IMG/VR virus record: IMGVR_UViG_3300045912_000713
Location: 1 to 37,858 of that record
Length of the DNA: 37,858 nucleotides
Reading direction: 5' to 3' (one strand)
Origin: a virus
Position numbers and translations under genes: made by a program. The notes beneath the pieces are model-generated. The model saw only the letters and a program-made list of their open reading frames with translations. It made no database searches and was not told the origin of the DNA. Below are positions 1-37,858 of this stretch, piece after piece. The stretch's first letter is position 1, and the number at the start of each line of letters is the position of its first letter.

Positions 1-39
1 GGGACCTATGTGATCGAGAAGGCTTTCGTGGAAAAGTAG
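1..39 (+). CDS. 3' end of a truncated host gene (last 12 codons)
   Basis: Frame 1 is open from the window edge and ends at TAG (37-39), giving only GTYVIEKAFVEK. A GC-rich hairpin and large palindrome follow at once, as expected after the last gene of a host transcription unit, and the candidate phage terminus lies 140 bp further on. Twelve residues are too few to name a product. It could be chance reading frame, but position and orientation (reading toward the prophage end) fit a host gene. Confidence 0.35.
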   Translation, partial: GTYVIEKAFVEK

Positions 40-52
40 CGCGGGGAAAGGG

Positions 53-168
53 CCGCAAGGCCCTTCCCCCGCACCCCCATCCCGGGAGGGCGTCGCTCCC
101 GTTGGTCGCGACGCGCGGCCCGACCAACGGGAGGGCCGCCCTCCAGGGGGGTGCGGGGGGCCTTGCGG
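53..168. repeat. Large imperfect palindrome, probable host intergenic repeat and terminator
   Basis: The two halves of this stretch pair over most of their length. CTCCCGTTGGTCG (96-108) matches CGACCAACGGGAG (121-133); GGAGGGCG (85-92) matches CGCCCTCC (137-144); GCCGCAAGGCCC (53-64) matches GGGCCTTGCGGC (157-168). The outer ends also fold locally: GGGCC-GCAA-GGCCC at the left, and a 10-bp GCGGGGGGCC stem with a TTGC loop at the right. It lies just outside the proposed phage end, so it is probably host DNA, ending both the host gene at 1-39 and leftward phage late transcription. Confidence 0.6.
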
Positions 169-176
169 CCCCCCGC

Positions 177-224
177 TGTAGCGGGCCACTGGTTTTCGGA
201 AAGTTTGCCACCGGATTTCGGAAC
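177..224. other. Probable right terminus of the Mu-like prophage with two transposase-binding repeats
   Basis: The stretch begins TGTA (177-180); transposable phages of this family start with 5'-TG. Eight bases inside is GCCACTGGTTTTCGGAAA (185-202), repeated as GCCACCGGATTTCGGAAC (207-224), 15 of 18 identical. Start-to-start spacing is exactly 22 bp, two helical turns, the spacing of the R1 and R2 MuA sites in Mu. The last phage gene stops at 278. Host palindrome DNA lies immediately outside. The expected 5-bp target duplication would be CCCGC (172-176), but its partner is beyond the window. The exact terminal base is inferred. Confidence 0.55.
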
Positions 225-277
225 CCCTTCAGGTCGAGCTTACGCCGCCCTCAGAGCCCAGACTACCCTCGTCTGAC

Positions 278-721
278 TCACTGCGCTGCAACGCGCGCGA
301 GCAGCGCCAGCTCGGGGTCGTCGTCGGGTGCGAGCAGCTCGGCAAGCCGCGCCTCGCTCCACCCAAGCGCAGACGCCGCTCCGAGCAGCTCGGCGTCGTC
401 CGACCAGACCCAGCGCACCGCCTGCCAGCGCTGGCGCGTCTTCGCGGGCAGGGTGGCGAGCAGGGCTTCCAAAGCCTCCGCCTCGTCGTCCGTCAGCCGC
501 GCGCAGAGCGTGCTCTTCAGCACCCGCCAGCGGGTCGGAACGGCGGGTTCCAGCGCCCAGGCCGTGCCGGTCCAGCGGGCGCGCTGGCCTGGCGGGATCT
601 CGGGCGGCGACACCGTCACACACCCGCGCGGGATCAGCCATGCCCCGGGGGTCAGCGGATCGGGCTCGGCCTCGATGGCGCCGACCAGGGAGCCGTCCTC
701 GCCCACCTGCCAGACCTGCAC
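278..721 (-). CDS. Tail-fibre-assembly-like protein
   Basis: 147 residues from a GTG start at 721, 10 bp after the stop of the collar fibre gene; a longer in-frame reading would run back into that gene. The N-terminal half has the look of short phage tail/fibre-assembly proteins: a segment ending PPEIPPGQRARWTGTAW resembles the 'PP..PEGK.A.WDG..W' signature common in them. The C-terminal half is helical and acidic (DDEAEALEALLATLP). Being the last gene before the phage right end, next to the fibre, it probably helps fold or attach the fibre or is a small tail component. The exact family is not certain. Confidence 0.6.
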   Translation of the reverse strand: MQVWQVGEDGSLVGAIEAEPDPLTPGAWLIPRGCVTVSPPEIPPGQRARWTGTAWALEPAVPTRWRVLKSTLCARLTDDEAEALEALLATLPAKTRQRWQAVRWVWSDDAELLGAASALGWSEARLAELLAPDDDPELALLARVAAQ

Positions 722-731
722 CGCCGCCCCC

Positions 732-1538
732 TCAGGCCTTGATGATGTAGAGCAGGGCGACGTTGCGCGGCCGGGTTTCCGAACCGCCCGTTGCGGCGAT
801 CTGTCCGGTAGTCCAGCCGCCGAGGCCGCCGCCCGACGACGTCGCACCCATCACCGGGGTCGTCTCGTTCATGAACGCAATGTTCCCGCTGCCCGATCGC
901 AGCGCGTGTCCGTGGCTCTGCACCTCGCCGGCCTGCGCGCTGCCGAGCACGCGGCCGGAGTCGACGCCGCGTCCGCCATCCAGGCCGCGGATGAACTCGC
1001 CGCGCAGGTCGGGCAGGTTGAAGGTGGTCGCGCCGTCACCCGCGCCATGCGCCGTGCCGATCGCGGCGAACAGCGCGGCGTAGGTGGTGCGGCTGATGGC
1101 CGCGCCGTTGCACACCAGCCAGCCCGAGGGGGCGGCCGAGCCGGCGAAGGCCACCACCGTGCCCGCCGGCACACCGTCCGGCATCACCCCCGCGGCGAGC
1201 TTCGCCGCCGTCACCGCCCCGTCGGCGAGCTTCGCCGTGGTCACCGCCGCATCGGCGATCTTCGCCGCCGTCGCCGCCGCGTCGGCGATCTTCGCCGCCG
1301 TCACCGCCGCATCGGCAAGCTTCGCCGTGGTCACCGCGCCGGCGCCCAGCTGCGCCGCCCCCACCTCGTTCAGCGTGGCGAGGGTGCCGAGGCCGAGCGC
1401 CGCCCGACCGGCCCCTGGCGTGCCGGTTGAGCCCAGCATCCCGCGCAGGTAGTCGAGCACGTCGTTCAGCCGCGCGCGGAACTGGCCTTGCGTCACCGAG
1501 GCCCCGGTCATGTCCGCGTTGGCGGGCAGGTTGCTCAT
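732..1538 (-). CDS. Tail fibre with phage collar domain
   Basis: 268 residues. The N-terminal part (about 1-60) is probably the attachment region. Residues about 65-115 consist of five 10-residue repeats of the type AVTTAKLADA. The C-terminal half is a phage tail-collar domain: VPAGTVVAFAGSAAPSGWL, then CNGAAISRTTYAALFAAIG, FNLPDLRGEFIRG and a terminal RPRNVALLYIIKA, the usual order in distal short fibres. It lies between the tail-tip gene and the fibre-assembly-like gene, so it is likely a receptor-contacting fibre at the tail tip. It is separate from the large spike encoded at 19-23 kb, so the phage appears to carry two receptor-binding systems. Confidence 0.85.
   Translation of the reverse strand: MSNLPANADMTGASVTQGQFRARLNDVLDYLRGMLGSTGTPGAGRAALGLGTLATLNEVGAAQLGAGAVTTAKLADAAVTAAKIADAAATAAKIADAAVTTAKLADGAVTAAKLAAGVMPDGVPAGTVVAFAGSAAPSGWLVCNGAAISRTTYAALFAAIGTAHGAGDGATTFNLPDLRGEFIRGLDGGRGVDSGRVLGSAQAGEVQSHGHALRSGSGNIAFMNETTPVMGATSSGGGLGGWTTGQIAATGGSETRPRNVALLYIIKA
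1195..1344 (-). repeat. Five tandem 30-bp repeats inside the collar fibre gene
   Basis: Five in-frame units of 30 bp (starting 1195, 1225, 1255, 1285, 1315), each beginning GCGAGCTTCGCC or a near variant on the + strand, encode the ten-residue repeats A(V/A)T(T/A)AK(L/I)AD(A/G). Such repeats usually form a trimeric coiled or beta-helical shaft. Unit number could change by slippage, altering fibre length. Confidence 0.85.
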
Positions 1539-1553
1539 CGTCCACTCCTCGTC

Positions 1554-4500
1554 TCAATAGCCGTGCACCACGGCGTCCACGGTGGCCGCCACCCCCACGC
1601 CGGCCGCATCGAAGGCGCGCACCAGCGGGCCCGGGGTGGTGGCGCGGTCCAGCACCTGCACGGTGCGGGCGCTGCCGCCCTGCAGCGTCACCGTCACCGC
1701 GCCGATCACGATGAAGCTCCTGGTCAGCGGCAGGCGGGTGCCGTCCGGCGCCAGCTCCACGTCGCCCAGCGCCTCGATCAGCGGCTCGACGTCGAGGATG
1801 GCGGCGAGCTCGATCAGCCGCCCGCGCACCGGGCCGCCGTCGATCTCGACCCGCAGGGCGATGGGGCGGGCGGCCACCGCACCCTCCCACGGGCGCCACT
1901 CGCCGGCGCCCGCAGGCGGCCACATCGGGCCGGCATCCCCCGTCCACATCGGGTCGGCCGGGTCGCCCCAGAACGGCGTCACCTCGCGCCACAGCAGCCG
2001 CGCGCCTGTCCCTTGCGCCTCCCACTCCACGGCGATGCGGGCATCGGCCGGCGGCGAAGGAAACTCCACCTCCTGCTCGTAGCCCATCGGCAGCCAGGCG
2101 TCCGCCGGCCACATCGGCGCCTCCGCCCCGCCCCACATCGGCGTCCCGCCCCCGCCCCACATCGGCTCGCCCGGGTCGGCCGCCGCGGCCAGGTCGCCGG
2201 CCTCCACCACCGCGTTGGTCCGCGCCCCCGGCCAGCCGTCCGCGCGGGCGTCGATCTCGGCGGCGCCGAAGCGCAGCGGCGGGTCGCCGAGCTCCGTCAC
2301 GATCATCGCGGCGTCGGCGCTCTCCCGCCCGCCGCGGTCCACCGCCTTGATCAGGATGGTAGCCCGCCCCGCGGGCGGGGCATCGAGCAGGAAGGGGCTG
2401 GCGGTGATCAGCCCCGCATGGGCGGGCCGCGCCGTCTCCCACGCCGCGCCGGCGCCCGGCGCCCAGCGGATGCGGTAGCCCACCACGTCGAGGTCCGGCA
2501 CCGGCTCCCAGGAGAGGCGCCTGCCGTCGATCAGGAACACCCGCACGTCGGCGGGCGGGGCGCTCTCGCCCTCGGCCAGCACGGTCACCGGCGTGCTCCA
2601 CGGCCCGGCGTCGCCGGCGGCGGTCACCACCCGGGCGGCGAGCGCGTAGGTCTGGCCCTCCTCCAGCGGGCCGGTGAACAGCAGGGCATGGTCGGCCCAG
2701 GTCTCGGCGGGGCCCAGGCGCCAGGGCTGGTCCGGCCCCGCCGCGGCCTCGCGCCAGCGCAGCTGCAGCGCCGCGCCGGGGCTGCGGTCGGCCTCCGCGG
2801 GGCGGGCGCGCAGCCCGATGCGGGCGACGATGGCGCTGTCGCGCGCCATGCCGAGCGCCGCCCCCCCAGCCTCCCAGCCCAGCAGCTCGGGGGCGGCCGG
2901 CAGGCGGCGCGACAACGCCGGCGGGCGGGTGATCTCGGGGTCCCAGGGCGGGATGGGCAGCGCCTCGGCCTCGTGCACCGCCGGGGCGTGGCTGATCAGG
3001 GTGAGCTCGGCCGAAAGGTCCGGCCCCGGGCGGATGTCCTTGACGATCAGCTCGACGCTCTCGCGGCCCGCCTCGCCGAACAGCACCAGGTCGCCCGGGG
3101 TGATGCCGGCGGAAGCGGGCAGGGGGGGGGTGAAGGTCAGCGTGTCGGTCTCGCCCGGCACGGTGGCCACGGCGGCCAGCACCGAGGCGCCGTCGGCGCG
3201 GCGGATGCGCGCGGCATAGGCCGTGCCCTCGCCCATGCCCACCGCGGCATCGAGGCGAATGGCCGTCGCCTCGCCCCCCGGCCCCGCCGTCACCTCGGCG
3301 ATGCGGGCCGTGCCACCCCCCCACAGCGGCACGTCGTAGGTCACGCGCACCAGGTCGCCGCGGGTGCAGAGCAGGTGCTCGGCGTCCGTGGTGATGGTGA
3401 CGGTCTCGCTGCGCAGGCGGTGCACGGCCAGGTGGTAGCGCGCCTCGCGGATCGCCTGGTCGCGGCGGGTGACGCCGAAGAGTTCCAGCGTCTCGATCTC
3501 GGTCGCGTTGTGCTCGCCGAAGCCGTCGGCGTAGACCAGCGCCTCCTGCTGGCTCCAGTCGCGCTCCGGCTCGACGTAGCGGGCGCGGAAGCCGTGCAGG
3601 GGGCGGCGGAACGTCCGCTTGAGCGTGAAGCCGCGCGCGTTGCGCGGGCCGAAGTGCTGGATGGGCACGCTCTGCGGCTCGTCGAGCACCACCGAGAACC
3701 TGCCCTCCCGCATGGCCGGGGCGGCGCGGCCGGCGGCGGCGATGTCGCGCAGGGCGGCGAGCACGGTGGTCTCGAAGTCGAAGGCCGCGTCGAAGCTGAA
3801 CCGCGGGGCGCTGCCATGAACCGGGGCGGCATCGCAGCGGCTGGCCCAGAGCGCCAGCATGTCGAGGTCGATCCGGCTGTCGGGGATGGGGCGCGGGTTG
3901 GCGGGGCCGCGCAGCACGTCGGCATAGGCCCAGGCCGGGTTCCGCGTCGGCTGCTCGACCCAGCCGGTGCCGGTCCAGACCGGCAGGATCGCGGTGACGA
4001 CGGCGTTCACCTGGTCGAGCTGGCCGGAGAGCTGCTCGGAGGCCTTGATGCGCAGGGCCAGCAGGCAGCGGCCCTTGGCGCGCACGGGCGCCTCGCCGGT
4101 GACCGAGCGCAGGGCGGTCAGGTAGCTCTCGTCGCGGATCGAGGACGAGGCCGGGTCAGCGGTCAGCCGCGTCACCCGCACCTGCCAGCGGCCGGGCGTC
4201 GGCAGCACGATGCGGTGGCCGAACACCAGCCGCTGCTCGGTGGCGGCCGTGAAGGTACGGGTGGCGACGGCGGTCCAGTCGCTCGACCCCTCGGGCGCGA
4301 TCTCGAAGCGCACCTGCACGCTGCGCGCCTGCCGCTCGCCCGTCTCCTGGCTGAACACGACCAGGCCGATGAAGGTCACCTCGACGATCGCCTCGGAGGC
4401 GTCCGAGCGCGTCTCGACGGTCACCGGCTGGTCGTGCCGCAGGCGCTGGCCGTAGCCGTCCTCGCGCACGGCGTTGGGGTAGAGGGTGACCGGCGGATCG

Positions 4501-5309
4501 GTCGGGCGGCCCTCGCGCAGCTCCATCTCAACGCCGTCGAACTGGCCGATCGGCACCTGGCCGATGCGGATGTCCTCGACCGCGAGGGGCCCGTAGCCGA
4601 AGTCGAACAGGGCGCGCAGGTACTGCGTCTGCCCCTCGCCCTCGAGCAGGGTGCGGGCGGCGAGCGGGGGGAAGACGCGGTGGCGGCCATAGACGCGCGG
4701 CACCGGCTGCCAGGGTGCCGCGCGGTTGCTGGCGCCGGTCAGCGCCAGCGTGGGCGAGGTGCGGGAGGGGGCGGAGAGCGCGCTGAGGTTGGGCCTGGGC
4801 GGCGGGATCAGCGCGTTCATCAGCAGCGTGCCGGTGGCGGTGATCAGGAACCCGCCGACGGCGGCGGCGAGGTTGATCGGGGTCGCGAGCAGCCCGCCGA
4901 GCGTGCTCGCCGTCGGCAGCCCGAGAGCCAAGCCAAGCTGCGGCCCGAGGAAGAAGGACGCCGCGACGATCGCGATCGACAGCACGATGCGCAGCGGGTT
5001 CTTGCCGCCGCCGCCGCCGCCCATCGGCACGGGGCGGATCAGCACCGCCGCGCCGGGCTTCGGCCGCACGCGGGCCCAGGCCTCGGCCGGCACGGGCACG
5101 GGCTCGCGCGCGAGGTCGGCATCCGCCACCCACACGCGCAGGACGGGGTGGATCGCGCGGTCCGGGAACAGGGCGCGCACGATGTCGGCGAGGCTCGCCC
5201 CCGCCTCGGCCCGGCCCTCGATGCGCGACTCGGCGAAGGGGTGCGGCAGGTGCAGGGTGCGGATGGTCGGGCCGGCCGCCGGCCCGCATTCGGTGCGACA
5301 CGCGCTCAC
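1554..5309 (-). CDS. Tail tip / host-specificity protein (lambda J-like role)
   Basis: 1251 residues from a GTG at 5309 that overlaps the NlpC gene stop (GTGA); a longer reading frame starting at 5447 is possible but would overlap that gene by about 140 bp. About residue 90 there is a glycine run (MGGGGGGK), then a long hydrophobic stretch (about 100-165, IVLSIAIVAASFFLGPQLGL and following), as in other tail-tip proteins of this type. The middle carries J-like tail-tip features, and fibronectin-like segments follow (about 830-1000). The C-terminal third has several 'PMW' motifs. Its place downstream of tape measure and NlpC/P60 is that of the distal tail protein that contacts the cell surface. 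A run of eight G at about 3122-3129 lies in the gene, with the frame intact. Confidence 0.85.
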   Translation of the reverse strand: MSACRTECGPAAGPTIRTLHLPHPFAESRIEGRAEAGASLADIVRALFPDRAIHPVLRVWVADADLAREPVPVPAEAWARVRPKPGAAVLIRPVPMGGGGGGKNPLRIVLSIAIVAASFFLGPQLGLALGLPTASTLGGLLATPINLAAAVGGFLITATGTLLMNALIPPPRPNLSALSAPSRTSPTLALTGASNRAAPWQPVPRVYGRHRVFPPLAARTLLEGEGQTQYLRALFDFGYGPLAVEDIRIGQVPIGQFDGVEMELREGRPTDPPVTLYPNAVREDGYGQRLRHDQPVTVETRSDASEAIVEVTFIGLVVFSQETGERQARSVQVRFEIAPEGSSDWTAVATRTFTAATEQRLVFGHRIVLPTPGRWQVRVTRLTADPASSSIRDESYLTALRSVTGEAPVRAKGRCLLALRIKASEQLSGQLDQVNAVVTAILPVWTGTGWVEQPTRNPAWAYADVLRGPANPRPIPDSRIDLDMLALWASRCDAAPVHGSAPRFSFDAAFDFETTVLAALRDIAAAGRAAPAMREGRFSVVLDEPQSVPIQHFGPRNARGFTLKRTFRRPLHGFRARYVEPERDWSQQEALVYADGFGEHNATEIETLELFGVTRRDQAIREARYHLAVHRLRSETVTITTDAEHLLCTRGDLVRVTYDVPLWGGGTARIAEVTAGPGGEATAIRLDAAVGMGEGTAYAARIRRADGASVLAAVATVPGETDTLTFTPPLPASAGITPGDLVLFGEAGRESVELIVKDIRPGPDLSAELTLISHAPAVHEAEALPIPPWDPEITRPPALSRRLPAAPELLGWEAGGAALGMARDSAIVARIGLRARPAEADRSPGAALQLRWREAAAGPDQPWRLGPAETWADHALLFTGPLEEGQTYALAARVVTAAGDAGPWSTPVTVLAEGESAPPADVRVFLIDGRRLSWEPVPDLDVVGYRIRWAPGAGAAWETARPAHAGLITASPFLLDAPPAGRATILIKAVDRGGRESADAAMIVTELGDPPLRFGAAEIDARADGWPGARTNAVVEAGDLAAAADPGEPMWGGGGTPMWGGAEAPMWPADAWLPMGYEQEVEFPSPPADARIAVEWEAQGTGARLLWREVTPFWGDPADPMWTGDAGPMWPPAGAGEWRPWEGAVAARPIALRVEIDGGPVRGRLIELAAILDVEPLIEALGDVELAPDGTRLPLTRSFIVIGAVTVTLQGGSARTVQVLDRATTPGPLVRAFDAAGVGVAATVDAVVHGY

Positions 5310-5734
5310 GGCAGCAGCGCCTCGTGGCGCCAGACGCCGTCCAGCCGGCGGGCCCAGCGCACCCCGTCGAGGCGATCGAGCGCGGCGTCGATGCCGGCCT
5401 CGACGTGCAATAGCCACGGCCAGCCGACGATCAGCCCCACATGGCACGCCGCGCCGCCCACGCGCAGCAGGGCGACGTCGCCCTCGCGCGCCGAGCTGGG
5501 GTCGATGCGCCGCCAGCCGCGCGCCGGGGCGTGGGCGAAGGCGGCCGCGACCGCGCCGCGGTCCTCGGGGTCGAGCCCGTGCTCGAAGCCAGGCAGCACG
5601 ATGCGCCAGCGGCGGCGGTAGACGAGGCGCACCAGGCCCCAGCAGTCGCAGCCCGCGGGCGACGCGCCGCCCGGGGCGAATCGGATGCCCACGTACTCGG
5701 CCGTCCAGGGCGGCGGTCGGCGCAAGCGCACCAT
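5306..5734 (-). CDS. NlpC/P60-family tail peptidoglycan hydrolase
   Basis: 142 residues from the ATG at 5734, which shares its A with the upstream TGA (TGATG). The NlpC/P60 core is clear: catalytic Cys31 in CDCWGLVRLVYR, His97 in AACHVGLIVGW and a further polar residue near LLHVEAG (His109). The family cleaves peptide bonds in peptidoglycan; lambda gpK is the tail counterpart. Between DUF1833 and the tail tip, it is probably a structural tail enzyme that opens the wall during DNA injection, not the lysis endolysin. A longer frame to 5812 exists but would overlap the previous gene. Confidence 0.88.
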   Translation of the reverse strand: MVRLRRPPPWTAEYVGIRFAPGGASPAGCDCWGLVRLVYRRRWRIVLPGFEHGLDPEDRGAVAAAFAHAPARGWRRIDPSSAREGDVALLRVGGAACHVGLIVGWPWLLHVEAGIDAALDRLDGVRWARRLDGVWRHEALLP

Positions 5735-6207
5735 CAGAACAACCCGGGGTAGTCGGCCGGGGTGTACTGGCCGCCGGGGAACGCCTGGCCCAGCACGTCC
5801 TCGAACACGCACTCGGCCTCCACCGTCAGCGCATCCGCCCGCGCCTCGGCGATGGTCATGGTGAAGGGCCCCGCCTCCACCACGTCCGGCGCGCTCCGCC
5901 GCACCACCTCCAGGGTCAAGGTCGGCACCCCGGTGGCGGTGCGGATCGCCTCGACGATCCGGCGGTCGACGTTGTCGATGCGCAAGGTCACGCGCGCCAC
6001 CGTCTCGCCGTCATCGCCCGGCAGGTCGATCTCGAACGGGTAGGCCACGTGGCGCTGCCCGCGGCTGAACAGGTCGGCGCGGTCGTTCACCACCCGGATG
6101 GGCTCGCTCAGCCCCTCGGCCGCGATCGTCAGCAGGATCAGCCAGACCTCGTCGGTCTCCGCCGCCGTCAGGCTCTGGCGGGCGGCGAGGGTGAGCGCGC
6201 GCGCCAT
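5734..6207 (-). CDS. DUF1833 minor tail protein
   Basis: 157 residues. The sequence has the DUF1833 pattern of phage tail proteins: N-terminal ALTLAARQSLTAAETDEVWL, then a beta-rich section (PIRVVNDRADLFSRGQRHV, VARVTLRIDNVDRRIVEAIR) and a C-terminal YTPADYPGLF. In siphophages with this gene order (tape measure, short tail protein, DUF1833, NlpC, tip) it belongs to the tail-tip complex. Three bases separate it from the preceding gene. Confidence 0.8.
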   Translation of the reverse strand: MARALTLAARQSLTAAETDEVWLILLTIAAEGLSEPIRVVNDRADLFSRGQRHVAYPFEIDLPGDDGETVARVTLRIDNVDRRIVEAIRTATGVPTLTLEVVRRSAPDVVEAGPFTMTIAEARADALTVEAECVFEDVLGQAFPGGQYTPADYPGLF

Positions 6208-6210
6208 GGG

Positions 6211-6567
6211 TCAGACCTGCTCCAGCTCCAGGCTCGCCCGCCACAGCCCGCCCCCCTCGGCGAGGTGGGAGAGCTCGGGCGCGCGCAGGAAGCGGAACCG
6301 CGCCGCAGCCTGCGTGCGCGGCTGCGGCGCCTCGAAGGCCAGCACTCCGCCTTTGGTGGCGGTGACGAAGAAGCTCCGCAGCGCCTCGGCCTGCGCCGCG
6401 GTCAGCAGCAGCCGGCCGCTCAGCCGGGTCGGCCCGGTCGAGTAGCGCGGCCGCGTCTTCGCCGGCCCGGCGTCCATCGCCGAGCGCAGCGCCAGGTCGG
6501 GCGGGGTCTCGGTGTAGCCGTCCAGCTCGGCGAGCGGCGGCAGGGTCGCGGGCCAGGCCAGCGCCAT
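6211..6567 (-). CDS. Conserved minor tail protein
   Basis: 118 residues, starting in a TGATG overlap with the tape measure stop. It begins MALAWPATLPPLAELDGYTE; the central segment (GRLLLTAAQAEALRSFFV) and beta-rich C-terminus (FRFLRAPELSHLAEGGGLW) match the general look of small tail proteins found directly after the tape measure in Mu-like siphophages. No enzymatic motif. Probably a distal tail or tip-hub component. Confidence 0.65.
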   Translation of the reverse strand: MALAWPATLPPLAELDGYTETPPDLALRSAMDAGPAKTRPRYSTGPTRLSGRLLLTAAQAEALRSFFVTATKGGVLAFEAPQPRTQAAARFRFLRAPELSHLAEGGGLWRASLELEQV

Positions 6568-8303
6568 CAGCGCACCCCCACCCGCTGGATGCCGTAGCCC
6601 GCGCCCATCAGCCGGTCGAGCGACCCGTCGGCCACCATCGCCGCCACCTCGGCCCGCACCAGCACCTGCACCAGCCGCCGGCCGTCGGGCCCGCGCGTCT
6701 CGCGCGTCTCGACCGGCGGCGCGCCGGCGCCGCGCTGGTCGATGATCTGCACCACCGTGCCGCCCATCGCCTTCATCTGCTCGGGCGTGAACACGCCCTC
6801 GCCGGCCTTCAGGATGGCCGGCACCTCGCCCGCGCCGACGAAGCCGCCCCGGTGCAGCCGCGGCGCGTCGGCGAACAGGGCGACCGGCACGGCCCGCGCG
6901 GCGCCGCCCTCGCGTCCGACAATGCCGCCGGTGTGGAACGGGAACGCGCTCACCGGGATGCCGGCGTCGATCGCCGTCACGGGGCCGAGCGACGGCCGGA
7001 ACAGCGACGCCAGGCCGGTGCGCAGCAGCACGGCCGCCGCCTGGGTCAGCGGCCCGGTGATCTGCTCGTGGATCAGCTTCTCGATCACGCCCGAGGCGAG
7101 GCGCTGGATCAGGCCGACGACCCCGCCGTCCAGCGCCCGCAGCCCCACCAGCGCCTCGGCCATCGCCCGCGCCGCGTCGCGGCCGAAGCCCTGCACGGAG
7201 TCGGCCAGGCGGTCGAAGGCCGCCTCCATGCCGCCCAGCCCCTGCGCCGTGCCGTCGGCGGCCGCCTGGGCGCGCTCCAGCTCCTCGCGGGCGCGCGCGA
7301 TCCCGCGCGCGAAGGTCTCCTGGCCGATGAAGCCGCCGCGCGCCAGCTCCTCGAGCCGCCGCACGGTGTCGAGGTAGCGCTCCAGCGGCGTGCGCAGCTC
7401 GGCCTCCAGCCGCCGCGCCTCCTCCTTCAGCCGCGCGAAGGGGTCGAGCGCGCGCTCGGCCCGCGCCGCCGCGGCCGCGCCGCCGCGCTGCGCCACCTCG
7501 TCGGCCGACGGGCTCAGCACCGCCTCGATCGCGCGGTCGATCCGCGCCAGCGCCGCCTCGGCCTCGGCGATCGAGCCTTCGATCGCCCGCAGATCCTCGG
7601 CTCGCGCCTCGGCCGCGCTGCGCGCCACGCTCTGGCGCAGCGTGCCGCGCCGCGCCGGCCGGCTGGCCAGGTCCTCCGCCGTGATCCGCCCGATCCGCGC
7701 GAACTCCAGGTCCTGGCGCAGCGCCGCCAGCGTCTCCTCCTGGATGGCGCGGGCGTTGCGCAGCGTCTCCTCGGCCTCCTGGCGCTTCGCCTCGGCCGCG
7801 CGCCGGGCCGCCGCCTCGGCGGTGATCATCCGCCGCTCGGCGTATTCCAGCGCCTCGGCGAGCTGCTCGTTCGCCGCGGCCGCCCCCTCCGTGCGGCCCC
7901 CGAACAGCAGCATCTGCGCCGCGATCACGCCGAGCTGCACCGCCAGCCCGGCGAAGCCGCCGGTCAGCGCCGCCGCCATCCGCCCGCCGGCGTTCGCCAC
8001 GCTGCCCAGGCTGCCCGGCAGCCCGCCGACCGTGGTCAGCACCTGGGTGCCGGCGGTCGCCACCGCGCGCAGCCGCGCCGCCACCAGGTCGAGCGGCGGG
8101 GCCGCCTGCGCCGCCGCCGCCTGCGCGCCCGCGCCGATCCGCCGCACCGCCGCCTCGGCCTGCACCGAGGCGCGCTCGACGCGCACGCCGTTGCGCTCCA
8201 TCTCGCGCGTGAACTGCTCGACCTGCCGGCTGGCGCCGACGATCTCGGTGCGCAGCGGCCGCCCGTCGGCGGTCAGCACCAGGCGGACGGTCAGGTCACT
8301 CAC
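6567..8303 (-). CDS. Tail tape measure protein
   Basis: 578 residues from GTG at 8303, overlapping the chaperone frame by 8 bp. N-terminal region with MERNGVRVERASVQAEAAVR; a hydrophobic segment near residues 115-137 (GGFAGLAVQLGVIAAQMLLF); long alanine/glutamate/arginine-rich helices to about 370; and the typical tape-measure C-terminus with FHTGGIVGREGG, LHRGGFVGAGEVPAILKAGE and GVFTPEQMKAMGG. It sets tail length and is ejected on infection. At the usual 1.5 angstrom per residue, 578 residues predicts a tail of roughly 85-90 nm, short for a siphovirus (inference). Position directly after the frameshifted chaperone is canonical. Confidence 0.9.
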   Translation of the reverse strand: MSDLTVRLVLTADGRPLRTEIVGASRQVEQFTREMERNGVRVERASVQAEAAVRRIGAGAQAAAAQAAPPLDLVAARLRAVATAGTQVLTTVGGLPGSLGSVANAGGRMAAALTGGFAGLAVQLGVIAAQMLLFGGRTEGAAAANEQLAEALEYAERRMITAEAAARRAAEAKRQEAEETLRNARAIQEETLAALRQDLEFARIGRITAEDLASRPARRGTLRQSVARSAAEARAEDLRAIEGSIAEAEAALARIDRAIEAVLSPSADEVAQRGGAAAAARAERALDPFARLKEEARRLEAELRTPLERYLDTVRRLEELARGGFIGQETFARGIARAREELERAQAAADGTAQGLGGMEAAFDRLADSVQGFGRDAARAMAEALVGLRALDGGVVGLIQRLASGVIEKLIHEQITGPLTQAAAVLLRTGLASLFRPSLGPVTAIDAGIPVSAFPFHTGGIVGREGGAARAVPVALFADAPRLHRGGFVGAGEVPAILKAGEGVFTPEQMKAMGGTVVQIIDQRGAGAPPVETRETRGPDGRRLVQVLVRAEVAAMVADGSLDRLMGAGYGIQRVGVR

Positions 8304-8649
8304 GCGCGCGCTCCCGCCGCTCCGCCATCGCCGCCAGCGCCTCGGCCTCGAGCACGCGCAGCCGCGCCAGCAGCCGGGCGTGCCAGCGCACCCCCAGCGC
8401 CCGCGCCGCCAGGTGCAGCGCCACGTAGTCCAGCCCGATCGGCTGGCCGCCCATCCCGGCGGTGCGCCACTGCGTGTCGGCGGCCAGGAACACCCTCACG
8501 GCCGGCCAGTTCTGCGCCGCCACGGGCAGGGGCGGCGGCGTGCGGGCAGCCGCCTCCGCCAGCGTCGCCGGCGCCGCCCCCAGCGCCGCCAGCCCGGCCG
8601 TGTCCGTGCCACCGCGCGGGTCGGCCCAGCGCCGCGCGACGTCCCTCAG
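8296..8649 (-). CDS. T-domain of tail assembly chaperone, made by -1 frameshift
   Basis: This frame is open from the upstream chaperone stop region to TGA at 8296-8298, but its only ordinary start is an internal GTG at 8523, which would leave the first ~40 codons unused. Those codons (LRDVARRWADPRGGTDTAGL and on) continue exactly in the -1 frame from the AAAAAAC slippery site at 8655-8649. A fusion would have 106 + 117 = 223 residues. The conserved part (AAQNWPAVRVFLAADTQWR, GLDYVALHLAARALGV) resembles the DUF1799 T-domain that binds the tape measure. Like lambda gpGT, the fusion would escort the tape measure during tail assembly. Confidence 0.8.
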   Translation of the reverse strand: MRDVARRWADPRGGTDTAGLAALGAAPATLAEAAARTPPPLPVAAQNWPAVRVFLAADTQWRTAGMGGQPIGLDYVALHLAARALGVRWHARLLARLRVLEAEALAAMAERRERARE

Positions 8650-8966
8650 TTTTTTGCCGCGGCCTTGCCGGACAGCGCATCGGCGTAGGCCTCGGCCAGG
8701 CCGACCAGCACGAAGGGGTGGTCCAGCAGCGCCGCCTTGGCGGCCGCGGTCACCTGCAGCACCCCGCCGCCCTCGGTGGCGATGCCCTGCCAGCCGACCA
8801 GCGCGGCCTCGATCAGCGCCCGCGCGTCGCCGCCGAACTCGGCGGCGCGGCGCGGCGGCAGCAGCCGGAACCGCGCGGTGAAGCGGTGTTCCGTGTGCGC
8901 GCCCCCAGCCGGCAGCCGCACGGTCACCGGCCAGTCGAAGGCGTAGTCCTCGGCCAGCACGAACAT
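8646..8966 (-). CDS. Tail assembly chaperone, G-like
   Basis: 106 residues, starting MFVLAEDYAFDWPVTVRLP and ending KAAAKN at a slippery run of A. The beta-rich N-terminus (VTVRLPAGG, FTARFRLLP) followed by helices (RALIEAALVGWQGI) fits the small G-type chaperones downstream of the tail tube gene. Most ribosomes should stop here; a minority would shift -1 into the T-domain. It lies between tube and tape measure, the conserved location for this gene in siphophages. Confidence 0.8.
   Translation of the reverse strand: MFVLAEDYAFDWPVTVRLPAGGAHTEHRFTARFRLLPPRRAAEFGGDARALIEAALVGWQGIATEGGGVLQVTAAAKAALLDHPFVLVGLAEAYADALSGKAAAKN
8649..8655 (-). other. -1 programmed frameshift slippery site A-AAA-AAC
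   Basis: The end of the G-like gene reads GCA AAA AAC TGA. The heptamer A AAA AAC is in the right phase for tandem slippage (X XXY YYZ) and the stop follows at once. Slipping by -1 gives AAA AAA CTG AGG GAC, entering the T-domain frame. Short GC-rich complementary segments downstream (GTC...GGC...GCC...GAC within about 25 nt) could form a stimulatory stem; I could not fold it. Confidence 0.8.
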
Positions 8967-8976
8967 CGATCCCTCC

Positions 8977-9903
8977 TCAGCGCACGCGGATGGTCAGCTC
9001 GTCGTCGCCCGCGTCCGGCAGCGGCACCAGGTCGAGCTCCAGCATGGCGATGCCGTCGCTGTCGCCGTAGCGCGGGTTCAGCACCTGGCAGCGGTCGAGG
9101 CGCAGCTCGACGATCCCGCCCGCCGACGTGCCCTGCTGGATCACCACCGGCACCGGCGTCTGCGCGTCGGCCACCGCGAACAGGTCGAGCGTGGCGAGCG
9201 CCGGCGCCTCGATGCGCGCGGTGGCGGCGGGCGTGCGGCCGGTGATCTGCACGCTGCGGCTGCCCACCAGGTCGCGCCAGGCCACCTGGTTGCCGAGCGT
9301 GAGCGTGAACCGCTCCAGCGGCACCGACACGCCGTTCACGGTGAACACCGGGGTGTCGACGAAACCGACGGGGCGGGGGTCGCGCCACGCGGCGAGGTCC
9401 ACGGTCGGCAGCGCCTCGGCGGCGACCGTCGTGAAGAAGGCCGTGTACTCGACGGTCAGCCGCGGGAAGGCGTTCGCGGCGAGCTCGGCCGAGACCGTGC
9501 CGCGGGCGCCGAGGCCCCGGTGGCGCGTGCCGTCGAGGTTGTAGACCAGGGTGAGGCTCTCGAAGCCCTCGGAGACGGGCGTGTAGTCCACGCGCACCCC
9601 CGCCTGCACGGTCTGCGCGAGGCCGCAGCCGCGCAGCAGCGGCCCGAACGCCGGCACCGCGCCGGCCGAGCCCGCCCCGGCCATGTCGATCGAGGCGCGC
9701 ACCTGCATGCGCTTGCCGGCCAGCACGAAGGGCCGCGCGCCGAGATACGGGCGGATCAGCGGCCGCTCGATCCGCTCGGCCTCCATCGGGGTGACCTCGG
9801 CCTCCTGCAGCAGAACGGCGTTGGCCGCGCCGGTGGGCACGGCGTCCTGGCCATAGGTGGTCTCGAGCTTGGCGAGCAGCGCGACCTTGCGGGTGAGGGC
9901 CAT
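8977..9903 (-). CDS. Major tail tube protein
   Basis: 308 residues, beginning MALTRKVALLAKLETTYGQD, a start typical of siphovirus tail tube proteins in Mu-like phages. It is beta-rich throughout (VRASIDMAGAGSAGAVPAFG; SLTLVYNLDGTRHRGLGARG), with VSAELAANAFPRLTVEYTAF in the middle and a C-terminal addition ending LPDAGDDELTIRVR. It comes directly before the G/GT chaperone and the tape measure, which fixes the assignment. It polymerises as hexameric rings around the tape measure. Confidence 0.82.
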   Translation of the reverse strand: MALTRKVALLAKLETTYGQDAVPTGAANAVLLQEAEVTPMEAERIERPLIRPYLGARPFVLAGKRMQVRASIDMAGAGSAGAVPAFGPLLRGCGLAQTVQAGVRVDYTPVSEGFESLTLVYNLDGTRHRGLGARGTVSAELAANAFPRLTVEYTAFFTTVAAEALPTVDLAAWRDPRPVGFVDTPVFTVNGVSVPLERFTLTLGNQVAWRDLVGSRSVQITGRTPAATARIEAPALATLDLFAVADAQTPVPVVIQQGTSAGGIVELRLDRCQVLNPRYGDSDGIAMLELDLVPLPDAGDDELTIRVR

Positions 9904-9906
9904 GGC

Positions 9907-10146
9907 TCAGCGCCTCCGCGCGGGGGACGGGCCGGCTGGCGGCGCCGGCGGGTCTGGGATGGGCGCGTTCGGCCCGAGCTCCGGCAGCGCCGGGGGCACG
10001 CCGCGGCCGATCGGCGCGCCGTCGGCCTCGGCCGGCCCCGGCATCGGCGGCTCCACCGTGCCGCCCACGCGCCGCAGCGCACCGTCGGGCGCGATCTCGT
10101 AGGCGCCGCCCAGGCGCGGACGATCGGGGCGCGGACCGTCGGTCAT
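9907..10146 (-). CDS. Small proline-rich protein before the tail tube gene
   Basis: 79 residues; ATG at 10146 overlaps the upstream stop (ATGA). Very rich in Pro, Gly and Ala, with no hydrophobic core, probably disordered. Only the first half (RPRLGGAYEIAPDGALRRVG) shows some beta character. Short genes like this sit between Gp37 and the tail tube in several Mu-like siphophages; the function is unknown to me. Confidence 0.6.
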   Translation of the reverse strand: MTDGPRPDRPRLGGAYEIAPDGALRRVGGTVEPPMPGPAEADGAPIGRGVPPALPELGPNAPIPDPPAPPAGPSPARRR

Positions 10147-10574
10147 GAAGGACCTCTCAGCGTGCTGCGGGTGACGTAGACGTCCTGCCAGACCACGTAG
10201 CCGCGCTCGGCGCCGACCAGCGCGCCGGAGACGTAGCCCAGCGGGTCGTGGTCCGGTCCGGGCGGCCAGCCGATCAGCTGCGCGCGCACCGCCTGGCGCA
10301 CCGTGCGCAGCGCGGCGGAGGCCGCAGCCCCGCGGCCGTCGCGCAGGCTCGCGACCACCAGGACGATGCCGAGCCGCTCGGTCAGGCGCTGGCGCGTGCC
10401 GCCGGTCGCCAGCGCGTTCGCCGTCGCCTCGTCGGCGAGCTCGATGACATAGGCCGCCGGGCAGCGCGCGGCCGGCGGCGGCGCCTCCAGCGCGGCGTAC
10501 TCGGCCGCGGTGTCGATGGTGCGGAGGAGCGGCGGGTCCATGGCCGCCAGCCGCTCGCGGATCGCCTCGATCAT
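10143..10574 (-). CDS. Gp37-like (DUF1834) head-tail/tail completion protein
   Basis: 143 residues from ATG 10574, overlapping the preceding stop (ATGA); the longer open frame to 11147 only shadows that gene. N-terminus MIEAIRERLAAMDPPLLRTI, then AYVIELADEATANALATGG, a strand-rich core (RLGIVLVVASLR) and a C-terminal VVWQDVYVTRSTLRG. This is the pattern of Mu-like Gp37/DUF1834, which follows the virion morphogenesis gene and precedes the tail tube. It probably acts at the tail end that joins the head. Confidence 0.78.
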   Translation of the reverse strand: MIEAIRERLAAMDPPLLRTIDTAAEYAALEAPPPAARCPAAYVIELADEATANALATGGTRQRLTERLGIVLVVASLRDGRGAAASAALRTVRQAVRAQLIGWPPGPDHDPLGYVSGALVGAERGYVVWQDVYVTRSTLRGPS

Positions 10575-11074
10575 GCCGCCGCCCCGTCGCCCAGCCGCTC
10601 GCGCAGCCAGTGCGCCGCGATCGCCGGGATGTGCTCGCGGTCGGCCGCGTCGAGGCCGAGGAACGGCCGGGCCGGGATCGTCACCGCGCGCTTGGTCACC
10701 CAGGCGTTGCCGATCCTGAACCGCAGTCCCTTCGGGGTCTTCGCGGCGATGCCCGCGCCGAACTGGTGCGTGCCGGCGTAGCCGACATTCGTGCCGACCT
10801 CGACGGCGTTCGGGCCGGGCCGATGCGTGATCGAGGCGCGCAGCCGGCCGCTGTCCACCAGCGTCTGGCCGCCGACCGAGGCGGCGCGGCGCGAGCGCTG
10901 CCAGGGCACCCCGGCGGGCGAGCGCTGGTCCTCGAACCTGAGCTGCGTGCTGGCCACCAGCGCGGCGCCGATCCGGTCCATCAGCTCCGTCAGGTCGTCG
11001 ACCTGCCCGGCCGCGTCGCGCAGCGCCTGCACGGCGACGCGGTCGCGGGCAGTGAGGCGGACGCGCGCGACCAT
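10571..11074 (-). CDS. Phage virion morphogenesis protein (Mu gpG-like)
   Basis: 167 residues, TGATG start at 11074. The sequence follows Mu gpG/tail completion protein: helical N-terminus (LTELMDRIGAALVASTQLRF), then SPAGVPWQRSRRAA, LVDSGRLRASITHR, GTNVGYAGTHQFGAGI, and C-terminal IPARPFLGLDAADREHI. In Mu this gene lies beside F; here it has moved to the joining cluster between DUF1320 and Gp37, as in siphovirus relatives of Mu. Confidence 0.88.
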   Translation of the reverse strand: MVARVRLTARDRVAVQALRDAAGQVDDLTELMDRIGAALVASTQLRFEDQRSPAGVPWQRSRRAASVGGQTLVDSGRLRASITHRPGPNAVEVGTNVGYAGTHQFGAGIAAKTPKGLRFRIGNAWVTKRAVTIPARPFLGLDAADREHIPAIAAHWLRERLGDGAAA

Positions 11075-11499
11075 CAGCCGGTGTAGTCCCTGAGCTGGTC
11101 GCGGCCGAGCTCGCGCTCGGGTGCCGCGACCCGCACCGGGCCGCCATGCACCGACGCGGTCGGCGGCAGCGCGCCGGCCAGCACCGCGCGGCCGTCAGCG
11201 ATGTCGCGCAGGAAGCGCAGCGCGTCCTGGTAGGCCTGGCGCACGCCCTCGGCGGCCACCGGCTGGTGCAGGCGGTAGCGCGCGATGTCGCAGCAGAGCC
11301 CGACCAGCACCGGCAGGACGGGATCGACCGGCACGGCGTAGCGCGCGCCGAGATAGCCGTCGATCTCGGCCGAGGCGTCGTCGAGATGGCGCTGCGCCAC
11401 CGCGGCGTCGATGGTCGCGCCGCCCTCGCGGTCGGTGCGCTCGATCAGCTCGTCGGCGCCGAACCGGGTCTCCAGGTCCTGGAGCGTGGCGTAGGCCAT
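11074..11499 (-). CDS. Gp36-like (DUF1320) head-tail connector protein
   Basis: 141 residues starting MAYATLQDLETRFGADELIE, the hallmark of DUF1320 (Mu gp36), with the helical segment EIDGYLGARYAVPVDPVLPV and CCDIARYRLHQP. The family joins head and tail. Its place after the capsid genes and before gpG- and Gp37-like genes matches other Mu-like genomes. Confidence 0.88.
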   Translation of the reverse strand: MAYATLQDLETRFGADELIERTDREGGATIDAAVAQRHLDDASAEIDGYLGARYAVPVDPVLPVLVGLCCDIARYRLHQPVAAEGVRQAYQDALRFLRDIADGRAVLAGALPPTASVHGGPVRVAAPERELGRDQLRDYTG

Positions 11500-11507
11500 G
11501 ATCCCCG

Positions 11508-11744
11508 TCAGCGCCGGCGGCGCCGGGCGGGCGCGGCGTTACCCTCCGCCCGTCCATCGCTCTCCGCGGGGGGGGCATCAGGATCGTCCGGCGCGCCGCC
11601 GGGCATGCTCATAGCGCCATCCGCCGCGACCGCCGCGCCGCTCGCGAGCAGCTGCAGGGCGAAGTGCGGCGGCAGCTCGAACTCCGATCCCACGCCGTGC
11701 ACGACGCGGTCGTGGTCGATCGGGCTGACGGCGCGCAGGCGCAT
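11508..11744 (-). CDS. Small capsid-region protein
   Basis: 78 residues from ATG 11744, 5 bp after the major capsid stop (GTG at 11747 also possible); the longer frame upstream is a shadow of the capsid gene. It begins MRLRAVSPIDHDRVVHGVG, similar to short phage proteins of the type 'M..ral..i.hdG..y.pGd...l' next to connector genes, and ends in a basic Arg-rich tail. Probably a minor head or joining protein; function unproven. Confidence 0.7.
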   Translation of the reverse strand: MRLRAVSPIDHDRVVHGVGSEFELPPHFALQLLASGAAVAADGAMSMPGGAPDDPDAPPAESDGRAEGNAAPARRRRR

Positions 11745-11749
11745 CACGG

Positions 11750-12679
11750 TCAGGCGACCGCGTTCTGGAAGAAGTAGCCCAAATCCGGGGCGGCGATCAC
11801 CTCGGCGACGCTCTCGCCGACGCGGATCCGCTCGCCGCCGCGCATGCCGATATGAGGGTCCGGGATCGCGCCGGCGACCCGCTCGCCCCACTGCGCCGTG
11901 AAGCCGAAGGTCGTGCGGTTGCCGCGCGTGTCGGCCATGCCGTCGCGGTGAATCAGCGCGGCATGCTTGCCCCAGACGCGCGCCAGCGTCGGCGTCTGTC
12001 CCTTCTTGGCCGTGTTGAGCCAGCCCGGCCCCACGAGGATCTCCTGGAGTTCCAGAAGCTCGGCCACCTGCTGGCGGTTCACCACGCCGGCGTTCTGGGC
12101 TGTTCCGTACACTGCCTGAACCACCTTCGGGTGCTGCCTCAGCTTCGTCCACACCGCCTGGCCGACCACCAGCACGTTCGCGCGCATCACCAGCAGGTCG
12201 TTGGCTGCCAGGATCGCGTCGATCGGGTTGGCGTCCGCGTGCGACCACTGCGATGTGCCAGAGAGCGTCGTGCGGTTGGTTGTCGGGTAGGTGCCGAGCG
12301 CGAACACCAGGTCGGCGACGCGCTTCTCGCGGTCGAGCGCGATCAGGTCGGCGAGGCCCTCCACCGCGCGGCCGCGCGGGTCCATGTTCGCCGGCGCCTG
12401 ATCGAGGTCGGCCTGCGGGATCGGGTCGTCGAGGGCGTAGTCGGAGCACATGCCCGGCGTCTCGGTGGCGGTGAACTCCACCTCGTTCGGCTTCGACCGC
12501 CGCCCGACCTTGGTGTCGGGCAGCGTGAATCCCTCGGCGAGCGCGTGCTTGAAGTACTTGAACTCCTGCGTGGCCACCGGGACGCGCGGCAGCACCTGAT
12601 CGGCGATCATCTCCGCGTTGCGGTACCGGATCGCGATCGCGGTCAGCGCGGGCTGGATGGGGAAGGGCGCGTTGGCCAT
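11750..12679 (-). CDS. Major capsid protein
   Basis: 309 residues. It begins MANAPFPIQPALTAIAIRYR, then ADQVLPRVPVATQEFKYFKH, DPIPQADLDQAPANMDPRG, LVFALGTYPTTNRTTLSGTS and LLELQEILVGPGWLNTAKKG, all matching the major capsid protein of Mu-like siphophages and related prophages with the HK97-type fold. It is preceded by a decoration protein and the protease/scaffold gene. The + strand has lower codon-level GC extremes here than in the tail genes. Confidence 0.88.
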   Translation of the reverse strand: MANAPFPIQPALTAIAIRYRNAEMIADQVLPRVPVATQEFKYFKHALAEGFTLPDTKVGRRSKPNEVEFTATETPGMCSDYALDDPIPQADLDQAPANMDPRGRAVEGLADLIALDREKRVADLVFALGTYPTTNRTTLSGTSQWSHADANPIDAILAANDLLVMRANVLVVGQAVWTKLRQHPKVVQAVYGTAQNAGVVNRQQVAELLELQEILVGPGWLNTAKKGQTPTLARVWGKHAALIHRDGMADTRGNRTTFGFTAQWGERVAGAIPDPHIGMRGGERIRVGESVAEVIAAPDLGYFFQNAVA

Positions 12680-12695
12680 TGGTCCGGTGCTCCTG

Positions 12696-13079
12696 TCAGC
12701 CCTGGATCCGGCCCTGCGCGAGCAGGGCCGGGATGATGTCGCCCGGCGCCGCGCTCATCAGCGCGATCCCGACGATGCCGTTGTTGACGCCGGACGCCGG
12801 GGCGGCGGCGACCGCAAGGCCCGAGCCGTTGGTGGTGAGATAGTCGCCGCGGCTGATCGACCCGCCGGCGGTCACCTCGACGACGCCGGCGATCGCCACG
12901 TCGACGCGGTGGCCCTGCGCGGCGGTGCCGGGCTGCACCGACACGCCGATCGGCGTGTCGGTGACCGCGGTCGTGGCGACCACCTCGCCGTCAGCCGCGC
13001 CCAGCCTGACGATCTGCCGCTCAGCGACGCCGCCGGAGCCGGCAACGAAGTTCCTGATCAGGATGGGCGTCTGGCTCAT
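12696..13079 (-). CDS. Capsid decoration (cement) protein, DUF2190
   Basis: 127 residues, beta-rich, with the DUF2190 pattern: RNFVAGSGGVAERQIVRLG, PIGVSVQPGTAAQGHRVDVA, VTAGGSISRGDYLTTNGSG and GIVGIALMSAAPGDIIPALL. These proteins trimerise on the capsid surface and stabilise it. ATG 13079 overlaps the protease stop by 4 bp, so protease, cement and capsid are coupled. Confidence 0.85.
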   Translation of the reverse strand: MSQTPILIRNFVAGSGGVAERQIVRLGAADGEVVATTAVTDTPIGVSVQPGTAAQGHRVDVAIAGVVEVTAGGSISRGDYLTTNGSGLAVAAAPASGVNNGIVGIALMSAAPGDIIPALLAQGRIQG

Positions 13080-13549
13080 GCGTCCCTCTCTCCGGTGACG
13101 AGGCGTACCGCCTCGCGGAAGGTGATGGTCTGCCCGGCATCGGCGCGCTTCTTCACCAGCGCGTCGGCGGCGGCCTCGATCGAGCGCCGGTCGGCCGGGT
13201 CAGCCGCCCGCACCCCGTCCGCGCCGGCGTGCTCGGCGAAGCTCACGCGCTGCGGCAGCCTGCCGAGCAGCGCGCGCAGCGCGTCGCGCGGCGTCACGCT
13301 GCCGGCCTCGGCGAACTCGACCGTCGCGGTCGCGTCGAGCTGGCTCAGCAGCGACGCCGCCAGCGGCTTCAGCTCGACCGGCAGGCGCGCCTCGCGCACC
13401 AGCCCCTCGACGAACTGAGCGTCCTCGGCCTCGCGCCGCGCGCGCTCGGCGGCGGCGAGCCGCTGCTCGCGCGCGGCGGCCTCGGCCTCGCGGGCCGCGA
13501 GCGCCTGCTCGCGCTCGGCGAACTCCGCCGAGCGATCGGGGTCCGGCAT
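13076..13549 (-). CDS. Nested scaffold protein (Mu gpZ-like), in-frame internal start
   Basis: Inside the protease gene, the ATG at 13549 is preceded by AAGAAGGAGACGGCG, a strong ribosome binding site at proper distance. Starting here gives a 157-residue protein, MPDPDRSAEFAEREQALAAR and on, which is the scaffold domain alone. Mu makes its scaffold gpZ the same way, from an internal in-frame start in gene I. The reading frame and SD are seen directly; the product is inferred. Confidence 0.65.
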   Translation of the reverse strand: MPDPDRSAEFAEREQALAAREAEAAAREQRLAAAERARREAEDAQFVEGLVREARLPVELKPLAASLLSQLDATATVEFAEAGSVTPRDALRALLGRLPQRVSFAEHAGADGVRAADPADRRSIEAAADALVKKRADAGQTITFREAVRLVTGERDA

Positions 13550-14242
13550 CGCCGTCTCCTTCTTCGTTTCGTCCTCGGCCGCGGCGGCGGGCGAGGGCTG
13601 GGGTGAGGGGGACTCGCTGAACGCGGCGGCCGCGGGCGCCGGCGTCTCGGCGATCGCGTCGATCTCGGCGGCGGGCAGCGCGCGGTCGGCCGCCTCGGCG
13701 CCGAACTGCGTCAGGATCAGCTCGCGCAGGCCGCGGAACAGCCGCGCCGCGAGCGACAGCGACCAGCTCTCGGCGAACTCGACCACGCCCTCGTCGCCGC
13801 CCGCGAACCGGACCGGCGCCAGGCCCTTCACGGCCGGCGGCTGCGCGCCCAGGAAGCCAACGTGGCGCAGGTACCAGCCGCCCTTCGCCGGGTTGCCCGG
13901 CGCCTCGGGGCCGTAGAGCGCGATCGAGACCTTCTTGAACCGGCCCTCGCGCACCAGCTCGGCGAACCGCGGCTCGACCTGCCGCGGCACCGCGCGCAGC
14001 GTGCCGCCATCCGCCTGCAGGCGCTCGATCCAGCCATAGGCCGGGGCGTCGTCGGCGGGGTGGCCGACCACGATCGGCGCCTCGTGCAGTCCGGGGTCGT
14101 AGCTCGCGGCGATCGCCGCGAGGTCCGCCTCGGTGATCGTCACGCGGCGGCCCGAGGCGTCGACATGCGTGCCGGCCCGGAACACCTCGATCGGTGCCGG
14201 CCGGCCGGTCGCGTCAGGATCGGTGTTGCGCGCGGGTGCCAT
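13076..14242 (-). CDS. Capsid maturation protease with scaffold domain (Mu gpI-like)
   Basis: 388 residues from ATG 14242 (GTG 14251 would add three). N-terminal protease domain: PIEVFRAGTHVDASGRRVTI, LHEAPIVVGHPADDAPAYGW, FKKVSIALYG and GWYLRHVGFLGAQPPAVKGL, characteristic of the Mu I protease group. From about residue 232 a charged helical region (REQALAAREAEAAAREQRL) is the scaffold domain, and it has its own internal start (see 13076-13549). A Pro-rich linker SPSPQPSP between the two is encoded by a host-like repeat. A Mor-type promoter lies directly upstream; if its -10 is correct, the mRNA would begin at or just before this ATG. Confidence 0.87.
   Translation of the reverse strand: MAPARNTDPDATGRPAPIEVFRAGTHVDASGRRVTITEADLAAIAASYDPGLHEAPIVVGHPADDAPAYGWIERLQADGGTLRAVPRQVEPRFAELVREGRFKKVSIALYGPEAPGNPAKGGWYLRHVGFLGAQPPAVKGLAPVRFAGGDEGVVEFAESWSLSLAARLFRGLRELILTQFGAEAADRALPAAEIDAIAETPAPAAAAFSESPSPQPSPAAAAEDETKKETAMPDPDRSAEFAEREQALAAREAEAAAREQRLAAAERARREAEDAQFVEGLVREARLPVELKPLAASLLSQLDATATVEFAEAGSVTPRDALRALLGRLPQRVSFAEHAGADGVRAADPADRRSIEAAADALVKKRADAGQTITFREAVRLVTGERDA
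13591..13613. repeat. Host-like REP fragment inside the protease gene
   Basis: Contains GAGGGCTGGGGTGAGGG (13593-13609), identical to 17 bp in the portal gene (17219-17235). On the coding strand it gives SPQPSP. This sequence type is common as dispersed palindromic repeats in Proteobacteria and here forms an in-frame linker. Confidence 0.6.
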
Positions 14243-14249
14243 CGGAGGC

Positions 14250-14296
14250 ACCCTAGGGATGCCGCGCCGGCGGGCTCAGGCTGACGCATTTCAGCC
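14250..14296 (-). promoter_or_regulatory. Candidate Mor-activated late promoter for the capsid-tail operon
   Basis: A dyad GGCTGA-N6-TCAGCC (14279-14296) lies just before the protease gene. Counted on the minus strand, 23 bases separate it from a -10-like TAGGGT (14255-14250). The same dyad, with the same 23-bp gap to CATGGT, precedes the first late operon at 26887-26933; over 24 bases including flanks the two differ at two positions. In Mu, the Mor footprint also ends about 23 bp before the -10, and no -35 is needed. Mu likewise has a late promoter just before gene I. Confidence 0.62.
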
Positions 14297-14314
14297 CCGA
14301 CGTCCCGGTTTCGC

Positions 14315-14343
14315 TTGGCGCCAGCGCGCGGGTCGGCTACGCT
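14315..14343 (+). promoter_or_regulatory. Candidate promoter of the + strand cassette
   Basis: TTGGCG (14315-14320) and TACGCT (14338-14343) are 17 bp apart, a fair sigma-70-like match in this GC-rich DNA, on the opposite strand to the phage late genes. It lies back to back with the late promoter. A strong ribosome site AAGGAGG (14386-14392) stands 8 bp before the first cassette ATG. Confidence 0.5.
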
Positions 14344-14400
14344 TCATAAACGGATCGCGGGCATGGGGCCCGGATCGACGAGGTCAAGGAGGACCTGACG

Positions 14401-14766
14401 ATGACGAGCGCACGTTTCACCATCGATGCGGCCGCCGAGATCTTCGCCGCGCGGATGCTCAGCCTGGGCTACGAGATAGCGGCGGGAGGCGCGCACGAGA
14501 GCGGCAGCCGCTACGTCACCGTCCGCTTCGTGGTCGGCCAGAGCGAGGTCGAGTGCATCGACGGTTCGATGATCGCGGTCGAGGACACCGAGACCATCAA
14601 GGTTCGGTTCAGCGATCACGAGGCCCGATATGAGCGGGATCTCGACGTGGCAGTGCTGCGCTTCCACGACAGTGCGCACGTGGGCGTCGATGCGCCCGGC
14701 GACCTGGACACCGTTGTCGAGCGCGCGCGCGCGCTGATCCGCCGCCGCGTGGAGGACGCACGATGA
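14401..14766 (+). CDS. Cassette gene 1, unknown 121-residue protein (moron-like)
   Basis: 121 residues on the strand opposite the late genes, with a good promoter candidate and SD. Predicted mixed alpha/beta: helix AAAEIFAARMLSLGYEIA, strands RYVTVRFVV and SEVECIDGSMIAVED, ending in a basic helix VERARALIRRRVEDAR. No signal peptide or membrane segment. I do not recognise the family. It overlaps the next gene by ATGA, so the three cassette genes are one operon. Its own control signals suggest expression in the lysogen. Confidence 0.7.
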   Translation: MTSARFTIDAAAEIFAARMLSLGYEIAAGGAHESGSRYVTVRFVVGQSEVECIDGSMIAVEDTETIKVRFSDHEARYERDLDVAVLRFHDSAHVGVDAPGDLDTVVERARALIRRRVEDAR

Positions 14767-15029
14767 GCCCGCGCGCGTTCACTTGGCTCGTGTGCCACGA
14801 TCGGCTTGGCGGCGAGGCCGTCTGCATCGACGGCCGCGACCAGACATGGATCGACCGCTGGATCGCGCGACGCGAGGAGGCGATCCCCGGGGCCTGGTGC
14901 GAGATCGTGCACGCCGCGCCGGGCCGCAACTGGGACGGTTCGCGGCTCAGTCGACGCCGCGCGGCCCAGCTCGAAATGGAGATCGGTCAACGGCTCTTGC
15001 GGCGCGAGCGACAGGAGCGACAGCAGTGA
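14763..15029 (+). CDS. Cassette gene 2, unknown 88-residue protein
   Basis: 88 residues, ATG in a 4-bp overlap with gene 1. Tryptophan-rich N-terminal part (FTWLVCHDRLGGEAVCIDGR, WIDRWIARREEAIPGAWCEI) and a very basic C-terminal helix (RRRAAQLEMEIGQRLLRRER), which could bind nucleic acid. Three cysteines (11, 21 and 46) are spaced irregularly. No family recognised. Confidence 0.65.
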   Translation: MSPRAFTWLVCHDRLGGEAVCIDGRDQTWIDRWIARREEAIPGAWCEIVHAAPGRNWDGSRLSRRRAAQLEMEIGQRLLRRERQERQQ

Positions 15030-15481
15030 CCCCCGACGCCCTCGCCGGCGCGCTGCGCGAGCTCTGTCCCGGCCAGGGGTGGCTCGCGCGCGGCGCGGCG
15101 CTGCTCGGCGTCAACCCGCGCGGCCTGCGCCAGATGCTCGCCGGCGACCGCGCGGTGCCGCCCGGCGTCGCGCAGCAGCTCGGCGCGCTGCTGACCGGTG
15201 GCGACCGCTGGGTGCTCGGCGACGGCGACCGCAGCGGCGGCGCCTGGCTGATCCACCTGCGCGCGCCGCGCTTCGCTGCGCGCCTGGTGGACGAGGACGA
15301 CCCCGACACGCTGCGCGGCGCCGACACGCTCGCCGGGCTCACGCTCTCGCTCGGTGGCGCGCTTGTGCTCTGCCAGATCGTCTGGATCGACCCGCCGCCC
15401 GCCGATCTTCAGCCTCTGCTCGCGGAGGCCGCCGAGGCGGTCGGGCGGCTGCTCGCCGGCGAGGCCCTGGGAAGCCCGTAG
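15026..15481 (+). CDS. Cassette gene 3, HTH-like protein
   Basis: 151 residues from GTG 15026, overlapping gene 2 by GTGA; the longer frame from 14783 overlaps gene 2 almost fully and is rejected. Residues about 19-57 (WLARGAALLGVNPRGLRQML, then VPPGVAQQLGALL) resemble a Cro/XRE helix-turn-helix. The rest is acidic, with a hydrophobic part (LTLSLGGALVLCQIVWI). It may regulate the cassette or act as the antitoxin-like partner of gene 1 or 2; that is only a suggestion. Confidence 0.68.
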   Translation: MTPDALAGALRELCPGQGWLARGAALLGVNPRGLRQMLAGDRAVPPGVAQQLGALLTGGDRWVLGDGDRSGGAWLIHLRAPRFAARLVDEDDPDTLRGADTLAGLTLSLGGALVLCQIVWIDPPPADLQPLLAEAAEAVGRLLAGEALGSP

Positions 15482-15538
15482 AGCGGGGTGTGCGGCGCGC
15501 CGCACCCGAGACACCCCCCGCGGCTCAGACCCCGCTCT
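15480..15538. terminator. Bidirectional terminator between cassette and MuF gene
   Basis: An outer stem AGAGCGGGGT (15480-15489) pairs with ACCCCGCTCT (15529-15538), and inside is a perfect 16-bp palindrome GTGCGGCGCGCCGCAC (15490-15505). The + strand continues with TTA after the outer stem. It starts at the stop of cassette gene 3 and lies 31 bp from the end of the MuF gene, so it could stop both converging transcripts and isolate the cassette from late transcription. Confidence 0.7.
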
Positions 15539-15569
15539 TAGTGCCCTTTAATCGCTCTTAATCGGGGTG

Positions 15570-16931
15570 TCAGACGCCCCCCGAGATCACCCGGTAGCGG
15601 GAGGCGTCGGCGAGCGCGGCGAGCTCGACCGCCTCGGCGGTGACGACGCCGGCGCCCCGCCCCGCCGCGTCGGCGCGCAGCACGATCCGCCGCCGCCGCC
15701 GCTCCTCGGCGTCGAGCGGCACCAGCACGTGCAGCAGCGCGCCCGTCAGCAGGTCCAGCAGCAGCGCCTCGCGCGCCCCGATCAGCGCCGGCAGCCGCAG
15801 CAGGTCGGCGGCCGGCAGCGGCGCCCCGCGCGCCACCGCCACGTCGCGGTGCAGGTGCAGCAGCCGGTCCTCGGTGAGCGTGATCGCCGCCGCGGCGGGT
15901 TCCCGCCCGGCTTCCCGCAGCGCCGCGACCTCGGCCTGGGTGAGCGCGCCGATCACGCGCGCCGTCCCGGCGGCGCGGCCGGCCGCGAGCACGGTCGCGG
16001 CCCACGCGGCGAACTCGGCCTCGGCGGCCGCGCGCACCGCCGGCGGCAGCAGCGCCGCCGCCGCCGCGCCGAGATCGGCATCGGCGCGCAGCAGCGCCTC
16101 GGCCGCGTGGCGCGCGGCCTGGCGCGCCTGCTCGAAGGCCGGGGTCGCCGCGGCCAAGAGCGACAGCGGCGGCAGTTCGGGCGGCGGCGCGATCTGCCGC
16201 GGCGTCAGCGGCGCGTCCCAGCCCGGCAGCGTCGCCGCGCCGCGCGCGCGCAGCTCCGCCTCGCCGACATTGTGGTCCCAGCCCTCGTCGATGCCGGGCG
16301 GCAGCTCGACGATCCGGTTGCCGTCGGCCGTGCGCACCGAGCGCGGCAGCCGCCCCGCGCTCGGCGGCGGATCGGTCACCGCCCAGCCGCGCCGTTCCAG
16401 GTCGGCCGCGCTCAGGCTGACCACCGTGCAGCGGCAGCCCCAGCCGTTGGGCGGGTAGTGCGTGCGCCAGAACTCATGGTCCACGGGCAGGATCGTGCCG
16501 TGCCAGGCGCGGTGCTGCGGCCGGGTGCGGTTGTCCAGCACCGCCGTGTAGCGCAGGTATGGCCGGACGGCCTTCAGCCGCTGGATCTGCGCCCAGCGCC
16601 CGGCCGCGTAGCTGGTGCGCAGGTTCGTCTCGAAGATCACGCGCGAGCGCCAGCCGAACCGGCCGCGCAGCGTGATCCCGGTGCGCTCGATGATGCCGCG
16701 GAGGTCGCGGCGGAACTCGGCGAGCGTCGTGCCCTCGGCCAGCGCCTTGTCCACGGCCACTCGGATCGACTGGAGCGCGGCGAGGTCGCGCACGCCGGCG
16801 ACCGCGAAGCCGGTGGTGTGCGCGGCCGCGTCGAGGTCGCGCCACGTGTCGGTCGGGACGTTGACCTTGCCGCGCAGCACCCGGATCGCCTCGTCGAACC
16901 GGACCGGCGCGCGCTCCGGCTCAGACGCCAT
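15570..16931 (-). CDS. MuF / SPP1 gp7-type head protein with C-terminal toxin-like domain
   Basis: 453 residues; start overlaps the portal gene by 11 bp. The MuF (phage head morphogenesis) domain spans about 40-210: LAALQSIRVAVDKALAEG, RVIFETNLRTSYAAGRWAQI, YTAVLDNRTRPQHRAWHG and THYPPNGWGCRCTVVSLS. After a variable Ala-rich middle, the last ~105 residues (ITLTEDRLLHLHRDVAVARG, LLRLPALIGAREALLLD, final SRYRVISGGV) look like the PBECR-type nuclease-like domains that end many MuF proteins. The MuF part sits with the portal at the head vertex and is packaged; the C-terminal domain could be delivered on infection. The second role is inferred. Confidence 0.85.
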   Translation of the reverse strand: MASEPERAPVRFDEAIRVLRGKVNVPTDTWRDLDAAAHTTGFAVAGVRDLAALQSIRVAVDKALAEGTTLAEFRRDLRGIIERTGITLRGRFGWRSRVIFETNLRTSYAAGRWAQIQRLKAVRPYLRYTAVLDNRTRPQHRAWHGTILPVDHEFWRTHYPPNGWGCRCTVVSLSAADLERRGWAVTDPPPSAGRLPRSVRTADGNRIVELPPGIDEGWDHNVGEAELRARGAATLPGWDAPLTPRQIAPPPELPPLSLLAAATPAFEQARQAARHAAEALLRADADLGAAAAALLPPAVRAAAEAEFAAWAATVLAAGRAAGTARVIGALTQAEVAALREAGREPAAAAITLTEDRLLHLHRDVAVARGAPLPAADLLRLPALIGAREALLLDLLTGALLHVLVPLDAEERRRRRIVLRADAAGRGAGVVTAEAVELAALADASRYRVISGGV

Positions 16932-18420
16932 CGGCGAGGTCCGCCCGCCCCTGGAGATTCGCGACGATCAGCGCCTGCGCCATCAGCTCGGCGAGCCGCG
17001 CGTCGGAGACCTCCGGCAGCAGCGCGACCAGGCCGTCGCGCACCTCCTCCAGCGAGGCGGCCCGCTCGACCAGCGCGGTGAGCGCGCGCAGCAGCGGATC
17101 GTCCCCCTCGGCGAGCAGCGCGCCGAGCTGGTCGGTCAGCACATCGGCGGCGTCGCGCGGCGGGGCTGGCGCGGCCTCGCGGAACAGCCGCATGACCCCC
17201 TCTCCCGCGCGGGCGGGAGAGGGCTGGGGTGAGGGCGCTGCGATCGCCTCATACCCCTCGCCGTAGACGTCGGTCACCCGCTCCGCCGTCGGGCGGTAGC
17301 CGATCCGCACCAGCGCCTCATCGCGCGCGGCGAGTGCCGCGAGATCCTCGGGCTCCGAGACGTCCCACCACAGCCTGGGCGGCGGCGCGGACGGAAGGTT
17401 GAGCTCGACGATCCAGCGCACCAGCGTGGCGTTCAGCGTGCGCGAGAGCTGGTCCGCGTCCGCGCGCGTCAGCTCCAGGCGCACCTCGTTGTGGACGTCG
17501 CCGAGCGCGCGGCTGCCGGACTCGCCGACCGCCGTGGTCAGCGTCTCCCCCAGCACGATCTTGGAGATCTCCGCGTCCATGTACTGCGCCAGGTCGCGGT
17601 AGCTCTCGAAGGTGCCGCTGCGCTTCGCCTCAAGCAGCTCGATCGTCATGCCCTCGGGGATCGCCACGCCCGCATCGGTCGCGATCGCCTGCAGCGCGGC
17701 GAGCAGCTTCTTCTGCTCGGCCTCCGGCGTGCCCGCGGGATAGCGGCCGAGCCCGGTGGGCTGGCCGAACTTCTCGAGCGCGCCGAGCCAGAACCCCACG
17801 CCCTTGCGCTTGAAGAACACCGGCCAGAACAGCTGGTGGCCGAGCCCAAGCCCCCACGGGTTGTCGTAGCGCCGGCCGAAGCGGTGCACCACGAATTTGC
17901 GCTCCGGCACGGGCTCGCCGTCGAGCGGCTGCGCGCGCGTCAGCAGCCGCAGCACGTGGTCGATCCGCCCCGCCGCGTCGGTCGCCGCGACGAAGGCGAA
18001 GCGGCGCGGGTCGCGGCCCTTAGCCGCGATCGGCGCGATCCCCTCGGCCGTCGCGTCCCAGAGGATCTCGACGATGCCGACCCCCTTCAGCAGCGCGCCG
18101 AGCAGCTCCTCGACCAGCCCCTCCATGCCGAGCGCCTTGAGCTGCGCGGTCACCAGCTCGGCCGCGCGCGCGGCCGCCGGCGTGTCGTCCGCCGGCTCGA
18201 CCTCCCAGGGCCGCGCGATCAGCGCCGCGCGGCGCTTGGCGAGCACCGCGCCGACCTGGCCGTCGCGCGCCAGCTCGTCGTACAGCCGCAGCCCCTTGCC
18301 CTGGCCGCGACTCTCCAGCGTCGAATCGTCGGCGGCGATCCGGTCGCCGAACTGCCAGCGATTCGGGTCGTTCTGGATCGTGGCGATCTCGTTCTTCAGC
18401 TCCGCCGGTGCGCGCGCCAT
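16921..18420 (-). CDS. Portal protein, DUF935 (Mu gp29-like)
   Basis: 499 residues. DUF935 features: N-terminal ELKNEIATIQNDPNRWQFGD, RLYDELARDGQVGAVLAKRR, VGIVEILWDATAEGIAPIAA, KFVVHRFGRRYDNPWGLGLG and MDAEISKIVLGETLTTAVGE. It forms the dodecameric DNA channel at the head vertex and works with the terminase. Near residue 395 a host-like repeat is inserted in frame (APSPQPSPARAGEGV), between the portal body and a helical tail. In Mu the terminase directly precedes it; here 5.7 kb of receptor-binding genes separate them. Confidence 0.92.
   Translation of the reverse strand: MARAPAELKNEIATIQNDPNRWQFGDRIAADDSTLESRGQGKGLRLYDELARDGQVGAVLAKRRAALIARPWEVEPADDTPAAARAAELVTAQLKALGMEGLVEELLGALLKGVGIVEILWDATAEGIAPIAAKGRDPRRFAFVAATDAAGRIDHVLRLLTRAQPLDGEPVPERKFVVHRFGRRYDNPWGLGLGHQLFWPVFFKRKGVGFWLGALEKFGQPTGLGRYPAGTPEAEQKKLLAALQAIATDAGVAIPEGMTIELLEAKRSGTFESYRDLAQYMDAEISKIVLGETLTTAVGESGSRALGDVHNEVRLELTRADADQLSRTLNATLVRWIVELNLPSAPPPRLWWDVSEPEDLAALAARDEALVRIGYRPTAERVTDVYGEGYEAIAAPSPQPSPARAGEGVMRLFREAAPAPPRDAADVLTDQLGALLAEGDDPLLRALTALVERAASLEEVRDGLVALLPEVSDARLAELMAQALIVANLQGRADLADGV
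17196..17236. repeat. REP-like palindromic insertion in the portal gene
   Basis: A CTCTCCCG...CGGGAGAG hairpin followed by GAGGGCTGGGGTGAGGG, the 17 bp also present in the protease gene. It keeps the frame and encodes the PSPQPSPARAGEG linker, a peptide typical of palindromic repeats inserted in coding sequences of GC-rich Proteobacteria. It points to long residence in, or recombination with, such a chromosome. Confidence 0.65.
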
Positions 18421-18429
18421 GGCCGCCTC

Positions 18430-18837
18430 CTACAGGTCCAGCACGTCGATCAGCACGGCGCGCTCCAGCAGGTGCCCCGCCGCGGTCGTGGCGCGGCACA
18501 GCACGGCCTGGCGCTGGCCCGCCGTGCCGCCGGCGAGCACGACGACGCCGAGCGCGCCGATCCGGCCGGCCGAGAGCCCGGCGAGCTCCGACGGCACCAC
18601 GAACGACACAGAGGCCACGCTGTCGCCGGGCTGGAGCAGCGCGGACCAGTCGATGCCGTAGCCGAGCGTCTCGTCCGGCCGCTTGGCCGGCCAGCGCAGC
18701 CGTCGCTGCGGCCACGCGGTCGAGTGCCGTGCGCGCACGATCCGCGCCGGGGGCGGTGCGGCGATCGACGGCGGTGGGGGCGTGTCGGCCGTCCGGAACC
18801 AGCCCGAGCGGAACCAGCCTGAGCGGAACCAGCTCAT
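18430..18837 (-). CDS. Fibre-tail adaptor-like protein
   Basis: 135 residues from ATG 18837 (TGATG with the lipoprotein gene). It opens with a threefold repeat, WFRSGWFRSGWFR, encoded by 15-bp direct repeats (18794-18837). Then KRPDETLGYGIDWSALLQPG, SVSFVVPSELAGL and GGTAGQRQAVLCRATTA, a pattern of small phage proteins annotated as fibre-tail adaptors (YGIDWSA...W.VP.GL). It closes the receptor-binding module before the portal gene. Confidence 0.68.
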   Translation of the reverse strand: MSWFRSGWFRSGWFRTADTPPPPSIAAPPPARIVRARHSTAWPQRRLRWPAKRPDETLGYGIDWSALLQPGDSVASVSFVVPSELAGLSAGRIGALGVVVLAGGTAGQRQAVLCRATTAAGHLLERAVLIDVLDL

Positions 18838-19055
18838 CAGCGCCTCCGCAGCGCCTGGGCGCGCGCCTCCGCCACCGCCGCCATACACTCGGCGTCGAGC
18901 GCGGCGAACGCGCGCGGATCGACCGGCGGCATCTCAGTCAGGCGCACGCACGGGTGCGCGCGGGCAGCCTGTCCCTCCAACACCTCCACCGCATAGCCGA
19001 GCGTCTCCGCGCAACCTGCAAGAGCCAAGAGAAAGAGCAGGGCGGATCGCCGCAT
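18837..19055 (-). CDS. Small predicted lipoprotein
   Basis: 72 residues. MRRSALLFLLALAGCAETLG is a clear lipoprotein signal with lipobox LAGC (Cys15). The mature part is short and rather polar (PPVDPRAFAALDAECMAAVA, basic end). Only 3 bp from the spike gene and overlapping the next. It could be an outer-membrane spanin-like subunit or a surface lipoprotein that masks the receptor (superinfection exclusion). No inner-membrane spanin partner is visible next to it. Confidence 0.65.
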   Translation of the reverse strand: MRRSALLFLLALAGCAETLGYAVEVLEGQAARAHPCVRLTEMPPVDPRAFAALDAECMAAVAEARAQALRRR

Positions 19056-19058
19056 GTC

Positions 19059-22000
19059 TCACACTCCATAGAAGTCCCGCAGGTTCGCCAGCACCGCCGC
19101 CTCGTGGTCGCCCATATCGACATCCCGGCCGAGGATCGCCTCGGCGATGCGGCCCCGGAACTGCGCGGTTCCGTTGGTGCCCATCCGGAACCCCTGGCTC
19201 GCCCCGGAGAAGAGTTCGTTGCCGTTGGAGTTCGACTCCACCGTCTGGTTGTTCCAGGTGATCCGGTTCCGGTTCGTCCCTGCGCCGGTCTGCCAGCGGC
19301 CGATCATCACGAGATTGGCGTTCTCGCCGGCCGCCTGACTGTGCGTGACCCAGCCGTTGCCAAGGCGCAGCCGCGCAGCGCCGGAACTGACGATCAGGGC
19401 GGCATCGCCCGTGTGAGAGATCAACAGGTTGCAGTTCACGCCGCTGAGGCCGGTCCCGGTCCGGCACGCCCCGGCGAGGAAGAACCGGCCCGCGATCTGC
19501 GACAGGTCCTGCGTGCCGGTATCGAGAACCTTGTTGCTGGTGAAGTCGGCACCGACCCGATCATTCGTGCCGACCCGCAGGAACCCGCCCGACGTGCCGC
19601 CCTGCGGCTGGCTGCCCGCCGTCGCCTGCGTCATGTGGAAGCCGTTGATCGACTGGTCATAGACCGTCACGATGAACCAGTTGTTCGCACCAACGAAGCT
19701 GGTCACCGCGCTCTCGTCGAGCACGTCATGCCCGCCGCTCGCGGTGAAGCCGATATCCTGCTCGGCGTTGTCGTTGGCGCGGCGGATGCGGATCAGCGGC
19801 CCCGTGTAGTTGCTCACGAGGCGGCGCGCGATGGACCAGACCCCGACATAGTGCGCGCTCGGCGCGGCGGAGCGCAGCACCCAGGGCTGGATGATGTTCA
19901 CCGTGATGGTCTTGCTGTCCTCGCCGCCGACATTCGCCAGCCGAACCGTCGGCGTGAGCTGCGTCACCTCGAACCGCTTGATCGCCGCCGCGTTGGTCAG
20001 TTCCACGTCGGCGCCGTTGATGGTCAGCGCCAGCCGGTTGCCCGTGTTGCCGGCGGTGAACGTCGCCGAGTTCGGCGGATCGCCGGTATAGGCAATCGTC
20101 GGCGGATCGGCCGCCGTGCCGATGCTCAGCGTCTCGGCCATCTCGAAGACCTGCGACGCGCCGATCACGGGCGCGTCGGCCGCATTCGTGACCTCCACGT
20201 TCACGCTGACCTCATCCTGGCCATGCGCGTTCGCCACGCGCAGCGTCAGCGGATAGGTGCCGGTGCCGGAGAGCGCGGCCTTCACCCGCAACTCGAAGGT
20301 CTGGCCGGTGCCGGCCACGAACTCGAACAGCGTGGTGTTGCCGCTCTGGATGCTCGGCGTGATCGGCGCATTACCGCGCGCAGTAACGGTCGCGATCACC
20401 GTGCCCACCTCGGCCGTGTTCGCCACCTGCGGCGTCAGCGAGGGGGCTGTCGAGACGATCTCAGCCGCCACCGCCGTGACCGTCACGCTCACCGTCTGCT
20501 CCGCCCCGAGATGCAGCGTGCCGGAGGGATCGCCCGCCGCGATGGCGCCGCCCTCATAGGTGCGCGCCCGCACGGTGATGGTGCTCGTCCCGGCGGGCGG
20601 CGGGTTTCCGACCAACCGCAGCGCGCCGCCCATGCTGATGGTGAACGGGTTGCCCTCCGGCTGGTTCGTGATCTCCCAGGCGATCTGCCCCGGCGTGCGC
20701 CCGGGACCGCTGTTGCGCGGCACCGGCCCGGTGAACCGCACCACGCCGACGAGCGCGCCCGGGGCGGCATCTCCCGCCACCTCGAAGCTCTGCCCCGGCA
20801 CCACGACCGGCGCGCTGTTCCACTGCCACGTCACACCCGTCGGCGCGGCGGTGTTGGTCATGAAGAACGCGCCGTAGAAGTCGTCCGGCGCAATGCGGGG
20901 ATGCGGATGCGTGGCCGCACTGGCCCGCTCCGACCGCAGCAGCACAAGCGCGTCCGCCAAGGCCGCGCGCAGTGTCACCGGCAACTCGATATCCGACAGC
21001 AGTCCAAGGGACAGGGCCATCAGCGTGTTGCGGTGGTAGTCGCCACTACCCTGGCTCGACGACCAGTCGGCCGGCGGATTGTACAGAGGCTCCGACGGGG
21101 CGTTGATCGAGAACGTCCACACATCGTCCCAGTCCTGCGCCCAGACATTGGACGAGTTGCGCATGTGATACCGCTCGCCGGTCATGGACGCACGGTAGTT
21201 GAACGTGGAAGAACCCGGCGTCAGCGTGGCATCGGCGCGGAACTTGAGCATGCGTTCCGCGATTTCCTGCATGTGCGGCCCGCCAAGGCCAAGGCGCAGG
21301 GCCGTGAGCAGGCCGAAAAAGACGAAGCAGCCCATGTACATGGGCGTGTGCGGGCCGTCCGCGTGGATGACGGGCAGGCCGAAGAAGTCCACATCGAGCC
21401 CGGCCGAGAACATCGCCGGCAGCGCATCCTTGTAGCTGCCGATGAGTGCCTCGACGTGCCGCGTGTAGACGATGCGGTGCGAGCCCTCGTAGGAGTCAGG
21501 AAGGATCGCGGCGCAATCGACCACACAGCGCAGGTCCCAGGCCCAGGATCGCGTTTGCAGCGTCCATGGCCGGCTCGCCCAGGCTTGCCCGGTCTGGTAA
21601 TCCGGCGTGAGCGTGCGCCAGTTCGGCGTGTCCGCGCCGACCGTGCTGTTCGCCTTTTTCTGGTTGTCCATGATGACCCAGGCGGCGCGCGCGGCCAGCC
21701 CGTCATAGGCGAGTCGGCGTCCGGACAGCAGGGCAGCGGTCCAGTAGAAGCTGCCATGGTGGGCGTGGTCGATCTCGATATGGTCGGTCGCGTTGTGCGT
21801 CGGCACCTGATCGGCCGGCAGACCGGTCGCGGTCTCCCGTGGCGTGCCGGCCGGCGAGAACACAGCGCCGTTGCCGGTCCAGAGGCTCATCCGCGGCCAG
21901 TCTACCGGGTTCAGCCAGCGGCCAAGTTCCCAGTCGTAGAAGAACATCGCCCGCGTGGACGCCGCTTCGAGCTGCCGCTGCGCCACGATCTGCGCGTCCC

Positions 22001-23081
22001 GGAGGCCGTCGCGTAGCCACAGGGCCGAGGCGGCGGTGCGGTAGCCGATCTCTGGTCGCCCACCCGTCATGCCGACGTATCGTTCGAGCCCCCAATGCCA
22101 ATAGGGATCGGCCTCTTTGCCAGCCGCGTCCGCAAGCACATTCGTGATCGCCCCCGAGATCATGGCGCTCGAAACCGCCTGACTGCGGTCATAGTTAAGC
22201 TGCACCTTGGACCGGACCAACAAGTCGAAGTCGGGGCGGAGGCAGAACAGGTCCTCGCGCGCTTGGCCCCGGCCGGTCTTGATGCTGCCGTCGGCATTCC
22301 GGCCGACACGCCTGATCCACTGCGAATACTGCAACAGGTCGCGCGCCACCCCGGAGGACGGCCGCTGGTCGTACAGCACCTCGCCGTCGATCTCGATCGT
22401 GTAGCCGAAGCGCGCGATCCCGCCGCCGGAGTGCATCACCCGGTCGTTCGAGAAGCACACATCGGCCTCGATGAAGCCGGTCTTGTGCGCAGTGATGTCC
22501 ACGATGAGGCGGACGGACGTGATGACGCCCGTGCTGCCGGACGTGTTCTGCACCGCGCTCGACGGCACGGCGGTGGTGACGCGCGTCGAGACCGCGAGCG
22601 GCCCCTGATGCCAGCGATCCGCGCCGACCTCCGCGTGCGCGTTGAACGTCCACAGCGGCGTGGTGGTGTTGCCCGGCGCCCAGGTCTTGACCACCACCGT
22701 CCGGCCGGTCAGCAGCGTGCCGAGGTCGAGCGCACCACCAGGGTCGGAATGTTCTTCTCCGACACGAAACCGCAGCGCGAGCGTGGCCGTGTCCGCAACG
22801 GACGGCATCTCGGCTGCGAGCAGCGCGGTCTTCACGCTGTTGTCCGGCCACTGTGTCAACACGTTCATCTGTGTGCGCAGCGGCTCATTGGTGTCCTGCC
22901 GCCGCAGCAGCACCGGATCGGTCGGCTCAAGCTCGCCCTGCGGGAAGGCGTGGCCGAAGGTCGCGATATGGCCGGACGGAACGCCCGTGCCTTCCAGCAC
23001 AAAATTGGCGAGCGTGACGGCGTTGCTGGGCGGGGCGCCCGGCCGCGCCCGGCTACCAAAGGCTGCGGCTGCGGTGAACAT
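19059..23081 (-). CDS. Giant tail spike / putative polysaccharide depolymerase
   Basis: 1340 residues, the longest gene here. Domains, by eye: about 15-130, a RIFT-barrel-like start as in exo-rhamnogalacturonan-lyase (PcRGLX/YetA) proteins (FGHAFPQGELEPTDPVLLRR, LTQWPDNSVKTALL); about 280-770, a helical barrel-like region rich in Trp, Tyr and His (HIEIDHAHHGSFYWTAALLS, GLPVIHADGPHTPMYMG); about 800-1085, cadherin/Ig-like repeats; about 1085-1340, a segment like the ArabFuran-catal/LamG-type ends of phage fibres (SNYTGPLIRIRRANDNAEQD, FIVTVYDQSINGFHMTQAT). GC is visibly lower than nearby: 38 of 60 in 21241-21300 against 54 of 60 in 7441-7500. It likely binds and cuts a capsule or LPS sugar. 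Confidence 0.8.
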   Translation of the reverse strand: MFTAAAAFGSRARPGAPPSNAVTLANFVLEGTGVPSGHIATFGHAFPQGELEPTDPVLLRRQDTNEPLRTQMNVLTQWPDNSVKTALLAAEMPSVADTATLALRFRVGEEHSDPGGALDLGTLLTGRTVVVKTWAPGNTTTPLWTFNAHAEVGADRWHQGPLAVSTRVTTAVPSSAVQNTSGSTGVITSVRLIVDITAHKTGFIEADVCFSNDRVMHSGGGIARFGYTIEIDGEVLYDQRPSSGVARDLLQYSQWIRRVGRNADGSIKTGRGQAREDLFCLRPDFDLLVRSKVQLNYDRSQAVSSAMISGAITNVLADAAGKEADPYWHWGLERYVGMTGGRPEIGYRTAASALWLRDGLRDAQIVAQRQLEAASTRAMFFYDWELGRWLNPVDWPRMSLWTGNGAVFSPAGTPRETATGLPADQVPTHNATDHIEIDHAHHGSFYWTAALLSGRRLAYDGLAARAAWVIMDNQKKANSTVGADTPNWRTLTPDYQTGQAWASRPWTLQTRSWAWDLRCVVDCAAILPDSYEGSHRIVYTRHVEALIGSYKDALPAMFSAGLDVDFFGLPVIHADGPHTPMYMGCFVFFGLLTALRLGLGGPHMQEIAERMLKFRADATLTPGSSTFNYRASMTGERYHMRNSSNVWAQDWDDVWTFSINAPSEPLYNPPADWSSSQGSGDYHRNTLMALSLGLLSDIELPVTLRAALADALVLLRSERASAATHPHPRIAPDDFYGAFFMTNTAAPTGVTWQWNSAPVVVPGQSFEVAGDAAPGALVGVVRFTGPVPRNSGPGRTPGQIAWEITNQPEGNPFTISMGGALRLVGNPPPAGTSTITVRARTYEGGAIAAGDPSGTLHLGAEQTVSVTVTAVAAEIVSTAPSLTPQVANTAEVGTVIATVTARGNAPITPSIQSGNTTLFEFVAGTGQTFELRVKAALSGTGTYPLTLRVANAHGQDEVSVNVEVTNAADAPVIGASQVFEMAETLSIGTAADPPTIAYTGDPPNSATFTAGNTGNRLALTINGADVELTNAAAIKRFEVTQLTPTVRLANVGGEDSKTITVNIIQPWVLRSAAPSAHYVGVWSIARRLVSNYTGPLIRIRRANDNAEQDIGFTASGGHDVLDESAVTSFVGANNWFIVTVYDQSINGFHMTQATAGSQPQGGTSGGFLRVGTNDRVGADFTSNKVLDTGTQDLSQIAGRFFLAGACRTGTGLSGVNCNLLISHTGDAALIVSSGAARLRLGNGWVTHSQAAGENANLVMIGRWQTGAGTNRNRITWNNQTVESNSNGNELFSGASQGFRMGTNGTAQFRGRIAEAILGRDVDMGDHEAAVLANLRDFYGV

Positions 23082-23082
23082 C

Positions 23083-24078
23083 TCAGGCCGACACCAAGCC
23101 GCCGGTCAGTCGGTATGTGTCAGGCGCGATGCATCGCAGTTCGGCCGCGCACCCATCACGGATCACCAGCGTCTCGCCGGAAGGCGGCGTGACCGTCGCG
23201 CCGGTGCCCTGCGCGATCGTCACGTCTCCGGAGTTCGCGTAGATGATGCACGACTGCAACGCTGCGAAGCCGGTCGCACTGTTCACGGTCAGGGTGCGCG
23301 TGCCAGAGACGTGAAGCCTGCGACCGCCATGCGCGGCGGCGGTCAGGGAAACGTCACTCGTGACCGCGACATTCGGCTGCGCCGCATCGTGAGCCGAGGT
23401 CGGGGTTGCGGCCTGCACGACGCTGCGCCCGGTGGTGCCGCTGTCCGAGATATCAGCCGCCGCATGCGTGTGTGACGCTGCGGCTGCCCCCAGCGTGGCA
23501 CGCGCCGCACCAGCGTTCTCATCGTCGAGCAGCGTGCGCGCGAAAGCGGTGACAATCGCCAAGTCCGCGCTGTTCGCGCCCGTGTAGTAGGCGAAGCGGT
23601 CACCCGCCGGTGTCAGGCCGTCGATCGCGTCGATCGCCGCAGGCATGCCCGTCAGCGCCGACCAGTCGGTAGAGCCACCTCCTCCGCCGCCGGTCTCGTC
23701 CGCCGCCGGAGCCCAGACCGTGCCGTTCCACTTCAGCACCTGCCCCGCGCTCGCGCCCGCCTGCGCCAGCTTGCTCGGCGCGATCGTGCCCGTGATGTCG
23801 GCTTCCGTGTGAGTGTGTGCCGCATCCGCCTTGCCGTCGAGCACGGCCGGGAGGTTCGCCACGTCGGCGATCGCGTGGCTGTGGCCGCCGCCCACCAGCC
23901 TGATCTGCCCCTCGACGATCTCGAATGCCCCAGACAGCGTGATCAGCGCGCAGGGCCCGAACTCCGGTTCGCCGCGGCCCACCAGCCCGACGCCGTCCGC
24001 GACGTGCGCCGCCGGGCCGTTGAACTCGTCGGTCGTGTCCGATGTCTCGGTCACCGTGTGCGCGTGTCTGAACGACAT
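23083..24078 (-). CDS. Tail fibre protein of the receptor-binding module
   Basis: 331 residues, directly between terminase and spike with 0-1 bp gaps. It begins MSFRHAHTVTETSDTTDEFN and has fibre-type segments: GGHSHAIADVANLPAVLDGK, AAHTHTEADITGTIAPSKLA, GQVLKWNGTVWAPA, GGGGGGSTDWSALTG and AAASHTHAAADISDSGT. The C-terminal third is beta-rich (RRLHVSGTRTLTVNSATG). The HTH motifs may bind metal along a trimer axis. Probably the fibre or base on which the large spike is mounted. Confidence 0.78.
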   Translation of the reverse strand: MSFRHAHTVTETSDTTDEFNGPAAHVADGVGLVGRGEPEFGPCALITLSGAFEIVEGQIRLVGGGHSHAIADVANLPAVLDGKADAAHTHTEADITGTIAPSKLAQAGASAGQVLKWNGTVWAPAADETGGGGGGSTDWSALTGMPAAIDAIDGLTPAGDRFAYYTGANSADLAIVTAFARTLLDDENAGAARATLGAAAASHTHAAADISDSGTTGRSVVQAATPTSAHDAAQPNVAVTSDVSLTAAAHGGRRLHVSGTRTLTVNSATGFAALQSCIIYANSGDVTIAQGTGATVTPPSGETLVIRDGCAAELRCIAPDTYRLTGGLVSA

Positions 24079-25410
24079 CTAGACCTCCACATAGTCGTCG
24101 AGCTGCGCGCTGAGACGGCGCGCGCCGGTGGCGTGATACTCGATCGGCGACGGCGGCCGCTCCGCCGCGGCGAGCGCCAGGAACAGCGCCCAGGCGCGGT
24201 CGGCGTGGCCGTCGGTGTCGCCATCCGTAACGAAGCGCGGCACGCCGGTCGCCCCGACCGCCTGCTTCAGGCTGTGCAGGTCGCGCCGAAGCTGCGCGTC
24301 GGGCGGGATTCGCACGGTGCGGTCCTGCATCGCCTGCTTGCCGAGCTGCGCCAGCCGCTGCTTCACGGCCGCGGTGAAGATCACGCCCTCGATCTTCCAG
24401 CGTCCGTGCCGCGCCTGCGCGTCCTCGACCGGCATCTCGCCCATGCCCGTCTGGTCCATGCAGACGCGCTGGACGCGGTAGGTCTCCAGGATCCGGTCGA
24501 GCTCGGCGGCCTGGTCGGCGAAGCGCAGGCCGCGCGCGGCGACCATCTCGCGCAGCCAGAGCACGTCGCCGACGCGCTCCAGCACGACGATCACGAACAG
24601 GTCGCGCCGCGCGGCGATGTCCACGCCCACGAAGCACGGCCCGTCGCCATACAGCGCCGGATCGCCGGCGAGCTCGTGGTGCACCGAGTCGATCAGCTCG
24701 TAGGTCAGCCAGGCAGAGGCCTCGTCCAGGAACTGGAGCTCGTACTCCTGCGCCCAGGCGTCCGGGTCGTTCAGGGCGCGCTTCAGCGCATCGATGTCGC
24801 GCGGCAGGCCGTCCGCCACCGCCTGGTGGATGTCGACCACGTGGCGCGACCAGATCGGATCGCCGCCGGTCATGATGTCGAAGAACACGTTCGCGCGGCC
24901 GTTGGGCGTCGAGGTCACGCGCAGCTTCAGCCCGGGGGCGGAGACCACCGGGAACAGCGCGCGCCAGATCGCCCGGCTGTCCTGGTGGTAGGCGAACTCG
25001 TCGAGGAACACGTTGGCGCTGAACCCGCGCGCGGTGTCCGGGTTGGCCGGCAGAGCGGTGATCTTCGCGCCGCCGGGGAACTCGACCTCCAGCGCGCGCA
25101 CGCGCGTCTCGGCGCCGACCCACTCGTATTCGAGCTCGCTGAAGCCGAGCTGATAGGCCGCTGCATGGCGCTTCACGCCCTCGTCCATGGCCTCCTTGGC
25201 CTGCCGCTCGCCGCGGCTCAGGATCACCCAGCGCGCGCGCGTGCCGCCCGCGATCGCCGCCATGCAGTCGTCGACGATCTCGAGCGTGGTCGTGAACGTC
25301 TTGCCGGTCTGCCGGGCGTACATGCCCGCCTTGAAGCGGGATCGGTCCGTCACCCAGCGCCGCTGGTAGGGATAGAGGACGAGCGCCGGGGACTCTGCTG
25401 ACGCGCTCAC
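24079..25410 (-). CDS. Terminase large subunit (Mu gp28-like)
   Basis: 443 residues from GTG 25410 (GTGA overlap). ATPase: Walker A ARQTGKT (32-38), Walker B NVFLDE (133-138), coupling motif TSTPNG (166-171). Nuclease: GVDIAARRD (262-270), CMDQTG (317-322) and a late Asp in DGDTDGHADRAWA. It packages phage DNA into the prohead by headful cutting, pairing with the DUF3486 small subunit upstream. Full length and all motifs intact. Confidence 0.93.
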   Translation of the reverse strand: MSASAESPALVLYPYQRRWVTDRSRFKAGMYARQTGKTFTTTLEIVDDCMAAIAGGTRARWVILSRGERQAKEAMDEGVKRHAAAYQLGFSELEYEWVGAETRVRALEVEFPGGAKITALPANPDTARGFSANVFLDEFAYHQDSRAIWRALFPVVSAPGLKLRVTSTPNGRANVFFDIMTGGDPIWSRHVVDIHQAVADGLPRDIDALKRALNDPDAWAQEYELQFLDEASAWLTYELIDSVHHELAGDPALYGDGPCFVGVDIAARRDLFVIVVLERVGDVLWLREMVAARGLRFADQAAELDRILETYRVQRVCMDQTGMGEMPVEDAQARHGRWKIEGVIFTAAVKQRLAQLGKQAMQDRTVRIPPDAQLRRDLHSLKQAVGATGVPRFVTDGDTDGHADRAWALFLALAAAERPPSPIEYHATGARRLSAQLDDYVEV

Positions 25411-25937
25411 GACACGATCCCGTAGACCTGCTCGCGGATGCGCGCGAGCGCCTCCGACGTGATCCGCCGCGCGCCCGCCTCCGCCTCGATCGCCGCAACG
25501 GCCGCGTCCGCGCGCTGCTTCGCCGCCGCGCGCAGCTCGGCCTCGACGCGGGCCTTGACCTGATCGACGGCCACCAGGTCCTTGATCGCGCGCGCGAGGA
25601 AATGGATGTCGCGGGCGTCCGCGCTCTCGCGGTCCGCCATCGAGGTGAAGGCGAGCGTCTTCAGCATCTCGGCCAGCAGCCGGCCGACATCGCCGTCCGG
25701 GTCGGCCTGGAACTGCGCCACCCAGCGCCCCGCGACCTCCTGCGCCTCGCGGTATCGCTTCAGGCTGTCCTCGAAGTCCTTGCGGTAGCGTCCGACCGCC
25801 GAGCGGCTGGCCTGCCCACCATGCGCCGCGATCAGCGCCACCAGGTCATCGACGGTCGCGCGGCCCTCGCGGATCGCCGCGTCCACCGCCTCGCGGATGC
25901 GGGGATCGAGCCGCGCCACGGTCGAGCGGCGGGGCAT
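25407..25937 (-). CDS. DUF3486 protein, small terminase (Mu gp27-like)
   Basis: 176 residues. Typical DUF3486: MPRRSTVARLDPRIREAVDA, then AAHGGQASRSAVGRYRKDFE (helix-turn-helix-like) and long charged helices to the end. It recognises phage DNA for packaging and hands it to the large subunit. Overlaps both neighbours. Confidence 0.87.
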   Translation of the reverse strand: MPRRSTVARLDPRIREAVDAAIREGRATVDDLVALIAAHGGQASRSAVGRYRKDFEDSLKRYREAQEVAGRWVAQFQADPDGDVGRLLAEMLKTLAFTSMADRESADARDIHFLARAIKDLVAVDQVKARVEAELRAAAKQRADAAVAAIEAEAGARRITSEALARIREQVYGIVS

Positions 25938-26233
25938 CAGTCGCCGGCCCGCGGCCGCTTCACCCCCGGCACGACCGCGCGGCCGCGCGCGACGTCCTGT
26001 CCCCGGCCGGTGATGGTCACCACCAGCACGCCATGCACCGTCTCGGTGCGCACCAGCCCCTGCTCGGCGAGCCAGGCCGCGTCCGTCCGGATCACGTCGC
26101 GCGCGATCGTGTGGCCGATCCGCTCCAGCGCCGCGTGCAGCAGGCTGTCGTTCGCCGCGTAGCCGGGCGCGGCGTCGAGGAAGCGCAGCAGCGCCAGCCG
26201 GCGGTCCTCCGCCACGTGCTGATCCCAGCTCAC
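25937..26233 (-). CDS. Gp26-like winged-helix protein
   Basis: 98 residues from GTG 26233 in a GTGA overlap; the longer frame to 26269 would overlap the previous gene. VAEDRRLALLRFLDAAPGYA, SLLHAALERIGHTIARDVIR, AAWLAEQGLVRTETVHGVLV and VVTITGRGQDVARGRAVVPG follow the winged-helix pattern of the Mu gp26-like family (ArsR-like). It always sits just before the terminase pair; the role is unknown, perhaps packaging control. Confidence 0.8.
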   Translation of the reverse strand: MSWDQHVAEDRRLALLRFLDAAPGYAANDSLLHAALERIGHTIARDVIRTDAAWLAEQGLVRTETVHGVLVVTITGRGQDVARGRAVVPGVKRPRAGD

Positions 26234-26613
26234 GACGTTCTCCCGCGCGCGGACTCCGTACGCAGCCAATCCTCGACCAGGTCGAGCTTCCGCGCGTGCC
26301 CGCGCAGCATCTCGTTCGTGCCGCTCAGCTGTGCCAAGGTGGTCCGGACATCGCCGGCCAGCGACTCTATTCGCAGCGCCAGGGCATTGAGCTGCTCGCG
26401 TGACGGCAGCGCGCCGAGCTGGTGCTCGACCGCGATCAGACGATGATCGACCTTGGTCACCCGGCTGGAGAGCGCGTCCAGGTCGGCGGCGGCCGCGCGG
26501 TCGGCGATCATCGCCCGCACCTGCGTCCGGAACGCCCAGACGACGAGGGCGAGCATCAGATTGAAGGCCAGCGCGATCAGCCCCTGGGACTCGCGGACGA
26601 ACTCCATGGTCAC
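26230..26613 (-). CDS. DUF2730 membrane-anchored coiled-coil protein (Mu gp25-like)
   Basis: 127 residues from GTG 26613 (or ATG 26607). One N-terminal membrane segment (GLIALAFNLMLALVVWAF) followed by a long coiled coil (LSSRVTKVDHRLIAVEHQLG, LRIESLAGDVRTTLAQLSG). This is the DUF2730 layout found at the start of Mu-like late operons. One membrane helix plus coiled coil is also the shape of an inner-membrane spanin, so a role in lysis is possible but not shown. Confidence 0.8.
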   Translation of the reverse strand: MTMEFVRESQGLIALAFNLMLALVVWAFRTQVRAMIADRAAAADLDALSSRVTKVDHRLIAVEHQLGALPSREQLNALALRIESLAGDVRTTLAQLSGTNEMLRGHARKLDLVEDWLRTESARGRTS

Positions 26614-26852
26614 GGCGCCTCGCGCGGCGCGATGCCCGCGAGCTGCGCCAGCACGGTCAGCCGGTGCTCGGCGCAGTGCACCGCGGTCAGCCGCGGCGAG
26701 AGCAGCCCGCCCGCCGGGACGTGCGCGCGCGGCCCCGCGGCCACGTCGGCATCGGCCAGCCGGCCGGCCACGAACGCGAGCTGGCGCAGCGCCGCGGCGC
26801 GGATCTCGCGCGCCTCCTCGAACCTCTCGATTGCCGCCCGGAGCGCCACCAC
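26610..26852 (-). CDS. First gene of the late operon, hypothetical helical protein
   Basis: 80 residues from GTG 26852, which has AAGAGG at good distance; ATG 26891 would give 93 residues but would lie upstream of the transcription start implied by the -10 at 26892-26887. Sequence VVALRAAIERFEEAREIRAA, then LRQLAFVAGRLADADVAAGP, mostly helical, resembling the small helical protein that precedes DUF2730 in other Mu-like phages. Function unknown. Confidence 0.6.
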   Translation of the reverse strand: MVALRAAIERFEEAREIRAAALRQLAFVAGRLADADVAAGPRAHVPAGGLLSPRLTAVHCAEHRLTVLAQLAGIAPREAP

Positions 26853-26886
26853 GGGATGCCTCTTGCGCAGACCTGCCGTCCCGCGC

Positions 26887-26933
26887 ACCATGCCCCCCGC
26901 GTCGCAGTCACCTCAGGCTGACGATTTTCAGCC
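26887..26933 (-). promoter_or_regulatory. Candidate Mor-activated late promoter for the head operon
   Basis: Dyad GGCTGA-N6-TCAGCC (26916-26933), then 23 bp, then CATGGT (26892-26887) as -10. It shares 22 of 24 bases with the dyad region before the protease gene and the same 23-bp spacing. It lies in the 100-bp gap between the mor operon and the first late gene, where Mu has its middle/late promoters. A weak hairpin (GGCC GCATCA GGCC) just upstream may end the mor transcript. Confidence 0.65.
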
Positions 26934-26958
26934 CCAGGGAGGGTGGCCTGATGCGGCC

Positions 26959-27345
26959 CTAAGAGGCTGAGCGTCGCTCCGCGGCCTCGCAGGCCGCCGC
27001 CCACTCCCTGAACGAGGCCAGGCCATAGGGATGGCCCCAGATGGACGACAGCGTCGTGCGGTGCTGAAGCAGCGTCCGATCGCCCGCCTCGCCCTGAAAC
27101 GTCGTCTCCCATAGAGGCATGGGCGTGAGTCCTGGCATCAAGGTCAGCAGCGTCGCGCGCTGCTCGCGCTCTCGAATCACGGGCTGGAGCAGATACCCTT
27201 CGGACTGCTGCTTCTCCGTGAAGCACGCCAGCATGTCGCGCCAGTCGGCCTGCACCCGCCGTTCATCGAGCGGCTCGGCCTCGCGGACCGCCTGAACCCC
27301 CTGGCACCCCGCCAGCAGCAGCGCCGCGATCATGACGATCCTCAT
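26959..27345 (-). CDS. Predicted lipoprotein downstream of mor
   Basis: 128 residues from ATG 27345, preceded by GGAGGAGGGGAC, one of the best ribosome sites here; the longer frame to 27474 overlaps mor and is rejected. MRIVMIAALLLAGCQG is a lipoprotein signal (LAGC, Cys14). The rest is soluble: EKQQSEGYLLQPVIREREQR, YGLASFREWAAACEAAERR. It is the last gene of the early/middle operon, before the late promoter. In Mu the lysis gene lies near here, so a role in lysis or in envelope defence is conceivable. Family not recognised. Confidence 0.68.
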   Translation of the reverse strand: MRIVMIAALLLAGCQGVQAVREAEPLDERRVQADWRDMLACFTEKQQSEGYLLQPVIREREQRATLLTLMPGLTPMPLWETTFQGEAGDRTLLQHRTTLSSIWGHPYGLASFREWAAACEAAERRSAS

Positions 27346-27373
27346 GTCCCCTCCTCCGTGCCGCGCGCCGGGC

Positions 27374-27820
27374 CTATCCCGCGCGGCGATACCGCCCATC
27401 CTGGAACAGCTCGCCCTGCCGGCCCTGACCCGCCTCACCCAGCCGGGCGCGCCAATAGTGCACCGTCCGCACATGCAGCCCCGTGGCCGCCGCGATCTGA
27501 TCGGCCGTCCGCCCCGCCGCCGTCATCTCGGCGATCAGCCGCGCGCGCAGCCGCCGATCGCGGTCGGGACCCTTGGGGATCACGATCCGCGCCAGCTCGT
27601 CGTGACGCTCGATCAGGTAGCGCAGCACCTTTACCCCGACGACGCGCGCGACCGGATGCGACCGGTCGGCCGCCTTCGGCAAATAGACATATCGCCCACC
27701 GAGCTCGCGGGCGAGCCTGAGCGCCGTCTCCTCGCCGAAGGCATCCGCCACGTCGCGCAGGAGGCCGGGCAGCCAGAGCCGCTGGCGGAGGTCTGCGGGA
27801 ACGGCGGGGCGCGCGGACAT
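27374..27820 (-). CDS. mor: Mor/C-family transcription activator
   Basis: 148 residues. N-terminal dimerisation part, LLRDVADAFGEETALRLARE, GGRYVYLPKAADRSHPVARV, VKVLRYLIERHDELARIVIP; C-terminal helix-turn-helix, LIAEMTAAGRTADQIAAATG and HVRTVHYWRARLG. This is the Mor pattern (Mu middle operon regulator). It is the only such gene, so it may do the work of both Mu Mor and C. The two dyads before the late operons are the obvious targets. Preceded by the Gp16 gene, as in Mu, with 2 bp between. Confidence 0.87.
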   Translation of the reverse strand: MSARPAVPADLRQRLWLPGLLRDVADAFGEETALRLARELGGRYVYLPKAADRSHPVARVVGVKVLRYLIERHDELARIVIPKGPDRDRRLRARLIAEMTAAGRTADQIAAATGLHVRTVHYWRARLGEAGQGRQGELFQDGRYRRAG

Positions 27821-27822
27821 GG

Positions 27823-28254
27823 CTAGGTGACGTCAGCGCCCACCCGGCTGGCCCAGGCCTTCAGCGCCTCGACCATCCGCACCTTCTGCCCGCCATCCGC
27901 CCAGCGCAGCGAGGCGACGCGGCACTGGCGCAGCACCCAGGCGTCGAGCGCGCGCTCGGAGGCGTCCTCGATCGCGCCGGCGCGGCCGAGCGCGATCCAG
28001 AGCGCCCGGATCTTCGACGCCAGCGGATCGCGCGGGATCTCCGCCCGGCCCGCCCCCTTGCCCGCCACGCGCGGGGCGCCGCGCGCGTGCAGCGCGTCCA
28101 GCACCCGGCCGAGCTGCGGCCCCGTCATCGCGCGCAGGCTGTCCCGGCCGGCGACGCTGGCCAGGAACCCGCGCCAGGCCGCGTCGTCCTCCAGCCCGGC
28201 CACGCGCTTGCGGCAGGCGTGGATCGCGCGAGCGATGCGCGCGGGCACGCTCAC
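27823..28254 (-). CDS. Gp16/GemA-family regulatory protein (DUF1018)
   Basis: 143 residues from GTG 28254 (GTGA overlap). Shows the DUF1018 signature: SKIRALWIALGRAGAIEDAS, LDAWVLRQCRVASLRWADGG and QKVRMVEALKAWAS. In Mu, the GemA/Gp16 gene precedes mor and has been linked to host gene expression. A longer open frame to 28698 is a shadow of upstream genes. Confidence 0.85.
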   Translation of the reverse strand: MSVPARIARAIHACRKRVAGLEDDAAWRGFLASVAGRDSLRAMTGPQLGRVLDALHARGAPRVAGKGAGRAEIPRDPLASKIRALWIALGRAGAIEDASERALDAWVLRQCRVASLRWADGGQKVRMVEALKAWASRVGADVT

Positions 28255-28475
28255 CGCCGCGCCTCCGACGCCGGGCGGCGCTCGCAGCGGCCCACCTCGA
28301 TCCGCCAGTCGGCCTCGCCCGGCGCCGCCTGCGCGGTCGCCAGCGCCGCCTCGCAGCGCTCGCGCGTGGCGAACGGGCCGTAGGCCTCGCGCGGCCGCGC
28401 CTCCGGGGGCGACCACGGCACCACGCTGCGCGCGCTCTCGACCACGAGCCACCAGCACAGGCACCAGGCGCTCAT
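28251..28475 (-). CDS. Small Trp/Cys-rich hypothetical protein
   Basis: 74 residues, ATG 28475 in an ATGA overlap. Begins MSAWCLCWWLVVESARSVVP; then YGPFATRERCEAALATAQAA, a pattern seen in small proteins that read 'GPF.tre.CeaAl..a'. The N-terminus could be a weak membrane or signal segment. Function unknown. Confidence 0.55.
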   Translation of the reverse strand: MSAWCLCWWLVVESARSVVPWSPPEARPREAYGPFATRERCEAALATAQAAPGEADWRIEVGRCERRPASEARR

Positions 28476-29017
28476 CGCTGGTCCGCCTCCGTCGTGATCT
28501 CGATCCGCCCGACCCTGAGCGCGCGGCACAGCAGCGGCAGATACCTGGCCCGGCAGGTGTCGGCGACGAACCGGCTCGGCGCGCCCAGCAGCGCCGACTC
28601 GCCCTCGGCATGGTCGACGACCCAGAGCCGCGCGAGGAACGATCGGAACTCGTGCGGCGCCACCGACCCGGCGCAGGCCGGCCACCACGGGTGGTCAATC
28701 GCCGGCTCCTCGGCCGCCGGCGCGGCCGAGGCGGGATCGGGCTTGAACGGCGGATAGTCCTGCCAGCGCCGCTGGTGCAGCCAGGTGCGGGTATGCGGGA
28801 TGAACTCCGGCTTGATGCCGAGCGCGCGGACCTCCGCGGCGAAGGCCTCCGCCGCCTGCACGAGCCGCTCGGGATCGACCCGGCGCGCGAGCGCGCGGAA
28901 GGTGGCGCGGGCCATGTCCCGCGGGTTCGGCCGGCGCTGCGGATAGGCGGCCCAGAGCCGCTCGAACGCCGCCTCGATGGCCGGCGTGGTCGTCACGTCC
29001 TCGAACAGCCGCTTCAT
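28472..29017 (-). CDS. Putative phage replication-associated protein
   Basis: 181 residues from ATG 29017 (ATGA overlap). IEAAFERLWAAYPQRRPNPR and IKPEFIPHTRTWLHQRRWQD form a motif pair found in phage replication/initiator proteins ('F..fW.aYP', 'fiphp.tWL...rW'). C-terminal part (VVDHAEGESALLGAPSRFVA, ARYLPLLCRALRVGRIEITT) resembles the DnaA-N-like end of some phage replication proteins. Position in the replication block supports this; exact role unknown. Confidence 0.65.
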   Translation of the reverse strand: MKRLFEDVTTTPAIEAAFERLWAAYPQRRPNPRDMARATFRALARRVDPERLVQAAEAFAAEVRALGIKPEFIPHTRTWLHQRRWQDYPPFKPDPASAAPAAEEPAIDHPWWPACAGSVAPHEFRSFLARLWVVDHAEGESALLGAPSRFVADTCRARYLPLLCRALRVGRIEITTEADQR

Positions 29018-29340
29018 GGCCGCCAGCCCTCCGGCGCGGGCTTCCACACGATCGCCGCCCGGCCCGACGCGTTCGCCCGCCGCTGGCCGCTGTCCACGAT
29101 CAGCCCGGCCGCGCGCAGCTCGGTGCAGCGCGGCCGGGTCGTGAACGGCGTGAGCCGCAGCCGCGCGGCGACCTCGTCCGCCGTCATCCCCCACTCGCCG
29201 GAGGCCCGGATCGCCCGCAGCACGTCCTCGCGCAGCGTCTTCGCGTCGGGTTGCAGCGCCTCGGCCGCCGCCACCGAGGTGTCGGGCCACTGCGCCGGCA
29301 CCCGGCCGGCGAGGCCGAACAGGTCGGGCTGGCCGGTCAT
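29014..29340 (-). CDS. Winged-helix DNA-binding protein
   Basis: 108 residues from ATG 29340. TLREDVLRAIRASGEWGMTA, DEVAARLRLTPFTTRPRCTE and LRAAGLIVDSGQRRANASG form a winged helix of the MarR/replication-wing type. Such small proteins are common in Mu-like early regions. Likely regulator or replication accessory. Confidence 0.65.
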   Translation of the reverse strand: MTGQPDLFGLAGRVPAQWPDTSVAAAEALQPDAKTLREDVLRAIRASGEWGMTADEVAARLRLTPFTTRPRCTELRAAGLIVDSGQRRANASGRAAIVWKPAPEGWRP

Positions 29341-30104
29341 CGCACCCCCCGCATCCGTCGCAGTTCGTCGGCCGGCAGCGCCCCGAGCGGCCGCGCGACG
29401 CGCCGGAACGGCGTCAGGCCGAGCTCGCGCCGCCGCGCGTTCACCAGATCGGCCACGCCGTCGGGCGCCAGGAACCGGTCGATCTCGACGCCGTTCGCCC
29501 GCCCCCACTCGCGGATGGTCGCGTCATCGGCCTGGGCCGTCCCCTCCGCCGCGGCCGCCTCGGCGAGCTCGCGCGCCGCCACCGACGGCTCGGCGACGCG
29601 GCGCGGCGGCATCGGCGGCGTCTCAGGTCGCGGCCAGCGGCGCTTGTAGGCCATGTTGTACACGGCCTTCGTCGTCAGGCCGCATTGCCGCGCGATCAGC
29701 CCGGTGGGCTGACCCGCGCGCCAGCGCCGCTCGATCTCGGCCAGGGTCTCCGGACTGGCGGCGGCCGGCCGCCCGCGCCGCCGCGCGCGTCGCGCCGAAG
29801 AGGCGGGATCGGCGGCCTTGTCCTCGAAGCCAACCGCGTCGTCCGACGCGGCCCCCGGACAGGAATTGACCGGAACCGGCGTGCGATCGTCTTCGCCCAC
29901 GCCGGGCGGCAGGCCGCCTTGGTGTGCCGGGGCTTCCCGCGAGCCCCCCGGGATGTCCGGGGTGGCGAACTCGTTCTCTGCGCCGAACCGCCGCAGCGTC
30001 GCCGCGTGGCGCAGCAGCTCCTCGCGCGCGGCCGGCGACACGCGCGCGATGAGCTCGGCGCAGTACTGCATCACGCGCAGCGTGTGATCCACGGCCGCGC
30101 TCAC
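29337..30104 (-). CDS. HTH protein with long disordered linker
   Basis: 255 residues from GTG 30104. N-terminal helices (TLRVMQYCAELIARVSPAAR), a Pro/Gly/Asp-rich linker (about 45-100), then GRPAAASPETLAEIERRWRA and LIARQCGLTTKAVYNMAYKR, a resolvase-like helix-turn-helix, and a C-terminal helical part (DLVNARRRELGLTPFRRV). No family assigned. Likely DNA-binding regulator of the early operon. Confidence 0.65.
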   Translation of the reverse strand: MSAAVDHTLRVMQYCAELIARVSPAAREELLRHAATLRRFGAENEFATPDIPGGSREAPAHQGGLPPGVGEDDRTPVPVNSCPGAASDDAVGFEDKAADPASSARRARRRGRPAAASPETLAEIERRWRAGQPTGLIARQCGLTTKAVYNMAYKRRWPRPETPPMPPRRVAEPSVAARELAEAAAAEGTAQADDATIREWGRANGVEIDRFLAPDGVADLVNARRRELGLTPFRRVARPLGALPADELRRMRGVR

Positions 30105-30211
30105 GGCGTCGCCCGCAGGATCGCCAGCGCCAGCCGCCTGAGCGGCAGCGGCAGGCCGAGCAGCGTCCGCCGCACCCGCGCCGCCCGCCGCCGCCTCAGC
30201 CAGCGCCGCAT
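30101..30211 (-). CDS. Very small, highly basic protein
   Basis: 36 residues between two overlapping neighbours (ATG 30211 in TGATG, stop in a GTGA overlap). Sequence starts MRRWLRRRRAARVRRTLLGL; 12 of 36 residues are Arg, with a Leu-rich amphipathic end. It could bind nucleic acid or the membrane. Tight coupling to both neighbours is the main support that it is real. Confidence 0.45.
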   Translation of the reverse strand: MRRWLRRRRAARVRRTLLGLPLPLRRLALAILRATP

Positions 30212-30510
30212 CACGACACCGCCCGCCCGCCGCGCTCGGCCAGCGCGACCTCGACCTCGACCAGGCGCGGCAGCTCCGCCAGCAGGTGCGCCCGCATCGC
30301 CGGCGGCTCGATCGCCAGCCTCTGCACGCAGAGCGAGAGATAGATGCTGCGCAGCACGAAAGTCCGCTCGTTCGCCGGCAGCGACGCGGTCAGCGTTTTC
30401 AGCACCCGATGCATGCCTGCGATCCAAGCGTTCACCGCCGGGCCGAGCCGTTCCAGCATCTCGGGCGGCACCGGCCTCAGCCCGACGTCGCTGAACTCCG
30501 GGGCGCTCAC
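30211..30510 (-). CDS. Hypothetical early protein
   Basis: 99 residues from GTG 30510 (GTGA overlap with the small membrane gene). Mostly helical: LERLGPAVNAWIAGMHRVLK, ANERTFVLRSIYLSLCVQRL, LLAELPRLVEVEVALAERGG. No motif recognised. Starting further upstream would overlap the 32-residue membrane gene. Confidence 0.55.
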   Translation of the reverse strand: MSAPEFSDVGLRPVPPEMLERLGPAVNAWIAGMHRVLKTLTASLPANERTFVLRSIYLSLCVQRLAIEPPAMRAHLLAELPRLVEVEVALAERGGRAVS

Positions 30511-30605
30511 GGCACAACCCGCCGCAGCGCGGCCCACCACGCCCCGATCGCGAACCCGGCCAGGAACCCGGCCCACGCGGCCAGCAGCAGCACGATCGTC
30601 CGCAT
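30507..30605 (-). CDS. 32-residue single-helix membrane protein
   Basis: ATG at 30605 shares bases with the Gam stop (TGATG), and its own stop is in a GTGA overlap with the next gene. Sequence begins MRTIVLLLAAWAGFLAGFAI, one clear membrane helix, and ends in a basic RR tail. Below normal size limits for gene calling. Perfect coupling on both sides argues that it is translated. Function unknown; could be a small membrane modulator. Confidence 0.6.
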   Translation of the reverse strand: MRTIVLLLAAWAGFLAGFAIGAWWAALRRVVP

Positions 30606-31129
30606 CACGCCGCCCTCCCGCTCAGCTCGACCCCGATCGGCGCGACGTAGAACTCCTCCCCGGCAGAGCCGATCGTGACCCCCGGCACCGCGCCGGCAAC
30701 GTCCGGCTCCTTGAGCATCGCCTGCCGGTCGATCTCCTCCTTCACGCGCAGGAACCGCGTCAGGTCGAGCGCCTTCAGCGTCGCGATCACGGCCTCCGCC
30801 CCGGTGATCCGCACGGAGGGCGGCCGGAGCCGCCAGCCGAGCTCGCCCGCCGGCAGATCGACGCTCTTGCGGCCGCCCACCAGCAGCGCCGCGCGGTTCG
30901 CCTCCGCCCAGATCTGCAGGCCGGTCTGCAGCGCGCCGATGCGCGCCTGGATCGGCTCGGCCTCGGCCTCGGCCTTCGCCTTGATGCTCGCGATCATCTC
31001 GTCCAGCGCCGACTGGATCAGCCCACGCTCGCGCAGCGCGGCGCCCAGTGCGGCGATCATCGCGTTCGCCTCGGCCTGGTCGCGCGGCACAGCCACCTCG
31101 ACCGCCTTGGCCTTCACCCGCCTCGTCAT
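30605..31129 (-). CDS. gam: Host-nuclease inhibitor Gam
   Basis: 174 residues from ATG 31129. Mu Gam features: long coiled helices (ANAMIAALGAALRERGLIQS, SIKAKAEAEAEPIQARIGAL), then LPAGELGWRLRPPSVRIT and TLKALDLTRFLRVKEEIDR, ending GEEFYVAPIGVEL. Gam binds DNA ends like Ku and blocks RecBCD-type exonucleases. Usual early-region position. Confidence 0.9.
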   Translation of the reverse strand: MTRRVKAKAVEVAVPRDQAEANAMIAALGAALRERGLIQSALDEMIASIKAKAEAEAEPIQARIGALQTGLQIWAEANRAALLVGGRKSVDLPAGELGWRLRPPSVRITGAEAVIATLKALDLTRFLRVKEEIDRQAMLKEPDVAGAVPGVTIGSAGEEFYVAPIGVELSGRAA

Positions 31130-31353
31130 GCGGCGTTCCTCCTCTGCTGGGATGTCCGTGGCAGCGCGCGCAGGGCGCGCAGCGTGTGCGCGAGCCGGAT
31201 CCGCGCGTCCGCCGCGAAGGCGAGGCAGACCGCGCGGTGCAGGCCGCAGGTGCCGCCGCGCGCCGCCGCCGCGAGCCACTGGCGGTGGCGCACGCGGTCC
31301 TGCTCGGCCGCCCAGAGCAGCGCGCCGCGCGGGGTGTGGTTCACCCGGCTCAC
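31126..31353 (-). CDS. Hypothetical early protein
   Basis: 75 residues from GTG 31353 (GTGA overlap), overlapping Gam by ATGA. VNHTPRGALLWAAEQDRVRH, QWLAAAARGGTCGLHRAVCL, RIRLAHTLRALRALPRTSQQ. Basic and helical. No family recognised; the longer frame to 31959 is a shadow. Confidence 0.5.
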   Translation of the reverse strand: MSRVNHTPRGALLWAAEQDRVRHRQWLAAAARGGTCGLHRAVCLAFAADARIRLAHTLRALRALPRTSQQRRNAA

Positions 31354-31694
31354 GCGGCTGCCCTCCGGCTCGGCCGCGGCACGGCAGCGGGCGGGCGCGC
31401 CGCCTGCTCGCGGAGCCGCCGCTCCAGCGCGTGCACGCGGATCAGGAAGTCGACGTCCTCCGTCATCCGCTGGTGCACGCGACGCTCGCCCTGGTCGCAG
31501 GTCTTGCGGTCGCGCCGCAGGATGCGCGCCACCGCGCGGTCCGACAGCGGCGAGTGGTAGCGGCACAGCCACATGACCACCTGTCGCGGCTCGACGAGCG
31601 CGCGCCGCTTGTCCTGCGCGAGCAGCGCATCGGCGGTGACGCCCCACTCGGCAGCCACCGCCTCGAGGATCGTGCGGACCGGGATGCCCGTCAT
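31350..31694 (-). CDS. DnaA domain-IV-like DNA-binding protein
   Basis: 114 residues from ATG 31694. ILEAVAAEWGVTADALLAQD, then RRALVEPRQVVMWLCRYHSP, LSDRAVARILRRDRKTCDQG align by eye with the C-terminal DNA-binding domain of the replication initiator DnaA (V...Y.v....l.s..R...v..pRq.amyl.......s...ig..fg.rdh.tv). No ATPase domain is present. It may bind DnaA-box-like sites in phage or host DNA. Confidence 0.75.
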   Translation of the reverse strand: MTGIPVRTILEAVAAEWGVTADALLAQDKRRALVEPRQVVMWLCRYHSPLSDRAVARILRRDRKTCDQGERRVHQRMTEDVDFLIRVHALERRLREQAARPPAAVPRPSRRAAA

Positions 31695-32146
31695 GACGCC
31701 AGCGCCTCCCCGCGGACATGCGCGCGCGTGTGGTGCGCCTGGCAGTAGCTCGACCCCAGCCGTGCCGGCGCGTCGCACGAGCGGCCGTAGTCGGGATGCG
31801 CGCGGCCCGCACCGGTCGGCCACAGCGGCCAGCAGCAGCGCGCCGTCCGCGACAGCGGCGCCGGGGCCGAAGGCGCGGGAGAGGGCCGGGGCGCCGAGCC
31901 CGGCCGGAGGACGGCCGCGGCAACCGCCGCCCGCGCGGCCGGCGGCGCGGGGCGGGCACGCGGCGCGCCGTCCGCGCGCGGCCGGATCGGGCTCGGCCGC
32001 GCCGCCAGCCCCAGCCGGTGCGCCCGGCCGACGATGCTGTTCTTGGTCAGCCCCAGCGCCGCGGCGATCTGCCCGGCCGTCTCGCCGGCCTCCCAGCGCG
32101 CGCGCAGCTCCGCGTCGCGCGCCGGCCATGGGCCGAACCGGCTCAC
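31691..32146 (-). CDS. GcrA-family regulator carried by the phage
   Basis: 151 residues from GTG 32146. N-terminal helix-turn-helix: RDAELRARWEAGETAGQIAA, LGLTKNSIVGRAHRLGLAA, as in GcrA (..IA..LG.vTrnaViGKvhRLgL). After a Pro/Ala linker, a C-terminal part with CCWPLWPTG, RSCDAPARLGSSYCQAHHTR recalls the GcrA sigma-factor-binding end. GcrA in Caulobacter recruits sigma-70 RNA polymerase to methylated GANTC promoters. Phage copies are known in alphaproteobacteria. It may redirect host transcription in infection. Confidence 0.78.
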   Translation of the reverse strand: MSRFGPWPARDAELRARWEAGETAGQIAAALGLTKNSIVGRAHRLGLAARPSPIRPRADGAPRARPAPPAARAAVAAAVLRPGSAPRPSPAPSAPAPLSRTARCCWPLWPTGAGRAHPDYGRSCDAPARLGSSYCQAHHTRAHVRGEALAS

Positions 32147-32352
32147 GGCGCACCTCCCGCGCTCATCCGGCGCAGCGCGGCGAGATCGACCACCGGCGCC
32201 GCCACCGGCCGCCGCTCCAGCATCTCGGCCTCCTCGGCGAGATCCCGCAGCACCTCCTCGGCGGTGCGCAGCGCGCGGGAGGGGTCCGCCGGCGGCGCCG
32301 ACCGCATCGCCGCGAGCTGCGCGGCGAGGTTGCGAAGTTCTTCGCTCAGCAT
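32143..32352 (-). CDS. Small hypothetical protein
   Basis: 69 residues from ATG 32352 in a TGATG overlap with the MuB-like gene (GTG 32355 also possible). One acidic coiled helix, SEELRNLAAQLAAMRSAP and AEEVLRDLAEEAEMLERRP. No family recognised. Confidence 0.55.
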   Translation of the reverse strand: MLSEELRNLAAQLAAMRSAPPADPSRALRTAEEVLRDLAEEAEMLERRPVAAPVVDLAALRRMSAGGAP

Positions 32353-33374
32353 CACGCCGCCCTCCGCTCGCCCGCGCGGGCGAGGCCCAGCGCGTCCGCC
32401 TCGTCCTCGATCGTCTCGCGCGCCGCGTAGCGCGACCAGGCCAGCCGGATCTGCCGCTCGCCGACCGCCTCCGCACCCTCGGCGCCGGCCAGCATGTGCG
32501 CGATCCGCAGCACCTTGGTCAGGCCGCGCAGCGCGCCCGGCTTGCGCGCGATCACGTGCAGCAGCGCCCGCTCGGCCTTGCCCTCGACGCCCCAGGCGTC
32601 GAGCAGCGCGTCGATGTCGGCCTTCACCGGCTTCGGCCGCGTCAGCCGCATGCCCACGCGCGAGTAGAGCTGCGCGTAGTGCGCCGCCCGCGTGCCGCCC
32701 TCGAGCCGCGCGAAGATGGTCTCGTTGCCGAGCAGCGCAACGCCCACCTCGGCGCGGTCGTGCAGGCTGCGCAGCTGGTCGAGCGTGGCGCTCGTCAGGT
32801 GCTGCGCCTCGTCCACGATCAGCAGCCCGTCCTTGCCCCGCATCCGCGCGGCGAGGTCCCGCGACAGCCGCTGCGACGAGGTCCCGCGCGCGTCCACGCG
32901 CAGCGCGTCGGCGAGATCGTCCAGCAGCGCGCGCGGCGTGGCGTGCACGGGCTCGCTGGTGATCATCCAGACGTTCGCATGGTCCCGCGCATAGGCCCGC
33001 GCCGTGCTGGTCTTGCCGACGCCCGGGGCCCCCGTCACCACCGCGAAGTCGGCCATGTGCTGGGCGTGCTCCAGCACCCCGGCGATCGCCTCCGCGGTCG
33101 GCGTGGCGACGAAGCCGGGCGCCGCCGGCGCTAGCACCCGGGTGCGCGTCTTCGCCCGGTGCGAGTCGATGCCGCGCCGCACCGCCTCGGCGATCCGGTC
33201 GCCGCGGCCGGCATAGGTGCCCGCCATCCAGGGCGTGAAGGTCCCGTAAGCCACCCCGCAGAGCACGCTGAACTGCTTCTGCGAGATGCCCTCCTGCGCG
33301 ATCAGCGCGCGCGCCTCGGCGCGGATCGCCTCCTGCTCCTCGGCTGTCAGGGTCTGGGCGGGTTCGCTCGGCAT
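32352..33374 (-). CDS. MuB-like AAA+ target-selection ATPase
   Basis: 340 residues from ATG 33374, SD GGAGGAG. N-terminal helix-turn-helix (LIAQEGISQKQFSVLCGVAY), then an AAA+ domain: Walker A GAPGVGKT (115-122), Walker B LLIVDE (184-189), sensor-like GNE (216-218), and a C-terminal helical region (RALLHVIARKPGALRGLTKV). In Mu, B selects target DNA and activates MuA; ATP controls its filament. Next to the transposase, as always. Confidence 0.92.
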   Translation of the reverse strand: MPSEPAQTLTAEEQEAIRAEARALIAQEGISQKQFSVLCGVAYGTFTPWMAGTYAGRGDRIAEAVRRGIDSHRAKTRTRVLAPAAPGFVATPTAEAIAGVLEHAQHMADFAVVTGAPGVGKTSTARAYARDHANVWMITSEPVHATPRALLDDLADALRVDARGTSSQRLSRDLAARMRGKDGLLIVDEAQHLTSATLDQLRSLHDRAEVGVALLGNETIFARLEGGTRAAHYAQLYSRVGMRLTRPKPVKADIDALLDAWGVEGKAERALLHVIARKPGALRGLTKVLRIAHMLAGAEGAEAVGERQIRLAWSRYAARETIEDEADALGLARAGERRAA

Positions 33375-33400
33375 CGGTCTCCTCCGGTGGGTGGCGGCGG

Positions 33401-35371
33401 TCAGGCCGCGTCGTCGGGCTCGGGCGCCAGCGCCAGCCGCGCGGCGCGCTGCTGGCGGAACGCCGCGCGCAGCAGGCGGTCGGCCTCGGGTTCGTCGTCC
33501 TGGGCGTCCGCCGCCTCGGCCTGGGCGACGGCCAGCGCCGCGGTCCCGCGGCCGAAGATCGGGCGCACCACCCGCGTTTCCGGCGGCGCAGCCGGCTCGG
33601 GCGCGGCGGCCGCGAGGTCGCGCGCGATCTCCTCGGCCCGGAACACCCGGGCCGCCTCGGCCACCAGCCGGACGCCGCGCCGCCGCAGCTTCTTCGCCGC
33701 CGCGATCCGCCGCGCCGCCTCGGTGTCGGCGAAGCCCGCGTCCGACCAGCACGCCGCCGTCGTCACGAAGGCGCCGTCGGCGCGATACACGTGCACGGCG
33801 CCGTGCAGGCGGTCGGGATCGAAGCGCACCGTGACCTGCCGGCCGATCAGCCCGACGAGCTGCGGGTCGTGGTAGCGGTTGCCGAGCAGGTGGATCGTGC
33901 CGTCGCGGCGCACCGTCACCGACTCGGCGGCGAGCAGGAACAGCCGCCGCTGCGCCGCGCTCGCCTTGCGGATCGGCGCGGCCGCGTAGGACTCGGCGAA
34001 GGTGTCGTCGAAGCTCCGCCCGCGGCAGTTCGGCGCGGTGCGGCCGGGCCGGGCATTGTGCTCGGCGATCCGCCGCTCGAGCACCGCCAGCAGCTCGGCG
34101 ATCGGGACGGCGCGCGCCCCCGCATTGTGCGGCTTGACGGTCGGGTTCGAGCCCAGATAGGCGCCCTCGAACGCCGGGTGGCGCGCGACGTCGCGCGCGA
34201 TGTCGCCGAACGAGCGCTCGATGGGCTTCGACTGGCCGCTGTAGGGCCGGACGAAGTGGACCTGCACGCCCAGCGCCGGCAGGATGCCGAGCGGCTCCTC
34301 CGCGCGGACCTTGAACCGGTAGCGCCGGGCGACGCCCCCCGACATCGTCTTGTTCGCCGCCGCCAGCGTGTTGTCCACGTAGAGGTGGTCGGGGATGCCG
34401 AAGGTCTCGACCAGGTCGCCGAAGGCGAGGCGGTAGGTGTCGGTGTTCTCGCTGCGGTCAACCCGCCACGACAGCCACTTGCCGCTGAACACGTCCTGGA
34501 ACGCCACCACGACGGGCCGCCCCACCGACCCGTCGGGCCAGCGCGCCAGCACGTCCAGCGTGTGCCCGTCCGCGTTCACCGCCTCCAGCGCGTGCAGCGC
34601 GCTGCGGTCGCGGCGCTGCTGCGGGAACAGCCGGTCCGCCGCGTCCGGGCCGTGGCGCCAGTAGACCGCCACCGGCCGGTCGATCGCCGCGAGGTGGCGC
34701 CGCAGCGTGCGGTCGGACGGCAGCGTCCAGCCGCGCTGCGGCGCGATCGCCCGCAGGTCGCGCAGGCACATCTCGACCGTCGGCCGCGACGGCGACAGCC
34801 AGGCCGAGCGCAGCCAGTCCAGCGCCTCCGGGCTCGCCGCGGCGCGCTGGCCGGGCGCGCCGGCGTGGCGCGGCGCGAGATGCGCGAGCCGGTGCTCGGC
34901 CGGCACGTAGCGGACCTGGCGCTCCCAGGCGTAGAGCGTCGACAGCTTGATGCCGCGCTGCTGCGCCACGAGCTGCATCGCCAGCACCTTGCCCGTGCCG
35001 GCGGCGACCATCGTCGCCACAGCGTCGAGCGCCGCCAGCCGCGCACGCGCCTCCGCCTGCCGCTTCTCCGGTTGGCGCTCGAACCACGCCCAGGCCTCGG
35101 CGTCCGAGAGCGCCGCCTTGGCCGCGGCGCGCGGCGCGGCCGGGGCGCGCGGCGCGGTCAGCGCGAGCCTGGCCTGCGCGGCCAGCGGCAGGCAGGACAG
35201 GTGGTACTCGATCCCGCCGCCCCGGCCCCGCCGCCGCCGCCAGCACCGCCCCTCCGCCGAGGCGGCGACCCAGCCCTCGCGCTGCGCGAGATTGATGATG
35301 CCTTGCCGCGTCCCCGGCAGGCCGGGCAGCCCCAGCGCCACCAGCTCGGCCGCCGAGAACCAGGCGTCCAT
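33401..35371 (-). CDS. Mu-type DDE transposase (MuA-like)
   Basis: 656 residues from ATG 35371 (TGATG). N-terminal winged helix DAWFSAAELVALGLPGLPGT; helical DNA-binding parts; RNase-H core with catalytic Asp268 (NADGHTLD), Asp333 (YVDN) and Glu385 (KPIERSFGD). In MuA these are D269, D336 and E392, so spacing is close. C-terminal beta-barrel (RDGTIHLLGNRYHDPQLVGL) and a helical tail that would contact MuB. It joins phage ends to target DNA and drives replicative transposition. All catalytic residues are intact. Confidence 0.95.
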   Translation of the reverse strand: MDAWFSAAELVALGLPGLPGTRQGIINLAQREGWVAASAEGRCWRRRRGRGGGIEYHLSCLPLAAQARLALTAPRAPAAPRAAAKAALSDAEAWAWFERQPEKRQAEARARLAALDAVATMVAAGTGKVLAMQLVAQQRGIKLSTLYAWERQVRYVPAEHRLAHLAPRHAGAPGQRAAASPEALDWLRSAWLSPSRPTVEMCLRDLRAIAPQRGWTLPSDRTLRRHLAAIDRPVAVYWRHGPDAADRLFPQQRRDRSALHALEAVNADGHTLDVLARWPDGSVGRPVVVAFQDVFSGKWLSWRVDRSENTDTYRLAFGDLVETFGIPDHLYVDNTLAAANKTMSGGVARRYRFKVRAEEPLGILPALGVQVHFVRPYSGQSKPIERSFGDIARDVARHPAFEGAYLGSNPTVKPHNAGARAVPIAELLAVLERRIAEHNARPGRTAPNCRGRSFDDTFAESYAAAPIRKASAAQRRLFLLAAESVTVRRDGTIHLLGNRYHDPQLVGLIGRQVTVRFDPDRLHGAVHVYRADGAFVTTAACWSDAGFADTEAARRIAAAKKLRRRGVRLVAEAARVFRAEEIARDLAAAAPEPAAPPETRVVRPIFGRGTAALAVAQAEAADAQDDEPEADRLLRAAFRQQRAARLALAPEPDDAA

Positions 35372-35805
35372 CACCCGCGCGCCTTGCGCATCAGCGCGTC
35401 GCGGCGGCGGCGCAGCTCGTCCTCCTGCTCGCGCAGCAGCGCCACCTCGATCAGCGGCAGGTGGCGCTTCTCGACCACCGCCCAGCCGAACGGCTCGGCC
35501 AGCAGCTGCGCCAGCCGCCGGTCGCCGGTCGCGTGGATCAGCGCCAGCCAGCGGGTGACGCTGATCCGGTGCTGGTCGCGCGCGACCGAGGCATAGGCGT
35601 CCAGCATCGCCGGCGAGACCGGCTCGCCGAGATAGGCCGCCATCTCGCGCGCCACGGCCGCGCGCGGCTTGCCGCACTCGGCCAGCGCCACCGCGACCGC
35701 GCGCGACACCCGCGCGTCGAATGTCGCGCCCCTGATCTGCGCCTCGGCGAAGGCGAGCTCTGCCTGCGGCGGCGTCCAGCCCAGCAGGGAGAGCTGCTCG
35801 GCCAT
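35371..35805 (-). CDS. Conserved early protein before the transposase
   Basis: 144 residues from ATG 35805 (TGATG). TFDARVSRAVAVALAECGKP, AAVAREMAAYLGEPVSPAML, VTRWLALIHATGDRRLAQLL, FGWAVVEKRHLPLIEVALLR. The same type of protein stands before the transposase in other alphaproteobacterial Mu-like phages as far as I recall. Its Arg-rich helical end and HTH-like start suggest DNA binding, perhaps aiding transposition. No name given. Confidence 0.65.
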   Translation of the reverse strand: MAEQLSLLGWTPPQAELAFAEAQIRGATFDARVSRAVAVALAECGKPRAAVAREMAAYLGEPVSPAMLDAYASVARDQHRISVTRWLALIHATGDRRLAQLLAEPFGWAVVEKRHLPLIEVALLREQEDELRRRRDALMRKARG

Positions 35806-35912
35806 CACTCGAACGCCAGGCCGATCACGATCAGCGCGAAGATCAGCCCGTACAGATAGGCCGCGCCGAGCACGCCGCCGAGCACGAGCTCCCACCAGCG
35901 CAGCGGATCCAT
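35805..35912 (-). CDS. 35-residue membrane protein
   Basis: ATG at 35912 in a TGATG overlap with the ParB-like gene; its TGA overlaps the next start. MDPLRWWELVLGGVLGAAYL, then YGLIFALIVIGLAFE: one long hydrophobic stretch, perhaps a single bent helix. Too short for usual gene calling, but coupled at both ends. Function unknown. Confidence 0.6.
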   Translation of the reverse strand: MDPLRWWELVLGGVLGAAYLYGLIFALIVIGLAFE

Positions 35913-36733
35913 CACGCCGCCTCCCGCCCGGGCAGCGCGCCCTCGGTCTCCAGGAACGCGAGGAACTGCGCCCGCGCCGCCCGTCCGGCCTTGCGCCAGG
36001 CCCGCACCAGCGCGCCGAACTCGATGCGCGCGAGCTCGCCCTTGCTCTGCGGCTCCGGCCCGGCCAGGCGGGCCAGCGCCGCGCCCACGCTCGCCGCCGG
36101 ACGCTCAGGCCGCGTCAGCTCGTCCACCACCGCGCGCTGCCGCTCGGGCGGCAGGGCGAGCAGCTTGTCGAGCTCGGCGCCGCGGGCGGCGATCGGCAGG
36201 GTCGCGATCCGCTCGCGGATCTCGGCCGGCAGGGCGGCGCGGGCCACCGCGCGGCGGATCGAGCGCTCGTCCACCCCGAGCTTGGCCGCGGTGTGGCGCG
36301 CGAACGCCGACCAAACGGACAAGCTTGTCCGTTTGGTCCCGCGCCGGTCGCCGCCGCGGCGCGTCTCCGGGTGCAGCGCCTCCCAGACCGCCTTGCGCTC
36401 CGCCAGGAACACCGCCCGGTCGAGCGCCGAGAGCTCGCGCCGCACCAGGTTCTCGTCGATCTCGATCAGCCGCGCCGTCAGCGCGTCGGCCTCGCGGACC
36501 ACCGCCGCGATCTCGCCCCAGCCGAGGCTCCGCGCCGCCGCCACCCGATGCGCCCCGGCGATCAGCGCGTGCCGCCCGTCGTCGCCGGCCGGCGCCACCA
36601 CGATCGGCGTGTCCTGGCCGCGCTCGGCGAGCGAGGCGGCGATCAGCGCCACGTAGTCGCCGTCCACCGGCCGCAGCCTCGGCCCGACCGCGACCCGGTC
36701 GAGCGGCAGGGAGACGATCGTATGCCCGTTCAT
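35912..36733 (-). CDS. ParB/Spo0J-type nuclease-fold DNA-binding protein
   Basis: 273 residues. ParB N-terminal domain: IVSLPLDRVAVGPRLRPVDG, IAASLAERGQDTPIVVAPAG, HALIAGAHRVAAARSLGWGE, LIEIDENLVRRELSALDRAV. A helix-turn-helix follows (TAAKLGVDERSIRRAVARAA). No ParA gene is visible, so chromosome-type partition is unlikely. It is the first gene after ner; related phages also keep a ParB-like gene in the early operon. A 30-bp palindrome lies within the coding sequence (36309-36338). Confidence 0.87.
   Translation of the reverse strand: MNGHTIVSLPLDRVAVGPRLRPVDGDYVALIAASLAERGQDTPIVVAPAGDDGRHALIAGAHRVAAARSLGWGEIAAVVREADALTARLIEIDENLVRRELSALDRAVFLAERKAVWEALHPETRRGGDRRGTKRTSLSVWSAFARHTAAKLGVDERSIRRAVARAALPAEIRERIATLPIAARGAELDKLLALPPERQRAVVDELTRPERPAASVGAALARLAGPEPQSKGELARIEFGALVRAWRKAGRAARAQFLAFLETEGALPGREAA
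36309..36338. repeat. Perfect 30-bp palindrome in the ParB-like gene
   Basis: GACCAAACGGACAAG followed by its exact reverse complement CTTGTCCGTTTGGTC, no loop. It is AT-richer than its surroundings and encodes part of GTKRTSLSVWSAF on the coding strand. Length and symmetry fit a dimer-binding site, such as a parS-like site for the protein it encodes. As a terminator it would stop its own gene, so that is unlikely. Confidence 0.85.
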
Positions 36734-37032
36734 GCGGCCTCCGATTTCTGACGGTGCGGGGCGTAACGAATGGCGCTACGCTGCTTCCTGTGGACGGCGC
36801 GCAGGCCCCGGCGCGGCTGCCCCAGGGAGTCGTAGCGGCTCGGCCAGATCTCCTGCGGCCGGCGGCCGAGGTGGCGCGCGATCAGCGCCTCCACCCGCGG
36901 CCAGGCCCGGAGCAGCGTGATCCGCACCGCGCTCTCGCTGAGCCCGTGCGCCAGCGCGAGCGCGGTCAGGGTGGTGCCGGTCTTCCGGATCGCCGCCTTG
37001 ACGTCCTCGGGGTGCCAGTCGGGTCGGGGCAT
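36730..37032 (-). CDS. ner: Ner-family transcriptional regulator
   Basis: 100 residues from ATG 37032, overlapping the ParB-like gene by 4 bp. WHPEDVKAAIRKTGTTLTAL, ALAHGLSESAVRITLLRAWP and RVEALIARHLGRRPQEIWPS are the Ner/Nlp signature. In Mu, Ner turns down both early and repressor transcription. It is the first gene of the leftward early operon and faces the repressor across the operator region. The last ~25 residues are basic and variable. Confidence 0.9.
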   Translation of the reverse strand: MPRPDWHPEDVKAAIRKTGTTLTALALAHGLSESAVRITLLRAWPRVEALIARHLGRRPQEIWPSRYDSLGQPRRGLRAVHRKQRSAIRYAPHRQKSEAA

Positions 37033-37082
37033 CGTCTCCGCTCGGGGTGTCGCGCGGCGCGCTGGGTCAACGTCTGTGACCG

Positions 37083-37111
37083 AGCATATGAACGATCGTT
37101 AGAGGACGCAA
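37083..37111 (-). promoter_or_regulatory. Candidate early promoter with embedded operator
   Basis: On the minus strand TTGCGT (37111-37106) and TATGCT (37088-37083) stand 17 bp apart, 50 bp before the ner start. The perfect palindrome AACGATCGTT (37091-37100) fills the spacer, so a bound repressor or Ner would block RNA polymerase. Confidence 0.6.
37089..37102. promoter_or_regulatory. Operator O1
   Basis: TGAACGATCGTTAG with the 10-bp perfect palindrome AACGATCGTT inside the early promoter. It shares AACGA(A/T)CGTTAG with O2 at 37164-37177. Likely bound by Ner or the repressor. Confidence 0.6.
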
Positions 37112-37144
37112 GCACGAATGTGGTTATGGTGGCGGCACGAAAAC

Positions 37145-37282
37145 ACTTGCATGTTGCGGATGCTAACGAACGTTAGTCGTTTTCGCGCAAGCCATTGAAT
37201 TGGAATGAATAAACGTGAACATGCAACACGATCATGAACATGCAAGTGCGCTTGCAGGTTCGACGGCCGAACCTGCAAGCGC
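37145..37282. repeat. Cluster of five TTGCA(T/G)GTT sites in both orientations
   Basis: CACTTGCATGTT (37145-37156) recurs as its exact reverse complement AACATGCAAGTG (37237-37248). The core AACATGCAA is also at 37218-37226. TTGCAGGTT occurs inside a 15-bp perfect inverted repeat (37248-37262 and 37268-37282, 5-bp loop). The cluster spans the repressor start and its first codons. Candidates: repressor sites, or transposase/enhancer (IAS-like) sites as in the Mu operator region. Confidence 0.65.
37164..37177. promoter_or_regulatory. Operator O2
   Basis: CTAACGAACGTTAG: arms CTAACG and CGTTAG around AA. It lies 75 bp from O1, between ner and the repressor start. Same consensus as O1, so probably the same protein binds both, allowing looping or cooperative control. 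Confidence 0.6.
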
Positions 37283-37736
37283 TGAGCGCGCCGCGCGGCT
37301 TCGCCGGGCGGTGACAGACGCCGGCGGCCCGACGGCCGTTGCCGACCGCGCGGGCGTGAATCTCGGCACCCTGAACACCTATCTGCGTGGCCGCGACATG
37401 CGGACGGAGGTGCTGGTGAAGCTCGCCGCCGCGACCGGCGTGCGGCTAGAATGGCTCGCCGCCGGCACCGGGCCGATGCGCGAGGCCGCGCCGACGTCAG
37501 GCGTCGCCGAACCAAGGGAATCCGCGCCGCAGCGCGCGCTCGGCCTGACCTGGCAGGCCGATCCCGACCGCCTCGCCCGCGCCTACCAGCAGGCCCTGGA
37601 CGGCCTCGTCGTGCTGCCCGGCCACCGCCCCGATCCGCGCCGCCTGATGCAGATCACCCTGCTGATCTACGACGAGCTGACTGAGGCCGAGCAGGCCGCC
37701 GCGCGGGCCGATTCAGAGCCGCCTAAGAGCCTCTAG
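37215..37736 (+). CDS. Phage repressor, C-terminus altered by an IS element
   Basis: 173 residues from GTG 37215, divergent from ner. N-terminal tail full of inverted-repeat sites; helix-turn-helix about 24-75 (AARLRRAVTDAGGPTAVADR, NLGTLNTYLRGRDMRTEVLV, LAAATGVRLEWLAAGTGP). The C-terminal part (LTWQADPDRLARAYQQALDG, ITLLIYDELTEAEQAAARAD) has no LexA-type peptidase, as in Mu c. The final S, L and stop are read from the IS end that starts near 37727, so the native end is lost or replaced. How many residues are missing cannot be told. Confidence 0.82.
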   Translation: MNMQHDHEHASALAGSTAEPASAERAARLRRAVTDAGGPTAVADRAGVNLGTLNTYLRGRDMRTEVLVKLAAATGVRLEWLAAGTGPMREAAPTSGVAEPRESAPQRALGLTWQADPDRLARAYQQALDGLVVLPGHRPDPRRLMQITLLIYDELTEAEQAAARADSEPPKSL

Positions 37737-37858
37737 GTTCAGGACTCATTGTCCGAGCCAGAAGATGACGATGGCGGCGAGAGTGATGGCGCCGAAGAAG
37801 GTGGTGGCGCATCGGTCGTATCGGGTGGCGATGCGGCGCCAGTCCTTGAGGCGGCCGA
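37727..37858 (-). mobile_element. End of an IS5-family insertion sequence (runs off the window)
   Basis: The sequence after the repressor changes character: GAGCCTCTAGGTTCAGGACT resembles the terminal inverted repeat of IS5-family (IS427-group) elements, followed by the end of their transposase on the minus strand. TAA (37724-37726) would be the short TNA-type target duplication. The other end, the rest of the repressor and the phage left end lie outside the window. Confidence 0.75.
37746..37858 (-). CDS. IS5-family transposase, C-terminal fragment (cut by window edge)
   Basis: Reading leftward from the edge gives GRLKDWRRIATRYDRCATTF, then FGAITLAAIVIFWLGQ and a stop at 37746-37748. The RIATRYDR motif and the hydrophobic end IVIFWL are typical of the last residues of IS5/IS427-type transposases in alphaproteobacteria. 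Only 36 residues are visible, so activity cannot be judged. Confidence 0.88.
   Translation of the reverse strand, partial: GRLKDWRRIATRYDRCATTFFGAITLAAIVIFWLGQ

Follow-up and report, generated by a model that had tools for sequence, protein, structure and literature searches.

A three-gene cassette opposite the late genes of a Mu-like phage

The window, by which we mean the whole stretch of 37,858 nucleotides analysed here, is a complete-looking 37.9-kb virus record from IMG/VR that represents a Mu/B3-like transposable phage, with family matches to Mu transposase, MuB, Portal_Mu, MuF, and a CI-like repressor. Its GC content is 74%, and it contains many long spurious ORFs. In genome comparison it stands closest to a prophage from an Elioraea MAG (portal 64% identical), which, judging from sequence, places the host probably in or near the Acetobacteraceae. 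The gap between the MuF gene and the protease/scaffold gene, the latter lacking a Pfam match, holds three small genes, g1, g2, and g3, on the opposite strand (Table 1). A preliminary description had reported such a set of overlapping opposite-strand genes with ATGA and GTGA junctions and a strong Shine-Dalgarno sequence, and the ORFs and their coordinates agree with it: g2 starts within g1 via ATGA and g3 within g2 via GTGA, and the three starts are preceded by AAGGAG (g1), GGAGG (g2), and AGGAG (g3).

Table 1. Features of the cassette and its flanks, in window coordinates, followed by cargo found in related phages, in the coordinates of those loci
Feature	Position	Strand	Remarks
Protease/scaffold gene (flank)	13076-14251	-	homologues at same position in relatives; named by synteny
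Dyad GGCTGA-N6-TCAGCC	14279-14296	.	putative Mu C-like activator site for the PI-like late promoter of the protease gene; marks left edge of cassette
Promoter candidate TTGGCG-N17-TACGCT	14315-14343	+	read by eye
Leader hairpin 1 / DNA dyad GATC-g-CGGGC-n5-GCCCG-GATC	14353-14376	+	same fold in L007 with one compensatory change; in R1
Leader hairpin 2 AGGTC-AAGGAG-GACCT	14381-14396	+	g1 Shine-Dalgarno in loop; in R1
g1	14401-14766	+	121 aa, pI 5.0; no known family; candidate effector
g2	14763-15029	+	88 aa, pI 9.3; no known family; candidate effector
g3	15026-15481	+	151 aa, GTG start; HTH + AcrIIC2-like; candidate autorepressor
g3 N-terminal HTH (residues 1-57)	15026-15196	+	AF2 helices 3-13, 19-27, 31-38, 46-57
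g3 C-terminal AcrIIC2-like domain (residues 60-143)	15203-15454	+	from profile and Foldseek
Nested palindrome in g3/MuF gap	15480-15538	.	possible bidirectional terminator; partly conserved in L026
MuF gene (flank)	15570-16931	-	PF04233, E 1.4e-22
Cargo, L079	13466-15133		DNA N6/N4 methylase, PF01555
Cargo, L069			576-aa protein, no family match
Cargo, L080			HTH gene
Cargo, L025		opposite	127-aa gene
Cargo, L040			two small genes, the second HTH

Several lines of evidence support coding. Along all stretches of the three genes, the annotated frame has the best codon log-likelihood, and GC3 is 0.85 in g1, 0.84 in g2, and 0.94 in g3, compared with 0.92-0.99 in the late and transposition genes. 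The GC contents of g1 (0.675) and g2 (0.704) both fall below that of the phage core, and the composition of g3 matches it. At the same junction, the related loci L007 and L026 also carry the final 29 codons of g3 on the opposite strand. These codons are under purifying selection (dN/dS 0.18-0.22, with changes mainly at codon position 3), and the shared part is about 80% identical in protein sequence. Because g3 is core-like in composition and has left these remnants, it looks like an old resident of the site, to which g1 and g2 would have come later. A 39-aa ORF in L007 considered as the ancestral gene was ruled out by full-length g3 homologues and by the different deletion end in L026.

No relatives of g1 or g2 emerged from any search made, including profile and genome searches: g1 gave matches only at noise level in 299 Acetobacteraceae genomes, as did g2 in 200, and direct searches of the INPHARED phages and IMG/VR with g1 and g3 returned no match. 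The single-sequence AF2 model of g1 (pLDDT 39) is too poor for use. A gene found 5' of the g3 homologue in L151 and L177 was compared with g2 and rejected as its counterpart, the similarity being no better than chance. The earlier statement that none of the three genes could be named thus still holds for g1 and g2, and no longer for g3, which we describe below as an HTH protein with an AcrIIC2-like domain.

The preliminary description also gave the cassette a promoter of its own and a terminator with nested palindromes. A promoter candidate can be read by eye, as claimed; a consensus sigma-70 scan called none at 14315-14343. The palindrome is real, with outer 10-bp arms (15480-15489 and 15529-15538) enclosing an inner one (15490-15505); as a terminator it is only a candidate, for it lacks a U-run, the terminator scan passed over it, and its folding energy is ordinary for its composition (z about -1).

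The junction carries varied cargo between two putative late transcription units

The dyad at the left boundary of the cassette has just two copies in the window, one 5' of the protease gene and the other (26916-26933) 5' of the late operon. The same dyad lies 39-45 bp 5' of the protease gene in L006, L008, L009, L025, L027, L068, and L073, and 27 bp upstream of it in L080, and a second copy occurs several kilobases upstream in some of the longer loci. In phage Mu, the C protein activates the lys and I promoters (PMC4461284); by analogy, the copies are putative marks of two late promoters, in which case the cassette would sit exactly between two late transcription units. This apparent border would explain why Mu-like phages carry cargo at the junction.

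In the closest relatives, the corresponding junction is free of a cassette, retains part of g3, or holds different cargo. MuF and protease are adjacent, 225-382 bp apart, in L006-L009, L027, L028, and L073, and L007 keeps the leader together with just the last 39 codons of g3. Among the 80 relatives in which both flanks were found, the space left between MuF or gpG and the protease gene varies from 0 to 5.7 kb and reaches at least 900 bp in eight. The cargo is diverse (Table 1) and includes, in the Elioraea MAG prophage (L068, about 13189-14088), what we take, by eye only, to be a DinD-like protein. The cassette is not part of the core, and these data support both a hot spot with varied cargo and the moron shape that the preliminary description saw in the three genes: they are absent at the junction in close relatives rather than fixed in all of them, and g1 and g2 fall below the core in GC and GC3. 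The likeness in composition is confined to these two genes and does not extend to g3, core-like and represented by remnants in L007 and L026.

In Pseudomonas Mu-like phages, the interval between protease/scaffold and gpG houses acr operons, which end in an HTH gene and have a promoter of their own (PMC4704812, PMC4378225), at a cargo site named RGP G (PMC4378225). By this analogy the site of the window cassette is equivalent to the acr-aca junction of those phages. The acr-aca operons of the P. aeruginosa JBD30 and D3112 group share with the cassette the position 5' of protease/scaffold, an HTH gene placed after small unrelated genes, a regulatory leader of their own, and varying cargo. They differ in that the window cassette runs on the opposite strand and gpG lies elsewhere in the genome, that no acr or aca homologue is known for g1 or g2, and that g3 has a large second domain. 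The gpG-like gene of the window (PF05069, 10571-11074) is found downstream of the capsid genes; in many relatives gpG stands between MuF and protease, and the clade of the window represents a change of gene order.

A structured leader is conserved among the operons

In L151/L174, L177, L198, L199, and L201, the g3-family gene stands behind one or two small, unrelated ORFs, and a dyad whose half-sites are TCCTA and (T)AGGA lies 5' of the operon in L151, L177, L198, L200, and L201. Dyads overlap the promoter or lie close to it in L177, L198, L201, L151, and L040, and are found in the leader in the window; known aca promoters have inverted repeats over the -35 and -10 elements (PMC9410906). The leaders of the family contain two hairpins between the promoter and the first start codon, the second with the Shine-Dalgarno sequence in or beside its loop. 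The leaders of the window and L007 show two compensatory changes, a comparison of two sequences for which the wider alignment carries the weight.

We built a covariance model (R1) from eight operon leaders and ran it over 30 loci. The model matches the window at 14354-14398, a training member, and its sole strong match outside the training set is the held-out L040 (7417-7461, E 0.0086), which ends just 5' of the ATG at 7463 of the first cassette gene, at the same genomic site, and is preceded by a perfect 22-bp dyad. The HTH protein of L040 (86 aa) has the HTH and lacks the AcrIIC2-like domain, which indicates that the leader goes with the HTH. A further 866 kb from 59 other loci, mostly cassette-free phage relatives, gave nothing at E<=0.5; 190 alphaproteobacterial genomes gave no match in a run that lacked a positive control; and in Rfam the leader belongs to no known family. 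In the R1 alignment, 83.6% of cells can pair compared with 71% after shuffling, and there are 16 two-sided changes compared with 5.8, a result reached in 0 of 500 shuffles and in none of the slid versions, every one of which was worse; these pair counts lean toward structure, since the alignment was fitted to the model. The folding energies of the individual leaders are ordinary for their composition, and the support is comparative.

The third gene combines an HTH with an AcrIIC2-like domain

Relatives of g3 surfaced only by the protein-family route. A full-length relative was found among 299 Elioraea-family genomes (E 2.4e-15, 37% identity), and iterated searching extended the family to seven members with an HTH, drawn from phage contigs and genomes. 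The preliminary description had suspected an HTH-like part in the third gene, and we find it in profile, model, and PDB comparisons alike: all seven members match phrog_3626 (E 0.0029 for the window, 3.6e-10 for the best of the family), the AF2 model has four helices there (Table 1), and profile A5 retrieves Aca2 and HigA-like proteins from the PDB at E about 0.001. The top PDB match of a two-sequence g3 profile is the HigA-like antidote 3cec (E 7e-4). Window g3 itself has no Pfam match, the cut-off of PF08965 (Aca2/YdiL) included.

The C-terminal domain has the core W..GD...H...PRF.AR...C..W.D across the seven members. With a seven-member profile (A8), the best of 177,635 PDB sequences is AcrIIC2, the inhibitor of type II-C Cas9 from Neisseria (E 5e-4), over nearly the whole AcrIIC2 domain; adding the standalone L202 and the chromosomal L203 (A9) improves this to E 1.3e-5, and a reversed-sequence version of A9 finds nothing at E<=1 in the PDB. 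L203 alone retrieves only AcrIIC2 (E 1.6e-4), and hhalign of the g3 family against AcrIIC2 gives P 3.7e-7. AcrIIC2 is also the top PDB match in Foldseek (E 3.5e-3), which adds weak further support, given that sequence is partly used in its scoring and that the AF2 model is modest (pLDDT 69; superposition on AcrIIC2 with TM 0.34-0.46 and rmsd 8.9). On these sequence comparisons we regard the C-terminal domain of g3 as homologous to AcrIIC2, and g3 as representing an undescribed phage family that joins an HTH to such a domain. No sequence or structural relative of AcrIIC2 was known when it was published (PMC6594998), and an HTH-AcrIIC2 fusion is not reported within the open-access literature that we searched. 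The g3 family thus provides the first AcrIIC2 relatives known to us, both phage and chromosomal, and makes the origin of this Cas9 inhibitor testable.

The domain covers about residues 18-106 of AcrIIC2, with the shared core H-x-x-x-PRF-x-AR; g3 differs in its N-terminal HTH and in lacking equivalents of E24 and D108. Cas9 inhibition by AcrIIC2 needs E17, E24, and D108, with E24A abolishing it and E17D tolerated (PMC6594998). In window g3, the equivalent of E17 is Asp66, in the GD motif, and that of E24 is Ala73, so that we do not file the protein as an AcrIIC2 by mechanism; the other six HTH members, L202, and L203 have Glu at this position. For D108 there is no clear acidic counterpart in the family and none in window g3. 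Among other known proteins, AcrIIA1, AcrIIA13-15, and AcrIF24 are likewise small phage proteins built of a DNA-binding HTH and a single further domain, but their second domain is unrelated to that of g3. Aca2/YdiL resembles g3 in its HTH, as a dimer-type regulator, and in standing at the end of the operon, but has a helical dimerisation domain in place of the AcrIIC2-like one.

Standalone relatives of the AcrIIC2-like domain occur in chromosomes (L203, 1495-1872, and L204), so the domain alone is no sign of anti-CRISPR activity. The gene adjoining them is presumably one for glycerol-3-phosphate dehydrogenase.

Interpretation of the cassette

We give a probability of roughly 0.5 to the reading that the cassette is an autoregulated counter-defence moron operon of the acr-aca type at the junction of the late units. 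It is suggested by the acr-equivalent site, the gene organisation, the conserved leader, the AcrIIC2-like domain, and the availability of a Cas9 target: Cas9 is encoded in 32 of 200 Acetobacteraceae genomes (16%, of type II-C size), and also in G620, a genome with a gene of the g3 family. Expression in the lysogen, autorepression, counter-defence, and a CRISPR target are what we infer from these features. The preliminary description had offered defence, exclusion, or host change as possible roles; exclusion and host change found no specific support, and the acr-aca-type reading is supported instead. Pointing against this reading are the orphan status of g1 and g2, Ala73, the siting of the dyads in the leader, the closest sequenced host relative (the Elioraea MAG, G001), which has no Cas9 match, the chromosomal L203 and L204, and the remnant in L007.

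Under the acr-aca-type reading, transcription would start near 14350 independently of the lytic late program, constitutively on entry and in the prophage, and the leader would fold into two hairpins, the second carrying the g1 ribosome-binding site. Made first, g1 and g2 would be effectors that disarm a host defence, for which CRISPR-Cas is the best bet given the site, the organisation, and the link to AcrIIC2. The last product, g3, would bind the leader dyads or hairpins as an HTH dimer (on DNA, RNA, or both) and lower expression of the operon; translational control by g3 is plausible because one hairpin bears the Shine-Dalgarno sequence; for comparison, Aca2 reportedly binds the hairpin at the ribosome-binding site of its own mRNA. 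This shut-down would matter since plus-strand transcription would collide with the late genes, and it would keep such transcripts out of these convergent genes. The AcrIIC2-like domain may serve in dimerisation or sensing, and some family members may bind Cas9.

We consider it rather unlikely that the cassette is a module of lysogeny or phage regulation without counter-defence, in which g3 would act like Cro or Aca2, also on other phage promoters, with g1 and g2 as partners. The family gene does occur in early phage operons (L151/L174 and relatives), and the HTH resembles those of Cro, HigA, and Aca2; in the window and L040, however, the gene occurs only at the cargo site, under a leader of its own, g1 and g2 are atypical in composition, and relatives live without the cassette.

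Less probable again is that g3 itself is a bifunctional anti-CRISPR, its HTH repressing the operon and its second domain blocking type II-C Cas9 via the arginine-rich bridge helix. Homology to AcrIIC2, the existence of HTH-Acr proteins (PMC10901769) with a layout like that of AcrIIA13-15 and AcrIF24, Asp66 at a position where AcrIIC2 tolerates E17D, Glu at the E24 position in the other members named above, and type II-C-sized Cas9 in 16% of Acetobacteraceae would all fit, but the window protein has Ala where E24A abolishes AcrIIC2 activity, D108 is not conserved, and the family includes chromosomal proteins without a phage link.

A toxin-antitoxin pair, with the small basic g2 as toxin and a HigA-like g3 as the antitoxin that represses the operon, seems improbable. 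The pI of g2 and the 3cec match would suit it, whereas neither g1 nor g2 matches a toxin family in Pfam, NCBIfam, or PADLOC, and the neighbors of the family vary from phage to phage, unlike a fixed pair. That the genes are chance antisense ORFs of a GC-rich genome full of spurious ones is hardly credible, as they lie in a gap between late genes rather than antisense to them, and codon statistics, purifying selection, full-length homologues, and the conserved leader refute it for g3, with codon statistics, Shine-Dalgarno sequences, and operon overlaps alone counting against it for g1 and g2.

It is possible, and we suggest it tentatively, that the phage regulators of the g3 family make up a new class, an HTH joined to an ancestral form of AcrIIC2, and bind the promoter dyads and the structured, Shine-Dalgarno-hiding leader of counter-defence operons; AcrIIC2 would then be derived from this domain, and any gene flanked by an R1 leader and a member of the g3 family would be a candidate anti-CRISPR or other anti-defence gene. 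The leader and the terminal HTH gene provide a means of finding new counter-defence genes among the phages of alphaproteobacteria, from which, to our knowledge, few are known. A candidate effector is a conserved unnamed gene (GD.I.FSE.VFGGSFR...) directly 5' of the g3-family genes in two different elements, L151 (1083-1469) and L177 (1088-1483). Finally, an Acetobacteraceae genome contains a frameshifted g3 remnant (L152, 1501-1694) adjoining a ParA/MipZ-like gene, which on its sequence may be the trace of a lost prophage.
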